Source of the DNA: Actinomycetospora lemnae
Lineage (GTDB): Bacteria; Actinomycetota; Actinomycetes; Mycobacteriales; Pseudonocardiaceae
Length of the DNA: 64,000 nt
Assembly: GCF_028737315.1 (NCBI RefSeq)
Contig: NZ_JAQZAO010000004.1
Coordinates: forward strand, 1-64,000
Direction of reading: 5' to 3'
Shown one piece after another: positions 1-64,000 of the stretch. How positions within the stretch are numbered: position 1 is the first letter of the stretch; every line of letters starts with the position of its first letter. Position numbers and translations under genes: made by a program. A model generated the notes under the pieces. That model made no database searches. It was given only the letters and a program-made list of their open reading frames with translations, and was not told the DNA's origin.

Positions 1-117
1 GTGTTCTGGCAGGGCGACCGCCTCACCGTGCTCATCGACGACACCGTCGCCGCCAGCCTTACCCTCGACCGCACCATCCGCTACCAGCGGACCACCAACC
101 TGTCTCCGATGCGCTGA
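1..117 (+). CDS. C-terminal end of an IS481-like transposase (partial)
   Basis: The reading frame is open from the first base of the window and stops with TGA at 115-117; only the last 38 residues are present. The text (VFWQGDRLTVLIDD, then TLDRTIRYQ) looks like the beta-strand tail that follows the DDE integrase core in actinobacterial IS481-family transposases. The catalytic core lies outside the window, so I cannot say whether the element is intact. The assignment rests on recognising this tail and on the terminal-repeat-like sequence directly after the stop. Confidence 0.6.
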   Translation: MFWQGDRLTVLIDDTVAASLTLDRTIRYQRTTNLSPMR

Positions 118-146
118 GACAGACCTGTGCCAGATGTGCTGAGACA
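1..146 (+). mobile_element. Right end of an IS481-like insertion sequence
   Basis: After the transposase stop the sequence holds two near-identical copies of gatgygctgagaca (109-122 and 134-147), the outer ending at about 146. Read on the minus strand this gives an outer terminus TGTCTCAGCACATCTGGCAC, of the TGT-starting kind found at IS481-family ends. The 7-bp arms ctgtctc (100-106) and gagacag (116-122) also pair. The boundary at 146 is inferred from the repeat; the left end and the target duplication lie outside the window. Confidence 0.5.
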
Positions 147-151
147 CCACA

Positions 152-167
152 CACGGCTATAGCCGTG
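152..167. repeat. Perfect 16-bp palindrome next to the IS end
   Basis: CACGGCTATAGCCGTG is a perfect palindrome five bases beyond the inferred IS terminus. It could be an IS target preference, a short hairpin, or a protein-binding site. Nothing in the sequence decides between these. Confidence 0.4.
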
Positions 168-228
168 GAAAGTGCTCACATGGGATTCGGGAACCACGTC
201 GGTTGATCACGACGTCGGGCCCCACCGT

Positions 229-268
229 GACCTGTCGACCTGGACATGTCCAGATGGACTGCTAGCGT
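229..268 (+). promoter_or_regulatory. padR promoter with two phased operator boxes
   Basis: Two octamers start exactly 14 bp apart: gacctgtc (229-236) and gacatgtc (243-250). The second lies inside the perfect 12-bp palindrome TGGACATGTCCA (241-252). TGGACA at 241-246 can act as a -35 with a 16-bp spacer to a -10-like TAGCGT (263-268). That puts the transcription start at about the ATG at 275, so the message may be leaderless. The same box spaced by 14 bp recurs at 1514-1549 in front of the facing membrane-protein gene, which suggests a common regulator, most simply PadR itself. Confidence 0.55.
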
Positions 269-274
269 GCGCCC

Positions 275-811
275 ATGTCGCTGCGCCACGCCCTCCTGGG
301 TCTGCTCGCCCACGGCCCGGCCAGCGGCTACGACCTCACCCGCGCCTTCGACGGCAGCATCGGCCGCTACGCCTGGCACGCCGGCCACAGCCGCATCTAC
401 CCGGAGCTCGCCAAGATGACCGAGGCCGGGCAGGTCGTCGTCGAGGAGACGGGCCCGCGCGGGCGGAAGACCTACGCGCTCACCGACGACGGCCGCCTCG
501 AGCTGCGGCGCTGGATGCTGCACTGGCCCGAGCAGACCACCGTGCGCGACGAGACGGTGCTGCGGATGTTCCTCGTGCAGTCCCTCGAGCCCGAGGACGC
601 GCGCCGGCTGCTGGAGGGCATCGCCGCCCACTGCGCGGACCGGATCGCGGAGCTGCGCCCACTGATGGACGCCGAGGACGCCGAGCACTCTCCGGGCGCG
701 CAGGTCCCGTTCGGCCGGCTCGCCGGCGAGTACGGGCTGCGCCAGTACGAGGCCGTGCACGGGTGGGCACTGTGGAGCCTGGCGCGGCTCGGGGCTACGG
801 TGCCGGGCTGA
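275..811 (+). CDS. PadR family transcriptional regulator
   Basis: 178 residues. It begins with a PadR winged-helix domain (about 5-80: LRHALLGLLAHGPASGYDL, then SRIYPELAKMTEAGQV and the wing with RGRKTYALTDDG), followed by a C-terminal dimerisation domain with the long helix typical of the PadR/Vir_act_alpha_C group. The ATG at 275 lies right where a leaderless transcript from the promoter at 241-268 would start. PadR proteins usually repress their own gene and a neighbouring membrane or efflux gene. Here the convergent VC0807-type gene carries the same operator boxes, so auto- and co-regulation is the likely role. The inducing ligand is unknown. The family call is firm; the target assignment is inference. 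Confidence 0.9.
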   Translation: MSLRHALLGLLAHGPASGYDLTRAFDGSIGRYAWHAGHSRIYPELAKMTEAGQVVVEETGPRGRKTYALTDDGRLELRRWMLHWPEQTTVRDETVLRMFLVQSLEPEDARRLLEGIAAHCADRIAELRPLMDAEDAEHSPGAQVPFGRLAGEYGLRQYEAVHGWALWSLARLGATVPG

Positions 812-820
812 CCAGGCCGG

Positions 821-1546
821 TCACGCCGTAGCGGTGGGCTCCTGCGCGTGCGCCTCGGCCCACGCGCGGGCCTTCGGCCCGGTGCGCGCGCCGTACCAGC
901 CGTTCCAGACCGAGAGCCCGACGATGACGGCGACGAGCATGGCCGTCGACAGCCCGACCATGACGTCGAGCGGCAGCAGGTAGATCAGCGGGACGCGCAC
1001 GATCGCCAGGAGCAGCAGGCCGACGCCCCACACCACGGCCGACACCCGGAACGTGCGGCGCACGGGCGGCAGCGTCCGGTAGAGCTCCGCCATCTCGCGG
1101 GCCCGGCGCGGCTGCGAGGTCTGGTACGCCGAGAGCGTCAGCGGCGTGCCGCCGAGCAGGCTCGCGAGGAAGACCAGGCCGACCAGCCCGGTGGTGAACG
1201 AGTCGGTGACCAGCAGGAATCGCGGGTCGCCGTCGACGAACGCCAGCGCGAGCCCGACGCCGAACACCGTGAGCATCAGCGCCGCGAACCACGTGACCCG
1301 GCGCGTGCGCACCGCCACCCACGCCAGCCGCACCCCGGCGACGAGCGAGGCGACGAGCAGCGCCACCCAGTCGGTCGCGCCCGCGAGCCGCAGCGCGTAG
1401 TAGGCGACGAGCGGGGCGCCGACGTCGAAGAACAGCCCGGAGAACTGCTGCAGGACCGAGTAGCCGGGCTCGTCGTCGCCCTCGTTCTTCCCGTGCTCCA
1501 CGGGAGCAGCGTCCACCTGTCCAGCACGACATGTCAACCAGGACAT
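821..1546 (-). CDS. VC0807-type integral membrane protein
   Basis: Up to 241 residues with about six hydrophobic segments (for example around GAPLVAYYALRLAG, WFAALMLTVFGVGLAL, TTGLVGLVFLASLLGG, AVVWGVGLLLLAIV). The pattern FFDVGAPLVAYY...GDPRFLLVTDSFTTG matches what I know of VC0807-like membrane proteins, whose biochemical role is not established; members often sit beside PadR or TetR regulators. The ATG at 1546 is the longest start, but the three operator-like boxes at 1514-1549 would then be inside the gene. GTG at 1516 or 1501 is therefore a serious alternative, removing residues upstream of the first membrane helix. It converges on padR with a 9-bp gap. Confidence 0.7.
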   Translation of the reverse strand: MSWLTCRAGQVDAAPVEHGKNEGDDEPGYSVLQQFSGLFFDVGAPLVAYYALRLAGATDWVALLVASLVAGVRLAWVAVRTRRVTWFAALMLTVFGVGLALAFVDGDPRFLLVTDSFTTGLVGLVFLASLLGGTPLTLSAYQTSQPRRAREMAELYRTLPPVRRTFRVSAVVWGVGLLLLAIVRVPLIYLLPLDVMVGLSTAMLVAVIVGLSVWNGWYGARTGPKARAWAEAHAQEPTATA

Positions 1547-1549
1547 GTC
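1514..1549 (-). promoter_or_regulatory. Triple 14-bp-phased operator before the VC0807-type gene
   Basis: Boxes cacctgtc (1514-1521), gacatgtc (1528-1535) and gacatgtc (1542-1549) start at exact 14-bp intervals. The pair at 229-250 upstream of padR uses the same spacing and sequence. On the minus strand a consensus -35, TTGACA, lies at 1537-1532 and overlaps the middle box. The arrangement suggests cooperative binding by a dimeric repressor, most simply the PadR protein encoded at 275-811. No good -10 is visible at the standard distance, so promoter details are uncertain. Confidence 0.5.
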
Positions 1550-2189
1550 ACTCGTCGGCGTCCAGACCGCGCTCGATGGCGTATCTCGTCAGCTCGACGC
1601 GGTTGGTGAGCTGGAGCTTGCGCAGGGAGTTCTGGACGTGGTTCTCCACCGTGCGGTGCGAGAGCGTCAGCCGGGTGGCGATCGCGCGGGCGGTGAGACC
1701 CTTGGCGACGAGGCGGAGCACCTCGGTCTCGCGCGGGGTGAGCTGCGGGGCGTCCGGGGCCTCGGTCTCGCGGCGCCGGTACTCGCCGAGCACGAGGCCC
1801 GCCAGGCCGGGGGAGAACACGGCCTGGCCGGCGGCGGTGCGGGTGACCGCGTCGACCAGCTCGTCCATGCCGGCGGACTTGACGAGGTAGCCCGACGCCC
1901 CGGCGCGCACGGCCTCGATGACGTCGCCGTGCTCGGTGCTGGCCGAGAGCACGAGCACGCGGGTGTCGGGCAGCGCCGTCCGGATCTGCTCGGTCGCCTG
2001 CGCGCCGGAGAGCTCGGGGAGCTGCAGGTCCATGAGCACGACGTCGGGGCGCACGGCCTTCGCGATGCGCACCGCGGCGGCGCCGTCGGGAGCGGTCGCG
2101 ACGACGTCGACCTCCCGCTCGGCGAGGTCGCGGGCGACGCCCTCGCGCCAGATCGGGTGGTCGTCGACGACCATGACCCGCACCGTCAC
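1548..2189 (-). CDS. LuxR/NarL-type response regulator
   Basis: 213 residues. It has an N-terminal receiver domain (acidic pair in VMVVDDHP near residue 9, phosphoacceptor Asp in DVVLMDLQLPE near 55, switch Ser in VLSAS, Lys in SGYLVKSAG) and a C-terminal LuxR helix-turn-helix (LTPRETEVLRLVAKGLTARAIA, then HRTVENHVQ). The start is GTG at 2189, preceded by a strong AGGAGG, and overlaps the kinase stop by 4 bp (GTGA), so the two are translationally coupled. It should be phosphorylated by the upstream kinase and bind DNA; the targets are not visible from sequence. Confidence 0.93.
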   Translation of the reverse strand: MTVRVMVVDDHPIWREGVARDLAEREVDVVATAPDGAAAVRIAKAVRPDVVLMDLQLPELSGAQATEQIRTALPDTRVLVLSASTEHGDVIEAVRAGASGYLVKSAGMDELVDAVTRTAAGQAVFSPGLAGLVLGEYRRRETEAPDAPQLTPRETEVLRLVAKGLTARAIATRLTLSHRTVENHVQNSLRKLQLTNRVELTRYAIERGLDADE

Positions 2190-3352
2190 GGCTTCCTCCT
2201 CCGCGGGACGACGACCTCCCACTCGGTGCCCTCGCCGGGCCCGGTGTGCAGCGTGATGGTGCCGCCGAGGGCGTCCACCCGTCCCCGCATCGACGCGGCC
2301 ACGCCGAGGTGACCCTCGGCGACGGCCTCGTCCAGCCGGCCCTCGGGGATGCCGACGCCGTCGTCGCGCAGGCTCACGGTGACCGCCGCCGGGTCGTCCT
2401 CCACGAGCACCCACAGGCCGGCGCCGGGACCCGCGTGGGCGGCGGCGTTGCCCGCGCCCTCGCGCACCACCGCGGCCAGCTCGTCGACCACCGTGGCGGG
2501 CAGGAGCACCGGCTCCGCGGGCACGGCGAGGGATGCGTGGGCGGGCAGGACCCCGGCGAGCCGCGACGACAGGTCGACCGTGCCGTCGGGACCCGGCGTC
2601 GGCGCCGACGTGATCAACCGGCGCAGCGCGACCTCCTGCTCGCCGGCGAGGCGGGCCAGCTCGAGGCCGGGAGCACTGTCGTCGGCGGTGCTCGTCCTCG
2701 CCAGCTCGTCGCCCCGCCGCCGGACGAGCGCGAGGACCTGGAGCACGCCGTCGTGGATGTCGCGGGCGAGGCGCTCGCGCTCGGCGGTCGCGGCCTCGCG
2801 GGCGGCGGCGGCGCGCAGCTGCTCGACCAAGCGGCGCATGGTGTCGGCGGCGAGCCCGACCGCGAGCCCGGCGATGACGAGGAGCTGGGCGTCGAAGAGC
2901 AGGTCGCCGTCGAGGGCGCGCCGCACGCCGAACAGCACCCCGACCGTGACCACCGCGCCGGCGAGCCCGCCCCGCCACCCCAGCGCGATCGCCATCGCCA
3001 GCACCGGACCGGCCGACCACACCGTCGTGATCACCGAGCCGCCCTGCGCCAGGCGCTCCGGGGTGTCGACGAGCAGCGTCGACGCGGTGGCGAGGGCCGT
3101 GATCAGCAGGTCGGCGACCGCGGTGCCGGCGTCGCCGCGGCGCAGGTAGCGCACCGACGACACGGCGGTCCACGCGACCATCACGGCGACCACGGCCACC
3201 CCGAGCGCCGGGCGCGCCCACTCCCCGGCGAAGCGCGCGACGTTGACCAGCGCCGCGACCAGCGTCACGACCCGGTACACCACGAGGCCGCGCCACAGCG
3301 GGACCAGCTGGGGGTGCGCCCGCGCGCGCGGCGAGACGTCGGGGCTCGTCAC
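2186..3352 (-). CDS. Sensor histidine kinase, MacS-like (NarL system family)
   Basis: About 388 residues. The N-terminal half has several hydrophobic segments (YRVVTLVAALVNVARF, LGVAVVAVMVAWTAV, PVLAMAIALGWRGGLAGAVV, LLVIAGLAVGLAADT). Then comes a HisKA_3 region with RDIHDGVLQ, the phosphorylated His in the HDxxxQ context of NarL-type kinases, and a HATPase domain with REGAGNAAAHA (N box) and DDGVGIP (G box). GTG at 3352 has GGGGGAGGT just upstream and is preferred; a GTG at 3400 would add 16 residues. The membrane-sensor layout resembles the MacS group. It forms an operon with the overlapping response regulator. The signal is unknown. Confidence 0.88.
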   Translation of the reverse strand: MTSPDVSPRARAHPQLVPLWRGLVVYRVVTLVAALVNVARFAGEWARPALGVAVVAVMVAWTAVSSVRYLRRGDAGTAVADLLITALATASTLLVDTPERLAQGGSVITTVWSAGPVLAMAIALGWRGGLAGAVVTVGVLFGVRRALDGDLLFDAQLLVIAGLAVGLAADTMRRLVEQLRAAAAREAATAERERLARDIHDGVLQVLALVRRRGDELARTSTADDSAPGLELARLAGEQEVALRRLITSAPTPGPDGTVDLSSRLAGVLPAHASLAVPAEPVLLPATVVDELAAVVREGAGNAAAHAGPGAGLWVLVEDDPAAVTVSLRDDGVGIPEGRLDEAVAEGHLGVAASMRGRVDALGGTITLHTGPGEGTEWEVVVPRRRKP

Positions 3353-3631
3353 GGCACCTCCCCCGGCGTGGTCGGCGAGCGTCGCGGGCACGGACGACAC
3401 CCTCGCCCCACCCGGCCGTGGGCGGGATGGGGGGAACTACTCACCGGAGGACCCGTCCTCGTTCCCCGGACGGATGCCCCCGGTCACTGGCCAATCGGCG
3501 AACGGCCTACCGCGAGGTATCGATCGTGGCAGAAGATCCCGGAAGGGCTAACGCCGCGCCACGTGGGGCCGAACAGCCGAGCACCAGAACGCCTGCTCGG
3601 ACCCACGTCGGGCGCCATCAGAGGGGGACAC

Positions 3632-4774
3632 ATGGATCGATGGACGATGGTCGTCGAGGCGGTGCCCGACGCCCTCCGGGCGATCCGGGTCGACGAGGAG
3701 GACCACCGCCCGATCGACGTCGGGCTCGTCGACGGCGACGCCGGGACGCTGGGTGACTCGCTGGCCGCGGCGGTCGCGGCGCAGGACGGTCCGCCGGACC
3801 ACCTCGTGCTGGTCGTGCCCGGCGATCTCGACCAGCACCGCTTCGCCGCCCTGACCGAGGCCGTCGAGCTCGCCGGCCTCCCCGACCCGTCGTGGCTGCC
3901 GGAGGCCGTGGCGTTCGCGGGCTCCCGCCTCGTGACCTTCGCGGCCGGCACCCCGGTCGTGGTCGTCGACGCGCGGGGCGACGAGCCCGTCGTCTGGCGG
4001 ACCCGGACCGCGGACGACGGCGTGGAGATCGGCACCGGCGGGGCGGGCGATCTCGGCGCCCGGCTCGACGCGCTGCTCACCGGCGTCGTGCACGCGAAGC
4101 TCGCGGTCGTCGCGCCCGAGATCGCCGAGGCGCTGCGCCGGCGGACCGACCCCGTCGGGCGCCGCGACGCCGCCCACCTCGGCCGGGAGCTGCGCGAGGC
4201 GCGGCGGCTGATGTGCGCCACCGACGGCGAGGAGCTCGTCGTGACCGCCGGCGAGGCCGAGGTCTACCTCGACCGCGCGGAGTTCACCGACCTCCTCGAC
4301 CACGCCCTGCGCGACACCGCCGACGCCTCCGAGGGCGCCCGCGCGCCGCACGCGGTCGTGGTCGCCGACGAGCACACCCCCGTCGTCGAGCACCTCGCCG
4401 GCGCCTGGCGGGCCCGCGTGGTCGCCGCGCCCGCCGGGGCGAGCTCGTTGGCGGGTGCCGCGGCGCTGGTCCTGCCGCGCCCGAACCTCGTCGACGACCC
4501 GGCCCCGACCGACGACCTCCCGCTCCTCGCCCGCACCATGCGCGCGTCGCACGGGACGGCGGTCGTCCAGGTACCGCGGCCGACGCCGGTCCCCAGCGGC
4601 CCGCCCGGCTGGGCCGTGCCCGCCCTGACGGGCCTGCTCGCGCTGAGCCTGGTGGGCGCCGCCGCCGTGCTCGTGACCGACGCCGGCGCCCCGCCCGCCG
4701 CCGACGCGGGCGCGGCGGTGCCGGCGACCCCCGTGCAGCCGATCGGGTTCGACCTGCCCGGGGAGGGCGGTTAG
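3632..4774 (+). CDS. Degenerate Hsp70-fold protein with C-terminal membrane anchor
   Basis: 380 residues; ATG at 3632 follows a gaggggg ribosome site. The middle (about 75-230) reads like a worn Hsp70/actin-type ATPase: LPEAVAFAGSRL, a VVVVDARGDEPVVWRTRTADDG strand pair, a helix LGRELREARRLM followed by EELVVTAGEAEVYLDRAEFTDLL, which matches the REAKEALS...VTRAEFE stretch of DnaK. The N-terminal phosphate-binding GTT motif of true Hsp70s is absent. One membrane helix (about 326-349, WAVPALTGLLALSLVGAAAVLV) precedes a short acidic tail. Similar proteins accompany type VII secretion in actinobacteria, but no ESX gene is visible here. The fold call is inference; the function is unknown. Confidence 0.6.
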   Translation: MDRWTMVVEAVPDALRAIRVDEEDHRPIDVGLVDGDAGTLGDSLAAAVAAQDGPPDHLVLVVPGDLDQHRFAALTEAVELAGLPDPSWLPEAVAFAGSRLVTFAAGTPVVVVDARGDEPVVWRTRTADDGVEIGTGGAGDLGARLDALLTGVVHAKLAVVAPEIAEALRRRTDPVGRRDAAHLGRELREARRLMCATDGEELVVTAGEAEVYLDRAEFTDLLDHALRDTADASEGARAPHAVVVADEHTPVVEHLAGAWRARVVAAPAGASSLAGAAALVLPRPNLVDDPAPTDDLPLLARTMRASHGTAVVQVPRPTPVPSGPPGWAVPALTGLLALSLVGAAAVLVTDAGAPPAADAGAAVPATPVQPIGFDLPGEGG

Positions 4775-5292
4775 GCCTGGCTCGGCGAGGTGACGGCCTG
4801 GACGTACTGCTCCGGGTCCTTCTCCTCGAACGACAGCCCGCGCCCCTCGGCGTGCTCGACCTTGAACTGCTCGAACTTCGCCCCGAGCTCCTGGCGGAAG
4901 GCGAGCGAGGTGCCCTTGCGGAAGGGCGCGAGGTCGTCGCGCTCCTCCTCGGCCATGTGGTGGTTGTTCGCCTGATCGGTCTCGTCGATGGCGTCCCACC
5001 ACTCCTGGCTGCCGACGGTGGCGTTGCGCGCCTTCTCGGTGCCCTCGCGGATCTCGTCGTGGTCGCCGACGGCGTCCTCGGTGGCGGACGCGTCCTCGTC
5101 GTCGACGCGGCGCGCCATCGACGGGTAGAAGTGCTGCTCCTCGGCCGACGCGTGGATCTCGAGCTGGATCGCCAGCGAGTTCCACACCTTCGCGGCCTCC
5201 TCGGGCTGCTCCCGCAGGTCGGCCAGCTTGAGGAACTGGCGCCGGAACCAGTCGTGGTCGTCGAGGATCATCTCGGTGATGTCGGCGGACAT
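4771..5292 (-). CDS. Hemerythrin (HHE domain) protein
   Basis: 173 residues forming a four-helix HHE domain. The di-iron ligands can be read as His13 (DDHDWF), His47 with Glu51 and His54 (EIHASAEEQHFYP), His78 (GDHDEI) and the His pair at 111-112 with the following Glu (NNHHMAEEE). Proteins of this type in actinobacteria bind oxygen, NO or peroxide and are often stress-induced. The start MSADITEMIL is the natural domain start. The gene overlaps the end of the convergent upstream gene by 4 bp, so no terminator separates them. Confidence 0.9.
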   Translation of the reverse strand: MSADITEMILDDHDWFRRQFLKLADLREQPEEAAKVWNSLAIQLEIHASAEEQHFYPSMARRVDDEDASATEDAVGDHDEIREGTEKARNATVGSQEWWDAIDETDQANNHHMAEEERDDLAPFRKGTSLAFRQELGAKFEQFKVEHAEGRGLSFEEKDPEQYVQAVTSPSQA

Positions 5293-5364
5293 GGGGACCT
5301 TCCGTTCGCGTGGTGGCGTGCCGGTCGTACCCCGAGCCCGTCGGGAGCAACCGGTAGGTCAGCC

Positions 5365-6321
5365 TCACCTCGCGTGCACGGACCCCGCGGCGTCGACGAA
5401 CCACACCTCGGTGCCCGCGCCCGCCAGCGACGCCGCGCGCTGCTCGGTGAGGCTGCGGTAGCGGCGGGTGTCGGGCAGGGCGATGACGATCCGCGCGCGC
5501 GGGTGTGCCCGACGTCGCTCGGCGGCGGCGTGCTCGGCGGCGGAGAACCAGTCGCCGGCGATCGTCGTCGGGTGGGTCCGCGCCCCGTCGGCCGGCCAGC
5601 CGGTGACCTCGACGTGCACGTCGTCGCCGTCCAGCGACGCGACGAGGTCCCGGGCCGGGCCGGTGCCGTCCGCGGAGGCCCGGCGCAGCGTCGCCCCCCG
5701 CCGCACGAGCCAGCCGGCGACCAGCGACTGCACGTTGACCACCCGCGACCACGCCTGCAGCGCGTCGTACGGCGGGGGGTCGTAGCAGGGGGAGGTGGTC
5801 GGCTCCGCCGTCGTCCGCGTCCGGGTCTCCGGCGCGACCTGCGGCACCGGGTCACTCGCGGGAGATGCTCCGGTTCCCGAAGCGTTCGGCGCGGCGACGA
5901 CGGGGTCGGCCGTTGTGGGCGGCTCGGTCGCCGGGGACGCGTCGGTTCCCGACGGACTCGCCCCGGCGAGGAGGGGGTCGGTGGCGGCTGCCGGAGGTGC
6001 TGCGGTGTCCGCGGTGTCCGGCGACGAGGGGACGGCCGCGACCGTGCGGGACCGCTTCGTCCTGCTGCCCGCACCCGTCGTCCGACGCCCGCGCCGCGGC
6101 TTCGGCGCCGGCAGCCGGTTGAGGATCGGTCGGGTGCCGACGCGCTCGAGCTCGCCCTCGGCAGCCAGGCGCCGACAGAGCTGGTTGACGGTCTGGGTCC
6201 GCACGCCGCCGCCGAGCTCGCGGGCCAGGGCGGCGTCCGACAGGCCCTCCGGTGACGCGCTGAGCATTCGGAGGACAGCAGCGCGCCGTTCGGTGGGTTC
6301 GGGGCTCACCGGGAGGGCCAT
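5365..6321 (-). CDS. Winged-helix protein with C-terminal PD-(D/E)XK-like domain
   Basis: 318 residues. An N-terminal winged helix (about 10-65: VLRMLSASPEGLSDAALARELG...RLAAEGELERVG) is joined by a long Pro/Ala/Thr-rich linker (about 70-185) to a C-terminal domain (190-318) with AWSRVVNVQSLVAGWLVRRGATL, DGDDVHVEVTGWP and ARIVIALPDTRRY. That last pattern is the one I associate with actinobacterial restriction-nuclease-fold proteins of unknown role. The usual ExK of the nuclease core reads EVT here, so the catalytic Lys seems lost and the domain may only bind DNA. The function is unknown. Confidence 0.65.
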   Translation of the reverse strand: MALPVSPEPTERRAAVLRMLSASPEGLSDAALARELGGGVRTQTVNQLCRRLAAEGELERVGTRPILNRLPAPKPRRGRRTTGAGSRTKRSRTVAAVPSSPDTADTAAPPAAATDPLLAGASPSGTDASPATEPPTTADPVVAAPNASGTGASPASDPVPQVAPETRTRTTAEPTTSPCYDPPPYDALQAWSRVVNVQSLVAGWLVRRGATLRRASADGTGPARDLVASLDGDDVHVEVTGWPADGARTHPTTIAGDWFSAAEHAAAERRRAHPRARIVIALPDTRRYRSLTEQRAASLAGAGTEVWFVDAAGSVHAR

Positions 6322-6426
6322 CCTGTCGTTCCCCTCCGTGTTCGACGCGTGGAGCTGGGGATCCGTCGCGTGACGGCACGCGCATCCACGTGCGTGACCA
6401 ATCCGTGACCCGTATGGTAACGAGGC

Positions 6427-6744
6427 ATGCTGGCACTGACGGAGACGGCGGCCGAGGCCATCTCGTCCATCCTCGAGTCCAACGAGATGCCCGAGGGGTC
6501 GGGTCTGCGCATCGCGGCCACCCCGAACATGGCGGAGGAGGGCCTCGAGCTCTCGGTCGCCCCGACGCCCGCCGCGGACGACACCGTGCTCGAGGGCGGC
6601 GGCGCCGTCATCTTCCTCGAGCCCCAGGCCGCGTCGGCCCTGGACGACAAGGTGCTCGACGTGGAGCGGGTGCCCGACGCCGAGCGCGGCGACGGGGACG
6701 AGTTCCGCTTCGCCATCACGCCGCAGTCCGAGCTCCAGGACTGA
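6427..6744 (+). CDS. HesB/IscA-like protein without cluster-binding cysteines
   Basis: 105 residues in the HesB/IscA beta-fold: LALTETAAEAISSIL at the start, GLRIAATPNM, then LELSVAPTPAADDTVLEGGGAVIFLEPQAA. IscA-type carriers bind Fe-S clusters through three Cys (one mid-domain, CxC at the C terminus). This protein has no Cys at all, so it cannot carry a cluster in that way. Such Cys-free homologues are common in actinobacteria and often annotated as iron-sulfur assembly proteins. A -10-like TATGGT (6413-6418) sits about 8 bases before the ATG, which suggests a very short or absent leader. Confidence 0.82.
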   Translation: MLALTETAAEAISSILESNEMPEGSGLRIAATPNMAEEGLELSVAPTPAADDTVLEGGGAVIFLEPQAASALDDKVLDVERVPDAERGDGDEFRFAITPQSELQD

Positions 6745-6753
6745 CCCCAGGAC

Positions 6754-6777
6754 CGACCCCAGGACCGACCGGGGTCG
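6754..6777. terminator. Hairpin between convergent genes
   Basis: The arms cgacccc (6754-6760) and ggggtcg (6771-6777) pair across a 10-base loop, between the converging hesB-like gene and the minus-strand gene at 6799. A 12-bp direct repeat, ccccaggaccga, overlaps the left part. It is a weak GC-rich hairpin with no T-run, as is common in actinobacteria. Confidence 0.45.
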
Positions 6778-6798
6778 CCGGGGCCGCCCCGGCGCCCC

Positions 6799-7782
6799 TC
6801 ATCCCTGCGCCGGGTCGTGGGTGAGCGGCTGCCCGTCGCCCTCGACCCGTTCCCGCGGGAGCTCCCGACGCCACCCCGCGAGGTGGGGGTGCCCGGGCTC
6901 CAGCTCCTCGCACTGTCGCAGCGCCAGCTCCACCGTCGCCCGGTACGCGCGCTCCCGCGCCCACGCCGGCGGTGCCGTCGACGTCGCCAGCGCCTCGGCC
7001 ACCGCCGCCTTCGCCGCGACCGCCTGCGGGTCGCCGTAGCGGGCCAGGACCTCCTGCGCGCGCCGGTGCCGCTCCGGCCGCGCCCGGATCGGCCGGCCGT
7101 CGACGGACCGGGTCGGGTGCGGGAGGTGGATCGTCGCGCCGGGCACGTAGCCGGCGGGGATGGGGTCGGTCGCCGCGTGCGTGCGCCCGCGGGCGAGCAG
7201 CCGCGGCAGCAGGTGGGTGTGCGGGCCGTCGGGGCTCGTCCCGTCCGGTGGCGGGATCGGCGTGAACACCTCGAGCCGCGCCACGCCCGTGCGGAACACG
7301 CGGTGCGGCCCGGCCTCGACCAGCGTCCCGGCGACCGCGCCGGCCTCGCTCAGCGGCCGGCCCTCGACGGACCGCAGGGCCGCCAGGAGCGCCGCATCGC
7401 TGGTCCGCACGCAGGCCTCGAGGTGCGGCGCGCCGACGCCGAGGTCGACGAGCACGGCGTCGCGGTCCTCGTCGCGCAGCGCGTCGACGTCGGGGCCGAG
7501 CTCGGTGACGACCGAGCGCCCGCCCGCGGGCAGGAACAGGCACAGCGCGACGGCCTGGCTCCAGCTCTCGCCCGCACGCCGCTCCCACGCGACGGGCCGG
7601 ACGTCCTCGGTCAGCCGGACGTCGACGCCGCCGCGCGGGGTGACGACGGTGGCCCGACCCCCCGCGTGCGTGACCTCGGCCGGCTCGTCGGGGTCGCGCA
7701 GGAACTCGGCGAGGGCACCGAAGGTCCCCACGCTCCAGCCGGCGTCGGGGTCGTCGACCCACGCCAGGAGGTCGTCGGCCAC
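6799..7782 (-). CDS. Conserved hypothetical protein (327 aa)
   Basis: 327 residues, soluble, with no signal peptide or membrane helix. Visible features: an N-terminal alpha/beta region (MADDLLAWVDDPDAGWSVGTFGALAEFLRD), a central part with LRDEDRDAVLVDLGVG and SDAALLAALRSVEG, a conserved-looking stretch HTHLLPRLLARGRTHAAT followed by IPAGYVPGATIHLPHP, and a helical C terminus. I do not recognise a catalytic family with certainty; it may belong to one of the DUF families found in alphaproteobacteria and actinobacteria. It ends the valS transcription unit, starting one base after the valS stop, so coexpression is likely. Function unknown. Confidence 0.75.
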   Translation of the reverse strand: MADDLLAWVDDPDAGWSVGTFGALAEFLRDPDEPAEVTHAGGRATVVTPRGGVDVRLTEDVRPVAWERRAGESWSQAVALCLFLPAGGRSVVTELGPDVDALRDEDRDAVLVDLGVGAPHLEACVRTSDAALLAALRSVEGRPLSEAGAVAGTLVEAGPHRVFRTGVARLEVFTPIPPPDGTSPDGPHTHLLPRLLARGRTHAATDPIPAGYVPGATIHLPHPTRSVDGRPIRARPERHRRAQEVLARYGDPQAVAAKAAVAEALATSTAPPAWARERAYRATVELALRQCEELEPGHPHLAGWRRELPRERVEGDGQPLTHDPAQG

Positions 7783-7783
7783 C

Positions 7784-10504
7784 TCAGGCGGTCGGGCCGC
7801 CGACCGTGGTGACGAGCTCGCCGTCCGACGACACGACCAGCTCGACGTCGCGCACCCGCCCGGCCGCCCGGACGTCCGCGAGGGCCTCCCGCAACGCCTC
7901 GAGCGCGGCCGGCGCGGCCTGGACCGACAGGCTCTCGACCTCGGTGCGGATCGAGAGCTTCTGCTCGGACTTCGCGCGACGGATGCCGCCGATGACGTCG
8001 GAGGCCACCGTGAGGACCTGCGGGTCGGCCTCGGCCGAGGTGGCGAGCTCGTGGATGTCGGGCCACGACGCGAGGTGCACCGAGCCCTCCTGCCACCACG
8101 ACCAGACCTCCTCGGCGACGAACGGCAGCACCGGCGCGAACAGCCGCTGCAGCACGCGCAGGGCCGCCGCGAGGGTGGCGCGCGCCGAGTCGCGGCCGGC
8201 CTCGTCGAACTCGCCGTAGGCGCGCGACTTGACCAGCTCGAGGTAGTCGTCGCAGAAGAACCAGAAGAACTGCTCGGTGACCTCGAGGGCGACGGCGTAG
8301 TCGTAGTCGTCGAGGGCCGCGGTCGCCTTCTCGACGACCTCGGTGAGCCGCGCGAGCAGCGCGCGGTCCAGGGGCGCCGACACCGCGGACAGGTCGGGCT
8401 CGCCCCCGGCGTCGACGGGTCCGGCTCCGCTGCGCTGCGTGTCCCCGTCCACGGGTCCAGCTCCGCTGCGCTGCGTGTCCCCGTCGACGGGTCCAGCTCC
8501 GCTGCGCTGCGTGTCCCCCACCCCGACCCCGAGGATGAACTTCGAGGCGTTGAGCAGCTTCATCGCGAGCCGCCGGCCGACCTTCATCTGCCCGCGGTCG
8601 AAGGCCGTGTCCACACCGGGTCGCCCGCCAGCGGCCCAGTACCGCACCGCGTCGGACCCGAACTCCTCGAGCAGGCCCATCGGGGTGACGACGTTGCCCT
8701 TGGACTTGGACATCTTCTTGCGGTCCGGGTCGAGGATCCACCCGGACAGCGCGGCGTGCGCCCACGGCAGGCTGTCGTGCTCGAGGTGGCTGCGCAGCAC
8801 CGTCGAGAACAGCCAGGTGCGGATGATGTCGTGGCCCTGCGGGCGCAGGTCCATGGGGAACACGCGCGCGAACAGGTCGTCGTCGACGCTCCACAGGCCC
8901 GCGATCTGCGGGGTCAGCGACGAGGTGGCCCAGGTGTCGAGGACGTCGGGGTCACCGGTGAAACCGCCCGGCACGTCGCGCTGCTCGGCGGTGTAACCGG
9001 GCGGGACGTCGGTGGTCGGGTCGACCGGCAGGGCGGCGTCGTCCGGGGTGAGGGGCTTGTCGGGGATGACCTCGCCGTCGCCGTCGAGCGGGTACCAGAC
9101 GGGCACCGGGACGCCGAAGAAACGCTGGCGGCTGACCAGCCAGTCGCCGTTGAGGCCGCGCACCCAGTCCTCGTAGCGGTGGCGCATGTACTCCGGGTGC
9201 CACGCGAGCTCACGGCCCCGGGCGAGCATCTCGTCGCGGACCCCCGCATGATCTCCGGCTGCCTCGCGACCGCCGTTGCGGATGTACCACTGGCGGCTGG
9301 AGACGATCTCGAGCGGCTTGTCGCCCTTCTCGTAGAACTTCACCGGCCGGGTCACGGGGCGGACGTCGCCGACCAGCTCGCCGGTCTCCTGGAGCATCGC
9401 GACGATCCGCTCCTTGGCGGTGTGCACCGTCGCGCCGGCGAGCTCCTCCCAGCGCTGCCGCCCGGCCTCGGAGGTGATCCAGTCCGGGGTGTCGCGCAGC
9501 AGGCGGCCGTCGCGGTTGATGATCGTGCGGTTGGGCAGGTCGAGCTCGCGCCACCACGCGACGTCGGTGAGGTCGCCGAACGTGCAGCACATCGCGATGC
9601 CGGCGCCGCGTTCCATCTCGGCGGCCGGGTGCGCGAGCACGGGGACCTCGACGTCGAACAGCGGCGAGCGCACCGTCGTGCCGAACAGCGGCTGGTAGCG
9701 CTCGTCGTCGGGGTGGGCGATGAGCGCGACGCACGCCGGGATCAGCTCGGGGCGCGTGGTCTCGATGAACACGTCGTCGGACGCGCCGTTCGGCCCCCCG
9801 TCGCCGGGCTCGCCCCGGTGGTAGGCGATGCGGTGCCACGCACCGGTGTGCTCGCGGTCCTCGAGCTCGGCCTGCGCGACCGCCGTGCGGAACGTGACGT
9901 CCCAGAGCGTCGGGGCCATCGAGACGTAGGCCTGACCGCGCTCGACGTTGTGCAGGAACGCGCGCTGGCTGATCGCGCGGGCCCGGGCGTCGATGGTCTG
10001 GTAGCCGTGCGACCAGTCGACCGACAGGCCGTTGCGACGCCACAGCGCCTCGAACGCCTTCTCGTCCTCGGCCGTCAGCGTCTCGCAGAGCTCGACGAAG
10101 TTCTTGCGCGACACCGGGATCTGCTGCTTGCCGGGCTTCTCGGGCGGGGTGAAGTCCGGGTCGTAGGGCAGGCTCGGCTCGCAGCGCACGCCGTAGAAGT
10201 TCTGGACGCGACGCTCGGTGGGCAGCCCGTTGTCGTCCCACCCCATGGGGTAGAAGACCTTCTTGCCGCGCATGCGCTGGAACCGGGCGACGATGTCGGT
10301 GTGGGTGTAGCTGAACACGTGCCCGACGTGCAGCGACCCCGACACCGTCGGCGGCGGGGTGTCGACCGAGAACACCTGCTCGCGCGTGGCCGACCGGTCG
10401 AACGCGTAGGTGCCCTCGTCCTCCCATACGCGCGCCCACCGGTCCTCGAGGCCGTCGAGGGTCGGCTTCTCGGGCACGCGCGTGCCGGGATCGGACTGCA
10501 CCAT
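7784..10504 (-). CDS. valS: Valyl-tRNA synthetase (archaeal/rickettsial-like type)
   Basis: 906 residues. Class I signature motifs are clear: the HIGH-type PPTVSGSLHVGHVFSYTH near residue 55 and KMSKS (DPDRKKMSKSKGNV) near 595, a CP1 editing domain between them, and a C-terminal anticodon-binding region. The stretch FYPMGWDDNGLPTERRVQNFYGVRC resembles archaeal and rickettsial ValRS rather than the PGTDHAGIATQ type of M. tuberculosis and E. coli, so this may be a laterally acquired or second copy. Residues 663-698 are three tandem copies of a 12-residue repeat, GDTQRSGAGPVD, lying in the linker between the catalytic core and anticodon domain; see the repeat entry. The start at 10504 is an ATG. 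Confidence 0.95.
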   Translation of the reverse strand: MVQSDPGTRVPEKPTLDGLEDRWARVWEDEGTYAFDRSATREQVFSVDTPPPTVSGSLHVGHVFSYTHTDIVARFQRMRGKKVFYPMGWDDNGLPTERRVQNFYGVRCEPSLPYDPDFTPPEKPGKQQIPVSRKNFVELCETLTAEDEKAFEALWRRNGLSVDWSHGYQTIDARARAISQRAFLHNVERGQAYVSMAPTLWDVTFRTAVAQAELEDREHTGAWHRIAYHRGEPGDGGPNGASDDVFIETTRPELIPACVALIAHPDDERYQPLFGTTVRSPLFDVEVPVLAHPAAEMERGAGIAMCCTFGDLTDVAWWRELDLPNRTIINRDGRLLRDTPDWITSEAGRQRWEELAGATVHTAKERIVAMLQETGELVGDVRPVTRPVKFYEKGDKPLEIVSSRQWYIRNGGREAAGDHAGVRDEMLARGRELAWHPEYMRHRYEDWVRGLNGDWLVSRQRFFGVPVPVWYPLDGDGEVIPDKPLTPDDAALPVDPTTDVPPGYTAEQRDVPGGFTGDPDVLDTWATSSLTPQIAGLWSVDDDLFARVFPMDLRPQGHDIIRTWLFSTVLRSHLEHDSLPWAHAALSGWILDPDRKKMSKSKGNVVTPMGLLEEFGSDAVRYWAAGGRPGVDTAFDRGQMKVGRRLAMKLLNASKFILGVGVGDTQRSGAGPVDGDTQRSGAGPVDGDTQRSGAGPVDAGGEPDLSAVSAPLDRALLARLTEVVEKATAALDDYDYAVALEVTEQFFWFFCDDYLELVKSRAYGEFDEAGRDSARATLAAALRVLQRLFAPVLPFVAEEVWSWWQEGSVHLASWPDIHELATSAEADPQVLTVASDVIGGIRRAKSEQKLSIRTEVESLSVQAAPAALEALREALADVRAAGRVRDVELVVSSDGELVTTVGGPTA
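8411..8518 (-). repeat. Three tandem 36-bp repeat units inside valS
   Basis: Units at 8411-8446, 8447-8482 and 8483-8518 differ at only a few positions. On the coding strand each contains the 18-base core ACGCAGCGCAGCGGAGCT. The unit length is a multiple of three, so the array adds 36 residues in frame. The same 18-base core occurs twice, and a diverged copy once, in nirB, but read in another frame. It is therefore an interspersed DNA element rather than a protein repeat. Confidence 0.85.
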
Positions 10505-10587
10505 GACGCCCAGTTTACCGAGGGGCCTCCAGCCACTTCCGCCCTGCTCAGGGTGTGCTCCGAGCGCCGCGCGGGCACGCCGGGAGC

Positions 10588-11562
10588 ATGACCTCGACGA
10601 CCACCCCGACCACCATGCGACGGATCACCCAGGACGCTCCCGGCGGGCCGGAGGTCCTGCGCGTCGAGGAGGCGCCGGTCCCCGAGCCGATCCCCACCGA
10701 GGTCCGGGTCCGGGTGACGGCGGCGGGCGTGAACCCGGTCGACACGAAGGTCCGCGCGGGCGGCGCCGGCCTCGGCTCGGCCGGCGGGGACATGGCCGCG
10801 CCGCCCTTCACGGTCGGCTGGGACGTGGCCGGCGTGGTCGACGCCGTCGGCATGGGCGTCACACGGTTCGCGGTCGGCGACCGCGTGTTCGGCATGCCCT
10901 GGTTCCCGCGCCAGGCCGGCGGCTACGGCGAGTACGTGACGGCGCCGTCGCGGCACTTCGCGCACATCCCCGACGGCGTCGACGACGTCACCGCCGCGGC
11001 CACCCCGCTCGCCGCGCTCACCGCCTGGCAGATCCTCGTCGACACCGCCGACGTGCAGCGCGACCAGCGTGTGCTGATCCACGCCGCGGGCGGGGGCGTC
11101 GGGCACCTCGCGGTGCAGATCGCCACGGCACGCGGCGCACACGTCGTCGGCACCGCCTCGGCCGGCAAGCACGCCGACCTCGTCGCCCTCGGCCTCGACG
11201 ACGCGATCGACCACCACACCGAGGACATCGCCGAGGCCACCCGGGACATCGACGTCGCCGTCGACCTCACCGAGATCAACGGGCCCTCGTCTCTGGCGGT
11301 CCTGCGGCCCGGCGGGCTGGTGGTGTGCGTGCCGTCCGGCGTCCCCGAGGGGCTGCGGGAGCAGGCGGAGGCCGAGGGCAAGCGGGTCACCGACTTCCTC
11401 GTCGAGCCCGACGGCGTCGCGCTGACCGGCATCGCGCGGTTGATCGCGGAGGACGTCCTGAAGGTCCGGGTCGCCGGCACCTTCCCGCTCGAGGACGCGG
11501 CCGCCGCGCACCGCGAGCTCGAGAAGGGCTCGACGTTCGGCAAGCTCGTGCTGACGCTCTGA
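10588..11562 (+). CDS. NADPH:quinone-reductase-like MDR oxidoreductase
   Basis: 324 residues from the ATG at 10588 (gggagc upstream; ATG at 10615 is an alternative). It is a medium-chain dehydrogenase/reductase: a GroES-like N-terminal part with VTAAGVNPVDTKVR and FTVGWDVAGVVDAVG, then a Rossmann fold with VLIHAAGGGVGHLAVQIA. The zinc-binding Cys/His sets of true alcohol dehydrogenases are missing, which places it with zinc-free quinone oxidoreductase-like enzymes using NADPH. Substrates cannot be predicted. It is divergent from valS, with 83 bp between. Confidence 0.88.
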   Translation: MTSTTTPTTMRRITQDAPGGPEVLRVEEAPVPEPIPTEVRVRVTAAGVNPVDTKVRAGGAGLGSAGGDMAAPPFTVGWDVAGVVDAVGMGVTRFAVGDRVFGMPWFPRQAGGYGEYVTAPSRHFAHIPDGVDDVTAAATPLAALTAWQILVDTADVQRDQRVLIHAAGGGVGHLAVQIATARGAHVVGTASAGKHADLVALGLDDAIDHHTEDIAEATRDIDVAVDLTEINGPSSLAVLRPGGLVVCVPSGVPEGLREQAEAEGKRVTDFLVEPDGVALTGIARLIAEDVLKVRVAGTFPLEDAAAAHRELEKGSTFGKLVLTL

Positions 11563-11686
11563 CCTGCGACGACCCTCGACCCACTCGTTCGGGTGAGGGC
11601 TGCTAACGGATCGCGTACCCCGACGACATGAGCGGCAGGTCCGTCGCACGGCGGACACCACACATCTCGTCGGGGGATCGCGCACC

Positions 11687-12682
11687 ATGACCACTGTCCA
11701 GCCGCCTCGTCACCGCGCTGCCGCGGGAGCCCGCGAGCCGCACCCGTCGGGGCCGGTGGTCTCCCTGCGCCCGATCGGCACGGAGGACGCCTCGGTCGAG
11801 CCGCCCACCGCGCCGATCTCCCGCGCCGCGCTCCACGCCGCCGCGGGGACGCGGGGCGCCCCGGCGCCGGCGCCCGTCATGGCTCCCGTCGCGGCACCGC
11901 CGATGCCGCCCGCGATGCCCCGGCCGACCGGCCACGCCGTGCCGGTGGCTGTGCCGGTCGCCGCGCCGATGGCCGCCCCGCGCAACGGCCTGGGCATCGC
12001 CGGCCTGGTGCTCGGCCTCTGCGGCCTGGTCGTCGGGCTGATCCCGCTGCTCGGGATGGGGGCGATCCTGCTGGGCGTCGTCGGCCTCGTGCTCGGGCTG
12101 GTCGGCGTGACCCGCGCCCGCCGCGGCGCCGCGACCAACACGAAGACCGCGGTCACCGGCGTCGTCGCCTGCGTGCTGGCGGTGGCCCTGGGCATCTGGG
12201 GCCTGGTCATCGTGGCCGACGCGGTGACCCAGCTGAACGAGGACCTGTCGTCGATCGGCGCCACCACCCCCGCGGCGAGTGCGCCGGCGGCTCCCGCCAC
12301 CACGGCCGTCGGCTTCGGCCAGACCTTCACCTACGCCGACGGCCTCGCCGTCTCGGTCAGCGAGCCGACCTCGTACGACCCCTCGCGCTACGCGGCCGGC
12401 GCCACGAACCCCTACGCCTACAGCGTCACGGTCCGGATCACGAACAACACCGGCGCCGCGTTCGACCCGGTGCTGCTCCAGGCCGCGATGTCGACCGGCG
12501 GCGCCCCGGCCTCCCAGATCTTCGACGCCGAGACGGGCATGCCCCCGCAGAACCAGCTGCAGCCCGGCCGCAGCATGACCTACGAGGTGGCCTTCTCGAC
12601 GACGACGAACAGCGGCGAGGCCCAGGTCGACATCACCCCGTCCTTCGACCACGAGCCCGCGGTCTTCACCGGCACCCTCTGA
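11687..12682 (+). CDS. DUF4190-type membrane protein with extracellular Ig-like domain
   Basis: 331 residues. A Pro/Ala-rich cytoplasmic N terminus (1-100) leads to a DUF4190-like pair of glycine-rich membrane helices (about 104-140, NGLGIAGLVLGLCGLVVGLIP...) and a third helix (about 157-182). The C-terminal 120 residues look extracellular: FTYADGLAVSVSEPTSYDP, VTVRITNNTGAAFDP, QPGRSMTYEVAF. That resembles the DUF4352/MPT63 immunoglobulin-like fold of exported actinobacterial proteins. The role is unknown; a cell-surface function is inferred from topology. Its stop abuts the stop of the next, convergent gene. Confidence 0.75.
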   Translation: MTTVQPPRHRAAAGAREPHPSGPVVSLRPIGTEDASVEPPTAPISRAALHAAAGTRGAPAPAPVMAPVAAPPMPPAMPRPTGHAVPVAVPVAAPMAAPRNGLGIAGLVLGLCGLVVGLIPLLGMGAILLGVVGLVLGLVGVTRARRGAATNTKTAVTGVVACVLAVALGIWGLVIVADAVTQLNEDLSSIGATTPAASAPAAPATTAVGFGQTFTYADGLAVSVSEPTSYDPSRYAAGATNPYAYSVTVRITNNTGAAFDPVLLQAAMSTGGAPASQIFDAETGMPPQNQLQPGRSMTYEVAFSTTTNSGEAQVDITPSFDHEPAVFTGTL

Positions 12683-13459
12683 TCAGACCCCGCCGTGCTC
12701 GCGCCACAGCGTGAGCAGGTCCGCCGCCCCGAGGACGTCGACCCCGACGTCCTCGGGGCGTTCGCGGCTGGTGAGGACGGTGAGCAGGGCCCGGGCGGGA
12801 CCGCGCACCGCGGCGTCGCTCTTGCGGTGTGCGTGCTCGACGACCGGGCCCTCGGCGCGCAGCGTCACGACCCACTCGCCGGCGTCACCGAGCCCCTCGT
12901 CCGTCGCGTGCAGGTGCAGCGTGGCCCCGTCGGCGTGCAGGTCGGGCCGGCGCCTGGCGCTCAGGGTCACCATCGCCAGGTGCTCGTCGACCGCGTCGGC
13001 GGCGATCACCGGGTCGACGTCGGCGAGCGGGTCCCGGCCCGCCGCGATCTCGGCGTCCGCGCGGTGCACGAGCGTCTCGTGGCACTGCCGGCGCGCCCAG
13101 AACGACACCGGCACCGGCCCGCCGAACCCGCCGACCACCGTGTCCTCGCCGGCCGTGCGGATCGCCTGGGTCAGGGCCGCGGCGCCCTCGAGGAGCCAGG
13201 TCGACACCTCGTCGTCGGACTCCGGCATCGGCGGGTCGGTCGGTCCCCGACGCACGAGCTTCTCGCCGGGCCGGGAGACGGTGCCGGCGCACCAACGGTG
13301 CACGCCGCCGAGGTGGTCGGCGAGGTCGCGCGCGGTCCACTCCGGGCACGTCGGCACGCGCGCCTCCTGCCCCGCGGTGTGCACGGCGTCGGCGAACGCC
13401 GCGGTGTGCAGGACGACCTCGTCGAGGAAGCGCTCCGTGGTGGGCACGGTGATGGGCAC
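12683..13459 (-). CDS. Maleylpyruvate isomerase family mycothiol-dependent enzyme
   Basis: 258 residues from GTG at 13459 (GGCGAGG upstream). The N-terminal MDMPI/DinB-like four-helix domain shows PTCPEWTARDLADHLGGVHRW with the metal-ligand His of this fold, and a second metal region RRQCHETLVHRADAEIA. The C-terminal half (about 170-258) is the MDMPI_C domain ending in LLTLWREHGGV. Relatives use mycothiol, the actinobacterial thiol, for isomerisation or detoxification; the exact substrate is unknown. It starts 32 bp after the nirD stop and may be read through from that operon. Confidence 0.88.
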   Translation of the reverse strand: MPITVPTTERFLDEVVLHTAAFADAVHTAGQEARVPTCPEWTARDLADHLGGVHRWCAGTVSRPGEKLVRRGPTDPPMPESDDEVSTWLLEGAAALTQAIRTAGEDTVVGGFGGPVPVSFWARRQCHETLVHRADAEIAAGRDPLADVDPVIAADAVDEHLAMVTLSARRRPDLHADGATLHLHATDEGLGDAGEWVVTLRAEGPVVEHAHRKSDAAVRGPARALLTVLTSRERPEDVGVDVLGAADLLTLWREHGGV

Positions 13460-13491
13460 GGACGCATCCTCGCCCACCACGGGAGACACCG

Positions 13492-13818
13492 TCAGCGCAG
13501 GCGCACGACCAGCTCGCCGTCCTCCTCGGTGGCCGCGTAGGCCGCGACGTCGTCGGCGCCCGTGGCGCAGGTCCCGTCGGCCAGCGAGAACTGGTGGTTG
13601 TGCAGCGGGCACATCACCACCTCGCCGTCGATCAGTCCGTCGGCGAGCGGACCGCCGCGGTGCGGGCAGATCGCCCGGAGCGCGTGCAGCCCGCCCGAGC
13701 GCGGCCGGAACACCGCGACCGGCTCGTCGCCGACGAGGAACGCCCGCCCCTCGCCGAGCGGGATCTGGTCGACCGGTCCGAGGCGCGCCTCGACCGCCGG
13801 CTGTGCGTCGGTGCTCAT
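13492..13818 (-). CDS. nirD: Nitrite reductase small subunit, Rieske [2Fe-2S]
   Basis: 108 residues. The Rieske ligands are visible as CPHRGGPL (Cys-Pro-His) and CPLHNHQFSL (Cys-x2-His), with a 17-residue spacing. The sequence matches the NirD subunit of assimilatory NAD(P)H nitrite reductase, which pairs with NirB to reduce nitrite to ammonium. The ATG at 13818 overlaps the nirB stop in an ATGA tetranucleotide, so the pair is translationally coupled. Confidence 0.93.
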   Translation of the reverse strand: MSTDAQPAVEARLGPVDQIPLGEGRAFLVGDEPVAVFRPRSGGLHALRAICPHRGGPLADGLIDGEVVMCPLHNHQFSLADGTCATGADDVAAYAATEEDGELVVRLR

Positions 13819-16421
13819 CGGTGCGAGCCCTCCCGGACGGGGACCTGCGGCAACGGGACCAGCGGCAGCGCGTCGTGGAACTGCCCCGGCGTCGACTCGG
13901 TCTGGTCGGCCGCCCACGGGTCGACGTAGCGGTCGACCGAGGCCTGCATCCGCGCGTCGAGCTCGGCGGCGATGCCCTCGGTGTCGTCGACGACGACGGC
14001 GATGAGGTGGTCGAGCCCCATCCGCGGCACGAAGTCGTACGTGCGCTCGAGCCAGTTCGCGTTCTCGCGGTAGTACTGCAGGAACCGGCCGGTGATCGTC
14101 ATGGCCTCCTCGTGGGAGTCGACGGTCGCGAGGATGTCGCCCTTGCGGATCGTCGCGCCCGCCGCGCCGCCGACGTAGATCTGCCACTGGCCACCTTCGA
14201 TCGCCACCAGCCCCACGTCCTTGACCATCGACTCCGCGCAGTTGCGCGGGCAGCCGGACACGGCGAGCTTCATCTTCGCCGGGCCCTCGATGCCCTTGTA
14301 GCGCTCCTCGAGGTCGATGCCGAGCCGCGTGGAGTCGCCGAGCCCGAAGCGACAGAAGTCGGTGCCGACGCAGGTCTTCACCGTGCGGAAGCTCTTGCCG
14401 TAGGCCCAGCCCGACGGCATGTCGAGGTCCGCCCACACCTCCGGCAGCTTCTCCTTGGGCACCCCGAGCAGGTCGATGCGCTGCCCGCCGGTCAGCTTGA
14501 TCATCGGGATGTCGTGCTTCTCGGCGACGTCGGCGATGCGCCGCAGCTGGGCGGCGTCGGTGACCCCGCCGGACATCCGCGGCACCACCGAGAACGTCCC
14601 GTCGCGCTGGATGTTGGCGTGCACCCGGTCGTTGATGAACCGGCCGTCGCGCTCGTCCACGACGTCGTCGGGCCACATCATCCGCAGCAGCGCCGTCAGG
14701 CCCATCTTCGAGCCGACGTGCTCCCTGCCGTCGGGCGCGAGCGCCGCGAACACCGACGAGACGCTCTTGAGCTCCCGCGTGCGGATCTCGTGCATCAGGG
14801 TCGGCTTGTCCAGCGGGATGCCCGGCACGTAGTACGAGTCGGCCGGGTCCTCGGTGCCCGCACCACCCAGCGCCGCCTCGACGACCTCCGTGACCAGGCC
14901 CTTGCACGACCCGCAGCCCTTGCCGGCCCGCGTCTGCGCCATGCACGCCGACACCGAGTCGGCGCCGTGCTCCACGCACGCGACGAGGTCGCCCTTGGAG
15001 ACGCCGTTGCAGTTGCAGATCTGGGTGTCGTCGGGCAGGTCGGCCGCGGCGGACTCGTCGCCGGCCGCACCGAGGTCGAACAGCAGCTTGATGCGCTCCT
15101 CGGGCAGCGCCGAGCGGCTGTCGAACGCCTGGGTCAGCGCCGCGACCTTGCTGACGTCGCCGACCAGCGTCGCGCCGATCAGCGTCCCGTCCCGGATGAC
15201 GACGGTCTGGTAGACCCCGCGCCCGGTCTCGGAGAACTGCACGAACTCGTCGGACTCGCGCTCGGGGGCCTTGACGCCCATCTGCGCGACGTCGACGCCG
15301 GCGACCTTGAGCTTCGTCGCCAGCCGCGAGCCGTGGTACTCGGCGTCCGGGTTCGCGCCCGTGACCACGTCGGCGAGGACCGCGGCCTGCTCCCACAGCG
15401 GGCCGACGACGCCGTACACCTCGCCGCGGTGCTGGGCGCACTCGCCGACGACGAAGATTGCGTCGTCGTCGACCGAGCGCATCTTGTCGTCGACGACGAT
15501 GGCGCGCTGCGTCTCGAGCCCCGACACCATCGCGAGCCCGATGTTGGGCCGGATGCCCGCGGTGACCACGACCATGTCGCACGCCAGGTCCGAGCCGTCG
15601 GTGAAGCGGACGCCGGAGACGCGCCGCTGCCCCCGATCGGTCGAGCCCCGCTCCGCGGCGTCTCCCGTCGTCAGGATCTCGTTCGTCTTGACCCCGAGGT
15701 GCAGGTGCATGCCCATCTGCTCGAGCTTGCTGCGCAGCACCTTCGACGCCTCGGCCTCGAGCTGCTGGTTCATCAGCACCTCGGTCGGGTGCACGACGTG
15801 CACCGCGACCCCGTGCTTCTGCAGCCCGGCCGCCGCCTCGAGCCCGAGCAGGCCGCCGCCGATGACGACGGCGGTCCGGTGGCTGTCCCCGATGGTCGAG
15901 CTCCGCTGCGCTGCGTCGCCCTCGACGTGGGCGAGCATCGCCTGCGCGTCGTCCAGCGACCGGAACCCGAACACCCCGCGCGTGAGCTCGGTGTTCGACG
16001 CCCACATGCCCTCCACGGGCGGGAAGAACGAGCGGCTGCCGGTGGCCAGCACGAGCACGTCGTACGGGGTCACCGACCCGTCGTCGCCGAGGACGACCTT
16101 CGCGTGCCGGTCGATGCGCACGATGCGGACGCCGGCGTGGAGCGTGATCCCGTTCTCGTCGTACCAGTCGAGCGGGTTGAGGTAGAGGTCGTCGGCGTCG
16201 TCGTTGTCCACCGCCTCGCCGGTCCCGACGGTCGAGCTCCGCTGCGCTGCGTCTCCCGCCGCGTTCGCCAGGACCTCGGAGAGCAGGATGCGGTTGTAGT
16301 TGCCGTAGGGCTCGTCGCCGAAGACGGTGATGGCGAACTGCTCGCCGCCGCCCCGCGCGAGGATCTCCTCGAGCGCGCGGGCGCCGGACATGCCGTTGCC
16401 GACGACCACCAGGCGGCGCAT
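13815..16421 (-). CDS. nirB: Assimilatory nitrite reductase large subunit
   Basis: 868 residues. An N-terminal FAD/NAD(P)H module (VVVGNGMSGARALEE; VVIGGGLLGLEAAAGL near 186) is followed by a BFD-like [2Fe-2S] domain (ICNCNGVSKG ... GKGCGSCKGLV) and the sirohaem/[4Fe-4S] reductase domains, with VGTDFCRFGLGDS and SGCPRNCAE providing the cluster Cys. The enzyme transfers six electrons from NAD(P)H to nitrite, giving ammonium in the cytoplasm. Three short insertions at residues 55-68, 167-180 and about 252-267 are copies of the DNA repeat seen in valS, and lie in loops of the FAD module. The start ATG at 16421 overlaps the preceding stop by one base (TGATG). Confidence 0.95.
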   Translation of the reverse strand: MRRLVVVGNGMSGARALEEILARGGGEQFAITVFGDEPYGNYNRILLSEVLANAAGDAAQRSSTVGTGEAVDNDDADDLYLNPLDWYDENGITLHAGVRIVRIDRHAKVVLGDDGSVTPYDVLVLATGSRSFFPPVEGMWASNTELTRGVFGFRSLDDAQAMLAHVEGDAAQRSSTIGDSHRTAVVIGGGLLGLEAAAGLQKHGVAVHVVHPTEVLMNQQLEAEASKVLRSKLEQMGMHLHLGVKTNEILTTGDAAERGSTDRGQRRVSGVRFTDGSDLACDMVVVTAGIRPNIGLAMVSGLETQRAIVVDDKMRSVDDDAIFVVGECAQHRGEVYGVVGPLWEQAAVLADVVTGANPDAEYHGSRLATKLKVAGVDVAQMGVKAPERESDEFVQFSETGRGVYQTVVIRDGTLIGATLVGDVSKVAALTQAFDSRSALPEERIKLLFDLGAAGDESAAADLPDDTQICNCNGVSKGDLVACVEHGADSVSACMAQTRAGKGCGSCKGLVTEVVEAALGGAGTEDPADSYYVPGIPLDKPTLMHEIRTRELKSVSSVFAALAPDGREHVGSKMGLTALLRMMWPDDVVDERDGRFINDRVHANIQRDGTFSVVPRMSGGVTDAAQLRRIADVAEKHDIPMIKLTGGQRIDLLGVPKEKLPEVWADLDMPSGWAYGKSFRTVKTCVGTDFCRFGLGDSTRLGIDLEERYKGIEGPAKMKLAVSGCPRNCAESMVKDVGLVAIEGGQWQIYVGGAAGATIRKGDILATVDSHEEAMTITGRFLQYYRENANWLERTYDFVPRMGLDHLIAVVVDDTEGIAAELDARMQASVDRYVDPWAADQTESTPGQFHDALPLVPLPQVPVREGSHR
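15621..15668 (-). repeat. Diverged repeat copy inside nirB (third)
   Basis: On the coding strand it reads GACGCCGCGGAGCGGGGCTC, several substitutions away from the other nirB copies, and encodes TGDAAERGSTDRG at residues about 252-264. It sits just before the strand VSGVRFTDG, where NirB proteins normally have a short loop. Divergence suggests this is an older insertion. Confidence 0.6.
15882..15923 (-). repeat. Interspersed repeat copy inside nirB (second)
   Basis: It contains the exact 18-base core ACGCAGCGCAGCGGAGCT shared with valS and encodes EGDAAQRSSTIGDS (residues 167-180), just before the NAD-binding strand AVVIGGG. It is read one base out of phase compared with valS, so the encoded peptide differs although the DNA is the same. 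Confidence 0.75.
16218..16259 (-). repeat. Interspersed repeat copy inside nirB (first)
   Basis: It contains the 18-base core ACGCAGCGCAGCGGAGCT followed by CGACCGTCGGG, encoding AGDAAQRSSTVGTG (residues 55-68) between LLSEVLAN and the segment ending in LYLNPLDWYDENGI. It is almost identical to the copy at 15882-15923. Confidence 0.75.
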
Positions 16422-16768
16422 CAGACCTCCACCAGGCCGCAGTCGACGACGAGCGTGCCGCTGGTCCCGGCCGGGGCCGAGTAGTGCACCTCGACGGTGG
16501 TCCCGGCGAGGAGGTCCTCGACCACGCGCAGCGAGACGTGCATGTCGGACCTGGCGCCCACCGGCAGCCACCGCGCAGGCGCGCCGTCGAACACGAGGAC
16601 GACCGTGGCGAGCTCGTCGGAGGAGTTGCCCGCGCGCACGTAGAGGACCTGGCCGGTCACGCCCTCGGGCACGGTGTAGGTCAGCGTCGGGTGCAGCAGG
16701 GCCGGCTTGTCCAGCCCCTGCCCGTCGAACGCGAACGCGCCCTGCAGGAACCGTGGCGTGGTCATCAT
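16421..16768 (-). CDS. Small unknown protein between nasC and nirB
   Basis: 115 residues, predicted mostly beta: FLQGAFAFDGQGLDKPALLHP, LTYTVPEGVTGQVLYVRAGNSSDELATVVLVFDG, HVSLRVVEDLLAGTTVEVHYSAP, then SGTLVVDCGLVEV. There is no signal peptide, no membrane helix and only one Cys. I do not recognise the family. It overlaps nasC by 4 bp (ATGA) and nirB by one base (TGATG), so it is translated with the nitrate/nitrite reductases; a chaperone, assembly or complex-forming role is an inference from position only. Confidence 0.75.
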   Translation of the reverse strand: MMTTPRFLQGAFAFDGQGLDKPALLHPTLTYTVPEGVTGQVLYVRAGNSSDELATVVLVFDGAPARWLPVGARSDMHVSLRVVEDLLAGTTVEVHYSAPAGTSGTLVVDCGLVEV

Positions 16769-18906
16769 GCGGGGGTGTCCTCCCGGGTGGTGGCGGCTTC
16801 CAGTGCGACCGCGCAGACCTTGAACTCGGGCATGCGTGAGGCCGGGTCCAGCGCGGGGTTCGTGAGGTCGTTGATCGTCTGCTCGCCCGCCCAGTGGAAC
16901 GGCGCGAAGACCGTGTCGGGCCGGATCGTCGGGGTCAGCCGGGCGCGCACCCGGGCGCGGCCGCGGCGCGTGCGCAGCAGGAGGTCGCCGCCCTCGGCCA
17001 CGCCGAGCCGGGCGGCGAGGTCGGGGTGGATGTCGACGGAGGGCTCCGGCTCGGTGTCCAGCAGCGCCTTGGTGCGGCGGGTCTGCGTGCCCGACTGGTA
17101 ATGGGCGCGGCTGCGGCCGGTGGTCAGGCGGTAGGGGTACTCGTCGTCCGGGGTCTCGGCGGCGTCGCGGTGGTGCACGACGTGGAAGCGGGCGCGCCCG
17201 TCGGGCGTCGGGAAGCCGTCCCGGAACAGCCGCGGCGTGCCCGCGTCGTCCTCGGAGCGGCACGGCCAGAACACGCCGCGCTCGGCCTCGATCCGCTCCC
17301 AGGTGATGCCCGCGTAGTCGGCCTTGCCGCCGGCGCTGGCGCGGCGCAGCTCGTCGAACACGGCGCGGGGGTCGTCGTCGAAGTGGTCGCCACGCCCGAG
17401 GCGCCGGGCCAGGTCGGCGAGCACGGCGAGGTCGCTGCGCACGCCGTCCGGGGCGTCGGTGGCGCGCCGGCGGCGCAGCACGCGACCCTCGAGGTTGGTC
17501 ATCGTGCCGTCCTCCTCGGCCCACTGCGTGGTGGGCAGGACGACGTCGGCGAGCTCGGCGGTCTCGGAGAGGAAGAGGTCGGAGACGGCGAGGAAGTCGA
17601 GGCTGCGCAGCCGCTCGCGCACGTGGGCGGCGCGCGGGGCGGAGACGGCGACGTTGGAGGCCATCACCAGCAGCGCGCGGACGCCGCCGTCGGAGCCGAG
17701 GCGGTCGAGCATCTCGTAGGCCGAGACGCCGGGCTGCGGGAGCTCGTCGGGGTCGACGCCCCAGACGCCCGCCACGTGGGCGCGGGCGGCGGGGTCGGCG
17801 AGCATCCGGTAGCCGGGCAGCTGGTCGGCCTTCTGCCCGTGCTCGCGCCCGCCCTGCCCGTTGCCCTGGCCGGTCATCGTCGCCCAGCCGCTGGACGGGC
17901 GGCCGGGCAGACCGAGGGCGAGCGCCAGGTTGATCCACGCCAGCGCGGTGTCCGACCCCTTCGCGTGCTGCTCGGCGCCCCGACCCGAGAGGATCATCGT
18001 CGCCCGGGACTCGGCGAGCAGCCGGACCGCACGCTCCATCACCGCGACCGGGACGCCGGTGATGCGCTCGACGCGGTCGGGCCAGTACTGGCGCAGCGCG
18101 CGCTTCACCGCGGGCCAGCCGGTGGTGCGCTCGGCGATGTACGCGGTGTCGACCAGGCGGTGCTTGACCGCGAGGTGCAGCAGGCCGTTGGCCAGGGCGA
18201 GGTCGGTGCCGGGCACGGGCTGGAGGTGCACGTCGGCGGCGGCCGCGGTGGCGGTGTAGCGCGGGTCGACGACGAGGTGGGTCGCCCCGCGGTCGCGGCC
18301 GGCGGCGAACCACCGCATCGCGGGCGGCATGACGTCGGCCGGGTTGGAGCCGACGAGCAGCACGGTGTCGGCGCGGGCGATGTCGGACAGCGGGAACGGC
18401 ATGCCGCGGTCCACCCCGAACGCCTTCGTCGCCGCCGCGGCCGCCGACGACATGCAGAAGCGTCCGTTGTAGTCGATCGAGGCGCTGCGCAGTGCGACCC
18501 GGACGAACTTGCCGGCCTGGTAGGCCTTCTCGTTGGTCATCCCGCCGCCGCCGAACAGGCCCGCGGCGTCCGGGCCGTAGCGCTCCTGGGCGACGGTCAG
18601 CCCGTCGGCGATCCGTTGGAGGGCCTCGTCCCAGGTCGCGGCGCGGAACGGCTCGTTGCGCGCGTCACGGACCAGCGGCGTCGTGAGCCGGTCGGGGTGG
18701 CCGAGCAGCTCGGCCGCCGACAGGCCCTTCTCGCAGAGCCCGCCGCGGTTGGTCGGGAACGGCGCGCCGGTCACCTCGAGCACCGGCCCCGCGGCGTGCG
18801 CACGCGGGGTCAGCGTCATCGCGCACTGCAGCGAGCAGTACGGGCAGTGCGTGCTGACGCCCTGCTCGGGCGCCGATCCGGAGATCGGCAGGTGGGACCC
18901 GGCCAT
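16765..18906 (-). CDS. nasC: Assimilatory nitrate reductase, molybdopterin catalytic subunit
   Basis: 713 residues from ATG at 18906 (a GTG at 18915 would add three). An N-terminal [4Fe-4S] domain (CPYCSLQCAM ... GGLCEKG) is followed by the bis-MGD molybdopterin fold; the probable Mo-ligand Cys lies in NGRFCMSSAAAA and further cofactor contacts are in LLVGSNPADVMPP and VVDPRYTATA. The C-terminal molydop-binding domain contains YPYRLTTGRSRAHYQSGTQTRR. There is no twin-arginine signal, which fits a cytoplasmic assimilatory enzyme (NasC/NarB type) reducing nitrate to nitrite for NirBD. It heads the overlapping operon nasC - unknown - nirB - nirD. The choice of symbol nasC versus narB or nasA is a naming matter. 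Confidence 0.92.
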   Translation of the reverse strand: MAGSHLPISGSAPEQGVSTHCPYCSLQCAMTLTPRAHAAGPVLEVTGAPFPTNRGGLCEKGLSAAELLGHPDRLTTPLVRDARNEPFRAATWDEALQRIADGLTVAQERYGPDAAGLFGGGGMTNEKAYQAGKFVRVALRSASIDYNGRFCMSSAAAAATKAFGVDRGMPFPLSDIARADTVLLVGSNPADVMPPAMRWFAAGRDRGATHLVVDPRYTATAAAADVHLQPVPGTDLALANGLLHLAVKHRLVDTAYIAERTTGWPAVKRALRQYWPDRVERITGVPVAVMERAVRLLAESRATMILSGRGAEQHAKGSDTALAWINLALALGLPGRPSSGWATMTGQGNGQGGREHGQKADQLPGYRMLADPAARAHVAGVWGVDPDELPQPGVSAYEMLDRLGSDGGVRALLVMASNVAVSAPRAAHVRERLRSLDFLAVSDLFLSETAELADVVLPTTQWAEEDGTMTNLEGRVLRRRRATDAPDGVRSDLAVLADLARRLGRGDHFDDDPRAVFDELRRASAGGKADYAGITWERIEAERGVFWPCRSEDDAGTPRLFRDGFPTPDGRARFHVVHHRDAAETPDDEYPYRLTTGRSRAHYQSGTQTRRTKALLDTEPEPSVDIHPDLAARLGVAEGGDLLLRTRRGRARVRARLTPTIRPDTVFAPFHWAGEQTINDLTNPALDPASRMPEFKVCAVALEAATTREDTPA

Positions 18907-18952
18907 GGCTCCCACGCTGCGGGGGAGCCGTTGCCGGGCGGTTACACGAGCG

Positions 18953-20008
18953 CTACACCTGGGCGAGCGACGGCGCGGCGCCCGTCACTCCCGGGGCGGC
19001 CGGACCGAACTCCTCGGCGATCAGCTCGTAGGAGCGGCGCCGCTCGGCGGCGTCGTGGATCGGGGTGACGATCATGATCTCGTCGGCGTCGGCCTCGCGG
19101 GCCCGGCGCTCGAGGTCGTCGCGGACCTCGGCCGGCGTGCCGGCGGTCGTCTTCGACGCCATCGCCTGCTCGACCTGGAGCTCGACGGGGCTCCAGTCGT
19201 GGGCGAGCGCCTCCTCCGGGCTCGGCAGCGGGCCGGGGTTGCCGGTGCGCAGGCGCGCCATCGACAGCGCGTGGGCGCGACCCATGGCCCGGGCGCGCTC
19301 GGCGTCCTCGCTGCACATGACCGCGGCGGCGAGGATGACGTGCGGGTCCTGCGCGCCGGCGGCGTCGCTGGGACGGAACTGCTGGCGGTAGATGCGTGTT
19401 GCCTCGCCCGGGTCGGCGCCGCCGAAGTGGCCGGCGTAGGCGAAGCCGGTGCCGAACGCGGCCGCGGCCTGCCCGCCGTAGTAGCTCGACGCGAGGATCC
19501 AGACCGGCGGGAGCGGGACGTCGTCGGGCACGGCGACGATGCCGGCGAACGGGTGGTCGGCGGGGAAGCCGTCGACGTAGCCGCGGAGCTCGGAGAACTG
19601 CTCGGGGAAGTCGTCGGCGGTGAGGGCCTCGCGGCTGCGGCGCAGGGCGATCGCGGTGCGCGGGTCGGTGCCGGGTGCGCGCCCGAGACCGAGGTCGATG
19701 CGGTCCGGGTAGAGCCCGGCCAGCGCGCGGAACGTCTCGGCGACCTTCAGCGGGGAGTGGTTCGGCAGCATGATCCCGCCGGAGCCGACGCGCAGGGTGC
19801 TGGTCGCGCCGGCGGCGGCGCCGATGAGGATCTCGGGGCTGGAGCTCGCGACGCTCGGGATGCCGTGGTGCTCGGCGAGCCACATGCGCCGGTAGCCGGC
19901 GCGCTCGACGGTGCGGGCGAGCTCGACGGTCTCGTGCAGGGCCGCCGAGGTGGGCGTGCCGGAGGGGACCGGGGAGAGGTCCAGGACCGAGAGCTCGAGA
20001 TCGCGCAT
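18953..20008 (-). CDS. LLM-class flavin-dependent oxidoreductase
   Basis: 351 residues forming a luciferase-like TIM barrel: [12 protein letters not shown] at the start, [51 protein letters not shown] and [11 protein letters not shown]. These are hallmarks of the group of monooxygenase-like proteins near YhbW/LuxA that use FMNH2 (or F420). The substrate is unknown. It lies 46 bp upstream of nasC on the same strand and may share its transcript, but a functional link is not evident. Confidence 0.9.
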
Positions 20009-20051
20009 GTCCGGTGCAACGTCGTCGCGCGGGACGTGTGTTCCGGCGGGT

Positions 20052-20071
20052 GTCCCGATCCGGGACGTCCC
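20052..20071. promoter_or_regulatory. Inverted repeat between divergent genes
   Basis: GTCCCGATCCGGGAC (20052-20066) is a 6-3-6 inverted repeat and merges into the perfect 10-bp palindrome GGGACGTCCC (20062-20071). It lies between the luciferase-like gene and pntA, which are transcribed away from each other, so it may be an operator acting on either or both. No regulator gene is adjacent. Confidence 0.4.
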
Positions 20072-20184
20072 GCGCAGCGCGCTCGGCCGGGGAGATTAAG
20101 GTCACTGCTACCGCGTCCTCGTGGCGACGAAGATGCGGCGGTCGTCCGGCGACGAGGCCGGTGTGGGACGTAGGGAGCACGACG

Positions 20185-21750
20185 GTGCGCATCGGTGTGC
20201 CCCGGGAGGCCGGGGAGCACGAGACCCGGGTGGCCGCGACGCCGGCCACGGTGGTCGGGCTGGTCGACCTGGGGGCGACGGTCGTCGTCGCGCCGGGCGC
20301 GGGGGAACGCGCGAGCTTCACCGACGACGCCTACGCGGCGGCCGGGGCCGAGCTCGGCGACCCGTGGTCGGCGGACGTGGTGCTCACGCTGCGCCCGCCC
20401 GTCGCGGCGGACCTGGACCGGATGGCGCCGGGCACCACGCTCGTCACCATGGTCGGTCCGGCCCGCAACCCGGGGCTCCTCGAGGACCTCGCCGCGCGCG
20501 GATTGACGGTGCTCGCCACCGACGCCGTGCCCCGGATCTCCCGTGCCCAGTCACTGGACGTCCTCAGCTCGATGGCCAACATCGCGGGCTACCGGGCGGT
20601 GGTCGAGGCCGCGCACCGGTTCGGCCGGTTCTTCACCGGCCAGGTCACCGCGGCGGGCAAGGTGCCGCCGGCGAAGGTGCTGGTCGCGGGCGCGGGCGTC
20701 GCCGGGCTCGCGGCGATCGGCGCGGCGAGCAGCCTCGGCGCGGTCGTGCGGGCCACCGACCCGCGTCCCGAGGTCGCCGAGCAGGTCCGGTCGCTGGGCG
20801 GGGAGTTCCTCGCCGTGGAGGTCCCCGACGCCGCGCAGGAGTCCTCCGACGGCTACGCCCGCGCCACCTCCGCCGCCTACGACGCGCGCGCCGCGGAGAT
20901 CTACACCGAGCAGGCCGCCGACGTCGACGTCGTCATCACCACCGCCCTCATCCCCGGCCGCCCCGCGCCCCGCCTGCTCACCGCCGAGGACGTCGCGCTG
21001 ATGAAGCCCGGCAGCGTGATCGTGGACATGGCCGCGGGGCAGGGCGGCAACGTCGAGGGCTCGGTGCCCGACGAGGTCGTCGTCACCGGGAACGGCGTGA
21101 CGATCGTCGGCGACACCGACCTCGCCGCCCGCCTGCCCACCCAGGCCTCGCAGCTCTACGGCACCAACCTCGTCAACCTGCTCAAGCTGCTGGTCCCCGA
21201 GAAGGACGGGCAGCTGGTCCTCGACCTCGAGGACGTCGTCATCCGCTCGATGACCGTGACCCACCACGGCGACGTGCTCTGGCCGCCCCCGCCGATCCCG
21301 GTGTCGGCGGCGCCGGCGGCCGCCGGCGTGCCGGTCGAACCGGTCGCGTCGACGCCGGTCGTCGAGCCGAAGCGGCCGGTGTCGCCCGCCCGGCGCTACG
21401 CGCTGGTGGCCGTCGGGTTCGCGCTGCTGTTCACGGCGACGGCGTTCGCGCCGGCCGAGCTCGCCACCAACCTCACGGTGTTCGTGCTGGCCGTGGTCAT
21501 CGGGTACTACGTCATCGGCAAGGTCCACCACGCCCTGCACACACCGCTGATGTCGGTGACCAACGCGATCTCCGGCGTCGTCGTGGTGGGCGCGCTGCTG
21601 CAGTTCGGACAGCACGGCGTCGTGGTGTCGGTGCTCGCGTTCGTCGCCGTGCTGCTGGCCAGCATCAACATCGTCGGCGGCTTCGCGGTGACGCGCCGGA
21701 TGCTCGCCATGTTCACGAAGGGCCCTGCCCAGGAGAGGACGTCACCGTGA
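20185..21750 (+). CDS. pntA: NAD(P) transhydrogenase subunit alpha
   Basis: 521 residues from GTG at 20185 (tagggag upstream). The NAD(H)-binding domain I shows [64 protein letters not shown] and [21 protein letters not shown]. The C terminus (about 395-515) holds about four membrane helices, so this is the fused E. coli-type PntA rather than the split PntAA/PntAB type common in many bacteria. With PntB it forms the proton-driven enzyme that makes NADPH from NADH in the cell membrane. It overlaps pntB by 4 bp. Confidence 0.95.
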
Positions 21751-23150
21751 GCGCCGGAGCAGCCGCCACCGCGGCCTACGTCGTCGCGGCCCTGCTCACC
21801 GTCATGAGCCTCGCCGGGCTGTCGCGGCACGAGACCGCGCGCTCCGGCGTCGCGTACGGCATCGCCGGCATGGCCGTGGCCCTCGTCGCGACCGTCGTGA
21901 TGGTGGCCGAGTCGGTGTCCGCGGGCGCGGTCGCGCTGCTCGCCGTGGCCATGGTCGTCGGCGGCGGCATCGGGCTGTGGCGCGCCCGGGTCGTCGAGAT
22001 GACCGGGATGCCCGAGCTCATCGCGCTGCTGCACAGCTTCGTCGGTCTCGCCGCGGTGCTCGTCGGGTGGAACGGTTACCTCGAGGTGGAGGCGGTCGGA
22101 CCGGCGCAGACCACCGTCGCGCCGGACCTCCTCGCCATCCACTCGGTCGAGGTCGGCATCGGGGTCTTCATCGGCGCGGTGACGTTCACCGGCTCGCTCG
22201 TCGCGTACGGGAAGCTCTCGGGGCGGATGAAGTCGCGCCCGCTGACGCTGCCGGGCAAGAACGCGCTGAACCTGGGCGCGCTCGTGGCGTTCGCGGCGCT
22301 GACCGTCGGGTTCACCGTGGCGCCGTCGCTGGGCCTGATGATCGCGATCACCGCGGTGGCGCTGGCGCTGGGCTGGCACCTCGTCGCCTCGATCGGCGGC
22401 GGGGACATGCCGGTCGTCGTCTCGATGCTCAACAGCTACTCGGGCTGGGCCGCGGCCGCGTCGGGCTTCCTGCTCGACAACACGCTGCTCATCGTCACCG
22501 GGGCGCTCGTCGGGTCGTCCGGTGCGTACCTGTCGTACGTCATGTGCCAGGCGATGAACCGCTCGTTCCTGTCGGTCATCGCCGGGGGCTTCGGCGTCGA
22601 GTCCGGGACGGCGGCAGCCGTGGAGGGCGAGCACCGCGAGGTCAGCGCCGAGGAGGTCGCCGCGATGCTCGGCGACGCGTCGTCGGTGGTGATCGTCCCC
22701 GGCTACGGCATGGCGGTCGCGCAGGCGCAGTACCCCGTCGCCGACCTCACCCGCCGGCTCACCGACCGCGGCGTCGAGGTCCGCTTCGGCATCCACCCTG
22801 TCGCCGGGCGTCTGCCCGGGCACATGAACGTGCTGCTCGCCGAGGCCAAGGTCCCCTACGACATCGTGCTGGAGATGGACGAGATCAACGACGACCTGGC
22901 CTCCACCAGCGTCGTCCTCGTCATCGGCGCCAACGACACCGTCAACCCGGCCGCGATGGAGGACCCGGCGAGCCCCATCGCGGGCATGCCGGTGCTGCGC
23001 GTCTGGGAGGCCAAGGACGTCGTGGTGTTCAAGCGGTCGATGGCCGTGGGCTACGCCGGCGTGCAGAACCCGCTGTTCTTCCGCGAGAACACCTCGATGA
23101 TCTTCGGTGACGCCAAGGCCCGCGTGGAGGACATCCTCAAGGCGCTGTGA
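21747..23150 (+). CDS. pntB: NAD(P) transhydrogenase subunit beta
   Basis: 467 residues from GTG at 21747 (AGGAGAGG upstream, GTGA overlap with pntA). The N-terminal part has about nine membrane helices with [20 protein letters not shown] and [22 protein letters not shown], the conserved proton-channel regions. The C-terminal domain III binds [58 protein letters not shown] and [18 protein letters not shown]. Its NADPH output could support the nitrite reductase encoded nearby, if that enzyme uses NADPH. The 3' end overlaps the convergent ankyrin gene by 14 bp. Confidence 0.96.
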
Positions 23151-23580
23151 GGATCGTCAGCAGGTCCTGCCGCTCGAACATCACCGCGGAGTCCACGGCG
23201 GTGGGGTGACCCGCGCGGGGGTCGGCGCCGGCCGCGACGAGGACGCGGACGACGGCCTCCTCGCCCTTGAACACCGCGCCGGCGATCGGGGACTGTCCGC
23301 GGTCGTTGAGCCGGTCGACGTCCGCGCCCCGCTCCACCAGCGCGGACACCGCGTCGGCGTGCCCGTGGTACGCCGCGAGCATGACGAGCGTGTCGCCGTT
23401 CTCGTTGGTGAGGTTCACCGGCACGCCGGCGTCGACGTACTGCGCCAGCGATGCCGCGTCGCCCTCGCGCGCGAAGCCGAACACCCGGATCGCGAGCTCG
23501 CGGACGCCTTCGTCGACCGGGGCCTGGCCGGGCGCCGCGGCGCCGGGTGCGGGGGCGGAGGGGTCAGGTGGCTGCGCCAT
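23137..23580 (-). CDS. Ankyrin-repeat protein
   Basis: 147 residues. After a Pro/Ala-rich start come about three ankyrin repeats ([63 protein letters not shown]). Small free-standing ankyrin proteins of this kind usually mediate protein binding; the partner is unknown. The start codon lies immediately beside the palindrome at 23581-23620. Confidence 0.88.
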
Positions 23581-23620
23581 GTGAGCAGTATGGAGTGCTG
23601 GAGCACGCAGAAGTGCTCAC
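23581..23620. repeat. GTGAGC-type palindromic element
   Basis: Outer arms gtgagca (23581-23587) and tgctcac (23614-23620) pair, with inner arms agtgct/agcac. It fills the gap between the ankyrin gene start and the phosphodiesterase gene end; the TGA stop of the latter (23617-23619) lies within it. It shares its GTGAGC ... GCTCACGA edges with the palindromes at 30439 and 44741. Confidence 0.6.
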
Positions 23621-24798
23621 GAGCCCGCAGGGCACAGCAGGAGCGGCACGCGCTGCTCGGCGTCGGTGAGCGAGCCGTGGTGCCCGACCAGCGCCGTCTC
23701 CCGCGGCTCGATCCGCGAGCGCACGAGCGTCCAGTTCCCCCGCGCGGCCGCCACGACGTCGCCGATGCGACCGCGGGCGGTGTCGGTGACCGCGCCGCCG
23801 AACCACCCCTCGGCGATCGCCTCGTCCCGCGTGCGCACCCACGCCGCCTCGCCCAGCTCCTCGCGCCACGCCGCCACCACGTCGTCGAGGGCCCCGTCGG
23901 CGGCGAACACGTGCCGCACCCGCGCCTCGCCCGCCAGCCGGCGCACGCCCGCGAGCAGCGCCGGCGTGGTGTCGACGTCGACGCGCCAGCCGGCGTCGGT
24001 GCCGACCATCCCGTGGTCGGCGACGACGGCGAGCACCGTGTCGGCCGGCAGGTCCTCCGCGATCGCCGCGACCAGCCGGTCGACCACCGCGAGCTGCAGG
24101 CGCCACGGCCGGCTGCCCGGACCGTGCGCGTGCCCGACCATGTCGAGGTCGCCGTGGTAGGCGTAGACGAACGTCCGCTCCTCGGCGGCGTCGGTCTGCA
24201 GGGCGTCGAGCACCTCGGCCCCGAGGTCGCCCAGCGCCGTGACCCCGCGGAAGCGCCCGCCCCGCAGCGCCGCCCGCGTCAGCCCCGAGCGCCGCTGGAT
24301 CTCCGGGGCCACCGTGGTCACCGCGACGCCGGCCCGCGCCGCGCGCTGCAGCACGGTCGGCGCGCCCTGCACCTGCTCGGGCGGCAGCTCGGTGCGCAGG
24401 TCCACGGGGTCGGCGGCGCCGTGGGCGCACCAGCGCAGCGTGTTGAGCACGACGTCCGCCGGCGCGGCCGGGTCGTCGAGCGGCGGCACACCCATGCTGT
24501 AGCCGACGATCCCGTGCTCGCCCGGCGGCAGGCCGGTGCCCAGCGTCGTCACGCTGACCGCCGTCGTCGCCGGGAACCCGGCGACGAGCGTGCGCCCGCG
24601 GGCCGCGAGCTCGGCCAGCGCCGGCGCGCGGTCGGCGTGGGCGTCGAGCAGGTCGGCGCCGAGCCCGTCGACCAGCAGCAGCGCGACCCCGCGGGCCGCA
24701 CCGACGCCGAGGCTGTCCTCGAACCCCGCGACGCCGAGCGCGGCCGCCAGCGACGGGGAGACGTCGGCGAGGGTGCGGGCGGTCCCGACGTCCTCCAT
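23617..24798 (-). CDS. Alkaline-phosphatase-superfamily phosphodiesterase (NPP-like)
   Basis: 393 residues. The type I phosphodiesterase/nucleotide pyrophosphatase fold is shown by GVALLLVDGLGADLL (first metal Asp), FPATTAVSVTTLGTGLPPGEHGIVGYSMG (nucleophile Thr) and VLAVVADHGMVG (metal Asp-His), with a further His near HHGSLTDAEQR. Such enzymes hydrolyse phosphodiester or pyrophosphate bonds. No signal peptide is seen, so it should be cytoplasmic. The natural substrate is unknown. Confidence 0.9.
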   Translation of the reverse strand: MEDVGTARTLADVSPSLAAALGVAGFEDSLGVGAARGVALLLVDGLGADLLDAHADRAPALAELAARGRTLVAGFPATTAVSVTTLGTGLPPGEHGIVGYSMGVPPLDDPAAPADVVLNTLRWCAHGAADPVDLRTELPPEQVQGAPTVLQRAARAGVAVTTVAPEIQRRSGLTRAALRGGRFRGVTALGDLGAEVLDALQTDAAEERTFVYAYHGDLDMVGHAHGPGSRPWRLQLAVVDRLVAAIAEDLPADTVLAVVADHGMVGTDAGWRVDVDTTPALLAGVRRLAGEARVRHVFAADGALDDVVAAWREELGEAAWVRTRDEAIAEGWFGGAVTDTARGRIGDVVAAARGNWTLVRSRIEPRETALVGHHGSLTDAEQRVPLLLCPAGS

Positions 24799-24953
24799 GC
24801 GGGCCGATCGTAGGAGCCACCGGACGGGACCCGCCGGGACCCTCGCCGTGGCGCAGGGTCATCGCGTCACCACTTCGCGTGAGTTGATCAAGGACAATCG
24901 GGCGTCCGAGGACCTATCCTCCCCCGAGGTCCGGTCCGAGCGGAGGGCGCGCG

Positions 24954-27218
24954 ATGACGACGACGTCAGGGGGAGCGGGCGGGGCGACTGCGCCGTCCGC
25001 GCAGGAACTGCCAACGGCGGTCGACGACGAGGTGCTCGAGCAGGAGCGCCGGCGCTGGACGCCCGCCAAGATCGCGATCTGGGCAGGGATCGCGGTCCTC
25101 GGCGGGCTCGGCTGGGTGATGATCGCCCTCGTCCGCGGCGAGACGGTCAACGCGATCTGGTTCGTCTTCGCGGCGGTGGCGACCTACCTCATCGCCTACC
25201 GCTTCTACTCGACCTACATCGAGCGCAAGCTGCTCGAGCCCGACGACCGGCGGGCCACCCCGGCCGAGCACTCGGAGAACGGCCAGGACTACCTGCCGAC
25301 CGACCGCCGGGTGCTCTACGGGCACCACTTCGCCGCGATCGCCGGCGCCGGGCCCCTCGTCGGCCCCGTGCTCGCCGCGCAGATGGGCTACCTGCCGGGC
25401 ACGATCTGGATCATCGTCGGCGTCGTCCTCGCCGGGGCCGTGCAGGACTACCTCGTGCTGTTCTTCTCGATGCGCCGCGGCGGGCGCTCGCTGGGACAGA
25501 TGGCGCGCGACGAGCTCGGCACCGTCGGCGGTGCGGCCGCGGTGATCGCGACGCTCGCCATCATGATCATCCTGATCGCGGTGCTCGCCCTGGTCGTCGT
25601 CCAGGCCCTCGGCGAGAGCCCCTGGGGCGTCTTCTCGGTCGCGATGACCATCCCCATCGCCCTGTTCATGGGCTTCTACCTGCGCTACCTGCGCCCCGGG
25701 AAGGTCGGCGAGGTCTCGGCGATCGGCGTGGCCCTGCTGCTGCTCGCGATCGTCGCCGGCGGCTGGATCTCCGAGAGCGGGCTCGCCGAGGCCTTCACCC
25801 TGAGCCGCACCACCCTCGCGTGGTGCATCGTGATCTACGGCGTCGTCGCCGCCGTGCTGCCGGTGTGGATGCTGCTCGCGCCGCGCGACTACCTGTCGAC
25901 GTTCATGAAGATCGGCACGATCGTGCTGCTCGCGGTGGCCGTCGTCGTCGTGCGCCCGGAGGTCGCGACGCCCGCGATCAGCGAGTTCGCCGGCCGCTCG
26001 GACGGGCCGGTCGTCCCCGGGCCGCTGTTCCCGTTCCTGTTCGTCACCATCGCCTGCGGCGCGCTGTCGGGCTTCCACGCCCTCATCTCGTCGGGCACCA
26101 CGCCGAAGCTGGTGGAGAAGGAGCGGCAGACCCGCTTCATCGGCTACGGCGGCATGCTCATGGAGTCGTTCGTCGCGATCATGGCCCTGGTCGCGGCCAT
26201 CTCCATCGACCGCGGCATCTACTTCGCCATGAACGCGCCGACGGCCCTGACCGGCGGCACGGTCGAGACCGCGGCGGCGTTCGTCAACTCCCTCGGGCTG
26301 ACCGGGGTGAACGTCGCCCCCGACCAGCTGGCGGGCGCGGCGACGATGGTGGGCGAGCAGAGCATCGTCTCGCGCACCGGCGGCGCCCCGACCCTGGCGC
26401 TGGGCCTGTCCCAGATCCTGTCGCAGTTCCTGGGCGGCGCCGCCCTCGCGAGCTTCTGGTACCACTTCGCGATCATGTTCGAGGCGCTGTTCATCCTCAC
26501 CGCCGTCGACGCCGGCACGCGGGTGGCGCGCTTCATGCTGCAGGACGCGGTGGGCACCTTCGTCCCCCGCTTCCGCGACACGTCCTGGCGCACCGGCGCG
26601 TGGATCGGGACCGTGGTCATGGTCGGCGGCTGGGGCGGCATCCTGATCATGGGCGTCACCGACCCCCTGGGCGGGATCAACACGCTCTTCCCGCTGTTCG
26701 GCATCGCGAACCAGCTGCTCGCGGCCGTCGCGCTCGCGGTGTGCCTCGCGATCGTCGCCCGCCGCGGGACGGTGCGGTACCTGTGGATCGTGCTGGTGCC
26801 CCTGGTCGCCGTCGCGGTGATCACGGTGACGGCGTCGCTGTACAAGATCTTCTCGCCGGTGCCCGGCGTCGGGTACTGGGCGCAGCACTTCGCCTACCGG
26901 GACGCGATCGCGGCGGGCCGCACCAGCATGGGCGCGGCGCGCAACCCGGCCCAGATGGAGGCGGTGGTCCGCAACACCTTCATCCAGGGCAGCCTCTCGA
27001 TCGTCTTCCTCGTCCTGACGCTGATCGTCATCGCGGCGGCGACCATCGCCGCCGTCCGCTCGATCCGGGCGGGTGGGCTGCCCGGCCACGAGGACGAGCC
27101 GGTGCCGTCGGCGCGCTACGCCCCCTCCGGGCTGATCCCGACGCCGGCCGAGAAGGAGCTCGAGAAGCGGTGGCTGGCGACGGCCGGCGCGCCGGCCCGT
27201 GGCGGGGGCGGGCACTGA
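24954..27218 (+). CDS. cstA: Carbon starvation protein A, pyruvate/peptide transporter
   Basis: 754 residues, about 16-18 membrane helices. The CstA family is recognised by GHHFAAIAGAGPLVGPVLAAQMGYLPG, IACGALSGFHALISSGTTPK, and a C-terminal FWYHFAIMFEALFILTAVDAGTRVARFML. CstA proteins import pyruvate and are linked to peptide use during carbon starvation. The ATG at 24954 follows cggagggcgcgcg. A -10-like TATCCT lies at 24915-24920. It is coupled to the small ybdD-type gene by TGATG and faces pckG across a strong hairpin. Confidence 0.95.
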   Translation: MTTTSGGAGGATAPSAQELPTAVDDEVLEQERRRWTPAKIAIWAGIAVLGGLGWVMIALVRGETVNAIWFVFAAVATYLIAYRFYSTYIERKLLEPDDRRATPAEHSENGQDYLPTDRRVLYGHHFAAIAGAGPLVGPVLAAQMGYLPGTIWIIVGVVLAGAVQDYLVLFFSMRRGGRSLGQMARDELGTVGGAAAVIATLAIMIILIAVLALVVVQALGESPWGVFSVAMTIPIALFMGFYLRYLRPGKVGEVSAIGVALLLLAIVAGGWISESGLAEAFTLSRTTLAWCIVIYGVVAAVLPVWMLLAPRDYLSTFMKIGTIVLLAVAVVVVRPEVATPAISEFAGRSDGPVVPGPLFPFLFVTIACGALSGFHALISSGTTPKLVEKERQTRFIGYGGMLMESFVAIMALVAAISIDRGIYFAMNAPTALTGGTVETAAAFVNSLGLTGVNVAPDQLAGAATMVGEQSIVSRTGGAPTLALGLSQILSQFLGGAALASFWYHFAIMFEALFILTAVDAGTRVARFMLQDAVGTFVPRFRDTSWRTGAWIGTVVMVGGWGGILIMGVTDPLGGINTLFPLFGIANQLLAAVALAVCLAIVARRGTVRYLWIVLVPLVAVAVITVTASLYKIFSPVPGVGYWAQHFAYRDAIAAGRTSMGAARNPAQMEAVVRNTFIQGSLSIVFLVLTLIVIAAATIAAVRSIRAGGLPGHEDEPVPSARYAPSGLIPTPAEKELEKRWLATAGAPARGGGGH

Positions 27219-27412
27219 TGCCCGCGGCCGTCCTCACGGGGTGGCGGGCGGTGCGGTGGTGGTTCCGCGGTGTGCTCGGGGCGGACGCCTACGAGCGCTA
27301 CCTGGCCCACCACGACCGCAGCGGGCACGACCACCCGCCGATGAGCGAGCGCGAGTTCTGGCGCGCCCGCACCGATCACCAGGAGCGGAACCCGCAGGGA
27401 CGCTGCTGCTGA
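27218..27412 (+). CDS. YbdD/YjiX family small protein
   Basis: 64 residues: WRAVRWWFRGVLGADAYERYLAHHDRSGHDHPPMSEREFWRARTD. This is the DUF466 family that nearly always follows cstA (YbdD after CstA, YjiX after BtsT in E. coli) and is needed for full transport activity. The ATG overlaps the cstA stop by one base. The C-terminal Cys pair is usual for the family. Confidence 0.88.
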   Translation: MPAAVLTGWRAVRWWFRGVLGADAYERYLAHHDRSGHDHPPMSEREFWRARTDHQERNPQGRCC

Positions 27413-27422
27413 TCCCAGGACG

Positions 27423-27462
27423 ACGACGCCCCCGCCGCTCCGGAGAGCGACGGGGGCGTCGT
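27423..27462. terminator. Bidirectional terminator between ybdD and pckG
   Basis: The arms acgacgcccccg (27423-27434) and cgggggcgtcgt (27451-27462) pair perfectly over 12 bp, and the inner part gctc/gagc pairs again. It sits between convergent genes, 10 bp after the ybdD stop and 17 bp before the pckG stop. Confidence 0.75.
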
Positions 27463-27478
27463 GGTGGGGCGGGTGCTG

Positions 27479-29314
27479 CTACGCGACGCCGAGGCGCTGC
27501 TTGAGGGCCTCGAGCTCGTCGCGCATGGAGGTCGGGAGCTTGTCCCCGATCGAATCGAACCACTCCTCGATGAGCGGGATCTCCGCCTTCCACTCGTCGA
27601 GGTCGACCTTCAGCGACGCCTCGATGTCCTCCATCGGCTCCGACAGCCCGTCGGTGTCGATCTGGCCGGCGTCCGGGACGTGGCCGATCGCGGTCTCCGT
27701 GGCGGCGGCCTTGCCCTCGAGCCGCTCGATGATCCACTTGAGGACGCGGCCGTTCTCGCCGAACCCGGGCCACAGGAAGCGGCCGTCGTCACCGCGGCGG
27801 AACCAGTTGACGTAGAAGATCCGCGGCAGCTTGTCGGCGTCCGCGCCCTTGCCCACGTCGATCCAGTGCTGGAAGTAGTCGCCGACGTTGTAACCGATGA
27901 ACGGGATCATGGCCATCGGGTCGCGGCGGACCTGGCCGACGGCGCCGGCCGCGGCCGCGGTCTTCTCCGACGACAGCGTGGCGCCCATGAAGGTGCCGTG
28001 CTGCCAGTCGAACGACTCGTTGACCAGCGGGATCGTCGTCTTGCGGCGCCCGCCGAAGAGGATCGCCGAGATCGGCACGCCGTTGGGGTCCTCCCACTCG
28101 GGCGCGAGGATCGGGCACTGGCTCATCGGTGTGCAGTACCGCGAGTTCGGGTGGGCGGCGGGCTCCCCGGCGTCGCCGTTGGAGGGCGTCCAGTCCTTGC
28201 CCTTCCAGGAGGTGGCGTGGTCGGGCTGCCCCTCCATGCCCTCCCACCAGATGTCCTTGTCGTCGGTGAGGGCGACGTTGGTGAACAGGGAGTTCCCGCG
28301 CTCGATGGTGCGCATCGCGTTCGGGTTGGTCTTCCAGTTCGTGCCCGGGGCGACGCCGAAGAAGCCGGCCTCGGGGTTGACCGCGTAGAGACGGCCGTCG
28401 GCGCCGAAGCGCATCCACGCGATGTCGTCGCCGAGCGTCTCGACCTTCCAGCCGGGGATCGTCGGTTCGAGCATCGCGAGGTTGGTCTTGCCGCAGGCGC
28501 TCGGGAACGCGGCCGCGACGTAGTAGACCTTCTCCTCGGGGCTGATCAGCTTGAGGATCAGCATGTGCTCGGCGAGCCAGCCCTCGTCACGGGCCATCGC
28601 CGACGCGATGCGCAGCGAGTAGCACTTCTTGCCGAGCAGCGCGTTGCCGCCGTAGCCGGAGCCGTAGCTCCAGATCGTGCGCTCCTCGGGGAAGTGGGTG
28701 ATGTACTTCGTCTCGTTGCACGGCCACTTGACGTCGCGCTGGCCCGGCTCGAGCGGGGCGCCGACGGAGTGCAGCGCGGGCACCCAGTCGGTGTCGCCGT
28801 CGAGGAGTCGCTGCACCTCGGGGCCCATGCGCGTCATGATGTGCATCGAGGTCACGACGTAGGCCGAGTCGCTGATCTCGACGCCCAGCATCGGGCGCTC
28901 GGCGTTCGTCGGGCCCATGCAGAACGGGATGACGTACATCGTCCGCCCGCGCATGCAGCCCCGGTACAGCTCGGTCATGGTGGCCTTCATCTCGGCCGGG
29001 TCCATCCAGTTGTTGGTGACCCCCGCGTCGGCCGGGTCGACCGAGCAGATGAAGGTGCGCTCCTCGACCCGCGCGACGTCGTCGGGGTCGGAGGCGGCGT
29101 AGAACGAGTTCGGCTTCTTGGCCGGGTCGAGCTGGACGAACGTGCCGGCGTCGACGAGCTCCGTGGTCAGCCGGTCCCACTCGTCCTGGGACCCGTCGCA
29201 CCACACCACCCGGTCGGGGGTGGTCAGCGCGGCGACCTCCTCGACCCAGTCGAGCACCTCGCGGCGTCGGATCGGCGGGTTCTCGAGTCCTTGGATGGTC
29301 GGAACAGCAGTCAT
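27479..29314 (-). CDS. pckG: Phosphoenolpyruvate carboxykinase (GTP)
   Basis: 611 residues, normal length for the GTP-dependent family. The P-loop FPSACGKTN is at residues 270-278, with the metal and GTP regions [13 protein letters not shown] and [17 protein letters not shown], and the C-terminal part [26 protein letters not shown]. The enzyme converts oxaloacetate and GTP to PEP and CO2 in gluconeogenesis. Its position facing cstA is consistent with growth on pyruvate, peptides or fatty acids. Confidence 0.97.
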
Positions 29315-29513
29315 GCGTCTCCTCGGTCGCTCGCTCGCCGGAACGCCGCGACCGCGAAGCGGCCCCGGTCGCCTCGGGAACGGACGAACCGCGGAGCACG
29401 GCCTCGTGCCCCGCTGACTCGTCCGTCGGGGTGTACGACGTTAACGAGACTTCTTCCGCAGGACACCGCCGACTGCTGTCGGGGGCCTCACTTCCACGAT
29501 CAAGCTGAACGAT

Positions 29514-30413
29514 TCAGGCCCGATCCGGCAAACCCAGGGTGTCCAGCACCCCCGGCAGGACGTCACCCAGGCCGTCGACGAGGCGGACGGTCGCGACCGC
29601 GTCGGCGCGGCTCGGACCGGCCGTGACCACCGCGACGGGCAGGCCGCGGCGGGTCGCGGCGTGGACGAACCGCAGCCCCGACATCACCGTCAGTGACGAG
29701 CCGAGGACCACCAGGGACCGTGCCCCCTCGACCAGCCCGAAGCAGTGGTCGACACGCGGGCGGGGCACGGATTCCCCGAAGAAGACGACGTCGGGCTTGA
29801 GCGGGCCGTCGCCGCACGACGGGCACGCGGCCATGGTGAAGCGGTCGAGCTCGGCGTCGGGCAGCTCCGCGTCGCCGTCGGGGTTGATCGCCGAGGCCGG
29901 CGCGCCGAAGCCGGGGTTCAGGGCGGTCAGGCGCTGCTGGATCTCGGTGCGGCCCGGCGTCGCGCGGCAGCCGAGGCACACGACGCGGTCGAGCGCGCCG
30001 TGCAGCTCGACGACGTCGCGCGCGCCCGCGGCCTGGTGCAGGCCGTCGACGTTCTGGGTGATGACCCCGCGGAGCAGGCCGGCGCGCTGCAGCGACGCGA
30101 CCGCCCGGTGGCCGGCGTTCGGGCGCGCGCCGGCGATCTGCGGCCAGCCGACGTGGCTGCGCGCCCAGTACCGGTGCCGCGCGACGGGGTCGCCGACGAA
30201 GGCGTCGTAGGTCATCGGGGCGTGGCGGCGCGCGGCGCTCGTCGGCCCGCGGTAGTCGGGGATGCCGGAGTCGGTGGAGATCCCGGCGCCGGTGAGCACG
30301 AGCGCCCCGCCCTCGGCGATCAGCGTCGCGAGCGCGTTGACGTCACCCCGGACGTCGACCTCGGACTCCCACGCCTCCTGCGGCGCGGTGTAGCGCATGA
30401 GCGACCGGACCAC
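29514..30413 (-). CDS. NAD-dependent protein deacylase, SIRT4-like sirtuin
   Basis: 299 residues from GTG at 30413 (ATG at 30398 is an alternative). Sirtuin motifs are GAGISTDSGIPDYRGP, TQNVDGLHQAAGARDVVELHG with the catalytic His, and a zinc site formed by CLGC and CPSC. The DGLHQAAG pattern and the wide spacing between Cys pairs suggest class II (SIRT4-like), whose members remove acyl groups from lysines using NAD. Targets are unknown. Confidence 0.93.
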   Translation of the reverse strand: MVRSLMRYTAPQEAWESEVDVRGDVNALATLIAEGGALVLTGAGISTDSGIPDYRGPTSAARRHAPMTYDAFVGDPVARHRYWARSHVGWPQIAGARPNAGHRAVASLQRAGLLRGVITQNVDGLHQAAGARDVVELHGALDRVVCLGCRATPGRTEIQQRLTALNPGFGAPASAINPDGDAELPDAELDRFTMAACPSCGDGPLKPDVVFFGESVPRPRVDHCFGLVEGARSLVVLGSSLTVMSGLRFVHAATRRGLPVAVVTAGPSRADAVATVRLVDGLGDVLPGVLDTLGLPDRA

Positions 30414-30438
30414 CGCTCCATGATGCGCCTCCTCCCAT

Positions 30439-30478
30439 GTGAGCGAACTTTGGTGCTATAGGCCCAAAGTTCGCTCAC
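30439..30478. repeat. GTGAGC-type perfect palindrome, likely terminator
   Basis: gtgagcgaactttgg (30439-30453) pairs perfectly with ccaaagttcgctcac (30464-30478), a 15-bp stem with a 10-base loop. It follows the tldE-like stop (30483-30485, minus strand) and precedes the sirtuin gene, so it can terminate tldE transcription. It shares edges with the elements at 23581 and 44741. Confidence 0.7.
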
Positions 30479-30482
30479 GACC

Positions 30483-31919
30483 TCAGCGGCCGGGCGACAC
30501 CGAGGTCATGTGGTAGTCGGGCACGCGGAGCGGGGGCATGGCGGCGCGGGTGAACCAGTCCTTCCACTCCCGCGGCAGGGTCCGCTCGGTGGTGCCGGCC
30601 TCGGTGACGCGGCGCAGGAGGTCCAGCGGCGACTCGTTGAACCGGAAGTTGTTCACCTCGCCCGCGATCTCCCCGTTCTCGACGAGGTAGACGCCGTCGC
30701 GCGTCAGGCCCGTGAGCAGCAGCGTCGTCGGGTCGACCTCGCGGATGTACCAGAGGCAGGTGAGCAGCAGCCCCCGCTCGGTCGAGGCCACCATCTCCTC
30801 GAGCGTGGCGTCCTCGCCGCCGGTGAGCACGAGGTTGTCGGTGGGCGCGGCGAACGGCGCGTCGTACTCCGCGGCGGCCGCGCGCGGGTAGGCGAGCGTG
30901 GCCACCGTGCCCTCGCGCACCCACTCGACCCGCCCGGTGGTGGCCCCGTTGTCGAACACCGAGACCTCGTCGCCGGAGTACGTCGTCGCGAGCACCGGGG
31001 TGTAGGCGAGGTCGGGGAAGCCGGGCGCGGCCGGATCGCCGGCGAGGGTCAGCGGCAGCGGGCCGAGGCGCTCGCCGACCCGCGTGCCACCGGCGCGGGA
31101 GAAGGCCGAGCGGCCCTCCTGCGCCGGGCGCCCGCCCATCGACCAGGCGAGGTAGATCATCAGGTCGGACACCGCGGACGGCGGCAGGAGCGTCTCGTAC
31201 CGCCCGGCGGGCAGCGCGATCCGCCGCCGGCCCCACGGCAGCCGGTCGCGCAGCCGCTCGACCAGCGCGGCGACGTCGACGTCCGCCACGTCGAGCGCGC
31301 CCTCGCCGCCCCAGACCGAGGTGCCGGTCGCCGGGTCCTTGAGGTTGAGCTCGACCGACCCGCCCGGCTCGACCCAGCGGCGGCGCACGCCCGCCGAGGT
31401 CCCGAGCCACGAGGTGGTCACGTGGTGCTCGGCGAACCCGAACGACGCCTCGTCGGGCCGGAACGACGCCCCGAGCTCCTCGGCGAGGCGGGCGAACACC
31501 GCCATCGACGTCTCGCCGGCGCCGTCGTCCCAGGCGGCGGTGCCGGAGCTGCCGGCGCCCGCTCCGTCCTCCGGCGCGGGCAGCGGCGCCGCGTCCCGCG
31601 CCGGTCCGGCCCGTCGCGCGGCCTGCACCGCGCCGGCGACGGCCTCCTCGAGCACCGCGTCGCCCTCGGGGCCCGCGGCGAGCGCGGTGGGCGCGGGCAC
31701 CGTCGCCACACCGGCCCCGGTGCCGCCCTCGAGCGGTACGAGCATGATCACCGACAGGCGGCGCTCGACGGTCTGCCCGTTGGTCGTCATCGTGGAGTTC
31801 GCCCAGCGCACGACCGCCTCGGACACCTCGCGCACCAGTGCCACCGCCCCCGCGTCGGGCGCCCGCCGGGCGGCGATCGTCAGCGCGCGCTCCACCAGCG
31901 CGGACCCGGGCGCGCTCAC
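30483..31919 (-). CDS. tldE: TldE/PmbA-like metallopeptidase-related subunit
   Basis: 478 residues from GTG at 31919 (GGGGAG upstream). It has the two-domain TldD/PmbA fold but lacks the HExxxH zinc site, as expected for the non-catalytic TldE partner. Recognisable parts are VERALTIAARRAPDAGAVALV at the start and LVLTGGEDATLEEMVASTERGLLLTCLWYIREVDPTTLLLTGLTRDGVYLVENGEI near the C terminus. TldD and TldE form a heterodimeric protease that trims unfolded peptides and, in several bacteria, leader peptides of modified peptides. It overlaps tldD by 4 bp (GTGA). Confidence 0.9.
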   Translation of the reverse strand: MSAPGSALVERALTIAARRAPDAGAVALVREVSEAVVRWANSTMTTNGQTVERRLSVIMLVPLEGGTGAGVATVPAPTALAAGPEGDAVLEEAVAGAVQAARRAGPARDAAPLPAPEDGAGAGSSGTAAWDDGAGETSMAVFARLAEELGASFRPDEASFGFAEHHVTTSWLGTSAGVRRRWVEPGGSVELNLKDPATGTSVWGGEGALDVADVDVAALVERLRDRLPWGRRRIALPAGRYETLLPPSAVSDLMIYLAWSMGGRPAQEGRSAFSRAGGTRVGERLGPLPLTLAGDPAAPGFPDLAYTPVLATTYSGDEVSVFDNGATTGRVEWVREGTVATLAYPRAAAAEYDAPFAAPTDNLVLTGGEDATLEEMVASTERGLLLTCLWYIREVDPTTLLLTGLTRDGVYLVENGEIAGEVNNFRFNESPLDLLRRVTEAGTTERTLPREWKDWFTRAAMPPLRVPDYHMTSVSPGR

Positions 31920-33433
31920 GATCCGCTCCCCGTGTTGAGGACGGTGACCTGCCGGAACAGCGCCGACGGGCACCCGTGACTGACCGGTGCGACCTGACCG
32001 GGCTGCGCCTTGCCGCAGTTGAACGCCCCGCCGAGCCGCCACGTCGACCGTCCGCCGACGGCCTCGAGCGAGCCCCAGAAGTCCGTCGTCGTCGCCTGGT
32101 ACGCGACGTCGCGGACCTGCCCGACGAGCTCGCCGCCGCGGATGCGGTGGAAGCGCTGGCCCGTGAACTGGAAGTTGTAGCGCTGCATGTCGATCGACCA
32201 GGAGCGGTCGCCGACGATGTAGATCCCGTCCTCGACGCCGTCGATGAGCGCCGCGGTGGGCCGGTCGGTGTCCGGGTCGGCGCGCAGCGACACGTTGGCC
32301 ATCCGCTGCAGCGGCACGTGCTCGGCGGAGTCGGCGTAGGCGCAGCCGTTGGAGCGGCCCAGACCCAGCCGCGGGGCGAACGACCGGTCGACCTGGTACC
32401 CGACGAGCACGCCGTCGCGGACGAGGTCGAACTCCTGCGCGGCGACGCCGTCGTCGTCGTAGCCGACGCTCGCGAGCCCGTGCGGGACGGTGCGGTCGCC
32501 GGTGACGGTGAGGACGTCGCTGCCGTAGCGCAGGGCGCCGAGCTGGTCGGGGGTGGCGAAGCTCGTGCCGGCGTAGGCGGCCTCGTAGCCGATCGCCCGG
32601 TCGTACTCGGTGGCGTGCCCGATCGACTCGTGGATCACCAGCCACAGGTTGGTGGGGTCGATGACGAGGTCGGTCGGGCCCGCCTCGACGCTCGGCGCGC
32701 GGACCTTCTCGGCGAGCAGTTCGGGCAGCTCGGCGAGCTCGGCGTCCCAGTCCCACCCGGTGCCGGTGAGGTACTCCCAGCCGCGGCCCACCGGCGGGGC
32801 GAGCGTGCGCAGCGTCTCGAAGCCGCCGCCGGCGCGGTCCACGGTGGTGATCGTGACGTCGGGGTCGATGCGGACCCGCTGCTGGGTCGTGCGCGTGCCG
32901 GCGGTGTCGGCGTAGAAGGTCTGCTCCTTGACCTGCACGCAGCTCGCCGCGACGTGGTCGACGCCCGGGGCCGCGAGCAGCGCGGTCGAGCGCTCGGTGA
33001 GCAGCGCGATCTTGTCGGCGACGTCGACGCGCCACGGGTCGAGGTCGTAGGGCGAGACCCAGGTGGCGTCGGGGTGCACCGGCTCGTCGGCGAGGACCAC
33101 GCGCTCGGTGGCGAGCGCGGCGAGGGTCCCGGACACCTCGACGGCCCGGCGCGCGGTCGCCGCGGCGGTGTCCGGCGTGAGGTCGACGTGGGCGGCGAAC
33201 CCCCAGACACCGTCGCGCAGCACGCGCACCGCGAGCCCCATCGTCTCCTGGTCCGCGGCGACGACGACCCGGCCGTCGCGCAGCTCGAGGTGCTGGGTGC
33301 GCAGGCGGTGCACGCGCAGGTCCGCGTGCTGCGCACCGCCGCGGCGGGCGGCGTCGAGCGCGGCGTCGGCGAGCGCGGCACGGGGCAGCGCGAGGAAGTC
33401 CTGGTCCACCGCGCGCGTCACGGGGCTCGTCAC
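31916..33433 (-). CDS. tldD: TldD-like zinc metalloprotease subunit
   Basis: 505 residues from GTG at 33433. The catalytic HExxxH motif is present in LVIHESIGHATEYDRAIGYEAAYAG, with the usual third ligand Cys near GGAFNCGKAQPGQ. The N-terminal domain contains RRGGAQHADLRVHRLRTQHLELRDG, typical of the family. It is the active half of the TldD/TldE complex, with its partner directly downstream. No peptide substrate gene can be recognised nearby. Confidence 0.93.
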   Translation of the reverse strand: MTSPVTRAVDQDFLALPRAALADAALDAARRGGAQHADLRVHRLRTQHLELRDGRVVVAADQETMGLAVRVLRDGVWGFAAHVDLTPDTAAATARRAVEVSGTLAALATERVVLADEPVHPDATWVSPYDLDPWRVDVADKIALLTERSTALLAAPGVDHVAASCVQVKEQTFYADTAGTRTTQQRVRIDPDVTITTVDRAGGGFETLRTLAPPVGRGWEYLTGTGWDWDAELAELPELLAEKVRAPSVEAGPTDLVIDPTNLWLVIHESIGHATEYDRAIGYEAAYAGTSFATPDQLGALRYGSDVLTVTGDRTVPHGLASVGYDDDGVAAQEFDLVRDGVLVGYQVDRSFAPRLGLGRSNGCAYADSAEHVPLQRMANVSLRADPDTDRPTAALIDGVEDGIYIVGDRSWSIDMQRYNFQFTGQRFHRIRGGELVGQVRDVAYQATTTDFWGSLEAVGGRSTWRLGGAFNCGKAQPGQVAPVSHGCPSALFRQVTVLNTGSGS

Positions 33434-33486
33434 GGCCGCCGAACCTACCGGCACACCGCGAGCCGTTTCCCGATCAGCCGTCGGGA

Positions 33487-33822
33487 TCAGTCGCGCACCC
33501 ACCGTCCGGTGGCCGGGTCGATCGTCGGCGCGGGCGGGACCGGGCCCTCGTCCCAGGGCGGCGCCTCGGGACCGGTCGTCGTCGTGCTCCCGTCGGGTCC
33601 GATGCGCGTGAGGACGTCGGCGTGGGCGTCGCCGTCGAGGTCGGTGCCGAGCACGAGCGCGTCGGGCTCGGTGACGACGACGGTGTCGGGGCGCCCGTCG
33701 GCGTCGCTGTCGACGGTGGCCGGGCCCAGCACGTGCGCGCCGTCGGTGACGAGCAGCTCCGCGGGCCCGGCGGGGTCGACGTGCGCGTCGGGGAGCCCCT
33801 CGGGGATCTCGGCCTCGACCAT
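33487..33822 (-). CDS. Small protein with Asp-rich VCBS/FG-GAP-like repeats
   Basis: 111 residues from ATG at 33822 (TCCGGGG upstream; in-frame codons further up would add about 25 residues). It contains two Asp-rich calcium-binding-like turns, DSDADGRPDTVVV and TDLDGDAHADVL, separated by a short beta segment. This resembles the DUF6802-type small actinobacterial proteins. There is no signal peptide. Function unknown. Confidence 0.7.
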   Translation of the reverse strand: MVEAEIPEGLPDAHVDPAGPAELLVTDGAHVLGPATVDSDADGRPDTVVVTEPDALVLGTDLDGDAHADVLTRIGPDGSTTTTGPEAPPWDEGPVPPAPTIDPATGRWVRD

Positions 33823-33832
33823 GCCCCGGAGG

Positions 33833-35548
33833 CTAGGTCGCGGACGCGGCGCGTGGGTGCGGTTCGGGCACATCCACGGGCACACTGACGGGCACATCGA
33901 CGCGGTCGCGCAGCGCGGCGAGTCGGCGGAGCAGGGCCTCCGCGCGGTCGCGGCCCTCGCGCGCCTCGGCCGCGGTGCGGGCGGCGGCGCGGTCGGCCTC
34001 GGTGCGGTCGGTGCCCGCGCGGCGGATGGCGCGCTCGGCGGCGGCGAGCGCGTCGTCGAGGTCGCGCGCCCGGTCGGACAGCGCGGCGTCGAGGGCGAGC
34101 GTCACCTCCCGCTCCGTGGAGATCAGGGCGTCGGCGAGCACCCGCTCGAGGTCGCCGCGCACCTCGGCGAGCGCCTCGACCGACCACTGGCGCAGGTGCG
34201 CCCGGTCGGCGGCCAGGCGGCGGGCGCGGGCGACCCAGCCGGCGGCGCCCAGGCCGAGGCCGACCGACACGGGCACGAGCGCGGCGCCCAGCGCGGCCGG
34301 CGCGATCGGCACGGCGAGCAGGGGCAGCAGCGCCAGCCGGGACAGGCCCAGCCCGCCGGAGGCGCCGGCGACGACGAGCAGGCGGTCCTCGGCCGGGCGG
34401 GTCCGGGGCGCGGGGACGAGGGCGGGTTCGCCACGGTCGGCCACCCGGAGCGCGGGCAGCTCCGTGGCGGGCACGAGGTCGGCGAGCGTGGCGGCGACGA
34501 GCGCGCGCAGCCGGGCCCCGAGCCCCTCGACGACCGCGCCGGCCAGGGCCTCGACCTGGCCCGCGAGCTCCCGGGGGACCGCGGCGAGCCCGGCGCGGTC
34601 GGCCTCGTCGATGCGCGTGCGCACGGCCGCGGCGAGGGCCCGCACCCGCGCGGCGAGGTCGTCGGCCGCGGCGACCCGGGCGGCGGCGAGGTCGGCGCGC
34701 CAGCGGGTGTGGTGGTCGCGGCGCAGGGCGGCCCGGGCGGCGAGCAGGTCGTCGCGGCGGCGCGCGAGGTCGCCGGGCCCGTCGGCCGGGGTCCGCAGGG
34801 CGGCCCGGGTGGCCTCGGCGCGGGCGGCGACGCCGTCGAGCGCGGCCGCGAGCCGGCGCAGCGCGTTGGCCTCGGCGAGCATCCGCCGCCGGCGCGCCAC
34901 GAGCCGGTGCAGCTCGCGCTGCAGGGCGGCGAGGCCCGAGCGCCGGCGCAGCGCCTCCGCGCCCGCCGCGGGCACGTCGGGCGCGCGCCGGGCGAGGGCC
35001 GCCGACACCGGGAACCACGGCGCCTCGGCGAGGCGGGGCACGTGCTCGGCGACGAGGGTCCGGTCGGCCTCGAGGACGGTGCGCCAGCCCCGGTGCGCCT
35101 CGGTGCGCGTGAGGGCGAAGAGCACGGTGTCGACGCGGTCCGCGGCGCGGCCGAGCGCGTCGAGCTCGCCGGCCCCGAGCGGCGCGGCGGCGTCGGCGAG
35201 GACCAGCGCTGCCGTGGCCCCGTCGACCGGCCAGGCGTCCGGGTCGGCGCCGCGGGCGGGCACGACGAGGTCGAGCTCCTCGAGCAGCGGGACGTCCGGG
35301 AACGCCTCGGGCCTCGCGCGCCGCGCCCCGTCGGCGTCCGGCGCGGGCGGTGCGTCGAGCCCGAGCAGCGCGGCCAGCAGCTCGCCGCGCCCGCGACCCG
35401 GGGCGCCCACGAGCACGACCGTCGGCCGGGCCGGGGTCGGCGGTGCGGAGGCCCGGGATGCGGCGTCGGGGTCGAGGCGCGCGAGCAGGGCAGCGAGCGC
35501 CTCGCGGGTGCGCGCGACCTCGCCGGGGACCTCGCCGACGGCGCTCAC
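33833..35548 (-). CDS. Dynamin-like protein with degenerate GTPase site
   Basis: 571 residues from GTG at 35548. The N-terminal G domain keeps the Rossmann pattern (TVVLVGAPGRGRGELLAALLG; ALVLADAAAPLGAGELDALGR; TVLFALTRTEAHRGW) but the P-loop reads GAPGRGRGE instead of GxxxxGK(S/T), so GTP hydrolysis is doubtful. Long Ala/Arg-rich helices (about 240-400, 490-560) flank two adjacent membrane helices (about 425-470, LALLPLLAVPIAPAALGAALVPVSVGLGLGAAGWV). It is paired with the upstream intact GTPase through a GTGA overlap, as in bacterial DynA/DynB or IniA/IniC pairs that act on membranes. Function in this organism is inferred. Confidence 0.8.
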   Translation of the reverse strand: MSAVGEVPGEVARTREALAALLARLDPDAASRASAPPTPARPTVVLVGAPGRGRGELLAALLGLDAPPAPDADGARRARPEAFPDVPLLEELDLVVPARGADPDAWPVDGATAALVLADAAAPLGAGELDALGRAADRVDTVLFALTRTEAHRGWRTVLEADRTLVAEHVPRLAEAPWFPVSAALARRAPDVPAAGAEALRRRSGLAALQRELHRLVARRRRMLAEANALRRLAAALDGVAARAEATRAALRTPADGPGDLARRRDDLLAARAALRRDHHTRWRADLAAARVAAADDLAARVRALAAAVRTRIDEADRAGLAAVPRELAGQVEALAGAVVEGLGARLRALVAATLADLVPATELPALRVADRGEPALVPAPRTRPAEDRLLVVAGASGGLGLSRLALLPLLAVPIAPAALGAALVPVSVGLGLGAAGWVARARRLAADRAHLRQWSVEALAEVRGDLERVLADALISTEREVTLALDAALSDRARDLDDALAAAERAIRRAGTDRTEADRAAARTAAEAREGRDRAEALLRRLAALRDRVDVPVSVPVDVPEPHPRAASAT

Positions 35549-36942
35549 GCCACCTGCCCCGCCGCCAGCTCCCGCCACAGCCGTACGTAGGTGCGGTGCA
35601 CGACGTGCGCGAGGTCGGCGATGCGCCGCGGCGAGCCCCAGGACCCGTACGCCCGCCACCACGCGGCGCGCCGGGCGGCGTGGCCGGCGAGCTCCACGGG
35701 GTGGGCCCCCGGCCGGGCCAGGCGGACGTCGGGCGGACCGGGGCCGGCGAGCCGGTCGACCTCGTCGAGCAGGTCCGCGGGCAGTCCCAGCGCGCCGGCG
35801 CGCAGCCGGGCGCGCGCGTCGAGCAGCGCGCGCTCGCCGAACGCCTCGCGCCGCCGCAGCGCGCCCACGGCGTCGACGAGGCGCTCGTTACCCCTGCCCA
35901 GCGCCACGAGGTCGCGCACCCCGGCGGTGGCGGCGTGCAGGTCGGTGCGCGCGCGGACCTCGTCGTCCAGCCGGCCCACGAGGGTCGCGAGCCCCGAGGC
36001 GGCGAGCAGGGCCTCGCACAGCTCGCCGACCCCGGCCGCGGCGTCCGCCCGCAGCAGCGCGAGCCCGAGGGCGAGGCCGCGCAGGTCGAGCAGCTCGAGC
36101 AGGCGCAGGCGGGCCTCGACCGGGACCGGGAGCTCGGCGGACGTGAACAGCTCGGCGTCGAGCAGCGCCACCTCGAGCACCGCGGGGTCGGCGCCGGCGA
36201 GCAGGCGCAGCGCGCCCACGTCCTCGGTGCGCAGCGCCCCCGTGACCGCGGTCTCGGCGAGCAGCCCGATCACCGGCGTCACCGGCCCCACCCGGTCGCC
36301 GAGGCGTCGCCCCAGGTCGACCGCGAGCTCGCGGCCGTCGTCGGGGCCCACCGTGTCGGCGCGCCCCAGCACGGCGACGACCCCGGCCGGCCCGTGCGCG
36401 GCCGGCCCGGGCAGGACGTCGAGGTCGCCCGCGTGCGCGGTCGCGGGCAGCACGACCAGCGCCGCGTCGGCGTGCGCGCCCCCGGTCGGCCCCTCGGGGC
36501 GCCGCGCGGAGCCCGTGCCCGGCGTGTCGATGACCGTGAGGCCGTCGAGGGCCGCGCTCGTCAGCGTCACCACGAGGTGGTCGACGTCCTCGGGCCGCAC
36601 CCCGAGCCGGTCGCCGACCGCGGCCGGCACCCGCCCGCCGGCGGCCAGCGGCAGGGGCCGGCGGGTGCCGTCGACGAGGACGACGTCGAGCCGGTCGGCC
36701 GGCCCGCGGACGTAGTGGGCGGTCAGCCCCGTGCACTCGCCCGCCCCGGTCGGCGCGACCCGCCGCCCGACCAGCGCGTTGACCAGCGTCGACTTGCCCG
36801 ACGAGACCGGACCGGCGACGACGAGCGAGGGCGTGGCGAGCATCCGGGCCGCGACGGCCTCGACCGCGTCGGCCGTGGGCAGCGACACCCGCGGCGCCAC
36901 CGCACGGCATGTCGCGACGACGGCGCTGCGCAGAGGGCCCAC
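35545..36942 (-). CDS. Dynamin-like GTPase, intact partner
   Basis: 465 residues. The G1 motif GPVSSGKSTLVNALVG (about 44-59), a switch-I region with GECTGLTAHYV, G3 TVIDTPGTGS and G4-like LGRADTV are all present. The remainder is helical and ends in an aromatic- and Arg-rich C terminus (RRAAWWRAYGSWGSPRRIADLAHVVHRTYVRLWREL). It lacks a clear membrane helix. The next gene is a similar protein with a broken P-loop and a membrane anchor, and the two overlap by 4 bp, so they probably work as a complex in membrane stress or division. Confidence 0.85.
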   Translation of the reverse strand: MGPLRSAVVATCRAVAPRVSLPTADAVEAVAARMLATPSLVVAGPVSSGKSTLVNALVGRRVAPTGAGECTGLTAHYVRGPADRLDVVLVDGTRRPLPLAAGGRVPAAVGDRLGVRPEDVDHLVVTLTSAALDGLTVIDTPGTGSARRPEGPTGGAHADAALVVLPATAHAGDLDVLPGPAAHGPAGVVAVLGRADTVGPDDGRELAVDLGRRLGDRVGPVTPVIGLLAETAVTGALRTEDVGALRLLAGADPAVLEVALLDAELFTSAELPVPVEARLRLLELLDLRGLALGLALLRADAAAGVGELCEALLAASGLATLVGRLDDEVRARTDLHAATAGVRDLVALGRGNERLVDAVGALRRREAFGERALLDARARLRAGALGLPADLLDEVDRLAGPGPPDVRLARPGAHPVELAGHAARRAAWWRAYGSWGSPRRIADLAHVVHRTYVRLWRELAAGQVA

Positions 36943-37066
36943 AGTCCTCGCAGAGTAGGCGCCGGATCCGTCACGCAGGGCCGGTTCCGGGAGGTCGCGG
37001 AGGGTTTCGCGTGATCGCCCGTCAGGGGAGACTGCTCACGAACCGTCACCCGGGAGGGAAACGATC

Positions 37067-37510
37067 GTGCTCGACACCGGCACGTACCTCTTCATCGTCG
37101 TCGTGGGCACGATCCTCACGCTCATCGTGGGGCAGATCCTCATGCGGTCGGGCATCGGTTTCCTGCAGGACGTCTTCGACTCCGACGAGGTCGCCCGCTC
37201 GACGAACCGCCTGCTCGGCGTGCTGTTCCACCTCATCGCCCTGGGCTTCCTCGCCCTCATCTCGACCTACCGGCCGTTCGACGTGCAGGGCACGGTCCAG
37301 ATCGTCGTCACCCAGCTCGGCGGCGTCATGCTCCTGCTCGGCGTCCTGCACGGGCTGACGCTGCTGCTGCTCGCCCGGGTCCGCAGCCGGCGCCGCAGCG
37401 AGACGCTCGAGTCGGAGATGACCGCGCAGTACGAGCAGTCGCGGCGCGCTCGGCAGACCCCACGTCAGCAGGTGATCGAGGGCGGTCCCCCGTCCGGCGG
37501 AGGCTCCTGA
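37067..37510 (+). CDS. Small integral membrane protein
   Basis: 147 residues from GTG at 37067 (GGGAGGG upstream). Three membrane helices are clear (about 6-26, 48-66, 76-105), followed by an Arg-rich cytoplasmic tail with SRRRSETLESEMTAQYEQSRRARQTPRQQ. I do not recognise the family. It is divergent from the dynamin operon, with 124 bp between. Function unknown. Confidence 0.75.
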   Translation: MLDTGTYLFIVVVGTILTLIVGQILMRSGIGFLQDVFDSDEVARSTNRLLGVLFHLIALGFLALISTYRPFDVQGTVQIVVTQLGGVMLLLGVLHGLTLLLLARVRSRRRSETLESEMTAQYEQSRRARQTPRQQVIEGGPPSGGGS

Positions 37511-37615
37511 GGACGCGGGACGCCACGGGGTCCGTCCGGGGCGCCGCCGTTCGCCCGTCCGGGTCATCGTCGGCCGGATGGTTAATGCGTCCCTCGTCCA
37601 CCGCGATGAGCGGGT

Positions 37616-37906
37616 GTGACCCTCGTCCCGTTGACCCGTCGCCCGGCAGGTGTCGTGGCCGAGCCCCTGACGGCGCCCCTGCCGCGGCTCGCCGACGTCG
37701 TGCACGCCGTGACCGCGACCTTCGGCTCGACCGGGTGGACGCTGCGCTTCGGCCCCTCCGACCAGCAGGTCGTCGTCGACCGCCTCGCCGACGCCCATCC
37801 GGCCGCCCGCCGGCTCGTCGGGGCGGTGCTCGGCGTGCCCGCGGCCGTCGTCCGCGTCCGGATCACCCCGGACGGCGCGACCCTCGCCCCGCTGCGTCGG
37901 CACTGA
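37616..37906 (+). CDS. Hypothetical small protein (96 aa)
   Basis: 96 residues from GTG at 37616. It reads as a compact alpha/beta domain (LADVVHAVTATFGSTGWTLRFGPSDQQVVVDRLADAHPAARRLVGAVLG). Composition and reading frame fit the neighbours, and no better frame exists here. It may start the short run 37616 - trmB - NYN. Function unknown. Confidence 0.55.
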   Translation: MTLVPLTRRPAGVVAEPLTAPLPRLADVVHAVTATFGSTGWTLRFGPSDQQVVVDRLADAHPAARRLVGAVLGVPAAVVRVRITPDGATLAPLRRH

Positions 37907-37961
37907 CCGGACGCCCGACCACCGCGGCGCCGGGTGCGGGCCTGCGTGTGAAGATCGGGGG

Positions 37962-38729
37962 GTGCGGCCGGGACACGAGACGCTGACGTCGGGCGATGCC
38001 CCGCGGCGCTCGGTGCTGAGCTTCACCGACCGCGGCGGACGGCTGACCGCCGGACAGCAGCGCGCCTGGGACCGGCTGTGGCCGCGCTACGGCGCCCTGG
38101 CCCCCGGCTTCGACCGGGCCGGCGCCGGCCCGACGCCCCCGGTGCGCGACGGCCGGCTGGACGCGCCGGCCTGGTTCGGCCGCGAGGCCCCGGTGCGCCT
38201 CGAGATCGGCTCCGGGATGGGCGAGACCACGGCCGCGCTCGCCCTCGCCGAGCCCGACGCCGACCACGTCGCCGTCGAGGTCTACCCGCCCGGTCTCGGG
38301 CAGCTGCTCATGCGCATCGAGGAGCACGGCATCACCAACCTGCGGCTGCTGCGCGGCGACGCCGTCGTCGTCCTCGAGGAGCTGATCGCGCCGGACTCCC
38401 TCGCCGGCCTGCGCGTCTACTACCCCGACCCGTGGCCCAAGCGCCGCCACCACAAGCGCCGCCTCGTCCAGCCGGCCACCGTCGCGCTCATGGCCTCGCG
38501 GCTCGCGCCCGGCGCCACGCTGCACCTGGCCACCGACGTCGCCGACTACGCCGAACAGATGCGCGAGGTCACCGACGCCGAGCCGCTCCTGACCAACCCG
38601 CACGGTGGTTTCGCACCCCGCCCGGCGTGGCGTCCGCGCACCAAGTTCGAGTCCCGCGCCGAGCAGGAGGGACGGCCCAGCCGCGACCTGCTCCTGGTGC
38701 GCACCGGACCGGAGGGGAGCGCGCCCTGA
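37962..38729 (+). CDS. trmB: tRNA (guanine-N7-)-methyltransferase
   Basis: 255 residues from GTG at 37962 (gatcggggg upstream). TrmB motifs are clear: RLEIGSGMGETTAALA (SAM binding), YYPDPWPKRRHHKRRLVQP (the family signature including catalytic Asp), and a C-terminal TKFESRAEQEGRPSRDL. It makes m7G46 in the variable loop of tRNAs. The N-terminal extension of about 70 residues is usual in actinobacteria. Confidence 0.95.
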   Translation: MRPGHETLTSGDAPRRSVLSFTDRGGRLTAGQQRAWDRLWPRYGALAPGFDRAGAGPTPPVRDGRLDAPAWFGREAPVRLEIGSGMGETTAALALAEPDADHVAVEVYPPGLGQLLMRIEEHGITNLRLLRGDAVVVLEELIAPDSLAGLRVYYPDPWPKRRHHKRRLVQPATVALMASRLAPGATLHLATDVADYAEQMREVTDAEPLLTNPHGGFAPRPAWRPRTKFESRAEQEGRPSRDLLLVRTGPEGSAP

Positions 38730-38770
38730 GCACCCGTCGCGTCCGGCGCCGGGCGGTTAGAGTCGGGCCC

Positions 38771-39466
38771 GTGTCGCCGTCCCCCTCGCCCGCCGACCTG
38801 GCCACCCCGCCCGCGCCGCTGACCGGCGGGATCGAGGACGCCGTCGACGCCGCGGCGACGGTCGAGCCGCCGCCGGGGCGCACGCTGCTCGTCTGGGACG
38901 CCCCCAACATCGACATGAGCCTCGGCTCGCTGCTCGGCACCCGCCCGACCTCGGCGTTCCGGCCCCGCTTCGACGCGGTCGGCCGCTGGCTGCTCTCCGA
39001 GGCCGGTCCGGAGGGCATCGCCGAGGCCACGGTGTTCACCAACGTCGTGCCCGGCTCCACCGAGATCGTGCGGCCGTGGGTCGAGGCGCTGCGCAACGTC
39101 GGCTTCGCGGTGTTCGCCAAGCCGAAGACGGCCGAGGACTCGGACGTCGACGAGGACATGCTCGCCCACATCGAGCTGCGGCGGAACGAGGGCGGCCTGT
39201 CCCACGTCGTCGTGGCGTCGGGCGACGGGCGCGCCTTCCGCGAGCCGCTCGAGGAGCTCGTGGCCGAGGGCATCACGGTCACGGTGATCGGGTTCCGCGA
39301 GTACGCCGCGTTCGCGGTGGCGTCGGAGATCGTCGACTTCCTCGACCTCGAGGACATCGAGGGCGTCTTCCGCGAGCCGCTGCCGCGCGTCAGCCTCGAC
39401 ACGCTGCCCGACGCCGGCGCCTGGCTGCCGCCGCTGCGCTCCCTGCGGTCGCTGCTGGAGCGGTAG
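38771..39466 (+). CDS. NYN-domain protein (PIN-like nuclease fold)
   Basis: 231 residues from GTG at 38771. After a Pro-rich start (1-40) the NYN/PIN-like domain runs to about 200: LLVWDAPNIDMSLGSLLG (first Asp and Asn of the active site), a mid Asp in SDVDEDMLAHIEL, and HVVVASGDGRAFREPLEELVAEGITVTVIGF (Ser/Gly-Asp-Gly). NYN proteins are predicted RNases, often near tRNA-processing genes, and here it follows trmB by 41 bp. The RNA target is unknown. Confidence 0.85.
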   Translation: MSPSPSPADLATPPAPLTGGIEDAVDAAATVEPPPGRTLLVWDAPNIDMSLGSLLGTRPTSAFRPRFDAVGRWLLSEAGPEGIAEATVFTNVVPGSTEIVRPWVEALRNVGFAVFAKPKTAEDSDVDEDMLAHIELRRNEGGLSHVVVASGDGRAFREPLEELVAEGITVTVIGFREYAAFAVASEIVDFLDLEDIEGVFREPLPRVSLDTLPDAGAWLPPLRSLRSLLER

Positions 39467-39483
39467 GCCCCCGGCCACGGTTT

Positions 39484-39525
39484 GCAGCGAACGGGCTGTT
39501 CGCTGCTTCTACGCGCACGAACGCC
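39484..39525. repeat. Dispersed hairpin repeat, copy 1
   Basis: gcagcgaac (39484-39492) pairs with gttcgctgc (39498-39506) around gggct, and is followed by ttctacgcgcacgaacgcc. The same hairpin with the same flank (about 16 of 19 bases alike) occurs in opposite orientation at 53976-54016. It sits between the NYN and amidohydrolase genes. Confidence 0.65.
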
Positions 39526-39568
39526 CCGTTGGCGTCGACGGCCCGGCGAGGTGCGCCAGGATGGGCCG

Positions 39569-40888
39569 GTGACGACCGCACGCCGCCTGCACGCCCCGAT
39601 CGTCCTGCCCTGCGACGAGCCGATGCGCGTCCTGCGCGACGCGGTCGTCGACGTCGACGACGCCGGGCGGATCGTGCACGTCGGCCCCGCGGACGGCGCC
39701 CCGGCGACCGACGCGCCGACCACCGCGCTCTCCGGCCTGCTCCTCCCGGGCCTGGTCAACGCCCACGCGCACACCCCCCTGACCGTGCTGCGCGGGATGG
39801 GCGGCGACCTGCCGCTGATGCGCTGGCTGCTCGAGGTGGTGTGGCCCGCGGAGGCCAAGCTCGGCGGCGCCGACGTGCGCGCCGGGATGCTCGCGGGGTC
39901 CGCGGAGATGCTGCGCGGCGGCGTCACGACGTCGGCGGAGATGTACTTCCAGTGCGAGCACGTCGTCGAGGCCGTACTCGAGATCGGGTCCCGGGTGGTG
40001 CTGACGCCGGGGATCATCACCGCGCCCGGGATGGAGCGCCTGGGCACGTGGCAGCAGATGCGCGACGCCATCACGCGGTGGATCGACGCCGACGGCCTGC
40101 GCTTCGGGCCCGCCGAGCGCGTCGAGCTCGGCTACGGCCCGCACGCGGCGTACACGCTGCCGACCGAGGCGATCGTGACCACGGCGGCGCTCGCGAAGGA
40201 GCGGGGCGCGCTGATGCACCTGCACGTCGCGGAGGCCCACGGCGAGGACGACGCCGTGCGCGCCGAGTTCGGCTCGGTGCCGGCGATGCTCGAGGCGACG
40301 GGGTCGCTGGGTGGCCGGGTGCTGGCCGCGCACGCGATCCAGCTCTCCGACGACGACATCGCGATCCTCGCCCGTCACGACGTCGCCGTGGCCCACTGCC
40401 CCGGCTCGAACGCCAAGCTCGCGGCCGGTGTCGCGCGCCTGGGCGACCTGCGCGCGGCGGGCATCCGCACCGGCCTGGGCACCGACTCCCCGGCGTCCAA
40501 CGACGACCTCGACCTGTGGGAGGAGCAGCGCCTCGCCTCGCTGTTCGCGCGCCAGCGCGGCGCCGACGCCACCGCGCTCACCGCCGTCGACGCCCTCGCC
40601 CTCGCCACGCGGGAGGGCGCCCGCGCCCTGGGCCGCGACGACCTGGGCGTCCTCGCCCCCGGTGCCTGGGCGGACGTCGTGCACGTCTCGCTCGACGACG
40701 CCGCCTTCGTCGACCCGCACGACGACGCCCAGCTCGTCTCGAACCTCGTCTGGGCGAGCGGGTCGCGCGGGGTGCGCGACGTCTGGGTGGCGGGCGAGCC
40801 GGTGCTGGCCGACGGCATCCTCGTGCGCGTCGACCCCGACGAGGTCCTCGCCGGGGCCCGCCGCGTGGCGCAGAAGGTCAAGGCCTGA
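39569..40888 (+). CDS. Amidohydrolase, MTA/SAH deaminase-like
   Basis: 439 residues from GTG at 39569. A TIM-barrel amidohydrolase: LLLPGLVNAHAHTPLTVLRGMGGDLPLMRWLLEVVWP (HxH metal site), HLHVAEAHGEDD (metal His), AHAIQLSDDDIAILA, VAHCPGSNAKLAAG and GLGTDSPASNDDLDLWEEQRLA (metal Asp). These match the 5'-methylthioadenosine/S-adenosylhomocysteine deaminase and chlorohydrolase group. Its precise substrate (MTA, SAH, or other amino-purines) cannot be read from the sequence. Confidence 0.9.
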   Translation: MTTARRLHAPIVLPCDEPMRVLRDAVVDVDDAGRIVHVGPADGAPATDAPTTALSGLLLPGLVNAHAHTPLTVLRGMGGDLPLMRWLLEVVWPAEAKLGGADVRAGMLAGSAEMLRGGVTTSAEMYFQCEHVVEAVLEIGSRVVLTPGIITAPGMERLGTWQQMRDAITRWIDADGLRFGPAERVELGYGPHAAYTLPTEAIVTTAALAKERGALMHLHVAEAHGEDDAVRAEFGSVPAMLEATGSLGGRVLAAHAIQLSDDDIAILARHDVAVAHCPGSNAKLAAGVARLGDLRAAGIRTGLGTDSPASNDDLDLWEEQRLASLFARQRGADATALTAVDALALATREGARALGRDDLGVLAPGAWADVVHVSLDDAAFVDPHDDAQLVSNLVWASGSRGVRDVWVAGEPVLADGILVRVDPDEVLAGARRVAQKVKA

Positions 40889-40907
40889 CCGCGCCGGGCC
40901 CACGTCC

Positions 40908-42668
40908 TCAGAGCACCCCGCTGAGGTCCGTCCGCGCGGGCTCGGCGGGAGAGCGGAGCGGGCTGTGGCCGCCGGGGTCCACGACCTCGACCGCGGCCGC
41001 GACGTCGCGGTGCACGGCGCCGACCGCGGTGAACGCCGGCCACACCTCGGCGCGGGCGAGCAGGTCGCGGACCGGGCCGCGCACGGTCGCCAGGTGCAGG
41101 GCCACGCCGCGGTCGGCGAGCCGCTCGCGCAGCGCGTCGAGGGCGTGCGCGCCGTCGGTGTCGGTGTCGCTGACCGCCGACGCGTCGAGCACGACCGCGC
41201 GCAGGTCGGGGCGGTCCTCGACGATGCCGGTCACCTGGTCGGTCAGCCGCTCGGCGTTGGCGAAGTAGAGCGGCCCGTCGACCCGCAGCAGCAGGACCGC
41301 GGCGTCGGTGAGCACCTCGTAGCGGGCGGTGTTGCGGTAGACGGCGCTGCCGGGGACCCGGCCGAGCTCGGCGGTGTGCGGACGCGCCGAGCGCCAGAGG
41401 AACACGGCGAGGCTGAAGACCACCCCGGCGGCCAGGCCCGGCTCGACCCCGAGGGCCAGGGTCGCGGCGAACGTGAGCAGGACCGCGACGCCGTCGCTGC
41501 GCCGGGTGCGCCACGCGGAGACCGCGGAGGCACGGTCGACGAGCCCGAGGACCGCGACGACGACCACCGCGGCGAGCACCGCGCTCGGCAGGTGGAAGAA
41601 CAGCGGCGTCAGCACCAGCGCGGTCACGGCCACGACGAGCGCGGCCACGAGGGACGCGACCGGGGTGCGGGCCCCGGCCTGGAAGCTCACGGCGCTGCGC
41701 GAGAACCCGCCGGCCACCGGGAACGCCTGGAACACGCCCGCCGCGGCGTTGGCCGCACCGACGGCGATCAGCTCCTGGTTCGGGTCGACCCGCTGGCCGG
41801 CCTTCGCGGCGAGCGCCTTCGCGACCGCGATCCCCTCCATGTAGGCGACGAGCGCGATGGCCGCGGCGGACGGGGCGAGGGCGGTGAGGTCGGCGACCGC
41901 GAGCGGCGGGACCACCGGCGCGGGCAGCCCGGCGGGCACCGTCTCGAGGATGCGGACCCCGCGCTCGCCGAGGCCGGCCAGAGCGCTCACCGCGGTGGCC
42001 ACCACGACCACCAGCAGCGGCCCCGGCAGGCGCGGGACGAAGCGCCGCAGGACCAGCAGCGCGGCGACGCTGCCGAGCCCGACGAGGGCGGTCAGTCCCT
42101 GCGTCGTCCCCAGCGCGCCCGCCACCGAGGTGACGATCCCGACGAAGTCCTCGGCGCGCGGGATGCGCAGCCCGAGCAGGTCCTTCAGCTGGCTGGCCGC
42201 GATGACCAGCGCCGCTGCGGAGGTGAAGCCGGAGAGCACCGAGTGGGACAGGAAGCTCACGAGCACACCGAGACGGAGCGCGCCGAGCAGCAGCTGGAGG
42301 GCCCCGACCATGAGCGCGAGCAGGCCGGCGAGGGCCGCGTAGCGCCACGGGTCGCCGGCGGCGAGCGGGGCGAGGGCGGTGCTGGTGAGCAGCGCCGTGA
42401 TCGCCACCGGCCCGACCGCGAGCGCCCCCGAGGTGCCGAGCAGCGCGTAGACCACCACCGGCACGATCGCCGCGTAGAGGCCCGCGACCGGCGGGAGCCC
42501 GGCGAGGCTCGCGTAGGCCATGCTCTGGGGGACGAGCATGACGGCGACGGTGAGCCCCGCGACGGCGTCGGTGCGCAGCGACGCGCGGTCCGAGCGGCGC
42601 ACGAAGCCGACGAGAGGGACCAGCCGCTCGAGGAGAGGGGTCCGGGCGGCCCGTCGCGGCGTGGTCAT
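40908..42668 (-). CDS. SulP family anion transporter with STAS domain
   Basis: 586 residues. The SulP signature DAVAGLTVAVMLVPQSMAYASLAGLPPVAGLYAA is near residue 35, followed by about 10-12 membrane helices and a C-terminal STAS domain (about 440-560: LLLRVDGPLYFANAERLTDQV, AVVLDASAVSDTDTDGAHALDAL). SulP proteins carry sulfate, bicarbonate or other anions; the substrate here is not determined. It starts 176 bp from the divergent acyl-CoA synthetase gene. Confidence 0.93.
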   Translation of the reverse strand: MTTPRRAARTPLLERLVPLVGFVRRSDRASLRTDAVAGLTVAVMLVPQSMAYASLAGLPPVAGLYAAIVPVVVYALLGTSGALAVGPVAITALLTSTALAPLAAGDPWRYAALAGLLALMVGALQLLLGALRLGVLVSFLSHSVLSGFTSAAALVIAASQLKDLLGLRIPRAEDFVGIVTSVAGALGTTQGLTALVGLGSVAALLVLRRFVPRLPGPLLVVVVATAVSALAGLGERGVRILETVPAGLPAPVVPPLAVADLTALAPSAAAIALVAYMEGIAVAKALAAKAGQRVDPNQELIAVGAANAAAGVFQAFPVAGGFSRSAVSFQAGARTPVASLVAALVVAVTALVLTPLFFHLPSAVLAAVVVVAVLGLVDRASAVSAWRTRRSDGVAVLLTFAATLALGVEPGLAAGVVFSLAVFLWRSARPHTAELGRVPGSAVYRNTARYEVLTDAAVLLLRVDGPLYFANAERLTDQVTGIVEDRPDLRAVVLDASAVSDTDTDGAHALDALRERLADRGVALHLATVRGPVRDLLARAEVWPAFTAVGAVHRDVAAAVEVVDPGGHSPLRSPAEPARTDLSGVL

Positions 42669-42844
42669 GGCGTCTCCGGTTCCTCACGGGAGCAGGACAC
42701 GCCTATTGTTCCTACATTTCGTCGGCGACGGCGTGGGTCGAAGGTCCCGGAACCGCGGGCCCCCCGGCGCCCGATCCGGGATCAGGGGGAACCGTCGGGT
42801 CAGGCGGTGCGTCCGGCCGGGATGCGTGGCTAGTGTCGCCCCCC

Positions 42845-44734
42845 ATGAGTGGCGAGTACCGGGCGGCCTACGACCGCAGCATGAACGACCCCGACGGCTT
42901 CTGGCGCGACGCGGCGGGTCTGATCGACTGGTACCGCGAGCCCGAGACGATCATGGACACGTCGGCGCTGCCGTTCTCGCGCTGGTTCGCCGGCGGCGAG
43001 ATGAACACCTGCCACAACGCCCTCGACCGTCACGTCGACGCGGGCCGCGGCGACCAGGTCGCGCTGATCCACGACTCGCCCGTCACCGACGACCGCCAGC
43101 GCTTCACCTACCGCGAGCTGCGCGACGAGGTGGCCCGCTTCGCCGGCGTCCTGCGCTCGGTGGGCGTCGACAAGGGCGACCGAGTGATCATCTACATGCC
43201 GATGGTCCCGCAGGCCGCGATCGCCATGCTCGCCTGCGCGCGCCTCGGCGCCGTCCACTCGGTGGTCTTCGGCGGGTTCGCCGCGCGCGAGCTCGCCGTG
43301 CGCATCGACGACGCCCGGCCCTCGGCGATCGTCAGCGCGTCCTGCGGCATCGAGGGCAAGCGGGTGATCGAGTACAAGCCGCTGCTCGACAAGGCCATCG
43401 AGCTCTCCTCCCACGACCCCGGCCGCTCGATCGTCCTCCAGCGCCCGCAGGCCGAGGCCACGATGGGCGAGCGCGACGTCGACTGGGCCGAGGCGATGCG
43501 CAACGCCGAGCCCGTCGACTGCGTGCCGGTCGCCGCCACCGACCCGCTCTACGTCCTCTACACCTCGGGCACCACCGGCAAGCCCAAGGGCGTCCAGCGC
43601 GACAACGGCGGCCACGCGGTGGCGCTGCGCTGGTCGATGGAGAACATCTACGACGTCGGGCCCGGCGAGGTCATGTTCACCGCCTCCGACGTCGGCTGGG
43701 TCGTCGGGCACTCCTACATCGTCTACGCGCCCCTGCTCACCGGGGCGACGACCGTGCTCTACGAGGGCAAGCCGATCGGCACGCCCGACGCCGGCCAGTT
43801 CTGGCGGGTCGTGCAGGAGCACGGGGTCAAGGCGCTGTTCACCGCGCCGACCGCCTTCCGCGGCATCAAGAAGGAGGACCCGGACGCGACGTACCTCCAG
43901 CAGTACGACATCTCCTCGCTCCAGACCCTCTTCCTCGCCGGCGAGCGCCTCGACCCCGAGACCTGGATGTGGGCGTCGGAGAAGCTGGGCGTGCCGGTGG
44001 TCGACCACTGGTGGCAGACCGAGACGGGGTGGCCGATCGCGGCGAACCTGCGCGGGCTCGAGCCGATGGAGCTCAAGGCGGGGTCGCCGTCGGTGATCGT
44101 GCCCGGGTACCAGGTGGAGATCCTCGACGTCGACGGCACCGTCCTGCCGCGCGGCGAGGAGGGCGCGATCACGATCAAGCTGCCGCTGCCCCCGGGCTGC
44201 CTGCAGACGCTGTGGGACGACGACGAGCGCTTCCGCGAGTCCTACATGAGCCGCTACGAGGGCTACTACCTCACCGGCGACGGCGGGTACCTCGACGAGG
44301 ACGGCTACCTCTACGTCATGGGCCGCACCGACGACGTCATCAACGTCGCCGGCCACCGCCTGTCGACCGGCTCCATGGAGGAGGTCCTCTCCGGGCACCC
44401 CGACGTCGCCGAGTGCGCCGTCATCGGCGTGCACGACGCGATGAAGGGCCAGGTCCCCCGCGGCTTCGTGGTGCTCAAGGCGGGCGTCGAGCGCGAGGAG
44501 TCCGAGCTCGCGGCGGAGCTCGTCGCGATGGTCCGCGACGAGGTCGGCGCCGTGGCGTCGTTCAAGGACGTCGCCGTCGTCCCGGCCCTGCCCAAGACCC
44601 GCTCGGGCAAGGTGCTGCGCAAGACCATGCGCGGCATCGCCGACGGCAAGGACGAGGCCGTGCCGTCGACGATCGACGACGCCGGCGTGCTCGACACCCT
44701 GCGCCCGGTGCTGCAGAAGGGGCCGGGTGCCTGA
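42845..44734 (+). CDS. Propionyl-CoA/acetyl-CoA synthetase (PrpE type)
   Basis: 629 residues from ATG at 42845 (a GTG at 42833 would add four). ANL-superfamily adenylation domain: YVLYTSGTTGKPKGVQRDNGGHAVAL (P-loop), HWWQTETGWPI, YYLTGDGGYLDEDGYLYVMGRTDDVINVAGHRLSTG, and the catalytic Lys in PKTRSGKVLRKTMR. The segment ALFTAPTAFRGIKKEDPDA is typical of PrpE/ACSS3, which prefers propionate over acetate. It converts short-chain carboxylates with ATP and CoA to acyl-CoA. A palindrome directly after the stop probably ends transcription. Confidence 0.92.
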   Translation: MSGEYRAAYDRSMNDPDGFWRDAAGLIDWYREPETIMDTSALPFSRWFAGGEMNTCHNALDRHVDAGRGDQVALIHDSPVTDDRQRFTYRELRDEVARFAGVLRSVGVDKGDRVIIYMPMVPQAAIAMLACARLGAVHSVVFGGFAARELAVRIDDARPSAIVSASCGIEGKRVIEYKPLLDKAIELSSHDPGRSIVLQRPQAEATMGERDVDWAEAMRNAEPVDCVPVAATDPLYVLYTSGTTGKPKGVQRDNGGHAVALRWSMENIYDVGPGEVMFTASDVGWVVGHSYIVYAPLLTGATTVLYEGKPIGTPDAGQFWRVVQEHGVKALFTAPTAFRGIKKEDPDATYLQQYDISSLQTLFLAGERLDPETWMWASEKLGVPVVDHWWQTETGWPIAANLRGLEPMELKAGSPSVIVPGYQVEILDVDGTVLPRGEEGAITIKLPLPPGCLQTLWDDDERFRESYMSRYEGYYLTGDGGYLDEDGYLYVMGRTDDVINVAGHRLSTGSMEEVLSGHPDVAECAVIGVHDAMKGQVPRGFVVLKAGVEREESELAAELVAMVRDEVGAVASFKDVAVVPALPKTRSGKVLRKTMRGIADGKDEAVPSTIDDAGVLDTLRPVLQKGPGA

Positions 44735-44740
44735 CGGCAG

Positions 44741-44780
44741 GTGAGCAGAAAGAAGTGCGCCGGCACTTCTTTCTGCTCAC
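44741..44780. repeat. GTGAGC-type perfect palindrome, likely bidirectional terminator
   Basis: gtgagcagaaagaagtgc (44741-44758) pairs perfectly with gcacttctttctgctcac (44763-44780), an 18-bp stem with a 4-base loop. It lies between the converging acyl-CoA synthetase and SDR genes. The stem is AT-richer than its surroundings. It shares GTGAGC...GCTCACGA edges with the elements at 23581 and 30439. Confidence 0.8.
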
Positions 44781-44796
44781 GAGCACGCAGTGCACC

Positions 44797-45642
44797 TCAG
44801 CGCTCGTCGGGCGGGAAGTCCGCGCCGACGGCCACGTCGCGCCAGGCCCGCGCCTCGTCGATCCGCTGCTGCCACAGGTGCGGGGCGAGGTCGGCGGCCA
44901 TCTCGCCCAGCAGCAGGCGGCGGGGCGGGTCGTCGCTGTCGACGGCGCGGATCATCGCCCGGCCGGCGCGGTGCGGGTCGCCGGGCTGGGTGAACGCCTG
45001 CGAGCCGTCCATCGCCGCGCGGCGCGGGCCGAGGACCTCGTCGTAGGCGTGCATCGGCGTCGCGCGGACCATGCTGCCGCCGTTCCAGTCGGTGCGGAAC
45101 GGGCCGGGCTCGACGATCGTGACCCGGATGCCGTAGGGCGCGACCTCCTGCGCCAGCGACTCCGAGAGACCCTCGAGCCCCCACTTCGTCGCGTGGTAGA
45201 GCCCGGTGTTGGGGAAGGCGCCGACGCCGCCGATGCTCGAGATCGGCAGCAGGTGCCCGGACCGCTGCGCGCGCATCGTCGGCAGCACCGCCTGCAGCGA
45301 CCACAGCGCGCCGAACAGGTTGACCTCGACCTGCGCGCGGGCCTCCTCCTCGTCGACCTCCTCGACCCCGCCGGCCAGCCCGTAGCCGGCGTTGGCCACG
45401 AGCACGTCGATCCGGCCCGTCTCGGCGGCGACCTGGTTGGTCACCGCGAGCACGGCGGCCCGGTCGGTGACGTCGAGGTCGCGGGTCAGCAGGCGGTCGC
45501 CGTGCTGGTCGGCGAGGTCGTCGAGGGTCGTGGCGTCACGTGCGGTCGCCACGACCCGGTCGCCGACGGCCAGCACCTCCTCCACGAGGGCGCGGCCGAG
45601 GCCCCGCGACGCGCCGGTCACCAGCCAGGTGCGATCACTCAT
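44797..45642 (-). CDS. Short-chain dehydrogenase/reductase
   Basis: 281 residues. SDR Rossmann motifs: VTGASRGLGRALVEEVL (cofactor loop), VLVANAGYGLAGGVEEV, catalytic Ser in PISSIGG and YHATKWGLEGL (Tyr-x3-Lys). The Arg after the glycine loop suggests NADP preference. The C-terminal stretch VEPGPFRTDWNGGSM fits the classical SDR family acting on unknown alcohols or ketones. ATG at 45642. Confidence 0.92.
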   Translation of the reverse strand: MSDRTWLVTGASRGLGRALVEEVLAVGDRVVATARDATTLDDLADQHGDRLLTRDLDVTDRAAVLAVTNQVAAETGRIDVLVANAGYGLAGGVEEVDEEEARAQVEVNLFGALWSLQAVLPTMRAQRSGHLLPISSIGGVGAFPNTGLYHATKWGLEGLSESLAQEVAPYGIRVTIVEPGPFRTDWNGGSMVRATPMHAYDEVLGPRRAAMDGSQAFTQPGDPHRAGRAMIRAVDSDDPPRRLLLGEMAADLAPHLWQQRIDEARAWRDVAVGADFPPDER

Positions 45643-45675
45643 GCCCCCGACATACCCCGTGGGGGACGGGTGGTG

Positions 45676-46524
45676 TCAGTCCGCGCGGCCCAGGCCGTCG
45701 TCGGGGATGGCCGCGCCGCCGTAGCCGATGTAGTTGCCCGCGGAGTTGCGCAGGCCACCGGCCATGACGTCGTCGATGCTGTGGTTCGCGATCATCGTGC
45801 GGACCCCGGCGGTGATGTTGGCGACCGGGTCGAAGATGCCGCGGTCGGCGAGCTCGGGGAGCACCGCGTTGCGGAACGTGGTGTCGATGAGCTGCATGAG
45901 CCCCTTCGACGGCGTCCCCGCGGCAGCGTTGGAGTCCCAGTCGTTGACGGCGTCGGCGTTGCCCGTCGACTCCCGCATGATGATCTTCTTGACGCCCGGG
46001 GCGAGGCGCTGCGGCAGGCCCATGAGCCCGAGCGCCTTGGCGATCTGGCCGTCCAGCGTGCGCTCGTTGCCGGCCTCGTAGGGCGTCCCGAACTCCAGCG
46101 GACCGTTCTCGCGGGTGACGCTCATCGACTTCAGCAGCGAGGACACGTCGTCGGCGTCCCCGGCGCTCGGCTCGTCGGAGGACGAGGACCCGGACGACGA
46201 GGACCCTGAGGACGCTGAGGACGCCGACACCGGCATCGCCACCGGGCTGACCGACGCGACGCCGCCGACCGCGGGCGTCGCGCGGTGCTGGGAGGCGAGG
46301 GCGAGCGCGGCCGTCGTCGCCGCGGGGTCGGGCGCGACCGGGGCCTCGGCGTCGGCGACGTGGGTGTCGAGCGTCTGGATCGCGGGCAGCACCGCGCCGG
46401 CCGCGACCGCCGCGACCAGGATCGAGCCCGTGGTGGAGGACGACCGGGTTCGGCGCACGCCCGTCCGGGTAGGGCTCAGGGAGAACGGAACGGTGTCGGG
46501 GTCACCCACTCCGTGTCGGCTCAC
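45676..46524 (-). CDS. Secreted lytic-transglycosylase-like protein
   Basis: 282 residues from GTG at 46524 (GCGAGG five bases upstream). A membrane/signal segment (about 33-55, STTGSILVAAVAAGAVLPAIQT) and a Ser/Gly-rich linker (about 95-125) precede an SLT-like C-terminal domain with the catalytic Glu in IIMRESTGNADAVNDWDSNAA and the family GLMQLIDTTF. Such enzymes cleave peptidoglycan glycan strands outside the cell. The C-terminal NSAGNYIGYGG motif supports goose-lysozyme/SLT membership. Confidence 0.82.
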   Translation of the reverse strand: MSRHGVGDPDTVPFSLSPTRTGVRRTRSSSTTGSILVAAVAAGAVLPAIQTLDTHVADAEAPVAPDPAATTAALALASQHRATPAVGGVASVSPVAMPVSASSASSGSSSSGSSSSDEPSAGDADDVSSLLKSMSVTRENGPLEFGTPYEAGNERTLDGQIAKALGLMGLPQRLAPGVKKIIMRESTGNADAVNDWDSNAAAGTPSKGLMQLIDTTFRNAVLPELADRGIFDPVANITAGVRTMIANHSIDDVMAGGLRNSAGNYIGYGGAAIPDDGLGRAD

Positions 46525-46886
46525 CGTCACCTCGCGCGGATCGTCGGGGACGGACGGTCGGCGGGACGAGGGGGAGCGACGCCGTGACCGTTCCGTGATC
46601 GGACGCCTGGGAACATAGCGAGGTCGTCCGGTGGCTCCGCGTGGCCCTCCCCGGCCCGGGGGCCCGGATCGCGCCCGGTTCGCGTGCCCGCGGCGCCGGG
46701 TGGTCCGACGGGCGGGGCGAGGTTGCCGATGCGTCCCCGTGCATGCCCGCGAGCGGCCGCGCGGGCGCGCCGGGCGGTCGTCCCGGCGCCGGGCGGTCGT
46801 CCCTCGATCGGCCGCTCGGGTCCCGCGAGGCCGCGGACCCTTCACCGCAGCGAAGCGCCGCCCGTCGTGTCGAGCGTGTCGGGCGC
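46525..46886. other. 362-bp intergenic region upstream of the transglycosylase gene
   Basis: No convincing gene in any frame. It contains two tandem copies of cgccgggcggtcgtccc (46768-46784 and 46787-46803, 19-bp period) and several GC-rich hairpins. It should hold the transglycosylase promoter and perhaps a 5' leader. I compared it with the c-di-AMP (ydaO) riboswitch known before cell-wall hydrolase genes in actinobacteria and could not match the conserved core. Confidence 0.5.
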
Positions 46887-47843
46887 TCAGGTCGCGAGCA
46901 GCTCCCCGAGGGCGTCGAGGGCGCGGTCGCCCTCCGCCCGGGCCGCCGCCGACGCTGCGGCCAGCCCGAAGAACCCGTGCACGAGCCCGGCGCCGTCGAG
47001 CCGCCGCACGGCCACCCCGGCGGCCTCGAGGGCGTCGGCGTAGGCGCGGCCCTCGTCGCGCAGGGGGTCGAGCTCCGCGGTCGCCACGACGGCCGGGGCC
47101 ACGCCGTCCAGGCCCCCGGGCTCCGCGGCCGCGCGCAGGGGCGCCACCGACGGGTCGTCGCGCAGGGCGGCGTCGGGCACGTAGCGCTCCCAGAACCACA
47201 CGAGGTCCGCGCGCGTGAGGAAGGGGCCGTCGGCGTTCTCGGCCACCGACGGCGAGGCCATCGTCGGGTCGAGGCCCGGGTAGAGCAGCAGCTGCGCGTC
47301 GAGACGCGGGCCCCAGTCGCGGGCCAGCAGCGCCGCGCCGGCCGCGAGCCCGGCACCGGCGCTGTCGCCGCCGACGACGAGGCGGTCGGACGCTCGCTGC
47401 AGCGCGGCCCAGCGCATCGCGGTGTGGGCGTCGGTCAGTGGCGCGGGGTGGGGGTGCTCGGGCGCGAGGCGGTAGTCGACGGACACGACGGTGGCGCCGA
47501 GGTGCGTGCAGACCCGCCGCGCGGCGCCGTCGGCGGTGTCGAGGTCGCCCAGCACCCAGCCGCCGCCGTGCAGCCAGACCACCGTGATCGCCGCCTGCTC
47601 CCCGGCGGGCTCGTAGACCCGGACCGCCACGTCGGCGTCGGTCCCGGTGCCGCCGGCGGGGGCGACGTCGTCGTGCACCGAGCCGACCGACGGCGGGTCC
47701 CCGCGCCGGCGCAGCGCCAGCGTGCGGTAGTTGCGGCGCGCGTCGCCGACGTCGTCGCGGGTCATCGGCAGCAGGCCGTCGGCGGTGAGGGTGGCGACCG
47801 CCGTGGCGAGCTCGGGGTCGATCCGGTCGGTGGTCTCGGCCAT
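46887..47843 (-). CDS. Alpha/beta hydrolase, HSL-type esterase
   Basis: 318 residues from ATG at 47843. Hormone-sensitive-lipase family: oxyanion motif VVWLHGGGWVLGD, nucleophile GGDSAGAGLAAG, catalytic Asp in TAELDPLRDEGRAYADAL, and His in GLVHGFFGLA. It should hydrolyse short-chain esters in the cytoplasm. It is divergent from the ArsR-type gene, 121 bp apart, so its promoter may also be touched by the operators at 47888-47951. Confidence 0.92.
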   Translation of the reverse strand: MAETTDRIDPELATAVATLTADGLLPMTRDDVGDARRNYRTLALRRRGDPPSVGSVHDDVAPAGGTGTDADVAVRVYEPAGEQAAITVVWLHGGGWVLGDLDTADGAARRVCTHLGATVVSVDYRLAPEHPHPAPLTDAHTAMRWAALQRASDRLVVGGDSAGAGLAAGAALLARDWGPRLDAQLLLYPGLDPTMASPSVAENADGPFLTRADLVWFWERYVPDAALRDDPSVAPLRAAAEPGGLDGVAPAVVATAELDPLRDEGRAYADALEAAGVAVRRLDGAGLVHGFFGLAAASAAARAEGDRALDALGELLAT

Positions 47844-47887
47844 GGCGGCATCCTCGCCGCCGACCCCGGCGCTCGCCAACGCACCGA

Positions 47888-47951
47888 GTTCAACCCAGGG
47901 GTTGAAGAAGGGGAAGGTCCACGCTATCGTTGTCCTCAACCGCAAGGTTGA
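47888..47951 (+). promoter_or_regulatory. arsR-type promoter bracketed by two palindromic operators
   Basis: Two related inverted repeats occur: gttcaacccaggggttgaag (47888-47907) and tcaaccgcaaggttga (47936-47951), both of TCAACC-n-GGTTGA form. Between them is a promoter with -35 TTGAAG (47902-47907), a 17-bp spacer and -10 TATCGT (47925-47930). The first operator covers the -35 and the second the expected start point. This suits tight autorepression by the ArsR-type protein encoded just downstream. Confidence 0.7.
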
Positions 47952-47964
47952 ACAAGGAGTGAGC

Positions 47965-48330
47965 GTGGACGACCAGCTCTCGCGGGTGTTCTCGGCCCTG
48001 GCCGACCCCATCCGCCGCGACATGGTGGCCCGCCTCGCCGTCGCGGACGCCGGCGTCAACGAGCTCGCGGAGCCCTACGACGTCAGCGTCCAGGCGGTGT
48101 CCAAGCACCTCAAGGTGCTGGAGGAGGCGGGCCTCGTCAGCCGCACCAAGCAGGCCCAGCGCCGGCCGGTCCACCTCGAGGCGGAGGTCTTCGACCTGAT
48201 GACCAAGTGGATCGAGCGCTACCGCCGCCAGGCGGAGGAGCGCTACCGCCGTCTCGACGACGTCCTCGCCGAGATGGACACCGAGCAGTCCCCGACCGAC
48301 ACCCGACACACCGAACGAGGAGCCTCCTGA
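47965..48330 (+). CDS. ArsR-type winged-helix repressor
   Basis: 121 residues from GTG at 47965 (AAGGAG seven bases upstream). ArsR winged helix: VFSALADPIRRDMVARLAVADAGVNELAEPYDVSVQAVSKHLKVLEEAGLVSRTK, with no Cys metal site, so it is not a metal sensor of the classical kind. A charged helical tail follows. It is the usual partner of an AHSA1/SRPBCC protein, and here the next gene starts on the stop codon (TGATG). Two palindromes around its promoter are likely its own operators. Confidence 0.92.
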   Translation: MDDQLSRVFSALADPIRRDMVARLAVADAGVNELAEPYDVSVQAVSKHLKVLEEAGLVSRTKQAQRRPVHLEAEVFDLMTKWIERYRRQAEERYRRLDDVLAEMDTEQSPTDTRHTERGAS

Positions 48331-48812
48331 TGAACACCGCGACCCGCGAGACGACGATCACCGCCGACCCGGCCGTGCCGACCATCCTCATCACCCGCGA
48401 GTTCGACGCCCCGGTCGACCGGGTCTTCCGCGCCCACGTCGAGCCCGACCTGGTGAAGCGCTGGCTGGGCCCGCGCGGCCTGACCATGGAGATCGACCAC
48501 TGGGACGCCCGGACCGGCGGCGGCTACCGCTACACCCACCGCGACGACAGCGGGGAGTACCGGTTCTTCGGCTCCTTCCACGAGGTGCGGCCGGACGAGC
48601 GGATCGTCCAGACGTTCACCTACGAAGGATTCCCCGACGGCGTCAGCCTCGAGACGCTGACCTTCGTCGACCTGGGCGACGGCCGCACGCGCCTGGAGGG
48701 GCTGTCGGTGGTCGACTCGATGGCCGCCCGCGACGCCATGCTCTCCAGCGGCATGGACGTGGGCGTCAAGGAGGGCTACGAGCAGCTCGACGAGCTGCTG
48801 GCCGCCGAGTGA
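48330..48812 (+). CDS. SRPBCC/AHSA1 family protein
   Basis: 160 residues with a START-like helix-grip fold: ITREFDAPVDRVFRAHVEPDLVKRWLGPRG, then TGGGYRYTHRDDSGEYRFFGSFHEVRPDERIVQTFTYEG. This is the AHSA1 group that binds hydrophobic ligands; in bacteria it commonly follows an ArsR-type regulator, and one of the two is thought to sense the ligand. The gene overlaps arsR by one base, and a GAGGAG site precedes the ATG. Confidence 0.9.
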   Translation: MNTATRETTITADPAVPTILITREFDAPVDRVFRAHVEPDLVKRWLGPRGLTMEIDHWDARTGGGYRYTHRDDSGEYRFFGSFHEVRPDERIVQTFTYEGFPDGVSLETLTFVDLGDGRTRLEGLSVVDSMAARDAMLSSGMDVGVKEGYEQLDELLAAE

Positions 48813-48822
48813 GCCGAGCCCG

Positions 48823-49332
48823 CTAGAGCTCGTCGAAGGGCGCGGCGTAGCGGAACGGCCCGCGGGGCGGGTCGTCGGCGAGGGCGCGGACCCGGAAGTA
48901 CCCGCCCCACGCCGGGTCGGGCGCCTCGACGCCGTGCTCGCTCGCCGCGCGGAAGCCGAAGCGCGCGTAGAACGCGGGCTCGCCGAGGAGTGCGACGAGC
49001 ACCTCGTCCCGGGCCTCCGCCGCCGCGACGACGGCGTGCATCAGCGCCGTCCCGACCCCGCGCCCCTGGTGGTCAGGACGGACGGCGATCGGGCCGAGCC
49101 CGAGAGCGGGGTGCTCGCCGACGTGCCCGCGGGTGGCGACGACGTGCGCGACCACTGCGTCGCCGACCACCGCCACCAGCGAGAACGCCGGCAGCCAGCC
49201 CGCGTCCGCGCGGAGTCGGTCGAGCAGGCCGACCTCGACCGGCTCCGCGGCGCCGTCGGGCACGGGAAAGGCCGCAGCCACCACCGCCCGGACCGCCGCG
49301 ACGTCGCCGGGCCGTTCGCGTCGGACGAGCAC
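48823..49332 (-). CDS. GNAT family N-acetyltransferase
   Basis: 169 residues from GTG at 49332 (a TTG at 49368 would add 12). The acetyl-CoA-binding motif is LGLGPIAVRPDHQGRGVGTALMHAVVAAA, followed by LVALLGEPAFYARFGFRAASEHGVEAP. This is the arrangement of the YhbS-like GNAT proteins. The substrate is unknown. Convergent with the AHSA1 gene. Confidence 0.9.
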   Translation of the reverse strand: MLVRRERPGDVAAVRAVVAAAFPVPDGAAEPVEVGLLDRLRADAGWLPAFSLVAVVGDAVVAHVVATRGHVGEHPALGLGPIAVRPDHQGRGVGTALMHAVVAAAEARDEVLVALLGEPAFYARFGFRAASEHGVEAPDPAWGGYFRVRALADDPPRGPFRYAAPFDEL

Positions 49333-49460
49333 GGGCGCAGCGTGGGGCGGTCGACCGCGGGGCGGCAAGGGGTTTCCCGGCCGCGGAGCAACACCTGCCG
49401 GACGACGACGGCCCGCCCTCGGCGATCGAGGAGCGGGCCGTTGACCTGCAGGAACGGTCG

Positions 49461-49534
49461 TGGAGCGAGTGACGGGAATCGAACCCGCGTTCTCAGCTTG
49501 GGAAGCTGATGTTCTACCATTGAACTACACTCGC
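49461..49534 (-). tRNA. tRNA-Gly (anticodon CCC) with encoded CCA
   Basis: The minus strand reads acceptor arm GCGAGTG ... CACTCGC, T-arm with GGTTCGATTCC, and an anticodon arm TCAGC-TTCCCAA-GCTGA giving anticodon CCC, which reads glycine codon GGG. The discriminator is T (49464) and the three bases after it are CCA (49463-49461), so the 3' end is encoded. The T33 before the anticodon and the A37 after it fit a normal tRNA. Confidence 0.95.
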
Positions 49535-49760
49535 GCGTTGCGTCCCGGAGCCTACACGGCCTCCCGGCGAGCGCAGGCGGGGCCCGGTGCTCCGGCGCCG
49601 AGCGTGACCACACGCGTGTCGTTCACCGCTCGATCACGGTCCGGTCTCGGGTTGGACGCGACCAGATCGCACGGAGCGTCACCACCCGTTGCGTCGTCGG
49701 GGTAGATCCACGACCCGGCCCTGCTGCTGCGGCTCGGCATCGTGTTGGCTGGTCAGCGAC

Positions 49761-50378
49761 ATGAGCACGGAGAGCGCCGGGGGTGAGGCCGCGATGACTG
49801 CCCGTGAGCAGCACGAGCGACCGCTCCCGGAGATGTTCGTCATCGTCGCGTCCGCCGAGGACGCCGACGCGCTCGCGCCGCTCGCCGCCCGCGACCACGA
49901 GGTCGCCCCGGTCCTCGTGGCGACGGGCCCCGACCCCATGGCGGTCGACGACGTCCTCGACGAGCTCGGGGCCCTGGCCGGACGCGTGCTGCTGGTCGAG
50001 ACGCCCGACGACGGGCCGGTGCCCGAGGCCGCCGCGCTCCTGCCGCGCCTCGACGCGCTCGTCGCCGACGACGCGCCCGCGGTCGTCCTCGTCCGCGGTG
50101 GATCCCCGACGGCGCTCGCCGCCACCCAGGTGGCGGTGTGGCGCGGCGTCCCGGTGGTGGCGGTGCCCGTCGCCGGGGAGTCGTCGGTCGGGAGCGCGAA
50201 CCAAGCCGCGATCGCCGCGCTGGTCGCCTCGCAGAGCGCGTGCGACGTCGACCCCGACCAGGTCCGTGCCGCGGCGGCCGCGCAGCGGCTGGTGCGGGAG
50301 CGCCCGGGGTCGGGCTCGGGCTCGGGTGGTGGCCGGCGGCTCGTGCGCCTGCCGAACCATCGCACGCTGTCCGCCTGA
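49761..50378 (+). CDS. Half-size UDP-GlcNAc 2-epimerase-like protein
   Basis: 205 residues from ATG at 49761 (ATG at 49797 is an alternative). It resembles only the N-terminal Rossmann domain of WecB-type UDP-N-acetylglucosamine 2-epimerases: EDADALAPLAA at the start, VVLVRGGSPTALAATQVAVWRGVPVVAVPVAG in place of the family VLVHGDTTTTLAA...PVGHVEAGLR, then NQAAIAALVASQSA. The key Glu of HVEAG is replaced and the C-terminal UDP-binding domain is absent, so epimerase activity is unlikely. A Gly/Ser-rich tail follows. It could be a stand-alone regulatory or binding domain; the role is unknown. Confidence 0.6.
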   Translation: MSTESAGGEAAMTAREQHERPLPEMFVIVASAEDADALAPLAARDHEVAPVLVATGPDPMAVDDVLDELGALAGRVLLVETPDDGPVPEAAALLPRLDALVADDAPAVVLVRGGSPTALAATQVAVWRGVPVVAVPVAGESSVGSANQAAIAALVASQSACDVDPDQVRAAAAAQRLVRERPGSGSGSGGGRRLVRLPNHRTLSA

Positions 50379-50413
50379 CGAACGTCACCCAGAGCGAGCC
50401 AACGGCCTTTCGT

Positions 50414-50428
50414 CATCACTCAGTGATG
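50414..50428. promoter_or_regulatory. 7-1-7 inverted repeat upstream of the diguanylate cyclase gene
   Basis: CATCACTCAGTGATG is a perfect inverted repeat around one central base, about 83 bp upstream of the GGDEF gene. It may be an operator. No cognate regulator can be named. Confidence 0.35.
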
Positions 50429-50510
50429 AGGAGGGCACGAAAAGTGGAGCCGATTACCCACTCCCGGCTAACGTCATGCATCGCGCGGCTGATGGTCCTG
50501 GTGGACAGGC

Positions 50511-52295
50511 ATGGCGCCGGGAGGGCGGGGATCGGTGAGGCAAGCACCGAGGCTGGTTCACGAGGTCCAGAGGCTGGGCGTCACGGTGTCGGTCGCTGCT
50601 CTGGTCATCGTCCTCCTCGTCGTGTTCCGCCTGGTCTGGTCGGTGGCGGTGACGACGCCCGCGGACAACCGGCTGCAGAGCGGCCTCCTCGCGCTCGAGG
50701 ACTCCCACCAGGCCATGCTCGACATGGACGCCTCGCTGCGCGGCTTCCTCGCGACCGGCGACCAGTTCTTCGCCGACGCCGCCACTGCCGCGGCCCCGCG
50801 CCTCGCCGCGGCCGACACACAGATGGTCAACCTGCTCGAGGAGCCCCAGCTCCGCCAGGACGTGCTGGCCCTGCTGCTGGCCCAGCAGCGGTGGCGCACC
50901 GAGTGGGCCGACCAGGCGCGACGCCTGCCTCCGCCGGGCGGTGCCGAGACGTTCCTCAAGCAGGGCACGGCGCTGTTCGACGACTACCGGGCCCGCAAGG
51001 ACGCCACCCGCGTCGACGTCCTCGACGAGATCGAGTCGGCCGACCGCAGCGGGATCATCGCGCAGTGGGTCGTCGGCGTGCTCCTCGCGGCGGTCGGCGG
51101 GATCACGCTCGTCGTCGCCCTGCGCGGCCGTCGACGGCTCCAGGACCACGTCGTCGCCCCCGTCGACGGGCTGCTCGCCTCGGTGCGGGGCATCGGGGAG
51201 GGGCGTCTGGCGCCCCCCGAGCCCGTCAACGGCTCGGCCGAGCTCGTGGCCCTGCGCGACGGGCTGGCCGACATGACCGTCGCCCTGCGCCGCCAGCGGG
51301 AGGAGGCCGCCGCCCAGGCCGAGCGGCTGCAGGCCCAGACGGACCGGCTGCGCACCATCCTGATCATGGCCCGCGAGATCGCGGGCAGTCTGAACACCCG
51401 CTACGTCATCGACTCGACGGTCCAGGCGGCGGTCGCGGTCACCGACGGCCGGGTGCTGCTGTGGCTGCTCGAGGAGGACGGCAACGGCCTCGAGCTCGCC
51501 TACGACTCCGACCGCGGCGCCGTCTCGCCCTTGGAGACCCACTGCAACCTCGGGGTGGGTGTGGTCGGGCGGTCGGCGCGCTACGGCCAGATCTCGCGCG
51601 GCGACCCCGACACCGGCGAGGACGCGGCGGTGGCCGTGCCGCTGGTCGTCGGTGCGCGGGTCATCGGCATCCTCGAGTGCTACGACTCCCCGGACGGCGA
51701 GGTCGACGGCCAGGCCCTGTCCGCGGTCGAGATGCTCGCGACCCTCTCCGGCTCGGCGATCGAGGCGAGCCGCCTGCACGCCGCCACCGAGCGCCTCTCG
51801 CAGTTCGACCCGCTGACGCAGCTGGCCAACCGGCGGCGGCTGGGCGCGGACCTGGACAGCGCGGTGGCGAACGCCAAGCGGCACTCCTCGCCGATGTCGG
51901 TGATCATGCTCGACCTCGACCACTTCAAGGAGCTCAACGACCGCTACGGCCACCAACAGGGCGACGTCGTGCTCCAGGAGGTCGCGAGCACCCTGCGGAT
52001 CGCGATGCGCGACGGCGAGACGGCCTACCGCTACGGCGGCGAGGAGTTCGCCATCCTCGTCACCCGGGGCGGGCCGGACGACGCCGTCAAGCTGGCCGAG
52101 CGCCTGCGGGCCCGCGTCGAGGAGGACTTCCGGCGCGGCGACAAGCAGCTGGTGACTGCGTCGTTCGGGGTCGCGGGCCTGCCCGAGCACGCCGGCGACG
52201 GCGAGGCCCTGCTCAGCGAGGCCGACCGGGCGCTCTACTCGGCGAAGAACGCCGGCCGCAACCGCGTGCACCGGGCCGGCGGGCTGGTGGACTGA
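50511..52295 (+). CDS. Membrane-bound diguanylate cyclase (CHASE3-like, HAMP, GAF, GGDEF)
   Basis: 594 residues from ATG at 50511 (a GTG at 50535 with a better GGGAGG-type site would remove eight). Order: membrane helix (about 24-45), CHASE3-like periplasmic sensor (50-185, LDMDASLRGFLATGDQFF), second membrane helix (about 187-205), HAMP (to about 265), coiled coil, GAF (290-430, with AVPLVVGARVIGILECYDS) and a GGDEF domain (435-590) with the intact active site YRYGGEEFAIL and the usual DLDHFKELNDRYGHQQGDVVL. It makes cyclic di-GMP from GTP. The product-inhibition I-site position reads RDGE instead of RxxD, so feedback inhibition may be weak. Confidence 0.92.
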   Translation: MAPGGRGSVRQAPRLVHEVQRLGVTVSVAALVIVLLVVFRLVWSVAVTTPADNRLQSGLLALEDSHQAMLDMDASLRGFLATGDQFFADAATAAAPRLAAADTQMVNLLEEPQLRQDVLALLLAQQRWRTEWADQARRLPPPGGAETFLKQGTALFDDYRARKDATRVDVLDEIESADRSGIIAQWVVGVLLAAVGGITLVVALRGRRRLQDHVVAPVDGLLASVRGIGEGRLAPPEPVNGSAELVALRDGLADMTVALRRQREEAAAQAERLQAQTDRLRTILIMAREIAGSLNTRYVIDSTVQAAVAVTDGRVLLWLLEEDGNGLELAYDSDRGAVSPLETHCNLGVGVVGRSARYGQISRGDPDTGEDAAVAVPLVVGARVIGILECYDSPDGEVDGQALSAVEMLATLSGSAIEASRLHAATERLSQFDPLTQLANRRRLGADLDSAVANAKRHSSPMSVIMLDLDHFKELNDRYGHQQGDVVLQEVASTLRIAMRDGETAYRYGGEEFAILVTRGGPDDAVKLAERLRARVEEDFRRGDKQLVTASFGVAGLPEHAGDGEALLSEADRALYSAKNAGRNRVHRAGGLVD

Positions 52296-52299
52296 CGGC

Positions 52300-53931
52300 T
52301 CAGCGCTGGTCCTCCGGCAGCCCGCGCCGGAAGTTGACGTACGACCGGGACGGCGTCGGCCCCCGCTGGTCCTGGTAGCGCGAGCCGTAGACCGGCGAGC
52401 CGTACGGGTGCTCGGCGGGCGACGAGAGCCGGAACAGGCACAGCTGCCCGACCTTCATCCCGGGCCAGAGCCGGATCGGCAGGTTGGCCACGTTCGACAG
52501 CTCGAGCGTCACGTGGCCCGAGAAGCCGGGGTCGATGAACCCGGCGGTCGAGTGGGTGAGCAGGCCCAGACGGCCGAGGCTGGAGTTGTGGGTCGGGATG
52601 AAGGTGTCTCCGACGAGGAACATCCCGTCCTCCGCCCCGACCTGGATGCAGCGCACAGGGCGTGACCCAGTGGGTTGGACGTCGACGATGCCGCGGTGCA
52701 GGTGGTGCCGGCGGTCGGCGGTCTTGAGCCGCGCCACCTTGCGCTCCAGCCGGAACACCTCGAACCACGGCGTGAACGTGACCTGGTGCGCGATGCCCTG
52801 CTCGACGCCGTGGAACGTGACGCGCTTCTTCCGTCGGCGGGGGCGCAGACCGAGGCTCGCGGCGAGCTCGGCGACCCCGTCGGCGAGATCCTCGCGCATG
52901 TTGACGAACTCGCACCGTCCGACCGCGTCGACGAAGCCGTCCGCGTCCATGAGGCCCTGGAGCAGCGCGAGGCGCTGGCCGATGCTGCCGCGGAGGAACG
53001 CGACGGGGATGTGTTTGTTGCCGAGCAGGCCGAGCCCTCGGAGCGCGCTGGAGAGCGACCCGTCCCCGCCGTAACGCCCGCCCGCGTCGCGGGTCCTGCC
53101 GACACGACCCTCGCTGAGCCCGCCGATGCGGTAGGCGTACCGGCCGCTCGCCTGCCACACGTCGTGGCCCGCGGCCCGCATCTCCTCGAGGATCTGCTCG
53201 TCGCCGGACCCACACGTGACCTCGGCCTTCGTGCTGGTGCCGTCGCCCAGCCACACCCCGAGGACGTAGGGGTCGATCGGGAGGTCGGCCTCGGGGCACC
53301 GCACGGCGTTCGCCAGCTCGACGTGGTGGTTCACCTCGGCGTGCCAGCGCAGGCTCGCCGCGATCTCCTCGGTGGTGACGACCTCCGCGGGCCGGTGCCG
53401 CTTCCGGGCGGGCTTCGTCGTGGTCCGCCAGAGGTGGGCGGCGTCCGCGGTGATGACCTCACCGTCGGAGAACCGGACGTCGTAGCACGGTCGCCCGAGC
53501 ATCACCTCGGTCGCCGCGACGACCCGGATGGGCCGGCCGTCGAGGCCGAAGACCTCGTCGCCGACGCGGACCTCGCCCATCGTCGTCCAGCCCGTGGGCG
53601 TCGGGATCGGCGTGTCGACCGCGAGGGCCTTGCCCTCCAGGCGACCCGCGATGTCCTCCGGCAGCGAGATGACCTCGTAGGTCGAGCCGAGCACGAACTC
53701 GCCCGGGTGCAGCACGAACGCCTCGTCGGGCGGTGGCTCGACCATGCGCGTCAGGTCGTCCTGCTGCAGCGACGGGTCGATGTGCGTGTAGGCGTGGTTG
53801 TTGAACGTGCGGAAGTGCCGGTCGAGGCGCAGATCGACGCTCGAGGGCTGCAGCAGCGTCGCGTCGAACGGGTCGAGCCCGACCCGCCCGGCCGCGATCT
53901 CGGCGCGGATGTCGCCGTCGGAGAGCAGCAC
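52300..53931 (-). CDS. dcd: dCTP deaminase precursor interrupted by an intein
   Basis: 543 residues before splicing. Residues 1-101 ([21 protein letters not shown] ... RLEGK) and 450-543 ([21 protein letters not shown] ... YVNFRRGLP) together make a complete 195-residue dCTP deaminase, the enzyme that turns dCTP into dUTP (or, in bifunctional actinobacterial forms, dUMP). Residues 102-449 are an intein placed inside the active-site motif GK-SSLxR; the first Ser after the intein should be the catalytic Ser (Ser111 in E. coli numbering as I recall it). Without splicing the enzyme must be inactive. The gene is on its own between the GGDEF gene and the Fe-S reductase. ATG at 53931. Confidence 0.95.
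52585..53628 (-). other. Class 3-like intein with LAGLIDADG homing endonuclease inside dcd
   Basis: 348 residues. It starts with Ala ([13 protein letters not shown]) instead of Cys or Ser, and ends in THN before Ser+1. The three class 3 marks are present: Trp67 two residues after the block B His65 (ADAAHLW), Cys327 in block F (PVRCIQV) and Thr346 before His347-Asn348. These allow Cys327 to start splicing in place of residue 1. The endonuclease domain has both LAGLIDADG helices: LGVWLGDGT (about 123-131) and [10 protein letters not shown] (about 222-231). The boundaries are fixed by the alignment of the host enzyme and verified at codon level (Ala102 codon at 53628-53626; Asn449 codon ending at 52585). 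Confidence 0.9.
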
Positions 53932-53975
53932 GGTCGGACCCTATCGGTCACCGGATCGGCGGCGTCGCGAGCGCG

Positions 53976-54016
53976 GAGTTCGCGCGCATAGAAGCAGCGA
54001 ACAGCCCGTTCGCTGC
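53976..54016. repeat. Dispersed hairpin repeat, copy 2
   Basis: The arms gcagcgaac (53994-54002) and gttcgctgc (54008-54016) and the flank ggagttcgcgcgcatagaa correspond, on the opposite strand, to the element at 39484-39525. It lies in the intergenic region between dcd and the Fe-S reductase gene. Confidence 0.65.
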
Positions 54017-54030
54017 ACCAGGCCGGGAAC

Positions 54031-54076
54031 GCGAACGGCGCCCGCGCTGCTCGGAGGCAGCGAGGGCGCCGTTCGC
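54031..54076 (-). terminator. Strong hairpin downstream of the Fe-S reductase gene
   Basis: gcgaacggcgccc (54031-54043) pairs with gggcgccgttcgc (54064-54076), a perfect 13-bp stem, with an inner gctgc/gcagc pairing. It follows the minus-strand gene ending at 54091 by 14 bases and is well placed to end its transcript. Confidence 0.7.
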
Positions 54077-54090
54077 TCGTCCCGGGGAGG

Positions 54091-56595
54091 TCAGTTCTCC
54101 GTCGACGGGTTCTGGACGTTGCCCGCGGTGGCGGCCGTGTCGGGGTCCGAGTCGCCGACGCCGTCGGTCTCGGCGCCCTCGGTGGGCTGACCGCGCTTGA
54201 CCGCCGCGAGCAGCATCTGCGAGACGTCCATGACCTCGGTGCCGACGGCCTTGGCCTCGCTCTGGCGCTCGGTGAGACCGTCGGTGAGCATCACGCGGCA
54301 GAACGGGCAGCCGGTGGCGATCGTGTCGGTCTCGGTGGAGATCGCCTCGTCGACGCGCTCCATGTTGATGCGCTTGCCGATGTGCTCCTCCATCCACATC
54401 CGCGCACCACCGGCGCCGCAGCACAGCGCCCGGTCGGCGTGGCGGGGCATCTCCTTGAGCTCGGCGCCCGCCGCCTCGACCAGCTCGCGTGGCGGCGTGT
54501 AGACCTCGTTGTGCCGGCCCAGGTAGCACGGGTCGTGGTAGGTCACGGTCTTGCGGCCGGAGCCGTTCCCGTTCGACGAGCCGTGCCCGTTCGTCGACCC
54601 CTTCTCCGCGAGGGCCACCGCGGCGGGCGCGGCCTGGTCGCCGTCGTGGCCCGGCGTCCCGTGGCCGTCGGCGGGGATCAGCCCGCGCTCGGTGCCGTCG
54701 GAGTGCGGGCCGTGGTACTGCAGGCCCGTCGCCGGGTTGATGTCGAGCTTCGCGGTGGGCACGGGCGAGGACTCCGGCGCCACGGGCACGAGCTTCTTCT
54801 CGCGCACCAGCTGGTTGAGCAGCTGGGTGTGGTGGACGACCTCGTAGTGCCCGTCGAGCTGCGGGTACTCGCGCCCGAGGGTGTTCATGCAGTGCGGGCA
54901 GGTGGTGACGATCTTGCGCGTCCCCGGCTCGCGACCCTCGAAGACGGCGTCGAGCATCTCCTTGGTCTGCATCGCCATCATCTGGAAGAGGAACTCGTTG
55001 CCCGAGCGCCGCGCCGGGTCACCGGTGCAGCTCTCCTCCTTGCCGAGCACGACGTAGTCGACGCCCGCGATGTGCAGCAGCTCCGCGGTGGCGCGCACCG
55101 TCTTCTTGGCGTTGTCGTCGAACGCGCCGGCGCAGCCGATGAAGAAGAGGTACTCGGTCTCGGAACGCAGCTCGCCGTCGAACTCGGGCACCTCGAAGGG
55201 CAGGTCCTTCGCCCAGTCCATACGGCTGGAGTTGTTCTGGCCCCAGGGGTTGCCCTTGTTCTCGAGGTTGCGGAACAGCACCCCGAGCTCGGCCGGGAAC
55301 TCCGACTCGATCATGACCTGGTTGCGGCGCATGTCGATGATGTGGTCGACGTGCTCGATGTCGACCGGGCACTGCTCGACGCAGGCGCCGCAGGTGGTGC
55401 AGCTCCACAGCACGTCGGGGTCGATGACGCCGAGGGACTCCGCGTCGCCGACGAGCGGGCGGGTGGCCTGCAGGACGTCGGTGCCGCGGTGGCGCTCGTA
55501 GCCCGACTCGGGGACGCCGTGGCCGTGCCCGACCTCGGCGCCGCCGGCGTTCGTGGTGCCGTCCTGGGTGGCCGAGCCCTCGTCGGGCATGTCCTTGCCG
55601 CCGATCATGTACGGCGCCTTCGCGAACATGTGGTCGCGCAGGTCCATGATCAGCAGCTTCGGCGAGAGCGGCTTGCCGGTGTTCCACGCCGGGCACTGGC
55701 TCTGGCAGCGACCGCACTCGGTGCAGGTCGCGAAGTCGAGCATGCCCTTCCAGGTGAAGTCCTCGATCTTGCCGCGACCGAACGACGCCTCCTCGGGCGG
55801 GTCCTCGAAGTCGATCGGCTTGCCCTCGTGCTCGATCGGCGGCAGCGGGCCCAGGGCCTTCGGCAGGCGCTTGGCCGAGACGTTGATCGGCGCGATGAAG
55901 ATGTGGAGGTGCTTCGAGTAGAGCACGACCACGAGGAAGATCAGAGCGACCGCGATGTGCAGCAGCAGGAAGATCGTCTCGAGGACGAAGAGCGTGTCGT
56001 ACGACAGCCCCGAGAAGAGGTAGCCGACGCCGATCGAGGCCCAGGCGCCCGACTCGTAGGGCAGGTTGCCCGCCGCCGAGGCGGTGCCGCGGAAGGCGAA
56101 CAGCGTCCAGACGACGTTGAAGATCAGGAAGAGGATCAGCCAGGCGCCGCCGGTGTGGCTGCCGTAGAAGCGCGAGGTGCGCGCCCGGCGCTCCGGCGCC
56201 TGCTGCACGCGCATGATCGCGAAGGCGATGATCGAGATCAGCACCATGATCGCGATGAAGTCCTGCAGGAAGCCCAGGACCGACCAGCGCCCGATCAGCG
56301 GGATGTGGAAGTCCTCGTCGAACAGGGCGCCGTAGGCCTCGATGTAGACCGTCAGCAGGATGATGAAGCCCCACATCGTGAAGAGGTGGGCGAGGCCGGG
56401 GATGGACCAGCGCAGCAGCTTGCGCTGTCCGAACACCTCGACGAACTGGGCGCGCACGCGCTGGCCGAGGCCTTCGGCGCGCTTCGCGTCGGGCTGGCCG
56501 GAGGCGATCAGGGAGTAGAGCCACCAGGCCCGCCGGGCCGACACCGCGACCACGACCAGGGTCAGGGCGAGCCCCAGGACCAAACGGACGACCAC
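54091..56595 (-). CDS. Membrane-bound Fe-S reductase, heterodisulfide-reductase-like (Rv0338c-like)
   Basis: 834 residues from GTG at 56595 (GGGGAGG upstream). The N terminus has about five to six membrane helices of the NarI/gamma-subunit type (to about 265). Then come two [4Fe-4S] sites, CTECGRCQSQCP and CTTCGACVEQCP, and two CCG domains: FFIGCAGAF ... ESCTGDP ... TCPHCMNTLG, and YHDPCYLGRHN ... RALCCGAGGARMW ... TGCPFCRVML. A Gly/Ser/Asn-rich insert lies between the CCG halves. The layout equals the essential mycobacterial Rv0338c-type reductase, thought to pass electrons between a quinone pool and an unknown partner. The acceptor is not known. Confidence 0.9.
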   Translation of the reverse strand: MVVRLVLGLALTLVVVAVSARRAWWLYSLIASGQPDAKRAEGLGQRVRAQFVEVFGQRKLLRWSIPGLAHLFTMWGFIILLTVYIEAYGALFDEDFHIPLIGRWSVLGFLQDFIAIMVLISIIAFAIMRVQQAPERRARTSRFYGSHTGGAWLILFLIFNVVWTLFAFRGTASAAGNLPYESGAWASIGVGYLFSGLSYDTLFVLETIFLLLHIAVALIFLVVVLYSKHLHIFIAPINVSAKRLPKALGPLPPIEHEGKPIDFEDPPEEASFGRGKIEDFTWKGMLDFATCTECGRCQSQCPAWNTGKPLSPKLLIMDLRDHMFAKAPYMIGGKDMPDEGSATQDGTTNAGGAEVGHGHGVPESGYERHRGTDVLQATRPLVGDAESLGVIDPDVLWSCTTCGACVEQCPVDIEHVDHIIDMRRNQVMIESEFPAELGVLFRNLENKGNPWGQNNSSRMDWAKDLPFEVPEFDGELRSETEYLFFIGCAGAFDDNAKKTVRATAELLHIAGVDYVVLGKEESCTGDPARRSGNEFLFQMMAMQTKEMLDAVFEGREPGTRKIVTTCPHCMNTLGREYPQLDGHYEVVHHTQLLNQLVREKKLVPVAPESSPVPTAKLDINPATGLQYHGPHSDGTERGLIPADGHGTPGHDGDQAAPAAVALAEKGSTNGHGSSNGNGSGRKTVTYHDPCYLGRHNEVYTPPRELVEAAGAELKEMPRHADRALCCGAGGARMWMEEHIGKRINMERVDEAISTETDTIATGCPFCRVMLTDGLTERQSEAKAVGTEVMDVSQMLLAAVKRGQPTEGAETDGVGDSDPDTAATAGNVQNPSTEN

Positions 56596-57094
56596 GACGG
56601 GACCTCCCCGTGATCCGGGCCCGTGGTGGAGGACCCGGTGAGACAACTGAGTTGCTGTGTGGGTTGCTGTGACTGCGTCGGCGGCACTGTAACGGCCGGT
56701 AGGGCCCTCGGCGCTGCGAGAGGTGACAAGAGCTACTCACCGGTAACCGAAGCGGACCTCCACGTCGGTGCGCCGGTGCCACCGCATCGGGCGATGCTTT
56801 GCGAACGTGAACGCGGTCGCGCCACGCCGGAGCGTGATGTCCCGGCTCAGCGTGTGGATCACGATAGGCTCGTCCGGACCAGGAGAACGGGTCGTGGCCA
56901 CCCGTGGGTCGCGGAGGGTTGACGATGTCGCAACGCCTGTGGGGGAGGGCTCGGAGAACGGGTGCTCACGGGCCCCGGGGCGGTGCGACGTGCCGGTCGT
57001 GGGAGGTCTTTGATTCCCTTCGGGCGCCGTGTTTACTCGACCGGTCGAGATCGGCTCCCGGCACCATGACCAGCACGTTCGCGGAGGGATCGCC
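56596..57094. other. About 500-bp divergent intergenic region
   Basis: It separates the minus-strand Fe-S reductase from the plus-strand secretion-like operon, so both promoters should lie here. Short open frames (for example 56768-57013) show no family resemblance and have poor codon pattern. The gcggaggga ribosome site before 57095 is clear. No strong palindrome or consensus promoter is evident to me. Confidence 0.5.
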
Positions 57095-57361
57095 ATGACC
57101 GTCACGTTCCTCGGCGCCGACCTGGTCGCGCAGGCGCCGGGGACCGGCGGGCTCCAGGGATGGATCCAGGACAACATCGTCCCGTTGATCCTCCTGGGCA
57201 TCGCGATCATCATGCTGTGGATCGGCGGCCGCGGTGACAACGCCGGCGTCGCCCGTCGCAGCGTCGGCCTGATCATCGGGCTCATCGCGCTCGGCATCGC
57301 GCTCACGCCTGGTGCGGGCGCCCGCGTGGGCGCGTTCTTCGCCCAGCTCATCACGGGGTGA
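57095..57361 (+). CDS. Small two-helix membrane protein, VirB2-like position
   Basis: 88 residues from ATG at 57095 (GGAGGG upstream). Two membrane helices (about 30-45, IVPLILLGIAIIMLWIG; about 56-72, SVGLIIGLIALGIALTP) are joined by a short basic loop (GRGDNAGVARR), the topology of VirB2/TrbC-type pilins, but without a typical signal cleavage site. It is the first gene of the operon and overlaps the next by 4 bp (GTGA). The pilin-like role is inferred from order and topology only. Confidence 0.65.
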   Translation: MTVTFLGADLVAQAPGTGGLQGWIQDNIVPLILLGIAIIMLWIGGRGDNAGVARRSVGLIIGLIALGIALTPGAGARVGAFFAQLITG

Positions 57362-58503
57362 CGCGGGTGCACATCCGCACCGACGACGAGGTGTACCGCG
57401 TCGACGCCGTCTGGCTCGGCCCGCCGCGGGCGACGTTCCCGTGGCGCGCCCGTTACTCCGCGTACGGCGTCGGCCTGATCGTCATGGTCGTCGTGATGTT
57501 CGTCCAGCGGCGCCTGGGCATCGACCTCGGCTTCTTCTCCGTGGCGTGGGCGCTCCTGATCACCGTCGCGATCACGCGGTTCGTGTCGCGGCGCATCAAC
57601 GACGAGCGCCCGCTGCTGGAGTGGCTGGCGCTGTTCGTGCACGAGCTGCGCGGCCCCCGCGTGCGCCGGCGGCCCGTCGGCGGCGCGCTCACCACGGGCC
57701 ACGTCGCCGTGCGCCGCGACCGGCCGAAGCTCACCGGTGCGCCGACCGCGATCGCCCTGCCGCGCGGCAGCGACCGGCCCGCCCAGCGCGTCGTCAGCCG
57801 CCCGGCGGACGGGGACGAGGCCTGGGGCCCGCCGCCGCGGGACGACGAGGCGGCGCCGGCGGCGAGCGCCGTCCCGGATGCTGCTCCGGCCCCTGCTCCG
57901 GCCCCGTCGCCCACCCCGGCCGCGGAGGACGAGGTCGAGGAGAAGACCCCGGCCGCCCACGTCACCCCGGACGTCGCCGACGTCCGGCCGTCCCACGCGC
58001 GCGCCCGGCGCGGTGCCGGATCGGGCGGCACCCCCGCCGAGCGCCGGCGTCGCACCCGCCCGGCCCGGACCCCCGGCACCCGTGCCGCTGGGGGCGACTT
58101 CGGTCCGCCCTCGAGCGCCGAGGTCGGCGCCACGCGCCCGCCCGGCACCCCGACCCCGACCCATCGGCCGGCCGCCCTGCCGCCCGTCCCGGACCCGCGC
58201 CCCGGCGACGACGCGATGGCCGCCTGGACCGGGTCGCGCGCCCGCCGCGACGCCGTCGCGGCCCACCGCGCGACCGGCCGGAAGCCCGACACCGAGTCCG
58301 ACCCCGACCGCACGCAGCGTCGCCCCGCCCGCCCGCGTCGGCGTCCCGGCTGGCCGATGTCGAACGAACCCGCGGGCTCGGGCTCGACCGCTGCGACCGA
58401 CCAGCCGTTCGGGCCGGGCAGCCGGTCGCGGGACGCCGGCCGGGCCCGTCGGGGCGACCCGGCGGGCGAGGCGCGAGGGGGCGACGGTGCTGCGCCGCGG
58501 TAG
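57358..58503 (+). CDS. VirB3/PrgI-like membrane protein with long disordered tail
   Basis: 381 residues from GTG at 57358. The first 110 residues hold two membrane helices (about 34-50, AYGVGLIVMVVVMFVQ; about 55-75, LGFFSVAWALLITVAITRFVS) followed by NDERPLLEWLALFVHELRGPR, as in the PrgI/TcpE-like VirB3 subunits. The rest (about 130-381) is Pro/Ala/Arg-rich and probably disordered, with many RRR clusters. It overlaps its neighbours at both ends and precedes the VirB4 ATPase, the usual VirB3-VirB4 order. Confidence 0.7.
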   Translation: MTRVHIRTDDEVYRVDAVWLGPPRATFPWRARYSAYGVGLIVMVVVMFVQRRLGIDLGFFSVAWALLITVAITRFVSRRINDERPLLEWLALFVHELRGPRVRRRPVGGALTTGHVAVRRDRPKLTGAPTAIALPRGSDRPAQRVVSRPADGDEAWGPPPRDDEAAPAASAVPDAAPAPAPAPSPTPAAEDEVEEKTPAAHVTPDVADVRPSHARARRGAGSGGTPAERRRRTRPARTPGTRAAGGDFGPPSSAEVGATRPPGTPTPTHRPAALPPVPDPRPGDDAMAAWTGSRARRDAVAAHRATGRKPDTESDPDRTQRRPARPRRRPGWPMSNEPAGSGSTAATDQPFGPGSRSRDAGRARRGDPAGEARGGDGAAPR

Positions 58504-61500
58504 GTCCCGCCGCGCCCTGGACCGCGGCCCCGCGGACCGCCAGCCCGAGGCGATCGAGGCCGGCGACCGCAGCTCCGGCCTGCGGCCCGCGCGCACCACA
58601 CCGGCCGTGGGCAACGGGTCGGGCGGACGGCGCCGCGGGCGCTCGCTGGCCGGCGAGTCGCCCGCCTCCGGCTACCGGTCCGCGATCGCGCTGCGCTCGA
58701 TCGACGGCAACCTCGCGCGGACGGCGTCCAGCGTCACCGCCTGGTACCGGCTGGCCCCGCAGCCCTGGAGCTTCCGCAGCGACACCCAGCGCGAGACCCT
58801 CATCCGCCAGATCGCGACCCAGCTCGGCGAGCTGCAGGGGCGCTGGCTGCACGTCCGCGTCACGTCGCGGCCGTACCCGGTGGCGCTCTGGGCGGAGACG
58901 TTCGACCACAACGCGCCCGGGCGCCTGCCCGACGTCGCGGGGGCCCTGAGCTGGGAGAGCTTCCTCGAGGGCGAGCAGCGCCACCTCATGGGCCTGTCGA
59001 TGTCGGACAAGGAGGTCTTCCTCGGCGTCGAGGTGTCCGGGCGCTCGGTGGTCGACCGCTGGCTCGAGGGCGCGGCGCCGCTCCTCGGCCGGCTGGTCCC
59101 GTCGGCGGCGACGGCGGAGCTCGCGGCGCTGGAGTCGGAGATCGCGCACGTCGAGGCGCTCGTGTCACGGGCCGGCCTCGACGCGGTGCCCGCGACCGCG
59201 GAGGACATGGCCTGGCTGATGCACCGGTCCTGCTCGCTGGGGCTGCCGGCCCCGCGGACGGTGGCGCCGGCGTCGGGCGAGCACTGGGAGACCGAGGACC
59301 TCGCGGCGTTCACCGACGGCGTGGCCCTGCAGCAGGAGCCGTACGCGCCGACGGTGCAGGTACTCGGGCGGTTCGGGACCCAGCCGGTGCAGCGGCACGT
59401 CGCGGTGCTGTCGGTGGGCCTCATGGACTCCCTGCGCATCCCCGAGGCCGACGACCCGTGGATGCAGCGCAGCGACCGCCTGCCCTTCCCGGTGGAGTGG
59501 TCGGCGCGGATCTACGTGCGCAAGCCCGAGGAGGTCGCGGGCGAGCTGCAGCGCCAGATGGGCAAGGTGCGCAGCCAGATCCGGCACTACACCCACGACC
59601 ACGACCTCGACCCGCCGATGTCGCTCGCGCGCCAGGCCGACCGCGTGCTGCAGATCGAGGACGAGCTCTCCGGCGGCCTGACACAGCTCAACACGCGGGT
59701 CTACGGCTGGTGGCGGGTCGCGGTGTCCGGGCGCGACGAGGGCGAGGCGCTGACGCGCGCCCAGCAGGTGCTCGATCTCTACCGCCCGCGCGTGGCGATG
59801 GAGCACCCCGAGGCGCAGTACGCCTACGCGCGCGAGTTCATCCCCGGCGAGCCGCTGGCGTCGACGGCCTACCGCCGCCGCGGGTCGGTGACCTGGGTGG
59901 CCGCGGGCGTGCCCGCCGCGTCGGCGTCGGTGGGCGACCGCCGGGGGATCATGCTCGGCGAGACCTGCACGGCGACGCGCCGCCCGGTGGCATGGGACCC
60001 GTGGATGGCCCAGGAGGTCCGCCGGGCGTCGGGGCTGACGGCGATCGTCGGCGGCCTGGGCTCGGGCAAGTCGTTCCTCACCGGGCTGCTCGTCTACAAG
60101 ACGCTGCGCGCCGGGGCCCGCTGGACGGTGCTGGACCCGTCGGGGCCCCTGGCGGAGCTGACCAAGCTGCCCGAGCTCGCGCCGTTCTCCCGGCACATCC
60201 ACCTGCTCGGCGCCGACCCCGGCATCCTCAACCCGTACCGGGTGGTGGCCGAGCCGCGCCGCGACCACTTCCTCGACGAGGACGACCCGGACAAGGCCTG
60301 GCGCCGCGAGCGCTCGCTGGCCGCCGCGACCCGCCGGCGCCTGGTGCTCGACGTCCTCACCGGCCTGCTGCCCTTCGACGTGGCGCGGATGCCCCACACG
60401 CGGATCGTGCTGCTGCGCGCGGTCCGCGAGGTCGGCGGCGCCCCGGACCGTGACCCCGGGCAGGTCATCGCCGTGCTGCGCCGCCACGCGCGCGAGGGCG
60501 AGGAGCACGCCGACGTCGTCGCCGACTTCCTCGAGGAGCGCCGCGAGCTGCCCCAGGCCGCGCTGCTGTTCCCCGACCCGAACGCCGACCCGCGCGACGA
60601 CCCCTGGCAGGGCGAGGAGGACTACCGCCTCACCGTGCTGACGATGCAGGGCATGTCCCTGCCGCGCCCGGGCAGCCCGCGCGAGGAGTGGACCGACGGG
60701 GAGTCGCTCGCGGTCGAGCTGCTCAACCTCGCCTCCTGGCTGACCCAGCGCACGATCTACACCGCCGACCGGAACCTGCGGAAGGGCGTCGCGCTCGACG
60801 AGACGCACTTCCTGTCGCAGATCCCCACCGGCAAGGTGCTCATCGACCGGCTCGCCCGCGACTCGCGCAAGTTCAACGTCCGCGCGCTGTTCGCCTCCCA
60901 GCTCGCCGGCGACCTGCTGCGCGTGCCGGGCTTCGCGTCGCTGGTCAACGCGGTGTTCGTCGGGCGCACCGACGACGAGGAGGCGCAGGCCGAGGCGCTG
61001 CGCCTGCTGCGCGTGCCCACCGAGGTGGGCTACGAGGAGATGCTCGGCACGCTCTCGCCGCGCCCCCGCCACGACGACCGGCCCGACGACACGCCCCGCC
61101 AGTTCGTCTTCGCCGACGGGCACGGTGGCGTCGAGAAGATCCGGATCGATCTCGAGGGCCCGCACCTCGAGCACCTGCGCCTGACGCTCGACACCAACCC
61201 CGACGCCCGCCGCGTGCGCCCGCTGCCGGCCGCGCCCGCGTCGACCGCGCCGCCGGAGACGGACGCGGAGCGCACGGGGCCGGTGCCGGTCGTCCCGGCC
61301 GCCGCCACGCCGCCCCCGCCGGCAGGGCCCCGGACGCCACCCCCGCCGCCCGCCACCCCGGCGCGGACACCGCCCCGCGCCACGCCGACCCCGCCGCCGG
61401 GCACCGCGCGCGTCTCGCCGGTGACGCCGTCGCGCGACCCGCTGGTCGAGCGCACCGTCGTCGAGGGGACGGTGCTCGACGAGCAGCACGACGCCCCGTG

Positions 61501-61801
61501 GACCCCGGACGAGCGGCTCGACGACCTGGTCCCGGACCTCGACGACGACCTCGGCGACGCTCCGACGACCACGCCGACGGAGCCGGCGGGCGACGACGAG
61601 TGGGCCGAGGCCTGGGTCATGGACGAGGGCGGCGAGAGCGGCGTGACCGGCGACGCCGTCGGCGAGCTCGTCGACGACGCCGACCAGGCCACCGTCACGA
61701 CGCCCGCGGACCGCAACCCCGGCTGGCGCGAGGGCAGCGAGGTGCACGACCCCGGCCGGTGGGTGGGCGCCGGCCGCCGCGCCCCGGGGACGCCGGGGTG
61801 A
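58487..61801 (+). CDS. VirB4-like secretion/conjugation ATPase
   Basis: 1104 residues from GTG at 58487 (GAGGGGG upstream, 17-bp overlap with the previous gene). The P-loop GGLGSGKSFLTG is at about 522-533 and the Walker B-like KGVALDETHFL at about 765-775. The N-terminal half has the VirB4/SCO6880-type region with SIDGNLARTASSVTAWYRLAPQPW and EVAGELQRQMGKVRSQIRH. A Pro- and Asp/Glu-rich C-terminal tail (from about 905) is probably unstructured. It should energise a type IV secretion or conjugation channel at the membrane. Confidence 0.88.
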   Translation: MLRRGRSRRALDRGPADRQPEAIEAGDRSSGLRPARTTPAVGNGSGGRRRGRSLAGESPASGYRSAIALRSIDGNLARTASSVTAWYRLAPQPWSFRSDTQRETLIRQIATQLGELQGRWLHVRVTSRPYPVALWAETFDHNAPGRLPDVAGALSWESFLEGEQRHLMGLSMSDKEVFLGVEVSGRSVVDRWLEGAAPLLGRLVPSAATAELAALESEIAHVEALVSRAGLDAVPATAEDMAWLMHRSCSLGLPAPRTVAPASGEHWETEDLAAFTDGVALQQEPYAPTVQVLGRFGTQPVQRHVAVLSVGLMDSLRIPEADDPWMQRSDRLPFPVEWSARIYVRKPEEVAGELQRQMGKVRSQIRHYTHDHDLDPPMSLARQADRVLQIEDELSGGLTQLNTRVYGWWRVAVSGRDEGEALTRAQQVLDLYRPRVAMEHPEAQYAYAREFIPGEPLASTAYRRRGSVTWVAAGVPAASASVGDRRGIMLGETCTATRRPVAWDPWMAQEVRRASGLTAIVGGLGSGKSFLTGLLVYKTLRAGARWTVLDPSGPLAELTKLPELAPFSRHIHLLGADPGILNPYRVVAEPRRDHFLDEDDPDKAWRRERSLAAATRRRLVLDVLTGLLPFDVARMPHTRIVLLRAVREVGGAPDRDPGQVIAVLRRHAREGEEHADVVADFLEERRELPQAALLFPDPNADPRDDPWQGEEDYRLTVLTMQGMSLPRPGSPREEWTDGESLAVELLNLASWLTQRTIYTADRNLRKGVALDETHFLSQIPTGKVLIDRLARDSRKFNVRALFASQLAGDLLRVPGFASLVNAVFVGRTDDEEAQAEALRLLRVPTEVGYEEMLGTLSPRPRHDDRPDDTPRQFVFADGHGGVEKIRIDLEGPHLEHLRLTLDTNPDARRVRPLPAAPASTAPPETDAERTGPVPVVPAAATPPPPAGPRTPPPPPATPARTPPRATPTPPPGTARVSPVTPSRDPLVERTVVEGTVLDEQHDAPWTPDERLDDLVPDLDDDLGDAPTTTPTEPAGDDEWAEAWVMDEGGESGVTGDAVGELVDDADQATVTTPADRNPGWREGSEVHDPGRWVGAGRRAPGTPG

Positions 61802-63831
61802 CGCTCGCCCTCGTGGTCCTCGCCGCCGCCCTCGTCGTGGGGTGGCGGCGGTCGCGGCGCGCGCCGGCCCGAGGGGGGAGCGAGGGACTCCTCCGCCGCC
61901 TGCGACGCAGCCGGGGTGTCCCTCGCTCGACGAGCCCCGCCCCCCACGGCCGGCGGCGCGCGGTCACGGTGGTGGTCGCGATGGTCACCGGCCTGGTGCT
62001 CGTCGGGCTGCCGGCGTCGGCGGCGCCGCTGGACTGCAAGGCCCCGCCGGACCCCGACCGCCCGGGCACCGGGCTCGTCGGCTCGCTCGACCCCGCCCCG
62101 CTCGGGGTGGGCGCGCCGGGCAGCGTCTACGCCGAGGTCGGCTACGCCGGGCAGATCTGGTGGACCTACGACCTCGGTTGCGGGCCGGGCGCCGCCCGCG
62201 ACCCCGCGGCCGCCACCGACACGTGGCTGGGCAACCAGTTCTTCAACCTCGCCAAGCTCGTCGTCGGCGGCGTGAACTGGTCGCACTACCTCATCGAGCA
62301 GGGCTCGGGGCTGCTCGCGCCGCTCGACGGGATCGTGCAGGCCGGCACGTCGGCGATGTACGACGCGGTGTTCACGACGTGGGTCGGGCTCGCGCTCATC
62401 GTGCTCGCGGCGATCCTGCTGGTGCTCGCGATGCGCGGGGACCTGTCGCGGCAGGCGCAGCGCGGCGGGATCGCGGTGATCGCGCTGGCGGTCGCGGCGG
62501 CGGCGTACGCGGCGCCGGTGCGCTGGTCGAGCATGCTCGACGGGGTGCTGCTCGACGGCGTCACCGCGATGCAGCGCGGCTTCCTGTCGCAGGTCGGGGT
62601 GGGCGACGCGAACACGCTGCCGACGGTGCTGACCGACCAGATCGTCTACAACAACTGGCTGCGCGGGCAGTTCGGGTCCGCGGACGTCCCGCAGGCGCGC
62701 GACCTGGGCCGCGAGCTGCTGCGCGCGCAGACGTTCACCAAGCAGGAGATCGCCGACGGCCAGGACACCCAGGCCACGGCGGACGCGAAGAAGCAGCAGT
62801 ACACGAGCGTCGCCGAGCGCGTGGGCGACCGGTACAGCTACTTCCAGGGCCGCCAGGGGTCGCGGACGGGCGCGGGCGTGCTGGCGTTCATCCAGGCCGT
62901 CTGCATCGGGCTGTTCCAGCTGATGAGCAAGCTGCTCGTGCTCGTCTCCATGCTGATCATCCGGTTGCTGGTGATGGTCGCGCCCGCGCTCGCGGTGGTC
63001 GCCCTGCTCAAGCCCGAGGTGCTGCCCGCGACCCTGCGCGTCGGCGGGGCGGCGCTGGTCAACACGTTGCTCGTGGGCGCCATGGCGGGGCTGCACTCGC
63101 TGATGGTCATCGCGCTGTTCCGGCCCGGGTCCGGGGTGGGCACGTGGCTCGCGCTGCTGGTCACCGGGGTCGTGACGGTCGTGCTGTGGGCGGTGGCGCG
63201 CCCGTTCCGGCGGCTGGCGGCGATGGTCTCGCTGACCCGCGACCAGATGAGCGGCGTCCTCCCGCCCGCCGGCGGCGGCGTGCTCTCCCGGTTCCTGCCG
63301 CGCGGGTCCGACCGCCAGGACGACTGGTGGAACGAGCGGCGCACCGCGGCGACCCGCGGCGGCGACGGCTGGCGTCCCGAGGGCAGCGCCCCGACGCGCA
63401 CCGACGCCTCGCCCGCGGGCGCCGACGGGACCGGCGGCCCGGTGCGGGTCGACAGCGAGCGGGTGGGCGGCGCCCCGAGCCACGACGCCGACCCCGCGGC
63501 CGCGCTCGCCGCCCGCAGCGCGGCCCAGCGGGCCCTCCCGCGGGGCGGCGGGGCCGCGCCGGGCACGACGCCGCGTGGCGACCGCGACGCCACCCCGGCC
63601 CGCGCGCAGATCAGCGACGCCGACCGCAGCCTCTACCGCAGCGTCGCCGCGCGGACGAGTGAGGCCGGCGGGCCGGGGGGCCCACGCCGCCCGGTCCAGG
63701 CCGAGCTCGTCGACGGCGCGCCGGTGTACCGGATCTACCGGCCCAGCCGCCCGATCGGGGCGGGGTCCTCGGGCCGGTCGCGCCGCAGCCCGCGCCCGGC
63801 CGAGGGAGGCGCCGGTGCCGATCCGGACTAG
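61798..63831 (+). CDS. TrbL/VirB6-like polytopic membrane protein
   Basis: 677 residues from GTG at 61798 (GTGA overlap). A first helix (2-16) and a basic loop precede a signal-like segment RRRAVTVVVAMVTGLVLVGLPASAAPL (about 52-77). Then an exported region with conserved Cys (LDCKAPPDPDRPG; YDLGCGPG), several membrane helices (about 195-215, 222-240, 360-405, 420-475) and a disordered, Arg-rich C terminus (from about 505). This matches the large channel component of actinobacterial type IV-like systems. The double N-terminal hydrophobic arrangement is unusual. Confidence 0.75.
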   Translation: MTLALVVLAAALVVGWRRSRRAPARGGSEGLLRRLRRSRGVPRSTSPAPHGRRRAVTVVVAMVTGLVLVGLPASAAPLDCKAPPDPDRPGTGLVGSLDPAPLGVGAPGSVYAEVGYAGQIWWTYDLGCGPGAARDPAAATDTWLGNQFFNLAKLVVGGVNWSHYLIEQGSGLLAPLDGIVQAGTSAMYDAVFTTWVGLALIVLAAILLVLAMRGDLSRQAQRGGIAVIALAVAAAAYAAPVRWSSMLDGVLLDGVTAMQRGFLSQVGVGDANTLPTVLTDQIVYNNWLRGQFGSADVPQARDLGRELLRAQTFTKQEIADGQDTQATADAKKQQYTSVAERVGDRYSYFQGRQGSRTGAGVLAFIQAVCIGLFQLMSKLLVLVSMLIIRLLVMVAPALAVVALLKPEVLPATLRVGGAALVNTLLVGAMAGLHSLMVIALFRPGSGVGTWLALLVTGVVTVVLWAVARPFRRLAAMVSLTRDQMSGVLPPAGGGVLSRFLPRGSDRQDDWWNERRTAATRGGDGWRPEGSAPTRTDASPAGADGTGGPVRVDSERVGGAPSHDADPAAALAARSAAQRALPRGGGAAPGTTPRGDRDATPARAQISDADRSLYRSVAARTSEAGGPGGPRRPVQAELVDGAPVYRIYRPSRPIGAGSSGRSRRSPRPAEGGAGADPD

Positions 63832-64000
63832 GCGCGGACGCGCGGCGGCCTACCGGGCGCTCTGGGAGTGGCCCCTGCACTCGCCGGCGCGCCTCTTCGG
63901 CGTGCTCGCCGTCGTGGCGGCCGTGGCGATCGGGATCTCCTACCTCGGCGGCGCGGCGGACGACCCGGGGTCGGGGCGCGCCCTGGGCCCGGCCCCGTCG
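63815..64000 (+). CDS. N-terminal part of a further secretion-operon membrane protein (partial)
   Basis: 62 residues from GTG at 63815 (GAGGGAGG upstream, 17-bp overlap), cut by the window edge. A basic N terminus (IRTRRGRAAAYRALWEWPLHSPARL) leads to one membrane helix (about 28-45, LFGVLAVVAAVAIGISYLGG). A single-pass protein after VirB6 would fit a VirB8/TcpC-like role, but only the anchor is visible. Confidence 0.65.
   Translation, partial: MPIRTRRGRAAAYRALWEWPLHSPARLFGVLAVVAAVAIGISYLGGAADDPGSGRALGPAPS

Follow-up and report, generated by a model that had tools for sequence, protein, structure and literature searches.

In the 64-kb stretch of DNA analysed here (the window), a padR gene is faced by a gene for a VC0807-family membrane protein, upstream of which lie genes for a response regulator and a sensor histidine kinase (Table 1). 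The padR product exceeds the Pfam cut-offs for the PadR winged helix-turn-helix domain (PF03551; 42.9 bits against a cut-off of 27, E = 5e-11) and for Vir_act_alpha_C (PF10400; 45.9 bits against 22.4, E = 9.2e-12), as members of the long AphA/PadR-type subfamily do. Its closest solved chain is 5x11, a PadR family regulator (profile E = 2.6e-30), followed by AphA (1yg2, E = 6.4e-28), and the recognition region AGHSRIYPELAKM is nearly the same as the aligned AKHSQIYPELKKL of 5x11. We take the 5x11 group to be the Bacillus subtilis PadR, a phenolic-acid-responsive repressor. The membrane protein scores above the cut-off of the VC0807 family, NF041646 (138.5 bits against 65, E = 1.9e-40). Its AlphaFold2 model, built from an eight-row alignment, is all-helical with a mean pLDDT of 80.6, and a comparison of this model with the PDB gave no match at E <= 0.001, the best being 0.33.

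Table 1. Genes, putative operator boxes and putative promoter elements of the locus, with positions counted from the first base of the window.
Feature	Position	Strand	Sequence	Remarks
padR, PadR-family regulator with AphA-type C-terminal domain, 178 aa	275-811	+		Pfam PF03551, PF10400
VC0807-family membrane protein	821-1501	-		NF041646; likely GTG start at 1501
LuxR-type response regulator	1548-2189	-		PF00072, PF00196; neighbour outside the proposed regulon
MacS-family sensor histidine kinase	2186-3400	-		NF047322, 391 bits against a cut-off of 300
Putative operator box 1 of padR	229-236		GACCTGTC	1 mismatch
Putative operator box 2 of padR	243-250		GACATGTC	overlaps putative -35
Putative -35 of padR	241-246	+	TGGACA	by eye; overlaps box 2; 16-nt spacer
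Putative -10 of padR	263-268	+	TAGCGT	6 nt before ATG
Putative operator box 3 of VC0807	1514-1521		CACCTGTC	2 mismatches; between putative -35 and -10
Putative operator box 2 of VC0807	1528-1535		GACATGTC	overlaps -35 TTGACA
Putative operator box 1 of VC0807	1542-1549		GACATGTC	overlaps response-regulator stop codon (1548-1550)
Putative -35 of VC0807	1532-1537	-	TTGACA	by eye
Putative -10 of VC0807	1508-1513	-	GACGCT	18-nt spacer; 6 nt before GTG 1501

A first-pass annotation of this DNA described boxes repeated at 14-bp steps ahead of both padR and the VC0807 gene. All five are present where it placed them, and every box-to-box step is exactly 14 bp. Three boxes are exact copies of GACATGTC, at 243, 1528 and 1542, the only exact copies in the window; the box at 229 has one mismatch and the box at 1514 has two. 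Within the genus, box 2 of padR, at -32/-33, is exact in all ten loci, and box 1, at -46/-47, has at most one mismatch in eight of the ten and reads AACCTGTC, with two mismatches, in L005 and L007. The genus loci also have a box with at most two mismatches at the position of VC0807 box 3.

The boxes coincide with probable promoters. A TANNNT sequence stands 6-7 nt ahead of the padR ATG in 10 of 10 genus loci, a layout typical of leaderless actinobacterial messages. With the -10 element only 6 nt before the ATG, the padR message is probably leaderless, as had been suggested. The VC0807 gene had been offered with an ATG start at 1546, in a frame that would run through the boxes; comparison of the upstream regions instead favours GTG 1501 as the likely start, and this message also looks leaderless. 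The order of -35, -10 and start at VC0807 is kept in seven of ten genus loci, the exceptions being L067, which is ambiguous, L068, which has lost the gene, and L069, where a leader with GAGGAG precedes the ATG. The register in which box and -35 element overlap is shared by the two promoters (TKGACAtgtc), and an overlap of box and -35 can be seen by eye in several promoters of the carotenoid oxygenase (CCD) genes described below. A scan with an E. coli-type sigma-70 consensus found no promoter at either site, and the -35 and -10 assignments thus rest on comparison by eye.

Single boxes are no commoner in the window than in shuffled sequence (22 with at most one mismatch, against a shuffle mean of 23.15), so the signal lies in the pairing. 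The genome scan for box pairs at 14-bp spacing that the first-pass annotation proposed found GACATGTC-N6-GACATGTC with at most two mismatches in three places in the 6.06-Mb genome, all at this locus, compared to one place for the reversed control. At three mismatches there were 10 places against 4 for the control, and additional strong sites elsewhere in the genome are thus not clearly indicated. The VC0807 promoter holds the genome's single copy of TTGACATGTC, but the reversed control likewise turns up once, so that this count alone is meaningless. Among 18 Actinomycetospora genomes, the exact core ACATGTC-N6-GACATGT was found in 12 places, always at this locus, and its control in none; in G012 the core lies beside the VC0807 gene, which stands some 3 kb from padR there. 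The core is present in 10 of 10 genomes that have this padR and in 0 of 8 that lack it (Fisher p = 2.3e-5, uncorrected for phylogeny; G013, one of the eight, is only 59% complete).

Conservation of the boxes in related species extends well beyond the genus. For the 21 closest PadR homologs (L001-L021, 39-100% identity), a box with at most one mismatch lies within 100 bases before padR in 20. The exception, L016, has no box near padR; its pair stands immediately ahead of the CCD gene, at a distance of 575-589 bases from padR. Among the next-nearest PadR genes (L022-L030), an exact box was found in one of nine, L029, some 270-295 bases upstream. We then combined the 21 closest loci with the best 80 named loci, six of which (L086-L090, L129) repeat loci among the 21; with seven dropped, this left 94 distinct upstream regions. 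A box with at most one mismatch is present in 89 of these (mean 9.8 and maximum 22 in 20 shuffles), a 14-bp pair in 50 (none in shuffles), and the spacings between boxes peak at 14 (57 cases), 28/29 (36) and 42/43 (8).

In excerpts of two papers, the PadR operator consists of ATGT and ACAT with about 8 bp between them, or ATGT-N8-ACAT (PMC3506622, PMC5428041). This unit is contained in GACATGTC-N6-GACATGTC, which bears out the earlier reading of the boxes as PadR-type sites. It is exact at 1528-1549, and CTGT replaces ATGT at 229-250 and 1514-1535. Taking these observations together, we infer, with a probability of roughly 0.82, that the boxes are operators of the PadR encoded at 275-811, which would bind as one dimer per pair of boxes, repress padR and VC0807 and be released by a ligand, and that an oxygenase gene once linked to them has been lost. 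A PadR dimer on two boxes 14 bp apart would occupy one ATGT-N8-ACAT unit, with its dyad between the boxes. PadR would repress its own gene through the boxes at 229 and 243 and the membrane protein gene through those at 1514, 1528 and 1542, where three boxes would offer two overlapping dimer registers. Since a box overlaps the -35 element in both promoters, the bound repressor should exclude RNA polymerase. By analogy with PadR proteins that have been characterised, a small molecule is predicted to release it from the DNA. The switch would operate in relatives between padR and a divergent CCD gene, and the window lineage would be left with two genes under the boxes. Autoregulation and control of VC0807, both part of the original proposal, are supported by comparison, in that boxes sit on both promoters.

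How the dimers are seated on the boxes is where an alternative carries most weight, namely that each 8-bp box is a dimer site by itself and that phased dimers bind cooperatively, as the first-pass annotation had it. In favour of this arrangement, every exact box is a perfect palindrome, and some loci have arrays with as many as five boxes, not all of them intact, at 14-bp steps (L073, L164). The published unit, however, needs two half-sites 8 bp apart, which adjacent boxes supply. With 10.5 bp per turn of the DNA helix, a 14-bp step does not complete a whole turn count, and dimers on adjacent boxes would therefore lie about 120 degrees apart. Conservation of the box edges bears on both arrangements. 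In isolated pairs the outer edges are less conserved than the inner ones (34/50 against 45/50, p = 0.013), as they are in pairs without a left neighbour (34/52 against 47/52, p = 0.004), which speaks against single-box dimers. On the 3' side there is no difference (32/44 against 34/44), and the best pair of every locus shows no asymmetry (121/160 outer, 118/160 inner), a point in their favour. A first edge count, which favoured a dyad between boxes with a Fisher p of 9e-7 from rounded values, was set aside; it counted overlapping arrays, and the stricter tests are weaker. One dimer per pair is the more likely arrangement; the published unit speaks for it, edge conservation does so weakly, and we consider cooperative dimers on single boxes unlikely.

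It is less probable still that PadR activates VC0807 in the manner of AphA. The match of its C-terminal domain to Vir_act_alpha_C and the rank of AphA as second-best solved relative would fit an activator, but the boxes cover the putative -35 and, at VC0807, the spacer, which is the position of a repressor. We give very little credence to the idea that the boxes serve another regulator, such as the adjoining LuxR-type response regulator. Its stop codon does overlap the box at 1542, and its gene, together with that of the kinase, is found not only in the window but in nine further genus loci, of which eight also have VC0807. Nevertheless, tblastn finds no such regulator in L070-L080, where boxes precede padR in most loci, and boxes accompany padR in 89 of the 94 upstream regions. 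Transcription from the kinase and regulator genes may read through the boxes into VC0807. Chance repetition has a negligible probability. Single near-matches do occur at chance level in the window, but in this genome pairs with at most two mismatches are limited to the one locus, and such pairs are conserved across families; we regard this explanation as refuted.

The regulon had originally been drawn as padR and the facing VC0807 gene. Both promoters do carry boxes, but the partner in relatives is mostly a different one, namely a CCD gene (carotenoid oxygenase, PF03055), which is divergent from padR at 17 of the 21 closest loci. In most of the 17, the two genes share one box-bearing stretch; they are further apart in L075 and L076. 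CCD is absent from the locus in the window, in its nearest relative L061 (A. straminea), and in L077 and L078. All 17 padR-linked CCDs exceed the PF03055 cut-off. Members of this family bind their metal with four histidines, and the four motifs are visible in the CCD of L063. The best NCBIfam match of the L063 protein is NF052295, the 8'-apo-carotenoid 13,14-cleaving dioxygenase family, at 355 bits, below the equivalog cut-off of 675. In lignostilbene dioxygenase, an active-site tyrosine and a lysine contact the phenol. When L063, one of the 17 linked CCDs, was compared with 6ojw, the lysine aligned with a valine and the tyrosine fell in an insertion. A phenolic stilbene was considered as substrate of these enzymes and is not favoured, given that the one CCD compared with 6ojw is without the tyrosine and lysine.

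Over a wider range of relatives the partner varies. A divergent CCD gene lies upstream of padR in 36 of the best 80 named loci; the other 44 were judged from the start of the divergent protein and, for 9 of the 44, by Pfam. These comprise 21 DHA2-type transporters, 3 FAD hydroxylases, 4 alpha/beta hydrolases, 7 small (about 190 aa) membrane proteins and 2 VC0807 proteins, with 5 ambiguous cases and 2 with too little sequence. By this comparison a wider PadR clade, whose targets change, has the operator type in common, so that CCD alone becomes a weaker guide to the ligand.

VC0807 is a recurrent companion of CCD outside the genus, where it follows the CCD gene in 5 of the 11 non-genus loci among the 21 closest (L070-L074). 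Of the named loci outside the genus in which CCD is divergent, 12 of 32 have it in that place, a count made with one query that may miss remote copies. Inside the genus, 9 of 10 loci have VC0807 facing padR, with three boxes of its own. In L069, which has both genes, the CCD and VC0807 promoters are alike at 38 of 51 bases, and at only 15 of 27 outside the boxes; it is possible that one promoter was copied from the other. VC0807 aligns with a membrane protein of about 190 aa found beside CCD in other Actinomycetota (hhalign probability 77%, E = 2.1e-5), and among such proteins that of L140 matches NF041646 at E = 4.9e-7, below the cut-off, and that of L160 gives no match. Together these values do no more than suggest homology. 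In L131, L145, L150, L154, L157 and L161, a membrane protein of about 180-210 aa, which may be a remote VC0807 relative, is encoded between padR and the divergent CCD.

The genome of the window has two CCD genes elsewhere, on contigs C29 and C11. In a tree, the C29 CCD groups with seven CCDs of the genus whose genes lie away from this padR; the padR-linked CCD of G007 branches next to this group. No box with at most one mismatch occurs in 450 bases around the start of the C29 gene. The C11 CCD is of a distant type and adjoins a VC0807-like gene, with no such box in 900 bases. In this region (G000:C11 259157-261178, L082) the VC0807-like gene precedes the CCD, and similar neighbours are found in several genus genomes, which suggests a recurrent partnership of CCD with the VC0807 superfamily.

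We infer that the padR-linked oxygenase was lost from the window lineage rather than never present. Other genomes of the genus have lost different parts of the locus. In G008 the boxes are kept and VC0807 is gone, a loss that is less certain given the fragmented assembly (84% complete). In G002 a CCD gene with a box pair (2 mismatches) is kept and padR and VC0807 are gone from the locus, and no close copy of either was found elsewhere in that genome. At the contig end, on the side where relatives have CCD, positions 1-117 of the window hold the tail of a frame that looks transposase- or integrase-like by eye; an insertion there may have accompanied the loss of CCD. In A. straminea (L002), which also lacks CCD at the locus, a perfect inverted repeat of 52 bases, counted by eye, separates padR from the gene before it, about 50-100 bases upstream of padR.

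As to the signal, our guess is a ligand of the apocarotenoid type, based on the absence of the lignostilbene residues from the L063 CCD and on its sub-cut-off match to NF052295. We speculate, as a tentative extension, that this PadR clade is an apocarotenoid-responsive switch in many Actinomycetota that senses a CCD substrate or product and derepresses CCD together with a membrane-level helper of the VC0807 superfamily, and that the window lineage lost the linked enzyme and kept VC0807. This model is possible, if doubtful.

The PadR operator and repressor type was already known; the link between PadR and CCD was not found in print. Among the matches listed in the open-access literature, we found none that connects PadR with a carotenoid oxygenase and, by title, no PadR paper for GACATGTC as letters. 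Our search likewise found no study, by title or start of abstract, of this PadR clade or its palindromic sites, and no literature on VC0807. The analysis thus offers a sequence-defined regulon for a PadR clade for which we located no study. CCD, whose substrate is unassigned, and the VC0807 membrane family, both uncharacterised as partners, gain a regulatory handle. It also points to one genus in which natural gene losses separate operators, regulator and targets.

Among known systems, the 5x11 PadR shares with this locus a nearly identical recognition region, the ATGT-N8-ACAT operator type and the long protein with a C-terminal domain. Bacillus PadR targets phenolic acid decarboxylase, whereas the targets here would be VC0807 and, in relatives, a carotenoid oxygenase, and the phased arrays here are built of boxes extended to 8-bp palindromes. 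AphA of Vibrio cholerae, a quorum-sensing regulator of virulence and competence, is related in protein sequence over its whole length (1yg2). LmrR of Lactococcus lactis is a shorter protein without the AphA-like C-terminal domain, and it differs in its multidrug ligands and its target, lmrCD. Like the PadR proposed here, LmrR represses its own gene together with a membrane-transporter operon, and its operators hold inverted repeats of the PadR consensus, according to an excerpt of one study (PMC5428041).
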